Notes under the pieces: model-generated
What the model was told of the DNA's origin: nothing
Databases searched by the model: none
The model's input: only the letters and a program-made list of their open reading frames with translations
Assembly (NCBI GenBank): GCA_013388605.1
Contig: JACAEY010000011.1
Location: forward strand, 1 to 34,915
Reading direction: 5' to 3'
Source: Nitrospirota bacterium
GTDB lineage: Bacteria > Nitrospirota > Thermodesulfovibrionia > Thermodesulfovibrionales > SM23-35
Length of the DNA: 34,915 nucleotides
Translations under genes and position numbers: made by a program
Shown: positions 1 through 34,915 of the stretch, piece after piece
Layout: every line of letters begins with the position of its first letter
How positions within the stretch are numbered: position 1 is the first letter of the stretch

Positions 1-107
1 AAATACTTCGTTATCGCCGATGTCAATGTCGTCTTACCATGATCAATATGCCCTATCGTCCCTACATTAATATGGGGCTTTACCCTCTCAAATTTAGCCT
101 TTGCCAT
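1..107 (-). CDS. tuf: Elongation factor Tu, N-terminal fragment (cut by window edge)
   Basis: Only the first 35 codons are in the window. Read on the minus strand they begin [20 protein letters not shown] and continue into DHGKTTLT, the P-loop of EF-Tu, which delivers aminoacyl-tRNA to the ribosome with GTP. The ATG is at 107-105. A strong Shine-Dalgarno sequence (AAGGAGGC) lies at 119-112 and overlaps the stop codon of fusA, so translation of tuf is probably coupled to fusA. The order rpsL-rpsG-fusA-tuf is the classical str operon. The rest of the gene lies beyond position 1. Confidence 0.95.
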
Positions 108-117
108 CTTTGCCTCC

Positions 118-2193
118 TTATTCTCCTCTTACTTTTGCTACAATCTCTTCAGAAACACCCTTTGGAACTTCCTCATAATGTGAAAATTGCATTGTATAAG
201 TAGCTCTACCCTGTGTTATTGACCTTAAATCAGTAGCATACCCAAACATCTCTGAAAGTGGCGCCAGGGCTTTTATGACCTGCGCATTACCTCTTATTTC
301 TATATTCTGAACCTTTCCCCTACGAGAATTAATATCACCTATGACATCTCCCATAAACTCCTCTGGTGTTACAACCTCAACACTCATTATAGGTTCAATA
401 AGGACTGGTTTAGCCTTCTTCGCCGCCTCCCTGAACCCTAATGAACCTGCAATTTTGAATGCCATCTCGGAAGAATCAACCTCGTGATAGGAGCCATCAT
501 ACAACTTTACCTTTATGTCTATAACTGGATATCCTGCAAGAATCCCTCTATCTGCTGCCTCGCGTATTCCTTTTTCTACTGCAGGAATATATTCCTTAGG
601 AATGACTCCTCCAACTATTGCATTAACAAATTGAATTCCTCCACCACGTTCCAGTGGTTCCACCTCGACAAAAACATGACCATATTGTCCTCGTCCCCCA
701 GTCTGTTTTATAAACTTCCCCTCTGCCTTTGACATTGTTCTTATAGTCTCTTTATATGCAACCTGTGGTTTACCGACATTCGCACTTACCTTAAATTCTC
801 TGAGGAGTCTATCAACGATTATTTCAAGATGAAGCTCGCCCATACCTGATATAATTGTCTGCCCTGTATCCTCATTAAATGACACCTTAAATGATGGGTC
901 TTCCTGTGCAAGCTTATAAAGGGTCTGAGAAAGTTTCTCCTGATCTGCTTTTGTCTTAGGTTCTATTGCAACAGACATCACTGGCTCAGGAAATTCAATA
1001 GAACCAAGAATAATTGGATTTTTTTCATCACATAAGGTATCTCCTGTAAGAGTATTCCTAAGTCCTACGACTGCTGTAATGTCGCCAGCTGATACTTCTT
1101 TTATTTCTTCCCGCTTATTAGAGTGCATCTTCAAAAGTCTTCCAACTCTTTCCTTCGTATCCTTTGTTGAATTGTATACATAAGAACCAGATTGAAGTAC
1201 TCCTGAATAAACACGTATAAAGGTGAGTTGACCAACAAACGGGTCTGTCATAACTTTAAAGGCGAGAGCTGCAAAAGGTTCATTATCATCGGCATGCCTG
1301 ACTATCTGAGAACCATCAGATGGTGAAATTCCTTTTATAGGCGGAATATCGAGTGGTGATGGAAGATAATCAACTATTGCATCCAGAAGGAGCTGGATAC
1401 CTTTATTTCTAAAGGCAGAGCCACATAAAACAGGTGTTATCTTCCTTTGGATAGTCCCCTTTCTTATTGCCGCTTTTATTTCATCTGCATAAATCTCTTC
1501 TCCTTTAATGAATTTCTCCATGATATTTTCATCAACATCAGCTAATACTTCAAGCATCTTTTCTCTGTATTCTCTTGCTATAGGAATAAGTCTGTCTGGG
1601 ATATCTCCTTCAATATATTTAGCTCCAAGTGTCTCATCATCAAAAAATATTGCTTTCATCCTGACAAGGTCTATCGGTCCTCTAAAAGAGCCTTCAGCAC
1701 CTATCGGTATCTGCAAAGCTACAGGATTAGCACCAAGTCGTTCTATCATACTTTCTATACTCATAAAAAAATCCGCACCTACTCTGTCCATTTTGTTCAT
1801 AAAAGAAATCCTTGGAACACCATATTTGTCTGCCTGTCTCCAAACGGTCTCTGACTGAGGTTCCACGCCGGCTACGGAATCAAAAAGGGCAACAGCGCCA
1901 TCAAGAACCCTCAAACACCTTTCGACCTCAATCGTAAAATCTACATGTCCAGGGGTATCGATAATATTGATCCTATGGTCTTTCCAAAAACATGTGGTAG
2001 CAGCTGATGTAATCGTAATTCCTCTTTCCTGCTCCTGAACCATCCAATCCATAACTGCCGTGCCTTCGTCTACCTCTCCCATCTTGTATGTAACACCTGT
2101 ATAATAAAGAATCCGTTCTGTGGTCGTAGTTTTCCCTGCATCTATATGTGCCATAATGCCAATGTTGCGTGTCTTTTCTAAAGGAAATTTCAA
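118..2193 (-). CDS. fusA: Elongation factor G
   Basis: A 691-residue translational GTPase that drives ribosomal translocation. The G-domain motifs are intact: AHIDAGKT at residues 15-22, DTPGH at 79-83 and NKMD at 133-136, followed by the usual domains II to V. Length matches ordinary bacterial EF-G (about 690-700). It sits between rpsG and tuf in the str operon; the gap to rpsG is 21 bases and the downstream tuf ribosome-binding site overlaps its stop codon. Nothing suggests a paralogue such as a mitochondrial-type EF-G2. The ATG at 2193 gives a standard N-terminus ([13 protein letters not shown]). Confidence 0.98.
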
Positions 2194-2214
2194 GTATCTT
2201 CTCCCCTGTATTAT

Positions 2215-2685
2215 TTACCATCTATAATGTGCAAAAGCCTTGTTGGCTTCTGCCATCTTATGGGTATCTTCCTTTTTCTTAATAGAAGAACCCGTATTAT
2301 TGTAAGCATCCAACAATTCTCCTGCGATTTTCTCTTGCATCGTCTTTTCTGTTCTTGTTCGAGAGTAATTGATAATCCATCTAAATGCGAGAGCAATACG
2401 CCTTTGGGGTTTTACCTCAACTGGAACCTGATATGTTGCACCACCAACTCTTCTGGGTTTAACTTCAACAATGGGCTTTACATTCTCAATAGCCGTCTTA
2501 AATACCTTGAGCGGGTCGCTACCAGTTTTCTTCTTTATGATCTCGAAAGCACCATAACAAATCTTTTCTGATATTGACCTTTTACCATCTTTCATAATTG
2601 CATTAACAAACTTGCTCACGAGTTTATTGTTGTACTTTGGATCAGGCAAGATATCTCTCTTTTCCACAACCCTTCTTCTTGGCAT
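2215..2685 (-). CDS. rpsG: 30S ribosomal protein S7
   Basis: A 156-residue S7, the primary assembly protein of the 30S head that also contacts mRNA and tRNA at the E site. The N-terminus [10 protein letters not shown] and the conserved segment [17 protein letters not shown] are typical, and the length is the family standard. It lies 11 bases after the rpsL stop codon in the str operon. In E. coli, S7 represses this operon by binding the rpsL-rpsG junction; here the junction is too short for that structure, so such control is not evident. Confidence 0.98.
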
Positions 2686-2696
2686 TTCATCCCTTT

Positions 2697-3068
2697 CTAC
2701 TTAGGTCTCTTAGAACCATATTTAGATCTTCCCTGTCTTCTATCCACAACTCCCATTGTATCAAGAGTTCCTCTTATTACATGATATCTAACTCCTGGAA
2801 GGTCTTTTACCCTACCGCCCCTTATCATTACAATAGAGTGTTCCTGCAGATTATGACCTACTCCTGGAATATATGAAGTAACTTCCATTCCGTTCATCAG
2901 TCTAACTCTTGCAACCTTTCTTAATGCGGAATTTGGTTTTTTGGGAGTCGTAGTATATACTCTCACACAAACTCCTCTTTGCTGAGGTGATCCCATTAGT
3001 GCTGGACTCTTTGTCTTCCTCTCAACCCTTTTACGTCCTTGTCTAACCAATTGTGCAATTGTAGGCAC
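2697..3068 (-). CDS. rpsL: 30S ribosomal protein S12
   Basis: A 123-residue S12, the decoding-centre protein of the 30S subunit. It contains the conserved [17 protein letters not shown] stretch around residues 40-55, where streptomycin-resistance changes occur in other bacteria; the lysine positions are wild type. The start codon is GTG (3068-3066), preceded by an AAAGAGG ribosome-binding site. It is the first gene of the str operon, which reads leftwards to tuf. About 530 bases without a gene lie upstream and contain the likely promoter. Confidence 0.97.
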
Positions 3069-3595
3069 TTAAACCTCTTTTAGATGAATAAAATTATTTA
3101 TTTTATTTTTAATGAAAATGATAAGTTACCAGAATAATTTTTTATTTGTCAAGTATATGTATACTATTTAACTTTTTTTTTTAAAAAAATTCTTTTTATT
3201 TCTTCTTTAAAAGGTTAGTAGGATTGATAATGATTTAAAGAATATTAAATATTAACCAATAGAAGCCTACTACTAACGAATAAAATTATATAATACATAT
3301 TTATAAATTTACAACTTACAACTAAGTTCATAAGATATTCATCTAAAAAGTTCTAATTCATTGATATCCTGACGCTTTATATGCTATATTGCTTTACAAA
3401 AATAAAACCAAAGTAGAGCGCTTGTTATAGAACTTTATTGCAACCGCACCCCTTAATAACTGCGGACTAAAATTTGGTTACAGAATTGCATAATTAATTT
3501 AGGGGAAAATAAATTGATGAACTTTAATCGCCTTGTAATGTAAAATAATAAATCTAAAAATTAATTTTATATAAGAAAATAGAAAAGAGGTTGTT
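3069..3595. other. Intergenic region between divergent rpsL and aminotransferase operons
   Basis: About 527 very AT-rich bases hold no open reading frame that looks coding and no tRNA. I see the candidate rpsL promoter near 3123-3152, an inverted repeat (GTTAGTAG at 3214-3221 and CTACTAAC at 3270-3277) with a long loop, and a TGTAAAAT extended -10-like motif ending at 3546, about 50 bases before the aminotransferase start, with no clear -35. I recognise no riboswitch or ribosomal leader. Confidence 0.5.
3123..3152 (-). promoter_or_regulatory. Candidate sigma-70 promoter of the str operon
   Basis: On the minus strand a consensus TTGACA (3152-3147) is followed 18 bases later by TAACTT (3128-3123), about 55 bases upstream of the rpsL GTG. 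The -35 hexamer is perfect and the -10 is poor, so this is a candidate only; the region is very AT-rich. Confidence 0.4.
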
Positions 3596-4735
3596 ATGTT
3601 GAAGCGTTATTTACTAGCCCCTGGTCCAACGCCAGTTCCTCCGGAGGTGCTACTTGCTATGTCAGCACCTATAATTCACCACAGATCACCCGATTTTCTT
3701 CCAGTACTTGATGCTGCAAAAAAGGGTTTACAGTGGTTATACCAAACAAAAAATGATGTACTCATCCTGTGTTCATCTGGTACAGGTGGAATGGTAGGAG
3801 CAGTGAATAACTTTTTCAATCAGGGAGATAAGGTTATTGTTATAAATGGTGGTAAGTTTGGAGAACGATGGACAAAAATATGCCAATCATACGGGCTTAA
3901 AGTAGATGAAATTACAGTTGAGTGGGGTTATGCAGTAAAGCCTGAAATAATAGAAGAGAAGCTTAAAAAGGATAAGGAGATTAAAGGGGTTTTTGTACAG
4001 GCATCTGAGACATCAACAGGCGTATACCATGACATAAAAACACTTGCTTCAATAGTGAAAAAATATGAAGATACACTTTTTATCGTTGATGCTATAAGTG
4101 CCCTTGTTGCACATGATCTTAGAACTGACGAATGGGAGATAGATATAATGGTTGGAGGTTCACAGAAAGGGTTGATGCTACCGCCTGGGCTAGCCTTTGT
4201 CAGTGTTAGTGAAAAGGCATGGAAAAGGGCAGAAAAATCAAGGTTACCAAAGTTCTATTTCAATTTCAAAAAAGAACGAGAAAATCTCGCAAAGAACCAG
4301 ACAAATTTTACATCTCCCGTCACTCTTATTATCGGTCTGAATGAGAGTTTAAAGATTCTTCAGAAAGAAGGGCTTGAGAATGTATTCAAAAGGCATGAGA
4401 GACTTTCTCGTGCTACAAGGGAATCTGTCATGTCTCTCGGTTTAGAGCTTTATTCAAAAGATACGCCATCAAATGCAGTTACTGCAATTATGACACCTCC
4501 TGGAGTAGATGGACAGGCAGTTTACAAAAATCTCAGAGAAAGATATGGGATTACAGCAGCAGGAGGACAGGACAGGGCAAGAGGGAAAATATTCCGTATA
4601 GCCCATTTAGGATTCATTGATAGATTTGATGTAATAACCGCGATTGCAGCAATTGAAATGGTTTTAAAAGGAATGGGACAGCCTATAAAGCTCGGTACAG
4701 GTGTAGCTGTAGCCGAAGAACTATTAATCAGTTAA
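3596..4735 (+). CDS. Class V aminotransferase (serine/alanine-glyoxylate or phosphoserine type)
   Basis: A 379-residue PLP enzyme of the alanine-glyoxylate/serine-pyruvate aminotransferase group (fold type I, class V). It opens with LLAPGPTPVPPEV, the family signature, has the glycine-rich SSGTGGMVGAV phosphate-binding loop near residue 62, and the PLP lysine is K191 in GGSQKG. The ATG at 3596 follows an AGAGG ribosome-binding site. It lies 20 bases before serA. Because serA needs a phosphoserine aminotransferase as its next step and no SerC appears here, this enzyme may act on 3-phosphohydroxypyruvate, as reported for some archaeal class V enzymes. That role is inference; serine-glyoxylate or alanine-glyoxylate transamination is the alternative. 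Confidence 0.88.
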   Translation: MLKRYLLAPGPTPVPPEVLLAMSAPIIHHRSPDFLPVLDAAKKGLQWLYQTKNDVLILCSSGTGGMVGAVNNFFNQGDKVIVINGGKFGERWTKICQSYGLKVDEITVEWGYAVKPEIIEEKLKKDKEIKGVFVQASETSTGVYHDIKTLASIVKKYEDTLFIVDAISALVAHDLRTDEWEIDIMVGGSQKGLMLPPGLAFVSVSEKAWKRAEKSRLPKFYFNFKKERENLAKNQTNFTSPVTLIIGLNESLKILQKEGLENVFKRHERLSRATRESVMSLGLELYSKDTPSNAVTAIMTPPGVDGQAVYKNLRERYGITAAGGQDRARGKIFRIAHLGFIDRFDVITAIAAIEMVLKGMGQPIKLGTGVAVAEELLIS

Positions 4736-4755
4736 ATAACTACTCAGAGGTATAT

Positions 4756-7634
<2,879 letters not shown>

Positions 7635-7656
7635 TTCATAAATTTAATTATAATTT

Positions 7657-8349
7657 ATGCTCTCAAGACTCCTAAATCTATTATATCCTTCTAAATGCCC
7701 ATCCTGTAAAGGTTTATCTGATGTCTTCTCTCATTCACCAATCTGTTCATCCTGTTGGTCAAAAATAACAAAATATACTGGGCCTTCATGCAAGATATGT
7801 GCAAAACCATTTATATCTATGTATGCAGAAATATGCTCAGAATGTCTCAAAAAAGCGCCTCCTTTTTCTAAGGTTATCAATTACGGTCTTTATGAGGGAG
7901 TTCTTGTAGATGCAATCAACCATTTAAAATTTAATGGACTTAAAAGACTTGTTAAACCTCTTAGTAGATTATTGCTAAACTTTGATTTCCAAGGTATGGA
8001 TGGTGTAGTGCCTGTACCTTTAAGTAAGAAAAGACTGATAGAAAGGGGTTTCAATCAATCACTTCTTTTTGCACAAACCATATCGAAAGAAAAGAAACTA
8101 CCACTATTTATGGATATTTTACTCAAAGTAAAAGAAACAGCACCTCAAACATGTTTATCAGGTAAAGAAAGGCTGTCAAATCTCAAAAATGCATTCATTA
8201 TAAAGGGAAATATAAGAAACTTAAGGCTTCTTCTTGTTGATGATGTAATGACAACAGGGACAACAGTGTCAGAGTGCTCCAAACAGCTTATTAATGCTGG
8301 TGCAAAAGAGGTGGTTGTTCTTACTCTTGCAAGAGTGAGGATGGTTTGA
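7657..8349 (+). CDS. ComF-family phosphoribosyltransferase-like protein
   Basis: A 230-residue protein with two halves. Residues 14-63 hold eight cysteines in four CxxC pairs (C14/C17, C30/C33, C45/C48, C60/C63), a double-zinc-finger module. The C-terminal half is a type I phosphoribosyltransferase fold with the PRPP loop LLLVDDVMTTGTT near 190-203. ComF proteins assist uptake of single-stranded DNA in competent bacteria, but in most lineages (GntX group) the role is uncertain. It lies 22 bases after purA; no Shine-Dalgarno sequence is visible before the ATG. No other competence gene is in the window. Confidence 0.88.
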   Translation: MLSRLLNLLYPSKCPSCKGLSDVFSHSPICSSCWSKITKYTGPSCKICAKPFISMYAEICSECLKKAPPFSKVINYGLYEGVLVDAINHLKFNGLKRLVKPLSRLLLNFDFQGMDGVVPVPLSKKRLIERGFNQSLLFAQTISKEKKLPLFMDILLKVKETAPQTCLSGKERLSNLKNAFIIKGNIRNLRLLLVDDVMTTGTTVSECSKQLINAGAKEVVVLTLARVRMV

Positions 8350-8549
8350 TGTATCCAAGCATAAGACTAATCTGGTTCTATAGGTAACAATTTAAGGTAA
8401 ATCCTTCTAAAGATTATAACTCCTCGTTACACATTTTCAATTTATATTTTTCTAAATATTTCAAAGATTTAAGTATTTTGGCAAATAATTTGCTTAAGAA
8501 ATTCTTAGGTAGTTCCTTAAAGATTTTCCAGAAATTTCGGGTTTATATT

Positions 8550-9014
8550 ATGCAAAGAATAGTAGAAAAAGTTGAAAGAAGACATCTCCCTGATAGGCGT
8601 AAAAGTCCGACCCTATTAATTAGCAGATATACATTTATTGGTGGCAGAAGAAAAACAATAAGAAGATACTCAGACAGGAAAAAATATATTTTTGTTGATA
8701 TCTATAGTCCTCAATTATTGCTGATGCTTCTTTTTTTACTTATTCTTAATATAAGTGACGGTTATTTAACCCTCATATTGATCAGAGAAAATATTGCAGT
8801 TGAAGTTAACCCTATTATGTCCTTTTATTTAGAATTAGGAAATATATCATTTTTGACTGCAAAATTATTCTTTACAATATTACCACTATTTACATTCTGC
8901 ATTTGTAAAAATTTCTCTATCACAAAGGCATCTTTGTCAACTGTTATGATAATTTATATTTCTCTAATACTGTATGAGTTAAATCTAATTTTTAAATTTC
9001 TTCCTCCATTCTAA
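8550..9014 (+). CDS. DUF5658 family membrane protein
   Basis: A small protein with a basic cytoplasmic N-terminus (ERRHLPDRRKSPT, then SRYTFIGGRRKTIRR) followed by about three hydrophobic segments. The motif with an acidic residue in helix 1 (NISDGYLT), ExNPIM after it, and a later F..K in helix 2 fits the DUF5658 family, whose function is unknown. I give the ATG at 8550 (154 residues). An in-frame TTG at 8478 would add 24 residues; neither has a clear ribosome-binding site. It stands alone between comF and the PHP gene, with AT-rich gaps on both sides and no terminator that I could see. Confidence 0.7.
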   Translation: MQRIVEKVERRHLPDRRKSPTLLISRYTFIGGRRKTIRRYSDRKKYIFVDIYSPQLLLMLLFLLILNISDGYLTLILIRENIAVEVNPIMSFYLELGNISFLTAKLFFTILPLFTFCICKNFSITKASLSTVMIIYISLILYELNLIFKFLPPF

Positions 9015-9039
9015 TTCACTATTAATTCTAATAACCTTC

Positions 9040-9068
9040 TTGACAACATCTAGTGTCTTCAGTAAAAA
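9040..9068 (+). promoter_or_regulatory. Candidate promoter of the PHP-TPR gene pair
   Basis: TTGACA (9040-9045) is separated by 17 bases from TAAAAA (9063-9068), about 95 bases before the PHP gene. The -35 is a perfect match and the -10 matches at four of six positions. Confidence 0.4.
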
Positions 9069-9163
9069 CTTCATAATATTTAATGATGATTTTAAAAATA
9101 ATTTTTGTTAGAATTGTTAATCTTTAATTTTCTGATATATTATGTTTAAGAAAAGATAAATTA

Positions 9164-9820
9164 ATGATTGATCTACACACACACAGTCTCTTCAGTGATG
9201 GAGAACTCCTCCCATCCGAATTGATTAGAAGGGCTGAAATAATTGGTTATAAGGCCATAGCGATCACAGATCATGTAGATTCATCAAATATTGATTTTGT
9301 AATTCCAAGAATTGTGGATATTGTAAAAAAAATAAAGGGATTTGTTTCAATTGAGGTAATCCCTGGCGCTGAGATTACACATGTTTCTCCTGCCCTTATC
9401 TCCCAAATTGTTAAAGAAGCAAGACATTTAGGAGCAAAAATAGTAGTGGTCCACGGAGAAACTATTATAGAGCCTGTTGCAACAGGTACAAACAAAGCTG
9501 CTATAGAAGCAGATGCCGATATACTTGCCCATCCTGGTATTATCTCTATGGAAGATCTTCTTTTTGCAAAAGACAGGGGCGTTACACTCGAGATTACCTC
9601 GAGAAAGGGACATTGCCTATCAAATGGATACGTTGCAAAAGAGGCTATGAAATTCGGTGTTCCTTTATGCATAAATACAGATGCCCATAGCCCTTCAGAT
9701 TTAATAACAAAAGATATGGCTACAAAAATACTTCTTGCATCCGGAATTGATAAAAGTCGTATCGAACTGATATTTGAAAATTCAAAGTATATTATTGAAA
9801 AAATCCTTAGGAGAAATTAA
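9164..9820 (+). CDS. PHP-domain metal-dependent phosphoesterase (histidinol-phosphatase-like)
   Basis: A 218-residue protein of the PHP superfamily. Metal-ligand motifs are intact: DLHTHS (H5, H7), ITDHVD (D36, H37), a VVVHGET segment, LAHPG in the middle and NTDAHSPSDL near the end. Such proteins hydrolyse phosphoesters with a trinuclear metal centre; known substrates range from histidinol phosphate to nucleotides, so the substrate cannot be named. No histidine-pathway gene is next to it. Its stop codon overlaps the start of the next gene (TAATG), so the two are translationally coupled. Confidence 0.85.
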   Translation: MIDLHTHSLFSDGELLPSELIRRAEIIGYKAIAITDHVDSSNIDFVIPRIVDIVKKIKGFVSIEVIPGAEITHVSPALISQIVKEARHLGAKIVVVHGETIIEPVATGTNKAAIEADADILAHPGIISMEDLLFAKDRGVTLEITSRKGHCLSNGYVAKEAMKFGVPLCINTDAHSPSDLITKDMATKILLASGIDKSRIELIFENSKYIIEKILRRN

Positions 9821-10518
9821 TGCCCAAACCGATTAAAAAGAGGGTACAAAAGAAAGTTACAGATACTGAAAAAGAAGTCAAGGACAGGCTTATTAATCTG
9901 AAAGAAGCTTTTAAGCAGCGACAAAAATATATATTAAGATATATTATTTTAGGACTTTTGCTAATAATAGCTATCTCAGGCTATCTATTTTATGATTATT
10001 CCTCAGGTAAAAAAGCCTTAGCATTAGCATCTGAAGCATATAAAAGTTACTACAACATATACCAAAAACAAACTTTAAATAGAGCTGAACAATTAACAAA
10101 AGCCCTTGAGCTATTTAAAAAGTCTTACAATACAAAAAAATCTCCAGTGGTACTTCTTTATGTTGGAAATTGCTATTATGAGCTTGGTAGATATGATGAG
10201 GCTTTAAAAACACTCAAGGATTTTTTAAATATATATTCAAAAGAGGATAAACTTGTTCCACTTGCATATAAAAAGATGTCGAATATTTATTTAAAAAAGG
10301 GTGATATAAAAGAGGCTATGAAAACACTCGAAATACTTTATAATCTAAAAGGATACATATATAAAGATCTTGCTCTCATAGAATATGCAAGGCTTCTCGA
10401 AAAAGAAGGTAGAATAGAAGAGGCAAAGAAAAAATATAAAGAACTAACTGAAAAATTCTCTAATTCACCTTTTAGGTCTGAAGCAGAGTCAAAACTATTT
10501 GAAAAGAAAGAAGGCTAA
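9820..10518 (+). CDS. Single-pass membrane protein with tetratricopeptide repeats
   Basis: A 232-residue protein with a basic N-terminus, one transmembrane segment at about residues 38-58, and a region of TPR-like helices at about 100-225 (YVGNCYYELGRYDEALKTL is one repeat). The topology, a short inner-membrane anchor with TPRs probably on the periplasmic side, recalls YfgM/YbgF-type scaffold proteins, but I cannot assign a partner. The ATG overlaps the stop of the PHP gene and has an AGGAG site 6 bases ahead. It ends in a 3-base convergent overlap with mltD. Confidence 0.75.
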   Translation: MPKPIKKRVQKKVTDTEKEVKDRLINLKEAFKQRQKYILRYIILGLLLIIAISGYLFYDYSSGKKALALASEAYKSYYNIYQKQTLNRAEQLTKALELFKKSYNTKKSPVVLLYVGNCYYELGRYDEALKTLKDFLNIYSKEDKLVPLAYKKMSNIYLKKGDIKEAMKTLEILYNLKGYIYKDLALIEYARLLEKEGRIEEAKKKYKELTEKFSNSPFRSEAESKLFEKKEG

Positions 10519-11798
10519 GTCTTTTGTGAAGAATGCCTATTATTTTTCATTTTATATTTAATCGAAACCTTTTTTATCCCTCTATTTTTTATTCTTTTAT
10601 TTGAACCTCTTTTCTTCATGATGGTTTTTTTCTTTACTTTATAAGAAGCCTTTTTAACATACATTTTTTCAAAGTTATCTATTACAAATTTCTCTTTTGG
10701 AGGAATAAAAATTGCAGAACCTGCCTTAAGTGGAATTAACTTCTCCATAGAATTCAGATCGATTATAACCCGAAGTGGAATTCTAGTCTTTCTCGAAATC
10801 TTTTTGAGGGTGTCTCCCTTTTTTATATAATATATCTCTATTGAAAACCGCTCCTTTTCTGGAATCATTGATAAATTCTTTAAAAATATATCCTTTGTGC
10901 CAGCGGGTATTCTCAGGGTATACTCAGAAACATCAGGTGGCGTACACCATCTTGTGAGTTCAGGGTTTAATTCCTTTATGGTCTTTAGATCTGTATCTGC
11001 ACAATCTGCTGCAACATCAAGGTCAATTGGGTAATCAAGCGTAACTTCATCATAATCAAAAGGAGGATGGTATTCAATGTCATCGAATCCGAATTCCTTC
11101 GGACTGTTTGCTATCATACTGGCTGCTATAAATTTTGGAACATAATCTTTAGTCTCATTTCTTAAATATTTTGTATTTAGTAACGACCAGTAATCTTCGG
11201 TCTTTGTCATATTTAATGCCTTGAGTACCTTACCCTCTCCAGCATTGTAAGCTGCCATTGCAAGATTCCATGAACCAAACATCTTATATAAATCCTTAAA
11301 ATAATTTGCTGCAGCAACAGTAGATTTAATAGGATCTCTCCTTTCATCCATCCACCAGTTTATCTTTAATCCGTATTTTCTTGCAGTTGAGGCAATAAAC
11401 TGCCAGTATCCAACTGCGCGTGCAGGGGAACAGGCATTGGGACTGAACCCGCTTTCAATCAAAGGTATAAAAACAATTTCCTCTGGTATATTTTCTTTTT
11501 TTAATATATTCTTCATCAATTCAATGTATTTCCCCGACCTGCTGAGCCAGAGTGAAAATTTCTCTCTTATTTTTTCTGTAAAGAGATTAATATGTTTATT
11601 AACAGCTTTAATGGCAATTTCATTAGAATTATAATCTGAGATTATTTCAGGCGTGCCTATTTTTTCTTCGGGTGGTAAGGAAATTTTTATTTGCTCAAAC
11701 TGCTCAGATGAATTATCAGCGTTAAAACCTGATGCGTAAGCAGTAAAAACAAACAATAAAATAAAAGTCCGTATGATTAACAGAATAAATTTAATCAT
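10515..11798 (-). CDS. MltD-like membrane-bound lytic murein transglycosylase with LysM domain
   Basis: A 427-residue secreted or anchored murein hydrolase. An N-terminal hydrophobic signal segment covers about residues 3-22. The SLT domain follows, with catalytic E115 in IPLIESGFSP, then ARAVGYWQF and MAAYNAGEGKV, the standard motifs of family 1 transglycosylases, which cleave glycan strands to 1,6-anhydro-MurNAc ends. One LysM peptidoglycan-binding domain is at about 323-367. The last 45 residues are a Lys/Arg-rich tail that could bind anionic cell-wall polymers. It has no lipobox, unlike E. coli MltD. The gene stands alone, and a promoter sits almost on the start codon. Confidence 0.9.
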   Translation of the reverse strand: MIKFILLIIRTFILLFVFTAYASGFNADNSSEQFEQIKISLPPEEKIGTPEIISDYNSNEIAIKAVNKHINLFTEKIREKFSLWLSRSGKYIELMKNILKKENIPEEIVFIPLIESGFSPNACSPARAVGYWQFIASTARKYGLKINWWMDERRDPIKSTVAAANYFKDLYKMFGSWNLAMAAYNAGEGKVLKALNMTKTEDYWSLLNTKYLRNETKDYVPKFIAASMIANSPKEFGFDDIEYHPPFDYDEVTLDYPIDLDVAADCADTDLKTIKELNPELTRWCTPPDVSEYTLRIPAGTKDIFLKNLSMIPEKERFSIEIYYIKKGDTLKKISRKTRIPLRVIIDLNSMEKLIPLKAGSAIFIPPKEKFVIDNFEKMYVKKASYKVKKKTIMKKRGSNKRIKNRGIKKVSIKYKMKNNRHSSQKT

Positions 11799-11807
11799 AC
11801 AGGCTAT

Positions 11808-11837
11808 TTTTTATCCTAAAAGAGAGTTTATTGTCAA
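11808..11837 (-). promoter_or_regulatory. Candidate mltD promoter very close to the start codon
   Basis: On the minus strand TTGACA (11837-11832), an 18-base spacer and TAAAAA (11813-11808). Transcription would begin near 11801, about 3 bases before the ATG at 11798, and no Shine-Dalgarno is present. Confidence 0.45.
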
Positions 11838-11874
11838 GAGAAAAATAGTAACATCACATGGATGAGTACATTTC

Positions 11875-11903
11875 TTGAAAAAAAGATGTTTTTGTGTTAA
11901 TCT
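11875..11903 (+). promoter_or_regulatory. rpsB: Candidate promoter of the rpsB-tsf-pyrH-frr operon
   Basis: TTGAAA (11875-11880), a 17-base spacer and TAATCT (11898-11903) with an upstream TG giving an extended -10. It leaves a leader of about 100 bases before rpsB that ends in a strong AGAGGAGG ribosome-binding site. I did not recognise a known S2 autoregulatory structure in it. Confidence 0.45.
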
Positions 11904-12010
11904 TTCAAACTTAATAATTATTTCTCCATAACAGGAATTTTCATATTATTTATTAAACATTAAATATTGTAAATTGGAATGGTAAAAGAAAGAGGAGGAA
12001 AAACAGGAAA

Positions 12011-12768
12011 ATGGTAGCTACTATTAAGGAACTTCTGGAAGCGGGTGTTCATTTTGGCCATCAGGTAAAAAGATGGCATCCTAAAATGAAGAAATACATA
12101 TTTGGTGAAAAGAACGGTATCTATATTATTGATCTTCAGAAGACACTGAAAGGGCTCGAAGATGCCTATAATTTCATAAAAGATGTATCATCAACTGGGG
12201 CATCTGTCCTATTTGTTGGAACGAAGAAACAGTCACAGGATGCTATTCAGGAAGAGGCAAGACGTTCAGGTGCATTTTTTGTCAATCAACGCTGGCTTGG
12301 AGGGATGCTAACAAATTTTTACACAATAAAAAAGAGTATTGAAAAACTGAAGAAGATTGAATCTATGAAAGAAGACGGTACCTTAGAACGTCTTCCGAAA
12401 AAGGAAGTTGCAGCTTTTGAAAAAGAGAGAGCAAAATTAGAAAAGAATCTACTTGGTATAAAAGATATGCCATCCACACCTGGGGCGATATATATAGTTG
12501 ATCCCAAGAAAGAAAGGATTGCTGTTGCTGAGGCAAAAAAGCTTTCTATCCCTATTGTTGCTATCGTTGATACAAACTGTGACCCCGATGAAGTGGACTA
12601 TGTAATACCTGGCAATGATGATGCTATAAGGGCAATAAAACTCATAACTTCCAAGATAGCTGATGCTGTTATTGAAGGAAGAGAGGCTTATTCTAAGGTA
12701 ATAGCAGAGGAATCAGAAAAGCTCAGGGCAGAAGAGAAGATACAACAAGAAGAAACAGAGGTAGCGGA

Positions 12769-12772
<4 letters not shown>
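12011..12772 (+). CDS. rpsB: 30S ribosomal protein S2
   Basis: A 253-residue S2, which joins the 30S subunit late and helps bind S1. The N-terminus ([26 protein letters not shown]) carries the conserved AGVHFGHQ signature, and [13 protein letters not shown] and [11 protein letters not shown] are present. The C-terminus ends in an acidic/Gln-rich tail. An AGAGGAGG-type site lies upstream. Its stop codon overlaps the tsf start by four bases (ATGA). rpsB-tsf-pyrH-frr is a conserved bacterial order linking translation factors with UMP kinase and ribosome recycling. Confidence 0.98.
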
Positions 12773-14654
<1,882 letters not shown>

Positions 14655-14655
14655 C

Positions 14656-15351
14656 ATTAAAAAGGTTAAAAAAATAACTGAGAAAAAAACTGTTAAGAAA
14701 CCCTCAAAAAAATATTCTAAGAAGACTGTCAAAAAAACTCCTAAGAAGCCCGTAACTAAAAAGAGAAAGGGAAGAGTCCTTAAAAAAGTCAGGACTGTCA
14801 AAAAGACTAAAAAAGTTAAAGCTCCGAAAAAAACTACTAAAGTCAAAAAAATTAGCAAAAAGGTCAGGGCTCCAAAAAAGGTTAGACCCCCAAAAAAGCT
14901 TAAGCCTGCTGAAGAGCAAAAGCCCCAAAAGCCAGCATCAAAAATCTCTATTTTCAAAAAAACTGAAGATGAAAGAGCTGCTATACTAAGATCAGCCCTT
15001 ATTAAAAAAAGAGAGGATATTGTAAAGGAGGCAAAGTCTGAAATATCCAGATATATTAAAGGTGAGACTAAACAACTTGTTGACACTGCCCTTGATGACG
15101 GAGACTGGTCAGTTATTGACTTATCAGAAGATATCAGTTTCCAGAAATTAAGCTCTCATAGGAAAACCCTCCTAAAAATTGATGAGGCATTGAGAAAACT
15201 TGATGAAGGAACATATGGAAAATGCGAGGAATGTGGCGAAGAGATAAATGAAGAAAGGCTGAAGGTTCTTCCTTTTGCAATATATTGCAGAGACTGCCAA
15301 GAGAAAATAGAGATTCTTGAGGAAATGGAGAAGAAAGAGAGAATAGAATAA
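14656..15351 (+). CDS. Lys-rich DksA/TraR-type zinc-finger protein, apparent ATT start
   Basis: A 231-codon frame with no ATG, GTG or TTG before codon 179. A perfect GGAGG (14645-14649) ends six bases before ATT at 14656, the likely start; the next in-frame stop upstream is TAA at 14641. Residues 1-95 are about half lysine with repeated KKV, KKT and PKK units, resembling histone H1-like tails. Residues 96-185 are probably helical. A C4 zinc finger, CxxC-17-CxxC (C190, C193, C211, C214, including YGKCEECGEEI), matches the DksA/TraR family, which binds the RNA polymerase secondary channel or related partners. It follows frr by one base. A role in transcription or nucleoid binding is inference. 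Confidence 0.85.
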   Translation: MKKVKKITEKKTVKKPSKKYSKKTVKKTPKKPVTKKRKGRVLKKVRTVKKTKKVKAPKKTTKVKKISKKVRAPKKVRPPKKLKPAEEQKPQKPASKISIFKKTEDERAAILRSALIKKREDIVKEAKSEISRYIKGETKQLVDTALDDGDWSVIDLSEDISFQKLSSHRKTLLKIDEALRKLDEGTYGKCEECGEEINEERLKVLPFAIYCRDCQEKIEILEEMEKKERIE

Positions 15352-15379
15352 ATCAATGGAAATATCTTAATTCCTTGAA

Positions 15380-16333
15380 TTAGAGACGGTTATACACTTC
15401 AGAAAGTATCTCCGTTGCTCCTTTTATAAGTAAATCCTCGGCAAGATTTGTTCCAAGCTCCTCAGCACTATTAGGTTTCCCTTCCACATGCCCTTTTATA
15501 ATCCTTTCCCCTTTCATACTCCCTACGAGACCATCCATTATAATTCTTTCTAACTCAATTCTTGCAAAAGCCGCTATTGGAACCTGGCATCCACCTCCAA
15601 GTCTCTTAAGAAATGCCCTTTCAGCCTTAACAGACACTGATGTCTCAAAATGATTTATAGAGCTAACTATACTGTTAATAGATTCATCATCAATCCTGCA
15701 CTCTACCCCGATAGCACCCTGACCTATTGCTGGAAGGCTAGTATCAGGCTGTAAAATCTCTGTTATCCTTTGAGACAGACCCAATCTCTTCAGACCCGCA
15801 ACAGCTGCAATAATTGCATCAAAATCTCCTTCATCAAGTTTTCTGATCCTTGTATCAAGGTTGCCTCTTAGTGTGACAATCTTTAAATCAGGTCTAAGAT
15901 GCATTAGCTGACATGAGCGCCTTAGGCTACTTGTTCCTATAATCGCACCATGAGGTAAGTCATTAAAATTTTGAATTTTGAATCTTGAATCATGAATCTT
16001 CGTTATCAGAGCATCTCTTGGATCTTCCCTCCTACATATAGCAGCGAGATGAAGTCTTTCTGGCAGTTCTGTAGGAACATCCTTCATGCTATGGACTGCT
16101 ATGTCTACCTTATGTTGTAAAAGTGCATCTTCGATCTCCTTTACAAAGAGACCCTTTCCACCAATCTTAGCAAGTGACACATCGAGCATCTTATCACCTG
16201 TAGTCTTTATTTTTTTAATAATTATCTCTATTTCAGGGTATTTATTTTGTAACTCTGCTTTAACCCATTCTGCTTGCCACAATGCAAGTTTACTACCCCT
16301 TGTCCCGATATATAACTTATCTACTTTCTTCAT
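15380..16333 (-). CDS. hemC: Porphobilinogen deaminase (hydroxymethylbilane synthase)
   Basis: About 317 residues from the ATG at 16333 (a second ATG at 16345 would add four). It condenses four porphobilinogens into hydroxymethylbilane. Motifs, numbered from 16345: IGTRGSKLALWQ near 13, HSMKDVP with catalytic D89, GTSSLRR at 137, and C253 in LGGGCQVP, which holds the dipyrromethane cofactor. An extra loop at residues 118-128 (HDSRFKIQNFN) is encoded by a heptamer repeat and makes this region about six residues longer than in E. coli. It overlaps the end of hemA and is last in the heme operon. Confidence 0.96.
   Translation of the reverse strand: MKKVDKLYIGTRGSKLALWQAEWVKAELQNKYPEIEIIIKKIKTTGDKMLDVSLAKIGGKGLFVKEIEDALLQHKVDIAVHSMKDVPTELPERLHLAAICRREDPRDALITKIHDSRFKIQNFNDLPHGAIIGTSSLRRSCQLMHLRPDLKIVTLRGNLDTRIRKLDEGDFDAIIAAVAGLKRLGLSQRITEILQPDTSLPAIGQGAIGVECRIDDESINSIVSSINHFETSVSVKAERAFLKRLGGGCQVPIAAFARIELERIIMDGLVGSMKGERIIKGHVEGKPNSAEELGTNLAEDLLIKGATEILSEVYNRL
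15963..15997 (-). repeat. Heptamer tandem repeat inside hemC
   Basis: Read on the minus strand the units are ATTCATG, ATTCAAG, ATTCAAA, ATTCAAA and a degenerate ATTTTAA (15997 to 15963). Each is seven bases, so the translation changes frame per unit, yet the whole remains open and adds a short polar loop to HemC. Confidence 0.8.
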
Positions 16334-17588
16334 CGTTAATTCCATAAAGCTTTTTTATTATCGCCACCATAAGATCCCTATCTTCCGAATCTTTCTTTAG
16401 TGCTGTAGTTGGTGGATGAATAAGTTTATTAACTATAGAAGAAGCCATATATTCAATAGCCTTTCTCTTTTTTTCATCGATATCAGGAAACCTATTCAAA
16501 AGTTTTTCAATCTCATCATTTTTAATCTTTTCCGCTCTTTTCCTAAGAGCAATAATAGTTGGAAATGATTCAAGGGAAGAAAGCCAATGAAAATATGGTA
16601 TTATTTCTTCTTCGACAATCTTCTCAGCCTTATCAGCTTCTTTCTTCCTCTCAAACATATTAGCATCAACAATTCCCTGCAGGTCGTCGATATTATAAAG
16701 AAAGACATTATCCAAGTCATTAATTTTAGGATCAATATTTCTTGGAACTGAAATGTCAATGATAAATACCTGTCTTTGTTTTCTTTCTTTCATTACCTTC
16801 TGCATTTGCTCTTTTAGAAGAATGTAATTCGGAGCACCTGTTGAGCAGATGATGATGTCAGAATGCACTATCTCTCTTAAAAAATTTTCAAGCGATACAG
16901 GTCTCCCATTGAATTCCTTAGCAAGCTCACAAGCCCGCTCATACCTCCTATTTGCCACAATAACTTCCTTCACTCCATTATTCATTAGATGTTTAGCAGC
17001 AAGTTCTGCCATTTCACCTGCACCTAAAAGCATGAATACCTTTCCAGATAGGTCTGTAAAAATCTTTTTAGCAAGTTCAACTGCTGCAAAGCTTATTGAG
17101 ACAGCATTCTCAGCTATCCTTGTCTCTGTCCTTACCCTTTTGGCAACAGAGATGGCTTTCTTCATTAATTTATTCAGGAGTATCCCAGTCGTTTTATTTT
17201 CGAGTGCAAATTCATAAGCCTCCTTTAATTGCCCTAGGATCTGTGGTTCGCCTATAACCATAGAATCAAGGCTTGAAGCCACACGGAAGATATGTCTGAC
17301 TGCATTTACATCATTGTATAGATAAATACTCTTATCAAGTAATGACCTATCTATATTATGGAACTCTGTTAGGAAGTTCTTTATCGATTCGGATGCCTTT
17401 TCTGTATCTCTGACCCCTGCATATAGTTCAACTCTATTACAGGTAGATAGAATAACAACCTCATCTATGTAAGGAAGGTTCTTTACCAGTGTAAGCCCTT
17501 CCCTAAGTTTATCTTTATTAAAGGCTACTTTTTCCCTTATTTCAATATCAGCTGTATTATGGTTAAGACCTGCTACCAATATTTTCAT
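16317..17588 (-). CDS. hemA: Glutamyl-tRNA reductase
   Basis: A 423-residue enzyme that reduces glutamyl-tRNA(Glu) with NADPH to glutamate-1-semialdehyde, the first step of C5-pathway tetrapyrrole synthesis. The N-terminus (VAGLNHNTADIEIREKVAF) and catalytic C50 in LSTCNRVELYAG are intact; the NADPH domain has MLLGAGEMAELAAKHL near 186-201, and the C-terminal dimerisation helices follow. It overlaps ccsA by four bases (ATGA) upstream and hemC downstream, so the three are one translationally coupled operon. Regulation by heme at the N-terminus, known in enterics, cannot be judged. Confidence 0.97.
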   Translation of the reverse strand: MKILVAGLNHNTADIEIREKVAFNKDKLREGLTLVKNLPYIDEVVILSTCNRVELYAGVRDTEKASESIKNFLTEFHNIDRSLLDKSIYLYNDVNAVRHIFRVASSLDSMVIGEPQILGQLKEAYEFALENKTTGILLNKLMKKAISVAKRVRTETRIAENAVSISFAAVELAKKIFTDLSGKVFMLLGAGEMAELAAKHLMNNGVKEVIVANRRYERACELAKEFNGRPVSLENFLREIVHSDIIICSTGAPNYILLKEQMQKVMKERKQRQVFIIDISVPRNIDPKINDLDNVFLYNIDDLQGIVDANMFERKKEADKAEKIVEEEIIPYFHWLSSLESFPTIIALRKRAEKIKNDEIEKLLNRFPDIDEKKRKAIEYMASSIVNKLIHPPTTALKKDSEDRDLMVAIIKKLYGINDEESR

Positions 17589-18400
17589 AGGAACACATGA
17601 AGTCCCTTATGGAGTAATTTGATACCAAAAAAGGCAATAATAATAGTTAAAAATCCCGCAATTGATAATATGGCTGCCCTTTTGCCTCTCCATCCTGCAA
17701 TGAGTCTAGCATGGAGGATGATCGCATAAATAAACCATGTTACAAGTGACCAGACCTCTCTAGGATCCCATCTCCAGAAGCTTCCCCACGCGGTCTCTGC
17801 CCATAAAGAGCCTGTAAGTATAGCAAGTGTTAGAAGAGGAAAGCCGATTGTTATCAGTCTATAGTTCAGCTCGTCAAGGGTCTGAAGACTTGGGAGTCTT
17901 GCAAATAGACCCCCGATGTTTTTTGATTTTACATAGTGCTCTTGAACGAGGTACATAGTTCCCACACCAAAGGCAAGGGCAAACGCAGCATTGCCAAGGA
18001 AAGCAATAACAGTGTGTATTATAAGCCAGTAACTTTGAAGCACAGGGCTCAATGGTCTTATTTCCCTCGAAAGCATAGAAGACGAAATCATCAAGACGAG
18101 AACAACTGGCATCACAAAAGAACTCAGAATTTTCATCCTGTACCTGAGCTGCAAAAGAAAGAAGATCAAGATGATACTCCATGAAAAAAAAGATGTTGAT
18201 TCGTGAAAATTGGTTATAGGTATGTAACCTGCTGCAATATAACGGTAGATGATGTTTGCACTATGGAAAGTAAAACCTACACCAACAAGAAAAAACATAA
18301 TTAGTGAAGTAATTTTTCTACTCCTGAAAAGCTCTACAATTCCAACGAGTGTTGCTAAGAAATAAAAAATGAGGGCAAATTCAAACAGATATGATTCCAT
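17585..18400 (-). CDS. CcsA/HemX-type cytochrome c assembly membrane protein
   Basis: About 271 residues with roughly eight transmembrane helices and the tryptophan-rich heme-handling motif WGSFWRWDPREVWSLVTW near the C-terminus, plus histidines in flanking loops. CcsA proteins (System II) carry heme across the inner membrane for cytochrome c attachment; HemX proteins are their relatives next to hemA and may moderate GluTR levels. The place directly before hemA favours the HemX reading. I start it at the ATG at 18400, which overlaps the stop of the small upstream gene (TAATG); an in-frame TTG at 18421 is the alternative. Confidence 0.85.
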   Translation of the reverse strand: MESYLFEFALIFYFLATLVGIVELFRSRKITSLIMFFLVGVGFTFHSANIIYRYIAAGYIPITNFHESTSFFSWSIILIFFLLQLRYRMKILSSFVMPVVLVLMISSSMLSREIRPLSPVLQSYWLIIHTVIAFLGNAAFALAFGVGTMYLVQEHYVKSKNIGGLFARLPSLQTLDELNYRLITIGFPLLTLAILTGSLWAETAWGSFWRWDPREVWSLVTWFIYAIILHARLIAGWRGKRAAILSIAGFLTIIIAFFGIKLLHKGLHVFL

Positions 18401-18591
18401 TAAAAACAGCCGAGCTGGCAATTTGTAATCTTTATATGAAGATCGTCTGCAGCTTCTCCAACAACTTTATATGAAACCCCTAATTCCTCCGCTATCTTCC
18501 TAGCAACAGCACACTGGAGTTTTCCATCTTTAGCCTTCTTTTTGATCTCTTCTAAAATCTTGTCTTTCAATTTATTGATCTCCAATTCCAT
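18400..18591 (-). CDS. Small conserved-looking cysteine protein at the head of the heme operon
   Basis: A 63-residue protein that I do not recognise by name. It has a charged N-terminal helix (1-22), a helix-turn-helix-like middle (C27 AVARKIAEELGVS, then YKVVGEAADDL), and ends in NCQLGCF with C58 and C62. The layout suggests a small DNA- or metal/heme-binding protein, but this is inference. Its stop codon overlaps the ccsA start (TAATG), so it is the first cistron of the operon. A promoter lies about 27 bases upstream; no strong ribosome-binding site is visible before the ATG. Confidence 0.75.
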   Translation of the reverse strand: MELEINKLKDKILEEIKKKAKDGKLQCAVARKIAEELGVSYKVVGEAADDLHIKITNCQLGCF

Positions 18592-18617
18592 ATGGACTTA
18601 AAACGGCTTACAAAAAC

Positions 18618-18647
18618 ATTTTACAATATCATTATTTAAAAACTCAA
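18618..18647 (-). promoter_or_regulatory. Candidate heme-operon promoter
   Basis: On the minus strand TTGAGT (18647-18642), an 18-base spacer and TAAAAT (18623-18618). It would give a leader of about 20 bases for the small cysteine protein. It is back to back with the miaA promoter. Confidence 0.5.
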
Positions 18648-18684
18648 TTTAATGTATAAGTTACAATCTCACGATATTTCTCCA

Positions 18685-18712
18685 TTTTCAAACAAAATAG
18701 ACAAGTTATAAT
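18685..18712 (+). promoter_or_regulatory. miaA: Candidate miaA promoter close to the start codon
   Basis: A perfect TATAAT (18707-18712) with TTTTCA 16 bases upstream (18685-18690). Transcription would begin near 18719, only about five bases before the ATG at 18724, and there is no Shine-Dalgarno sequence. Confidence 0.5.
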
Positions 18713-18723
18713 ACTAATTAAGT

Positions 18724-19701
18724 ATGCTGAAAGAAGTAATAATACTGCTTGGTCCTACAGGCGTCGGAAAGACAGGTGTTTCACTTCTTTTGGCAAAAGC
18801 CCTAGATACTGAGATTATCAGTGCAGATTCAATGCAGATTTACAGGTATATGGATATTGGCACTGCTAAACCTACGTCAGAAGAGAAGAAACTGGTTAAA
18901 CATCACATGATTGATATCATTGACCCATGGGAAACTTATAGTACGGGAAGATATATTAAAGAAGTTGTACCCATCATAGATAAACTTCATAGTAAAGGAA
19001 AAATTCCTATAATTGTTGGTGGCACAGGTCTTTATATTAAGGCAATGACAAGAGGCATATTCAGTGGTCCACCTGCTGACTGGTTATTAAGGGAAGAACT
19101 TTTATCTTTAGAAACCGAAGAGAAAGGTATTCTTTACACTTTTTTAAAAGCCCTTGACCCTAAGACAGCAAATAAAATAACTCTAAATGACAAACGCAGG
19201 ATTATACGAGCAATAGAGGTCTATCTGAAGAGTAATTTGAGCATGTCAGAGATGCAAAGAATCATGACAAAGCCCCTCCAGTACGAATTCATAAAAATAG
19301 GTCTATACAAGGAGAGAAAAGAACTATACAGGATAATAGAGCACAGAGTTAATGAGATGATAAGTAAAGGGCTTGTGGAAGAAGTGAAAAATGTGATGAG
19401 CGTGATAAAGAAATATGGCGAGACAGTTAGTATTAAAAATCATGTCTCAAACATTACACATTACCTATCCATGCAGGCTATAGGATATAAGGAAATTGAA
19501 CTTTATCTTGAAGGATATATTACCCTTGAAGAGGCTATAAGGCTAATAAAAAGGGCCACAAAGAGATATGCAAAAAGGCAACTTACATGGTTCAGAAAGG
19601 AAGAAGAGATTCATTGGATAGATATAACAGGCATCTTCGAAAGTAAGGAGATCTTCAAAAAAGTGCAACAAACTCTTGATGGGTTGGGTTGCATTATTTA
19701 G
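18724..19701 (+). CDS. miaA: tRNA dimethylallyltransferase
   Basis: A 325-residue enzyme that transfers a dimethylallyl group to A37 of tRNAs reading UNN codons. The P-loop GPTGVGKT is at residues 10-17, followed by the substrate motifs DSMQIYRYMDIGTAKP and HHMIDIIDPWETYS, VGGTGLYIKA, and the C-terminal KRATKRYAKRQLTWFR RNA-binding segment. Length is close to the E. coli enzyme (316). It is followed by the remains of hfq, the classical miaA-hfq pairing. No mutL or other neighbour from the enteric cluster is present. Confidence 0.97.
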   Translation: MLKEVIILLGPTGVGKTGVSLLLAKALDTEIISADSMQIYRYMDIGTAKPTSEEKKLVKHHMIDIIDPWETYSTGRYIKEVVPIIDKLHSKGKIPIIVGGTGLYIKAMTRGIFSGPPADWLLREELLSLETEEKGILYTFLKALDPKTANKITLNDKRRIIRAIEVYLKSNLSMSEMQRIMTKPLQYEFIKIGLYKERKELYRIIEHRVNEMISKGLVEEVKNVMSVIKKYGETVSIKNHVSNITHYLSMQAIGYKEIELYLEGYITLEEAIRLIKRATKRYAKRQLTWFRKEEEIHWIDITGIFESKEIFKKVQQTLDGLGCII

Positions 19702-19740
19702 GAAAAATACTTTATGGTAAATAAAAAATGGATAAAAGAA

Positions 19741-19951
19741 ATGGCTAATCCACTTGGAAGATTCAGAATCTTCGAGATAAATATCTTAATCAACTTTTGA
19801 ATGATAAGATACCTGCTATAATGTATCTAACTACTGGTGCAAGACTAAAAGGAGTGATAAAAGGTTTCAACAATTTTATAATCATGCAAAGGAGAATACA
19901 TACTCTCTAATATACAAGCATGCTATAGCAACTATATTAACATTAACCTAA
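19741..19951 (+). pseudogene. hfq: hfq RNA chaperone gene with two frameshifts
   Basis: Three reading-frame pieces join into an Hfq of about 70 residues. Frame 1 from the ATG at 19741 gives MANPLG; the next frame from 19758 gives KIQNLRDKYLNQLLNDKIPA, then MYLTTGARLKGVIKGFNNFI (Sm1) to about 19883; the third frame from 19886 gives AKENTYSLIYKHAIATILTL, including the Sm2 motif YKHAI, and stops at 19949-19951. Each junction needs one missing base. Spacing between the Sm1 end and YKHAI then equals that of E. coli Hfq. Location just after miaA fits. It is either a true pseudogene or affected by two sequence errors; none of the surrounding genes shows such breaks. Confidence 0.85.
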
Positions 19952-19971
19952 AAAGGACATTGAAATAAAAA

Positions 19972-20379
19972 TTGAGAACCGATAGAATGCCCAGAAACCC
20001 AATTCCTACAGTTGATATTATTATAAAATATAAAGGCGGCATTTTACTGGTAAAGAGAAAGAATCCTCCCGAGGGATGGGCACTCCCAGGCGGATTTGTG
20101 GATTATGGAGAAAGCCTTGAATCTGCTGCTATTCGTGAGGCAAAGGAAGAAACAGGGCTTGATATTGAACTTATTAGGCAATTTCATACATATTCTGACC
20201 CAAAAAGAGATTCAAGACATCACAGCATAACAACGGTTTATATAGCAAAGGCAAAAGGTGATGCCAAAGCAGGAGACGACGCAGGAGAGATAGGAATCTT
20301 TAACAGAGATACACTTCCAGAGCATATAGCCTTTGACCATAGAGAAATCCTGAATGATTATTTTACTGGGAGGTATTAA
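19972..20379 (+). CDS. Nudix hydrolase (ADP-ribose pyrophosphatase-like)
   Basis: A 135-residue Nudix protein. The Nudix box GX5EX7REUXEEXGU is complete at residues 41-63, ending in REAKEETGL, and is preceded by [11 protein letters not shown]. Such small enzymes hydrolyse nucleoside-diphosphate derivatives with Mg2+; this subgroup often acts on ADP-ribose or oxidised nucleotides, and the exact substrate is unknown. The longest reading begins at TTG (19972) because TAA lies just upstream; the ATG at 19987 is the alternative. The stop is five bases before the next gene, so the pair is probably co-transcribed. Confidence 0.88.
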
Positions 20380-20383
20380 GTAA

Positions 20384-21058
20384 ATGCTTAAATTAATGCG
20401 TAAACATGCAAAATACTTCTATGTCCTTTTTTTTATTGTCATTCTTTCATTCATATTTTGGGGAATAGGTAATGTGGACAGAACAAGCGAAAAAGATATT
20501 GTTGCAGAAGTTGGTAAATATAAAATAACAACCGATGAATACTGGAGGACTTACGAAAATATCTACCGCTTTTATAGAGAAATATATAAAGATAAGTTCA
20601 ACGAAGATATGGAAAAAAAGATGAAATTGAGAGAAAAAGTTCTCGACTCTATGGTTGATGAGCAGGTACTTTTAATTGCAGCAAAAGAGATAGGAATTAA
20701 AGTAAACAATGAAGAGCTTCACGAGGCAATAACACATGAGCCAGCCTTTATGAGAGATGGAATATTTGACAAAAATATATATATAAACAGATTGAGACTT
20801 AACAGAATTACTGTGGGAGAATATGAGAAATCTAAAATAAATGAACTTACACTTACAAAAATGAAACGTCTAATAGAACTGTCTGTTGACACGTCAGATA
20901 TTACACTTGAAACTCAACAATTATCATCTGATGAAAGTGCAATGAATATGCTAAAAGATACACTCCTTAATCAGAAACGAGAGATGGCTGTGAAGTCATA
21001 TATTGAAGGTTTCAAGAAAAAAATAAAAATTAAGACTGATATACAACTCATTTCCTGA
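20384..21058 (+). CDS. Membrane-anchored SurA/PpiD N-terminal-like protein lacking a PPIase domain
   Basis: A 224-residue protein with a basic N-terminus, one transmembrane segment at about 11-28, and a SurA/PpiD-like N-terminal chaperone region (VAEVGKYKITTDEYWRTYEN, then MVDEQVLLIAAKEIGIKV). Immediately afterwards come the C-terminal helices seen at the end of PpiD (SYIEGFKKKIKIK). The parvulin isomerase domain that normally lies between them is absent, and no frameshift is evident. The fold suggests a periplasmic chaperone facing the Sec translocon without isomerase activity. It has a GGGAGG ribosome-binding site within the end of the Nudix gene. Confidence 0.75.
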   Translation: MLKLMRKHAKYFYVLFFIVILSFIFWGIGNVDRTSEKDIVAEVGKYKITTDEYWRTYENIYRFYREIYKDKFNEDMEKKMKLREKVLDSMVDEQVLLIAAKEIGIKVNNEELHEAITHEPAFMRDGIFDKNIYINRLRLNRITVGEYEKSKINELTLTKMKRLIELSVDTSDITLETQQLSSDESAMNMLKDTLLNQKREMAVKSYIEGFKKKIKIKTDIQLIS

Positions 21059-21102
21059 TTAAGAAAAGACACATACATATCATTTTATCTTTATCTTCAT
21101 TG

Positions 21103-21325
21103 CTGTCCAAAATATTCTATATAAGAGTTATGAGACCCGATTTTCGAACCAAAATAAACTACCTCTTATTATGTTTAAAGCTTCACCTGACTTTAATCAC
21201 TATTAATAATCTTTGGCTGAGACCTCCGCTTCGACTCCAGTCTCATCGAGGTTACCCGTGATTTTTCTTCTAAAATCGGTTCTCATACCTGTCTTTCCAA
21301 GAGCATGAAGTATTATTTTGGACAG
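21103..21325. repeat. Palindromic element with long imperfect terminal inverted repeats
   Basis: The ends CTGTCCAAAATA (21103-21114) and TATTTTGGACAG (21314-21325) are exact inverse complements. Inside, TATGAGACCCGATTTTCGAA (21129-21148) and TTCTAAAATCGGTTCTCATA (21268-21287) pair with about two mismatches. A further TGAGAC/GTCTCA hairpin lies at 21218-21245, in a patch richer in G and C than its surroundings. No open reading frame is present. It could be a MITE-like non-autonomous element or a structured RNA. I see no target-site duplication. It fills most of the 367-base gap before tRNA-Leu. Confidence 0.65.
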
Positions 21326-21425
21326 ATGTGCTTTATCTTAATAATTAACAAAAAATTTTTAAGAACCACTGAATTTCTATTGTTTGAAAAGCTCGCAATC
21401 TTTATAGTAATATTAAAAAAATTAA

Positions 21426-21511
21426 GCCGAAGTGGTGGAATCTGGTAGACACGCACGTTTGAGGGGCGTGTGGGGAAACCCGTGCGGGTTCAAATCCCGC
21501 CTTCGGCACCA
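21426..21511 (+). tRNA. tRNA-Leu (anticodon GAG)
   Basis: An 86-base class II tRNA. Acceptor strands GCCGAAG (21426-21432) and CTTCGGC (21501-21507) pair fully, followed by discriminator A and an encoded CCA (21509-21511). The anticodon stem CACGT/GCGTG encloses the seven-base loop TTGAGGG with anticodon GAG at 21461-21463, reading CUU and CUC leucine codons. A long variable arm and GGTTCAAATCC in the T arm are typical of tRNA-Leu. It stands alone. Confidence 0.96.
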
Positions 21512-21516
21512 AAAAT

Positions 21517-21549
21517 GTCGATTTCGACTATTTTGGAGATGATCCAAAA
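21517..21549. terminator. Possible bidirectional terminator between tRNA-Leu and mlaD
   Basis: Two small hairpins lie between the convergent genes: GTCG/CGAC (21517-21528) and TTTTGGA/TCCAAAA (21531-21549). The first is followed by TATTTT on the plus strand and ATTTTT on the minus strand. Stems are short, so the call is weak. Confidence 0.35.
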
Positions 21550-21571
21550 AGGAAGCGCTACCTAATATTTT

Positions 21572-22015
21572 TTAAACCTTTCCAAATACATACCTTCCAA
21601 TTATTCTTTCTAAGTCAATTGCAGATTCTGTTTCCATAATTATTCCTGCCTCAGGTAAAATTTTATCTGAGCCTCCAGGTGTAATCTCTATATACTTTTC
21701 ACCTATGAGTCCTTTTGTTCTTATTGATGCAATAGCATCTTCCTGAATCTTAACATCCTTATTAATAAGAAGAGCAATTTCTGCCTGATAATCTTTATTG
21801 AGTGTAATGTTTTTCACACTTCCTACTTCAACACCTGCTATTTCAACTACAGCTCCGGCTTTAATTCCACCCGCCTTTTCAAATTTTGCATACAGTACAT
21901 ACTTTTCCTCACCGATAAACTCAAGCTTCCCAAGTTTTACGGAAAGATATCCAAAACATAGGACTCCGATCAATACAAAAAAACCCACTGCCAATTCAAG
22001 ATCAATTTTCTTCAC
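21572..22015 (-). CDS. mlaD: MlaD-type MCE-domain lipid-transport protein
   Basis: A 147-residue single-pass protein. A transmembrane helix at about 8-25 is followed by one MCE domain (YVLYAKFEKAGGIKAGAVVEIAGVEVGSV, with FEKAGGIKAGA being the family core) and a short tail ending in IGRYVFGKV. In E. coli, MlaD forms a hexameric periplasmic ring on the MlaFE transporter that moves phospholipids between membranes. This copy is shorter than E. coli MlaD (183) mainly at the C-terminus. It is the last gene of mlaE-mlaF-mlaD; MlaB and MlaC genes are not in the operon. Confidence 0.92.
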   Translation of the reverse strand: MKKIDLELAVGFFVLIGVLCFGYLSVKLGKLEFIGEEKYVLYAKFEKAGGIKAGAVVEIAGVEVGSVKNITLNKDYQAEIALLINKDVKIQEDAIASIRTKGLIGEKYIEITPGGSDKILPEAGIIMETESAIDLERIIGRYVFGKV

Positions 22016-22037
22016 CTTAACCTCCTAAAAGGCTAAC

Positions 22038-22781
22038 CTAATATTCAATAGGACCCTCATGGCTTCCTGTAATAAATTGTTTAACTATTGGATTGGTTGA
22101 ATTTTGAATCTCCTCAGGAGTACCTACATCAACAATAGTGCCATTATGTAACATAGCGACCTTGTCAGTAATTTCAAATATCTTTGGAACCTCATGGCTT
22201 ATTATCACACCAGTATAACCATATTTCTCATGGGTAGCCTTTATGAGAGCATGTATTGAACTTGCTATAACAGGATCAAGTCCTGTAGTTGGCTCATCGA
22301 AAAGCACTAAAGATGGCTCTGTAATGAGAGCCCTTGCAAGAGCTACCCTTTTTTTCATCCCACCGCTTAATTCTCCCGGGTACTTTTTCCCCATCCCCTT
22401 AAGTCCAACAACTTCAAGGGCATCCAGAACCCGATCACGGATTTCTGACTTGGACAGTTTTGTCTTTTCACGCAAAGGAAAGGCAATATTTCCATATACA
22501 GTAAGGGAATCAAACAATGCTCCGCCCTGGAAAAGCACACCCAGTCTTTCCCTAATTTTATCAAGCTCTTTTATATCAATCTTTGTTATATCAACCCCTT
22601 CAATTAATATACTCCCCTTATCAGGCATAAGAAGACCAATTATGTGTTTTATTAATACGCTTTTACCGCACCCACTTATTCCCATTATGGTAACTATCTC
22701 TTTTTCAGAAATTTTTAGATTAACACCATTTAGGACTTTCTGACCATTAAAAGATTTATGGAGGTCAACGATTTCTATCAT
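22038..22781 (-). CDS. mlaF: MlaF-type ABC transporter ATPase
   Basis: A 247-residue ATP-binding subunit of the Mla phospholipid transporter. Walker A GISGCGKS is at residues 34-41, the ABC signature LSGGMKKRVALARAL follows the Q-loop (FQGGALFDSLTV), and Walker B reads LVLFDEPTTGLDP, with the H-loop in ISHEV. The combination LSGGM and GGALFDSL is characteristic of MlaF rather than other ABC families. It lies 9 bases after mlaE and 22 before mlaD. The short C-terminal tail (QFITGSHEGPIEY) matches the MlaF type that docks on its partner subunit. Confidence 0.95.
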   Translation of the reverse strand: MIEIVDLHKSFNGQKVLNGVNLKISEKEIVTIMGISGCGKSVLIKHIIGLLMPDKGSILIEGVDITKIDIKELDKIRERLGVLFQGGALFDSLTVYGNIAFPLREKTKLSKSEIRDRVLDALEVVGLKGMGKKYPGELSGGMKKRVALARALITEPSLVLFDEPTTGLDPVIASSIHALIKATHEKYGYTGVIISHEVPKIFEITDKVAMLHNGTIVDVGTPEEIQNSTNPIVKQFITGSHEGPIEY

Positions 22782-22790
22782 CTTATCATC

Positions 22791-23561
22791 CTATAGAAGA
22801 ACAGCGCCAAGGAAATAATCCCATATAAGGATCAAAATGGAGCATAAAACAACTGCTTCTGTTGTTGATTTACTTACACCTTCTGCACCAAATCCTGTGT
22901 AAAAACCCTTATAACAGCATATCCATGAAACTATCAATCCAAAGCTCAAAGACTTATAAAGTCCTACCATTATATCTTCCATAAACACATAATCCTTCAT
23001 AAGCGAGAAATATGTCCCTGAACTGATTCCGAGGATTTCTACACCCACTAAATACCCACCAAATATACCAATGACATCAAATATTGCTACAATCAGGGGA
23101 AAAGCTATTAATGCTGCAACTATGTTTGGTACAATGAGATACCGTAATGGATTCAGTGCCATAGCACTGAGGGCATCTATCTGTTCAGAAATCCTCATCA
23201 TACCTATTTCTGCAGCAAGTGCAGAACCTGCTCTTCCTGTAACCATCAGGGCAGAAAGTACCGGACCTAATTCTCTAATTAAACTAAGTGCAATTCCTGG
23301 TCCAAGTAAAGCCTCTGAACCAAACTTTCTGAGTATGTAAAATAATTGAAGAGCAAGTACCATACCTGTAAACGAACCTGTGAGAAGGATGACTAACATC
23401 GATTTGTTTCCAAAAAACCTGATCTGCCTTAAAAGTAGCCTGATTTTAAATGGAGGAACAAATATAAAATAGAAAGAATTAATAAGAAATACAAACATAT
23501 GTCCGATTGTTCGGAGTTGTAAGAGTGTCCACAGTCCTATTATCCTTATCAAAGTCCTCAC
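22791..23561 (-). CDS. mlaE: MlaE-type lipid transporter permease
   Basis: A 256-residue inner-membrane permease of the MlaE family, with about five or six hydrophobic segments. The conserved region ELGPVLSALMVTGRAGSALAAEIGMM followed by EQIDALSAMALNP is the family signature. The start codon is GTG (23561). It heads the mlaE-mlaF-mlaD operon and is divergent from purF. With MlaF and MlaD it would form the core lipid-transport complex, supporting a double-membrane cell; direction of transport cannot be read from sequence. Confidence 0.94.
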   Translation of the reverse strand: MRTLIRIIGLWTLLQLRTIGHMFVFLINSFYFIFVPPFKIRLLLRQIRFFGNKSMLVILLTGSFTGMVLALQLFYILRKFGSEALLGPGIALSLIRELGPVLSALMVTGRAGSALAAEIGMMRISEQIDALSAMALNPLRYLIVPNIVAALIAFPLIVAIFDVIGIFGGYLVGVEILGISSGTYFSLMKDYVFMEDIMVGLYKSLSFGLIVSWICCYKGFYTGFGAEGVSKSTTEAVVLCSILILIWDYFLGAVLL

Positions 23562-23665
23562 TTAATTCTTTTCATTTTTTATATATTAAAAAAGTTCAAC
23601 CAGAACCGGTCATGTATTTTATCAGAAATGCCGAAGATAAAGAATAAAGTAGAATTATCTTAGGG

Positions 23666-23696
23666 TTGCGGCTACTGTGCTTTATTATGTTAAAAT
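23666..23696 (+). promoter_or_regulatory. purF: Candidate purF promoter, nearly leaderless
   Basis: An extended -10 (TG at 23688-23689, TAAAAT at 23691-23696) with a poor -35, TTGCGG at 23666-23671, 19 bases away. The expected transcription start falls at about 23703, on the GTG start codon at 23702; no ribosome-binding site is visible. Confidence 0.4.
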
Positions 23697-23701
23697 AATT
23701 T

Positions 23702-25102
23702 GTGATCCATGACATCCATGAAGAATGTGGTATCTTTGGTGTTTACGGTCACCCTGAGGCCGCAAATTTAACATATCTCGGATTATATGCACTTCAGCAT
23801 CGAGGTCAGGAAGGTGCTGGCATCTGTTCATCGGACGGCAGACATCTATTTCTTGAAAAATCAAGAGGTCTTGTTGCAGATGCATTCAATGAAAAAAGAC
23901 TCAGGAGACTTCCAGGACATATATCTATAGGTCACAATAGGTATTCCACAGCAGGCAGTAGTGTCCTTAGAAATGTCCAGCCTATAGTTGCAAAATTTGC
24001 CCTCGGCACCCTTGCAGTTGCACACAATGGGAATCTCATTAATGCATTAGAAATCAGGGCTTCTCTTGAAAATGAAGGGGCAATATTCCAATCTTCTTCT
24101 GATAGTGAAGTAATGGTTCATCTTATTGCTCATTCAAAGGGAGATGACTTCTACGAGAGAGTTTTATATGCACTCAAGCAGATAAGTGGTGCTTTTAGTC
24201 TCCTAATTCTCAGAGAAAAGGAGTTGCTCGCTATACGAGACCCTTACGGTGTCAGACCTCTTTCTCTTGGCATAAAAGATGGTGCTTATATTGTTGCATC
24301 TGAGACATGTGCATTTGATCTTATAGGCGCTATGTATGTAAGGGATATTGAACCGGGTGAAGTTCTCATCATAGGTGAAGAAGGCCTCAGGTCTATGAAA
24401 CTTATGAACAGTTATAAAAAGGCTTTCTGTGTTTTTGAATTTATATACTTTTCAAGGCCAGACAGTAATATCTTTGGCGGAGTGAGCGTTAATGAAATGA
24501 GAAAAGAATTCGGTAGACAGCTTGCAAGGGAATCCATGAACAATGCCGACCTTGTTATACCAGTGCCTGATTCAGGTGTACCTGCGGCGATTGGTTTTTC
24601 AGAAGAGAGCAAAGTACCTTTTGATTTTGGTCTGATAAGAAACCACTATGTTGGAAGAACATTCATTGAGCCAAAGCATCACATAAGACATTTTGGAGTA
24701 AAGATAAAGCTTAACCCTGTTAGAAAGCTTCTCGAAGGTAAGAGGGTTATCGTGATAGATGACTCAATCGTTAGAGGAACAACGAGCAAAAAGATCGTTA
24801 AGATGGTAAAGGAAGGTGGAGGTGCAAAAGAAGTCCATCTAAAGATATGCTCCCCACCTACTATTGGACCATGTTTTTATGGAATTGATACACCAACAAG
24901 GCAGGAACTTATCGCATCGACTCATCTTGTTGAAGAAATCAGAAAATATATTACTGCTGATTCACTTTCTTACTTGAGCCTTGAAGGACTTAAAAGGATA
25001 ATCCCCGGAGCCCATAACTACTGCACAGCCTGCTTTGATAACAATTACCCTATCAGTTTTCCTGGTGAACATCTTGAACAGATGCAATTCTTATTCAGGT
25101 AA
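23702..25102 (+). CDS. purF: Amidophosphoribosyltransferase
   Basis: A 466-residue enzyme that makes 5-phosphoribosylamine from PRPP and glutamine, the first step of purine synthesis. It begins at GTG with an eight-residue leader followed by CGIFGV, so C9 should become the N-terminal nucleophile after processing, as in the Bacillus-type enzyme. The glutaminase motifs RGQEGAG and HNRYSTAG are present, and the PRPP loop is [16 protein letters not shown]. The C-terminal region holds CxxC-type cysteines ([13 protein letters not shown]) consistent with the 4Fe-4S form. It is divergent from mlaE and six bases before the aminopeptidase gene. Confidence 0.97.
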
Positions 25103-25108
25103 GAACTA

Positions 25109-26248
25109 TTGATAGCTTCAACATTAATGGACATCTTCAGAGTAAATCTTGGAGTAAAGAAATATGAAAAGGTTCTTATCTTTAATGACATTCCTATTGA
25201 AAAAGAGGAGATGGATGAATCAGAGAGACAGCGTAGATTTAATTTAAGGACCCTTGCCCTGCTCGCGGCTGAGATTGGAAAGAATTATTGTAAGAAGATA
25301 CTTTTTTGCGAATATCCAGCCACATGTGGACATGGTATAGAGCCACCTGAAGAGCTATGGAAACTTGCTTTTGGACAGAAAACAATTGAAGTCCTGAAAA
25401 AAGAAGGACTTCTTATGCTTGTTCTTTCTAAGGATGCAAGGAATAAAGTTCTAAACAGAGTAGAAGAAATCATTAAAAAATATAAGAAGAATTCAGTTGA
25501 TTGTGTTATTGCCCTTTCAAACTATTCTACCACCCACACAATGTTCAGGGATTTTTTAACCAGAATTTGCGGTTGCAGGTACGCAAGTATGCCTCTTTTT
25601 GATATATCTATGCTTGAGGGTCCCATGTGTGTTGACTGGAAATCCCTTGCAAAAAATACAAAAAAGATTGCAGATGAAATAAACAAGGCTGACCTTATTG
25701 AGGTAAAAACTTTTAATGGTACATATATTACTTTTTCCAAAAAGGGAAGGAAAGTACTATCTGATACAGGGATTCTGAAAAGACCAGGTTCATTCAGCAA
25801 TCTTCCAGCAGGCGAAGTATTCCTTGCACCTCTTGAAGGAACAGCAAGAGGAAAACTTATCCTTGAGTGGGCTCCGACAAGGCGTCTCACTTCACCTATA
25901 TCACTTACAGTCCGGGATGGATACGTTACTGATATTCAGGGAAGAGATAAATATACAGAATATCTAAAAGCAAAGCTTTCCGAAAGGAAAGAAAATGGTA
26001 ATATCGCCGAACTCGGTATAGGAACGAATAACCGAGCTACAAGACCAGATAACATCCTCGAATCAGAAAAGATCTTTGGAACCATTCATATTGCACTCGG
26101 AGACAACAGTTCTTTTGGCGGGAGAATCAAAACTCCCTTTCACCAGGACTTTGTCTTTTTTAGACCAACAGTTAAATTAATTTTTAAGGATGAATCAAAA
26201 AAGATGATTATCAAATCAGGTAAATTTCTAAGCAGTGAGGTTTCATGA
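25109..26248 (+). CDS. M29-family aminopeptidase
   Basis: A 379-residue protein of the thermophilic metalloaminopeptidase (M29, AmpS) group. The C-terminal half carries AELGIGTNNRATRPDNILESEKIFGTIHIALGDNSS then HQDFVF; the conserved Glu (in LPAGEVFLAP and ESEKIFGT), His and Asp residues of this family bind two metal ions. These enzymes remove N-terminal residues from peptides; no signal peptide is present, so it is cytosolic. The longest start is TTG (25109); the ATG at 25127 is possible. It overlaps mqnD by four bases, so they are co-transcribed, but a metabolic link is not apparent. Confidence 0.82.
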   Translation: MIASTLMDIFRVNLGVKKYEKVLIFNDIPIEKEEMDESERQRRFNLRTLALLAAEIGKNYCKKILFCEYPATCGHGIEPPEELWKLAFGQKTIEVLKKEGLLMLVLSKDARNKVLNRVEEIIKKYKKNSVDCVIALSNYSTTHTMFRDFLTRICGCRYASMPLFDISMLEGPMCVDWKSLAKNTKKIADEINKADLIEVKTFNGTYITFSKKGRKVLSDTGILKRPGSFSNLPAGEVFLAPLEGTARGKLILEWAPTRRLTSPISLTVRDGYVTDIQGRDKYTEYLKAKLSERKENGNIAELGIGTNNRATRPDNILESEKIFGTIHIALGDNSSFGGRIKTPFHQDFVFFRPTVKLIFKDESKKMIIKSGKFLSSEVS

Positions 26249-27105
26249 AAACCTTAACACTCGGTTTTTCTCCCTGCCCAAATGATACCTTTCTTTTTTA
26301 TGCCCTTGTAAATAAAAAAATAGATACTGAAGGCTTAGATTTTAAAGAAGTTTTGCTTGATGTAGAGACACTTAATCAGATGGCTTTGTGCTCTGAAATT
26401 GATATTACAAAAACGTCGTGTCATGCCTTTGGACAACTACTCGAAGATTACTGTCTTCTCCGTTCCGGAAGTGCAATCGGCAGAAATTGCGGACCGCTCA
26501 TCGTTTCTAAAAAAGCTCTTAGCATTTATGAGATGCGGGATATAAAGATAGCTATTCCAGGAAGACTGACAACAGCAAATCTCCTTTTACAACTTCTTAT
26601 CAAAGATATTTATAGTTCTCACAATTCCATAAACATTCATATTGTTGAAATGCCTTTTTATAAAATCATGGATGCTATTTTAAAAGAAGAAGTAGATGCG
26701 GGTTTGATAATTCATGAAGGGAGATTCACCTATCTTTCTTATGGTTTAAGAAAGGTTATAGACCTTGGTGAGTGGTGGGAAAAAAACACTGGGTTACCTG
26801 TTCCACTCGGCTGTATAATCGCAAAAAGAAATTTGGGTAAAGAAATAATAAAAAGGGTAGACTTAATTATAAAGAAAAGCATTGAATATTCTCTAAACAA
26901 TAAAAATGAATCAAGATCTTACATAAAACATTATTCTCAGGAGCTTGAAGATAAGACAATAGAGCAACATATTAATCTCTATGTAAATGATTTTTCATTA
27001 GATATTAAAGAGGACGGATTATCAGCTATTCAGGAACTTTTCAGACGGGCAGAATTAGTTGGATTAGTCAAAAAAAAGAGAGACAACTTGTTATGCGATA
27101 TGTAA
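26245..27105 (+). CDS. mqnD: 1,4-dihydroxy-6-naphthoate synthase (menaquinone, futalosine pathway)
   Basis: A 286-residue periplasmic-binding-protein-fold enzyme. The N-terminus [20 protein letters not shown] is the MqnD signature, and [23 protein letters not shown] and [26 protein letters not shown] are also characteristic. MqnD converts cyclic dehypoxanthine futalosine into 1,4-dihydroxy-6-naphthoate, so this organism probably makes menaquinone without the Men pathway. MqnA, which shares the fold, would lack the SPCPNDTF start. The gene overlaps the aminopeptidase by four bases and selB by 13, so it is mid-operon. Confidence 0.93.
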
Positions 27106-28970
27106 TACTTGGAACCGCTGGACATATAGACCACGGTAAGAGTGCCCTTGTTAAGGCACTCACAGGGATAGATCCAGATAGACTTAAAGAAGAGAAGGAA
27201 AGAGGTATCACAATAGATCTTGGTTTTGCAGAACTCAGCTATCCTGATGGCTTAACAATCGGAATTGTAGATGTACCAGGACATGAAAGACTTGTAAGAA
27301 ACATGCTGGCAGGTGCAGGAGGTATAGATTTAGTTCTTCTTGTGATTGCTGCGGATGAAGGTATTATGCCACAGAGTCGTGAACATTTACATATCTGTAA
27401 TCTTTTGAAGATCAAGTCTGGTCTTATTATTATCACTAAAGCTGACCTCGTTGAGAATGAATGGATTGAGCTTTTAAAAGATGAAATAAAAGATTTCGTT
27501 AGGGGGACGTTTCTGGATGGAGCAAAAATAATCCCTGTATCTTCAAAGACTATGTTTAATATAGACCTTCTAAAAGAAGAGATAAGAGCAGTAGCATTAA
27601 ATGTAGAACCAAAACCAGTAAAAGGTCTTTTCAGGCTTCCTATTGACAGGGTCTTTACCCTAAAAGGATTTGGAACTGTTGTTACAGGGACTGCAGTCTC
27701 AGGAAGTATCTCTGTAGATGAACCTGTTGAGGTATTACCAAGTAATATTAAGAGCAAAGTTCGGGGGCTCCATAGTCATAGAAAACCAATGCAGACTGCT
27801 TTCGCAGGACAAAGGGTTGCAATAAACCTACAGGGAGTCGAGAAAGAAGACCTGAAAAGAGGAGATTCTGTTGTCCTACCCGGAAGATTTATTCCTACTA
27901 AGATAATTGATGCAAAGGTTGATCTCCTTCAGGATGCTCCGCCTCTTAAAAATAAAGTGCTTGTCCATTTTCATCTTGCAACCTCTGAGACTATTGCAAG
28001 AGTTATCCTTTATGGCAAAGATGAACTAAGACCAGGAGAAAGTTGCTACTGCCAGTATAGACTTCAAGAACCGATTGTCTCTATGTCTGGTGACAGATAC
28101 ATAATTAGAAGATTTTCTCCTGTTGATACTATAGGTGGTGGAGAAGTACTTGATCCATCTCCGCCAAAAAGAAAACAGAAGGATATTGTTGAAGACTTAA
28201 AGCTACTTGAAAAAAGCAACCTCACAGAAAAAATTTCTTTTAAGGTCTGGCAATCAGGGTTTCACGGGATTTCTATAAAAGCAATTGAAGGATGGGTAAA
28301 GACTGAACTCACAGCAATAAAAGATTCTATTCATAAATTAAAAGAGAAAGGTATTATCGTAGAGATAGAAGACATACTTATCCATAAAACATTTCTTGAT
28401 CTTTTCAGAGAAAAGGTTTTACATGTGTTGAAGGAATTTCACTCAAAGAATCCTTTAAAACCAGGGATGCCAAAAGAAGAGCTCAGGGCAATGTTGAAGA
28501 TGGAACCAAAACTTTTTACAGGACTTATTAACTCTATTAGAGATGTAGTTACTGAGAAGGAAGTTTTAAGGCTGAAAACATTTAGTACCATTCTATCACA
28601 AGCAGATGAATCTATGAAAAACAGGATAATAGAGATGTTACAGATTGGCAGATTTCAACCTCCTACTAAAGAGGAATTATCACATTCTCTTAAGCTTGAC
28701 CACAAACACCTATCTGATATTTTAAACCATCTTGTAAAAGAGGGAACACTTGTAAGAATAAATGATTCCTTGTATCTGACTACCTCTATTTATACTGAAA
28801 TGATCAATAAGCTCAAAGATCTTTTCAGCAAAAAGCCTGAAATGACAGTAGCAGAATTCAGAGATATTCTTTCTACAACAAGAAAATATGCCCTTCCTAT
28901 TCTTGAATACCTTGATTCAATCAAGGTAACGCTCCGAGTTGGAGATGTTAGAAAGCTATTACTTAAATAA
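27093..28970 (+). CDS. selB: Selenocysteine-specific elongation factor SelB
   Basis: A 625-residue EF-Tu-like GTPase that brings Sec-tRNA to UGA codons. GHIDHGKS is at residues 10-17, [18 protein letters not shown] and [15 protein letters not shown] follow, and the KAD motif (ITKADL) is intact. Domains II and III continue to about 345, then winged-helix repeats, which bind the mRNA hairpin (SECIS), fill about 370-625 (LDKSI-type and HLVKEGTLV segments). It implies selenoproteins elsewhere; selA, selC and selD are not in the window. A 13-base overlap with mqnD ties the two. A strong hairpin begins at its stop codon. Confidence 0.96.
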
Positions 28971-29032
28971 CTATTTAAATCTTTTCACTCAAAAAATGCA
29001 TTTTGAGGGTTAAAAGACTCAAATAGTTTTAT
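28969..29032 (+). terminator. Intrinsic terminator after selB
   Basis: AACTATTTAAATCTTTT (28969-28985) pairs with AAAAGACTCAAATAGTT (29012-29028), 15 of 17 positions, and encloses a second hairpin CTCAAAA/TTTTGAG (28988-29007). TTAT follows. The stem begins inside the selB stop codon (28968-28970). It closes the purF to selB unit. Confidence 0.6.
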
Positions 29033-29110
29033 AATATTTTAGGCGAGTAATCTCAACACTTAAGAAAGAAATTTCTAAAGATTATTAAAGATTTGAAGAA
29101 ACGCAGGGTA

Positions 29111-29140
29111 TTGACAAATAGTTTTTATTTTGTTAATTAT
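29111..29140 (+). promoter_or_regulatory. rho: Candidate rho promoter
   Basis: A consensus TTGACA (29111-29116) followed by AATTAT at 29135-29140 (18-base spacer), within a run of AT-rich sequence. It leaves a leader of about 85 bases. Confidence 0.5.
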
Positions 29141-29170
29141 ATATAAGATTCTTCTATGTGTATAAACCCC

Positions 29171-29195
29171 CCTGGATAGGTAAAGACCTACCGGG
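29171..29195 (+). promoter_or_regulatory. Leader hairpin upstream of rho
   Basis: CCTGG-A-TAGGT (29171-29181) pairs with ACCTA-CCGGG (29186-29195) around a four-base loop, with one bulge. It is the only GC-rich structure in the leader, followed by six A bases. It might attenuate or stabilise the rho mRNA; rho autoregulates in other bacteria, but no Rho-specific role can be shown here. Confidence 0.45.
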
Positions 29196-29234
29196 AAAAA
29201 ATGAACCCCATAAATAGTCCAAAGAGGAGTAATT

Positions 29235-30494
29235 ATGGAAAATATTTCTATTTCTGAACTAAAGGAAAAAACTGTTGAAGAACTCACAGAGGTTGCAAGA
29301 GGACTAAAAGTAGAAGGTGCATCCGGAATGAGAAAACAGGACCTAATTTTTGCAATCCTTCAGGCACAGACTGAAAAAATAGGTTACGTATTCTCAGAAG
29401 GTGTTCTGGAAATCCTTCCAGATGGATTCGGTTTTTTAAGATCCCCTGACTATAGCTATTTACCAGGACCTGACGATATATATGTATCACCGTCTCAAAT
29501 AAGAAGGTTCAGTCTTAGGACAGGTGATCTTGTCTCGGGCCAGATAAGACCTCCGAAAGAAGGCGAAAGATATTTTGCACTCCTGAAGGTTGAGGCAATA
29601 AACCATGAATCTCCTGAGGAGAATATAAAACGAACACTTTTTGATAATTTAACCCCATATTACCCTACCCAGAAGATAAACCTTGAATACGATCCTAATG
29701 ACTGTTCAACGAGAGTTATGGATCTCATAACACCTATAGGTATGGGTCAAAGGGGTATGATAGTCGCAGCACCCAGGACTGGGAAGACCATGCTTCTCCA
29801 GTCTATAGCTAAGGCTATCAGAAAGAACCATCGTGATATTCATCTCATCATCCTTCTGATCGATGAAAGACCTGAAGAAGTGACTGATTGGAAAAGGCAA
29901 GTCCCAACAGCAGAGATTATAAGCTCTACTTTTGATGAGCCTCCACAAAGGCATTGCCAGGTTTCGGAAATAGTTATTGAGAAAGCTAAACGCCTCGTAG
30001 AATGTAAAAGAAATGTTGTTATTTTACTTGACAGTATTACAAGACTTGCAAGGGCTTATAATTCCATTATTCCTACAAGTGGCAAAGTGCTTTCAGGAGG
30101 TCTTGATGCAAATGCCTTACAGAAGCCGAAAAGATTTTTTGGTACAGCAAGGAATATAGAAAATGGTGGGAGCCTTACAATACTTGCAACTGCACTTGTA
30201 GACACTGGTAGTAGAATGGATGATGTTATCTTTGAGGAATTTAAAGGTACAGGAAATATGGAATTGCATCTTGATAGAAAGCTTGTTGACCGAAGAATAT
30301 TCCCGAGTATTGATATTAACGCATCTGGGACGAGAAAAGAAGAACTGCTCGTTGATAAAGATGTTCTCAATAAAATGTGGATTCTCAGAAAAGTTCTAAC
30401 CCCTTTGAGCACTGTAGAGAGCATGGAATTCCTTCTCGGAAAACTTACTGGCACAAAGAGCAACAAAGAATTCCTTGATATGATGAACAAATAA
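29235..30494 (+). CDS. rho: Transcription termination factor Rho
   Basis: A 419-residue hexameric RNA helicase that ends transcription at Rho-dependent sites. The N-terminal Rho_N/SAP-like domain ([17 protein letters not shown]) and cold-shock-like RNA-binding domain ([20 protein letters not shown]) are followed by the ATPase core with P-loop [11 protein letters not shown], a Walker B in [16 protein letters not shown], and the R-loop [19 protein letters not shown]. The ATG at 29235 follows a GAGGAG site at 29224-29229. It has its own promoter and is followed, 29 bases later, by a thioesterase gene. Confidence 0.97.
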
Positions 30495-30523
30495 CCCTTC
30501 CAAAATCTTTTTGTTCTTAAACA

Positions 30524-30922
30524 GTGGAATACATATTAGAAGATGACAATTATTGCTTTGTATGCGGAGAAAAAAATCCAATTGGTCTTCATCTCACATT
30601 TATACTTAAAGGGAGTATAGTTGTAAGTGAATTTATTCCGAAAAAAGTTCATCAGGGATATAAGGACATTGTTCATGGTGGAATCATCTCGACAATCCTT
30701 GATGAAATAATGGTAAAGACGGCTCTTTTGCAAGGTATACCTGCAATTACAGCAGAAATGAGGGTGAGATTCAGAACTCCTCTCATTGTTGGAGAAAAAA
30801 TATCTATTGAAGCCTCTATTGTAAAAATGAATAAAAAGATAGTTGAAGTTTCAGCAAATATCAAAAAAATAGACAATATTCTTGTAGCAGAAGGATACTC
30901 CAAATTGGTAAGACAGGACTAA
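30524..30922 (+). CDS. PaaI-type hotdog thioesterase
   Basis: A 132-residue hotdog-fold protein. The HGGIISTILDEIM segment (about 47-59) holds the conserved His and catalytic Asp of the PaaI/YbgC-related thioesterases, and the N-terminal NYCFVCGEKNPIGLHL is usual in this subgroup. It should hydrolyse acyl-CoA thioesters; substrate unknown. The start codon is GTG (30524), 29 bases after rho, with no clear ribosome-binding site. The next gene, rsmG, is convergent, with a 30-base gap. Confidence 0.85.
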   Translation: MEYILEDDNYCFVCGEKNPIGLHLTFILKGSIVVSEFIPKKVHQGYKDIVHGGIISTILDEIMVKTALLQGIPAITAEMRVRFRTPLIVGEKISIEASIVKMNKKIVEVSANIKKIDNILVAEGYSKLVRQD

Positions 30923-30952
30923 TTTGATACAATACAATCAAGTCTACAGTAT

Positions 30953-31603
30953 TTATTGCACCTTAACTATAACGATATTCCTTTTTATATCAGACATGGG
31001 TATCAGAAGAGTAAATACTTCATAATCAACCTTTTTAAGCATTGCTATCTCTTCAGTTACTTTTGGTCCTTTGCTTAGAATCAGGAACCCGTCTTTTTTT
31101 ACAATAGGAGAAGTCTTTTTAATAAAGGCCTTGATGTCAAATAACGCTCTTGTCATACCAACATCAACAAATGAGGGAATTTCCTTATTAACCTTAATTT
31201 CTTCAATCCTTTTTCCTATTACTTCGACCTTTTCCAATCTGAGTTGCATTATTATATGTCTTAGAAAAGAGGACTTTTTCTTAGAGGGTTCAATTAGGAA
31301 TATTTCTATTTCGGGTCTGATTATTTTTATAGGTAGTCCAGGAAAACCAGCCCCGCTTCCGATGTCAGCAGCCATTATTTTTCCATTCGGGATTACACTC
31401 AGATAAAGTAGGGAATCAAGAAAATGTTTAATTATGATATCTTCGTCTCTTTTTAGTCCGGTAAGGTTATAAACTTTGTTCCATTTCTTTAGTTCTGTAA
31501 GATAATTCATGAAGATATTAACTTGTTCACTTGAAAATGTTAACCCTAATTCTATAAGCCCATTCTTTAAAAGTTCATCAGGTTTCTTAATAAACATTTG
31601 CAT
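30953..31603 (-). CDS. rsmG: 16S rRNA (guanine527-N7)-methyltransferase
   Basis: A 216-residue SAM-dependent methyltransferase that modifies G527 in 16S rRNA. The N-terminus resembles family members (QVNIFMNYLTELKKWNKVYNLTG, then IIIKHFLDSLL), followed by the SAM loop AADIGSGAGFPGLPI and the catalytic region with VGMTRALF. Length is the family norm (about 205-240). I list the ATG at 31603; the third codon (ATG at 31597) is an equally good start and agrees with a TATAAT at 31607-31602 that would give a leaderless message from it. Confidence 0.95.
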   Translation of the reverse strand: MQMFIKKPDELLKNGLIELGLTFSSEQVNIFMNYLTELKKWNKVYNLTGLKRDEDIIIKHFLDSLLYLSVIPNGKIMAADIGSGAGFPGLPIKIIRPEIEIFLIEPSKKKSSFLRHIIMQLRLEKVEVIGKRIEEIKVNKEIPSFVDVGMTRALFDIKAFIKKTSPIVKKDGFLILSKGPKVTEEIAMLKKVDYEVFTLLIPMSDIKRNIVIVKVQ

Positions 31604-31607
31604 TATA
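31602..31607 (-). promoter_or_regulatory. Candidate -10 box overlapping the rsmG start
   Basis: On the minus strand TATAAT (31607-31602) shares bases with the first ATG of rsmG. No good -35 is found. Transcription would begin near 31596, on the second ATG (31597). Confidence 0.35.
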
Positions 31608-31723
31608 TAGATGCATTTTTCACGTAAATATTTCTATTTATTATTCCAGCACTACAAAAAATCAAGACAAACTAAGGTTTATGTTCAGCATGTCTTTCTA
31701 AAAGATTTTACAGATTCAGAACA

Positions 31724-31760
31724 ATCAAAAAGAGGGCATATTATCAGCCCCCTTTTTGAT
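31724..31760. terminator. Strong hairpin terminator after atpE
   Basis: Arms ATCAAAAAGAGGGC (31724-31737) and GCCCCCTTTTTGAT (31747-31760) pair over 14 bases with one G-U wobble and a nine-base loop. It lies just past the atpE stop on the minus strand and the stem contains the T run. It separates the atp genes from rsmG and could also act on transcripts from the other strand. Confidence 0.7.
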
Positions 31761-31775
31761 ATATATTTGGTTTCT

Positions 31776-32132
31776 CTACTGAAGAAGAGCCTTAAATGGA
31801 TTCACAAAGAGGATAATAAGAGCGATAACAAGGGCATAAATTGTGAGTGACTCCACCATTGCAAGGCCGATAATCAGGTTAACCTGAATTTTACCTGCTG
31901 CACCTGGGTTTCTCGCTATTCCCTCACAAGCCTTGCTTGTAGCAATACCCTGACCAATACCACATCCGAGAGCACCAATTCCTACTCCAATACCTGCTGC
32001 AAGAGCAGCCATTGCATAATAAAATACATTTGAACCTTTCCCGGCGGCTGCTGCTTCTTCAGCAAGGCAGATGGGTGCAAAAACCCATAGGAGAGTGAGA
32101 GCTAAAAGAATTACAATCGCAGTCTTCCTCAT
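31776..32132 (-). CDS. atpE: ATP synthase F0 subunit c
   Basis: A 118-residue proteolipid from the ATG at 32132, preceded by AAGGAGGAG (32149-32141). A cleavable-looking signal peptide ends at about ICLA-EE (residue 24), which is unusual compared with enteric subunit c but known in related lineages. The two helices are joined by the ARNP loop. The ion-carrying acid is E94 in [14 protein letters not shown], and helix 1 has GIGQG with Q61; Q plus ES is partly like sodium-type c subunits, but the Thr that follows Ser there is Leu here. The longer reading starting at a TTG includes the Shine-Dalgarno and is rejected. It is downstream of atpB. Confidence 0.94.
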
Positions 32133-32165
32133 TGCGTTTTCTCCTCCTTTCAAAATATTATTATA

Positions 32166-32858
32166 TTAATGTGCCTCTTCAACGGCACCTGCAAGATAAA
32201 GTGTTGATAAAAGCGCAAAGACAAGTGCCTGGACAACACTAACCAGGACACCAAGAGCTAAAATTGCTGTCGGTATAATCCAAGGTGCAAGCACAGCAAG
32301 AACAAGCAAGAGAATATGCTTAGCAGTCATATTCCCAAATAACCTTACAGTAAGGGTTAAAGGCCTTGCTATATGTCCAATAAACTCAACAATAAACATC
32401 AATATCATAAGTGGAAGGGCAGCAATTGATCGAACAGGACCAAGAAAATGATTGATATATTTTATGCCGTGCACCCTTATTCCATAATAATGGGTTGCGA
32501 GAAATACAGGAACTGCCATCGCTGCATTTGTATTAACATTTGCGGTAGCAGCGGTAAACCCCGGAATTAGACCCATTAAATTACATAGCAATATAAACAT
32601 GAATATCGTGCAGATTAAAGGAAATAAAGTCCTTCCCCAGTGATGTCCAATATTCTCCTCTACCAACTTCAACATTGCCTCTGTTATCACCTCAATGAAA
32701 TTCTGAACACCTTTTGGAACGAGACTGAGTGATGAGCGAATAGCAAATGCAATTAGAATTAAAATTATTGATACAAGAAATGCATGTGTTACATTGTGAG
32801 GTATTACCTCTGGTTTAACTAAAACATCTATCAAGAGAGCTTCATGTAAAGCTTCCAT
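32166..32858 (-). CDS. atpB: ATP synthase F0 subunit a
   Basis: A 230-residue stator channel subunit with about five or six transmembrane helices. The essential arginine is R172 in TVRLFGNM, equivalent to R210 of E. coli, and the segments NLMGLIPGFT and ALVFALLSTLYLAGA are conserved. Ions pass between this subunit and the c ring. It heads a two-gene atpB-atpE operon; the delta, alpha, gamma, beta, epsilon and b genes are not in the window, so the ATP synthase genes are split. The promoter at 32889-32917 is good. Confidence 0.95.
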   Translation of the reverse strand: MEALHEALLIDVLVKPEVIPHNVTHAFLVSIILILIAFAIRSSLSLVPKGVQNFIEVITEAMLKLVEENIGHHWGRTLFPLICTIFMFILLCNLMGLIPGFTAATANVNTNAAMAVPVFLATHYYGIRVHGIKYINHFLGPVRSIAALPLMILMFIVEFIGHIARPLTLTVRLFGNMTAKHILLLVLAVLAPWIIPTAILALGVLVSVVQALVFALLSTLYLAGAVEEAH

Positions 32859-32888
32859 AGATTACCTCCCCATAAGAAAAGTCAAAGT

Positions 32889-32917
32889 ATATTACATAGA
32901 CGGTATGAAAAAGTCAA
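32889..32917 (-). promoter_or_regulatory. atpB: Promoter of atpB-atpE
   Basis: On the minus strand TTGACT (32917-32912), a 17-base spacer and TAATAT (32894-32889), 31 bases before the atpB ATG, which has a GGGGAGG site. Confidence 0.6.
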
Positions 32918-32940
32918 GGGCAAAAACCTAAGAAAATATT

Positions 32941-33843
32941 TTAAAACACCAGCATCACAGCATTGGGGACTACTTCAAAATCTGCCGGGGTCTTGCCAAA
33001 ATAATCACCATCTATCTGGATATGGGCATCTCCTTTGACTTTCACCTGTGATGCTTTTATATAATCCACATCACCATATCCAAGATGCCTTCCTACTACT
33101 ATGCCAATAACATATCTAAGAATGTCAATTCGCCTTTTACCTTTGAAAAGACAGACATAAAAGAATGGGTCTGTAAGCCTTGCATTAGGTGTAATCTTAA
33201 AATTACCACCATATTTTGCCACCTTACTTATAATCACTGAATAGCCATTACAAGTTTTTCCATTTATGTCTATGATTATCTCTTTTGGATTATAAGTCAT
33301 AAGGGTCTCGAAACCACTAATAATATATGCCCCCTTGCCCGAGATCTTTTTGACAGTTTCATTTATTCTGGAGACTGTTTCACCATCAAAGCCGATGCCT
33401 GCCATCAATAAAAAATATCGACTAATAGGCGATGAGTGGTGAGTCAGTTGATTTTCATAAATGCTTGATATCTTACCAAGTGATACAGCCTTAGATGTTC
33501 TGCTTAAAGCAAATTCTATTGCACTTTCTACATTCTCTGGCACTCCCAGTTCTTTCGCAAGAACGTTTGTAGTGCCAAAAGGTAAAATTGCCATTGGGAT
33601 TTCTGTTCCTGCAACTCCATTTACAACTTCATTAAAAGTGCCATCACCACCCGCTGCAATGATAAGAGACGGGTTATCCTTTATTGCTTCTATTGTGAGA
33701 TTTTCTGCATGACCTTTATTCCTTGTAGTAAGTACCTCAACCCTATAACCTTTTGATTTTAATAAATCGTATGCTTTTGCAATCTTTCTCTCGGATGCCT
33801 TTTTTGCTATTGGATTAAATATGATAATAATTGAGGATTTCAT
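32941..33843 (-). CDS. Diacylglycerol/sphingolipid kinase-like protein (YegS/BmrU type)
   Basis: A 300-residue member of the lipid-kinase family. The nucleotide motif AAGGDGTFNEVVNGV is at about 63-77, with PFGTTNVLAKELG after it and AGIGFDGE at about 148. The C-terminal half is the beta-sandwich domain ending in IQIDGDYFGKTPADFEV. Substrate is probably a diacylglycerol or similar lipid and ATP; many members are still uncharacterised. Residues about 125-141 form an extra loop (ENQLTHHSSPIS) not usual in the family. It overlaps bioW by 29 bases. The gene ends just before the atpB promoter. Confidence 0.88.
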   Translation of the reverse strand: MKSSIIIIFNPIAKKASERKIAKAYDLLKSKGYRVEVLTTRNKGHAENLTIEAIKDNPSLIIAAGGDGTFNEVVNGVAGTEIPMAILPFGTTNVLAKELGVPENVESAIEFALSRTSKAVSLGKISSIYENQLTHHSSPISRYFLLMAGIGFDGETVSRINETVKKISGKGAYIISGFETLMTYNPKEIIIDINGKTCNGYSVIISKVAKYGGNFKITPNARLTDPFFYVCLFKGKRRIDILRYVIGIVVGRHLGYGDVDYIKASQVKVKGDAHIQIDGDYFGKTPADFEVVPNAVMLVF

Positions 33844-34648
33844 CTAAAGGAATAATACCTTTACATAAAGAAACTTCTCCTACCATTATGGGTCTTTTCT
33901 CAAGATATTCTATTATATATTTAATGTCTGCCTTTTCATTTACAAAAAATGCCCTTCCTCCAATTTTGTTACCTTTGTCTTTTATCTTGGGAATCCTTAC
34001 ATATCCAAAATATTTAGATGCTACATATCCTGTTGTATAATCAGGGTCATCAGATATACATAATTCAGCTATTACTTCTTCACATGAAGATACCTTTGAA
34101 GCAAGTACAAGTGCTTCCCTTACAGTCTCATTATTGATTCCATGTGCTGAAAGTCTTTTTGAAAGCCTTTTCAATGCAAAATCTGTAATACCAAGCCTTG
34201 ATACCCTTATTCCTCTCATCCTGTTTGGATCGAGACGTCTTCCTTTTTTTGAAGTAATTATTGCTGCCCCTCTCATGCCATCTTTTTTGATTATCTCAAA
34301 AGCCCTATAAATTGATATTCCTGATATGCCTGCCAACTGGAGTAATTTTCTTGCAATTTTTTCTCCCTCTATTGGAGATGAATTTTCAATTGTAAATAAG
34401 GGCAAAGTTGATATAATCTTTGGTCTATCTTTTATCTCTTCAATTGTAATAACAATCTTATCAGGTTTTCCTCTTGAATGATTCATCGCCCTATTAATAT
34501 ATTTTTTAACCACCTGATGAATCTCTTCTGCCTCATAAATACCTTCAGCACCTGAGATATGCATCTCTTTCGGATTTAAAACTGGCTGGTAAGGAGAGAT
34601 AAGTTTTTTAGACCCCCTCATCCTTATGTTCCAGAGCTTTTTCATCAT
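33815..34648 (-). CDS. bioW: 6-carboxyhexanoate-CoA ligase (pimeloyl-CoA synthetase)
   Basis: A 277-residue enzyme that makes pimeloyl-CoA from pimelate, CoA and ATP, the first committed precursor of biotin in BioW organisms. Family features: WNIRMRGSKK at the N-terminus, HISGAEGIYEA, SGISIYRAFEII, AAIITSKKGRRLDPNRMRGIRVSR, and GGRAFFVNE near the C-terminus. Two ATGs open the gene (34648 and 34645), with AGGA upstream. It overlaps the lipid-kinase gene by 29 bases; other biotin genes are not in the window. Confidence 0.93.
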   Translation of the reverse strand: MMKKLWNIRMRGSKKLISPYQPVLNPKEMHISGAEGIYEAEEIHQVVKKYINRAMNHSRGKPDKIVITIEEIKDRPKIISTLPLFTIENSSPIEGEKIARKLLQLAGISGISIYRAFEIIKKDGMRGAAIITSKKGRRLDPNRMRGIRVSRLGITDFALKRLSKRLSAHGINNETVREALVLASKVSSCEEVIAELCISDDPDYTTGYVASKYFGYVRIPKIKDKGNKIGGRAFFVNEKADIKYIIEYLEKRPIMVGEVSLCKGIIPLDEILNYYHI

Positions 34649-34671
34649 TTATTTTCCTGAAAACTTACATA

Positions 34672-34701
34672 ATTTTAGAAGTCAATTACATTAAATTTCA
34701 A
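34672..34701 (-). promoter_or_regulatory. bioW: Candidate bioW promoter
   Basis: On the minus strand TTGAAA (34701-34696), an 18-base spacer and TAAAAT (34677-34672), 23 bases before the first ATG. I see no BirA or BioR operator-like palindrome. Confidence 0.45.
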
Positions 34702-34759
34702 CTAAGATAGTTCATGTTCAATCTATATTTTCTGTTCAAGAGCTAAAGGGGAAGGAGAT

Positions 34760-34915
34760 TTGAAAAGCGATATTAATATTGCAATTGTTGTTAACACGGA
34801 AAATGCAGTTACCCTCTCTTAGCATATAAAAAAGTTCTCCTTTCGTAAATAAACTCTAAACGAAAGGACAAAAATATGCAGCACGGCTTTATTATCCCTT
34901 GCAGAGAGTAGTATA
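34760..34915 (+). other. Short frames and a hairpin at the right edge
   Basis: From TTG at 34760, after AAAGGGG and AAGGAG, a 20-codon frame ends at TAG (34820-34822). A perfect nine-base hairpin (TCCTTTCGT at 34838-34846 and ACGAAAGGA at 34860-34868) follows, and its second arm supplies AAAGGA to an 11-codon frame at 34876-34911. None of these is recognisable. They may be a leader of a gene outside the window, a degraded gene, or chance. Confidence 0.25.

Follow-up and report, generated by a model that had tools for sequence, protein, structure and literature searches.

A DksA-like zinc-finger gene behind frr with an apparent ATT start, and its possible place among putatively IF3-discriminated translation genes of the Thermodesulfovibrionales

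To our knowledge, few bacterial genes besides infC use start codons that are rejected by IF3. In Streptomyces, sigR begins with GTC and is repressed by IF3, and the authors of that work remark that the genes repressed by IF3 have yet to be identified in full (PMC5472188). In Staphylococcus aureus, an AUA infC, an AUU cvfC1 and an AUA ccpN have been described, all with strong Shine-Dalgarno (SD) sequences and with about 10% of the output of AUG, in one case as much as 30% (PMC13009471). IF3 also counters both initiation at non-canonical starts and SD-less reinitiation (PMC2268962). Here we analyse a gene with an apparent ATT start located behind frr in a Nitrospirota bacterium (GCA_013388605.1, a MAG-like draft of 1.68 Mb in 156 contigs). 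Coordinates refer to the window, the whole 34,915-nt stretch of contig JACAEY010000011.1 that was analysed, on its forward strand; the window genome is designated G000 and its relatives belong to the Thermodesulfovibrionales.

The gene order rpsB, tsf, pyrH, frr leads into the gene under study, hereafter the finger gene, and a convergent hemC lies downstream. The frr gene, encoding ribosome recycling factor (RRF), spans 14097-14654 on the plus strand (Pfam RRF, E=1.5e-70) and ends with a TAA at 14652-14654. Within its last codons is a GGAGG (14645-14649) that stops six bases short of an ATT at 14656-14658, one base past the frr stop; GGAGG or GGAAG is kept at the frr end of relatives. From this ATT, the inferred start codon, 231 codons run intact to a TAA at 15349-15351, in a frame that opens at 14644. 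No ATG, GTG or TTG occurs before codon 179; the first in frame is a TTG located 535 nt past the frr stop, which leaves 53 codons. The initial annotation had based its case for ATT initiation on this open frame, on the spacing of the SD and on the truncated product that a usual start would give, and the sequence agrees with it throughout. Judged by comparison, 14656-15351 is a real, selected gene, and it is more than a chance frame because it contains no stop where the other two plus frames contain 11 and 33. On the minus strand one frame across the gene has a single stop, and an antisense shadow ORF (14409-15086, minus strand, 225 aa, Phe/Leu-rich, GTG start) could be called in place of the finger gene. 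An Rfam scan of the window returned a tRNA as its sole match.

The gene encodes a C4 zinc-finger protein with the DksA fold and, at its N-terminus, a Lys-rich basic tail of variable length. Residues 1-95 (14656-14940) include 40 Lys, 5 Arg and 3 acidic residues (Asp plus Glu) and have a pI of 11.5; the remainder of the protein has a pI of 5.1. The tail is predicted to be disordered (pLDDT mostly 51-60 per block, maximum 70), and the AlphaFold model of the rest (14941-15348), for the most part confident, shows a coiled coil and finger like those of DksA. Earlier described as histone-like, this tail of about 95 residues bears out the description in its Lys richness; the likeness to histones is one of composition only, and some orthologues lack the tail and in others it far exceeds 100 residues. 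The finger, already recognised in the initial annotation as two CxxC pairs separated by 17 residues, matches Pfam zf-dskA_traR (PF01258; E=1.1e-15, 57.8 bits against a cut-off of 24.9), which places it in that superfamily; in the orthologue alignment C190, C193 and C211 are invariant and C214 is conserved in at least 90%. Foldseek retrieved DksA2 (4ijj), Escherichia coli DksA (1tjl) and 5vsw with probability 1.00 and E values of 4e-5 to 3e-4, in keeping with a DksA-like coiled-coil fold. Because it scores below the DksA equivalog cut-offs (TIGR02420, 59.8 versus 115.5 bits; NF033459, 73 versus 105 bits), the protein belongs to a DksA-like paralogue family and is not DksA proper. At the coil tip D147 and D150 are invariant and line up with D71 and D74 of DksA, and Ser152 replaces A76, in a gapless alignment to E. 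coli DksA anchored on the first Cys. Together, the predicted fold and the tip acids suggest that the finger protein may act on RNA polymerase as DksA does.

A match was found in 61 of 61 searched genomes, and the orthologue is directly downstream of frr in nearly all of them. By the measure of substitutions its core is under purifying selection: between G000 and G010 dN is 0.14 and dS 1.74, with synonymous sites near saturation. Most relatives carry a conserved small ORF, about 50 residues long, between frr and the finger gene, which then starts with ATG some 140-240 nt after frr. This ATG lies upstream of the Lys-rich tail and takes it in where the tail is present; the orthologues show no start farther downstream that would leave out the Lys region, a finding that the initial annotation had held would speak against its reading. 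The small ORF, seen for example in L006, L005 and L014, encodes the pattern NSNFxLKVxDAKLxDIQKALxxAGIKVRSIIEVxKE and matches no Pfam family above cut-off. In G000, G010 and G012 the small ORF is absent and the finger gene itself starts with ATT (G000 and G010) or ATA (G012). Both G000 and G010 read GGAGG-TTTAA(C/G)-ATT, that is GGAGG-N6-ATT, so that the ATT and its SD, whose conservation the initial annotation had left to comparison, recur in a second genome. G012 reads GGAGG-TGTAAG-ATA, identical to the start of the small ORF in its sister G008. The small ORF likewise lacks a usual start in G014 (ATA), G008 (ATA) and G004 (ATT). In a tree built from PyrH, Frr and the core of the finger protein, G000 pairs with G010 (73%) and G012 with G008 (98%), and for this reason we conclude that the family has lost the small ORF on two or more occasions and that the finger gene then came to use the start site behind frr. 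An ATT or ATA opens the ORF next to frr, whichever ORF stands there, in 6 of the 18 family loci and in none of about 40 from outside the family (Fisher p ~5e-4, shared ancestry ignored); as a control, the start of frr was canonical in 56 of 56 loci. A search of 177 genomes for an ATH pattern yielded no further loci without a nearby usual start, and the matches outside the family were ruled out as having ATG, GTG or TTG nearby or as off-target. The position of the start at ATT is thus well supported on comparative grounds: no ATG, GTG or TTG is found at the conserved N-terminus, an ATN stands at SD distance, and the start is conserved as ATT in G000 and G010 and as ATA in G012.

Is the finger gene alone in this respect? 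We took a census of 708 kb, about 42% of one genome, for ORFs whose first ATG, GTG or TTG falls far into the frame, and discarded frames that do not code, genes that are broken and those that have a normal start deeper in the frame. The genes that could be recognised among the remainder were the finger gene, infC, thrS, valS, hflX and rsfS, the last five each identified by NCBIfam above an equivalog cut-off; all five are translation genes, a bias that was judged after the genes were seen. In the genomes read infC starts with ATA. A second IF3 gene with an apparent ATA start was seen in three family members (G009:C51, G014:C100 and G012:C56). Across the order hflX starts with ATA in 24 genomes, ATT in 2 and ATC in 2, that is in 28 of 30, usually 6 nt downstream of GGAGG and in most cases without any in-frame usual start; the G000 copy (L262:1362-3011) reads GGAGG-N6-ATA. 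A TATAAT-like box was noticed just upstream of several hflX copies, that of G000 included. A literature search for AUA starts in hflX found no paper. For thrS, ATT, ATA or ATC near GGAGG is the start in 15 of 17 family genomes (G000 copy, L245:3241-4989, minus strand, GGAGG-N6-ATT). The thrS product of this family is short, about 583 residues, with its N-terminus immediately ahead of the conserved HSTSH motif; in several other families the frame extends farther upstream. An ATT that overlaps the stop of the upstream gene is kept at valS in 15 family genomes, an overlap that itself also constrains the sequence; the alternative start is GTC (G000 copy, ATT or GTC at L157:10106), no usual start exists anywhere in the family, and other families have ATG, GTG or TTG. 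The apparent start of rsfS is TTA in 22 of 30 genomes (G000 copy, L251:856-1209, minus strand), and the others have ATG (G028), TTG (G021), ATA, GTA or CTA at that position. The E. coli K-12 copies of hflX and rsfS begin with TTG, likewise a weak codon. Separately, an ORF for a K+ channel (L260, minus strand, frame 8241-9255 in reverse coordinates) lacks a usual start in its first 32 codons and might begin with CTG.

The finger gene is part of a set of translation genes of the order with ATA, ATT, ATC or TTA starts. A census of the 708 kb by SD only, with all codons as control, showed no excess of ATT, because SDs in this genome are often weak; the claim of a wider set therefore rests on N-termini defined by homology. 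ATT as a common start genome-wide was rejected, since nearly all long ORFs have an early usual start, and so was a relaxed initiator tRNA, whose GGG/CCC anticodon stem is intact. The analogy to infC drawn in the initial annotation is strengthened by the local ATA infC and by the non-canonical starts of hflX, rsfS, thrS and valS in this lineage; it had noted neither the effect of the position behind frr nor the larger group of genes.

Several other explanations have to be weighed against a regulated AUU start. It is extremely unlikely that the assembly conceals a true ATG or that the gene is decaying or unexpressed. The genome is indeed in 156 contigs, yet an independent assembly, that of G010 from a sister genus, repeats GGAGG-N6-ATT, which makes the error improbable and leaves no sign of the correction to ATG that had been envisaged at the outset; decay is at odds with the purifying selection on the core and with a frame that no stop has entered. 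We also regard as very improbable that the zinc-finger part is made as a fusion to Frr by a +1 frameshift at GTT TAA. The prfB frameshift site is CTT TGA C, and the +1 frame that is open across the frr stop from 14644 superficially resembles it. However, the frame relation is not kept, as in G004 the ORF that follows frr occupies the other frame and in further relatives the two overlap as TAATG; in addition GGAGG overlaps the putative slip codon, and re-pairing from GTT to TTT would be poor.

A more substantial alternative, which we still consider unlikely, accepts the ATT start and denies it regulatory meaning: the weak start would have been inherited from the lost small ORF, with coupling to frr and the strong SD providing enough protein. 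The alternation of ATG, GTG, ATA and ATT among relatives at the site behind frr fits this account, and so does the GGAGGTGTAAG-ATA that G008, which has the small ORF, and G012, which has lost it, have in common, as if the start had been inherited by deletion. Nevertheless, ATT has been kept in G000 and G010 even though ATG is one change away, and weak starts recur in ribosome genes that are not likewise coupled to an upstream stop, such as hflX. We consider it probable that the weak AUU start of the finger gene is one of several IF3-discriminated starts that couple a number of ribosome factors to the level of IF3.

What would be the consequences of an IF3-discriminated start behind frr? Control by IF3 is inferred by analogy with the systems above. 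Ribosomes that finish frr, or that enter at GGAGG, would initiate inefficiently at AUU with the initiator tRNA, and rejection of AUU by IF3 would hold the finger protein at a low level. A shortage of IF3 relative to ribosomes would raise the finger protein in step with IF3, HflX and RsfS. IF3, HflX and RsfS all act on the association of ribosomal subunits, and a shared dependence on IF3 would for this reason form a homeostatic group. In the step we hold least firmly, the finger protein would probably use the secondary channel to enter RNA polymerase, in the manner of DksA, and lower stable-RNA transcription, the basic tail perhaps adding affinity for nucleic acids. In E. coli, depletion of RRF left translational coupling unchanged (PMC7538156), hence the site at the end of frr need not sense recycling. 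Sensing of RRF by reinitiation was rejected, as the same E. coli data speak against a strong effect of RRF on coupling, even though IF3 inhibits reinitiation (PMC7538156; PMC2268962).

More tentatively, we envisage an IF3-controlled start-codon regulon of the Thermodesulfovibrionales comprising IF3, HflX (ATA) and RsfS (TTA), which split ribosomes or counter their association, and ThrRS and ValRS, joined in one family by the gene that follows frr. All of these starts would be rejected by IF3, so that one factor might set a group of ribosome-state genes; we see this as a serious possibility without favouring it. If it holds, rsfS would be a case in which UUA serves naturally as a start and has been conserved. 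From comparison alone, a conserved set emerges in this order, most of which is uncultured, with a bias towards genes for ribosome anti-association and tRNA charging. Such genes, the essential valS and thrS among them, will be missed or truncated by gene finders that accept only ATG, GTG and TTG.

How does this locus relate to the systems described so far? With cvfC1 and ccpN of S. aureus it has in common an AUU or AUA start after a strong SD, and cvfC1 is also a possible zinc-finger protein, a likeness by description; the S. aureus genes are not behind frr, and their starts were shown by initiation-trapped profiling. Like sigR, the finger gene would encode a transcription regulator from a non-canonical start with a strong ribosome-binding site, a use conserved within its clade. 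In contrast, sigR uses GTC and encodes an actinobacterial sigma factor, and its response to IF3 was established by experiment where that of the finger gene is deduced. As with the AUU, AUA or AUC start of infC, a non-AUG ATN follows a strong SD, and infC of the same genome starts with ATA; the finger gene differs in encoding a zinc-finger protein of transcription type behind frr. Since its product is not IF3, any effect of IF3 would be control of a target, not the self-control exerted in infC. Finally, the product shares with the DksA/TraR C4 zinc-finger proteins the PF01258 finger, the coiled coil, the DksA fold and the two tip aspartates, and departs from DksA in its sub-equivalog score, the Ser in place of the tip Ala76, the long basic tail and the linkage to frr.
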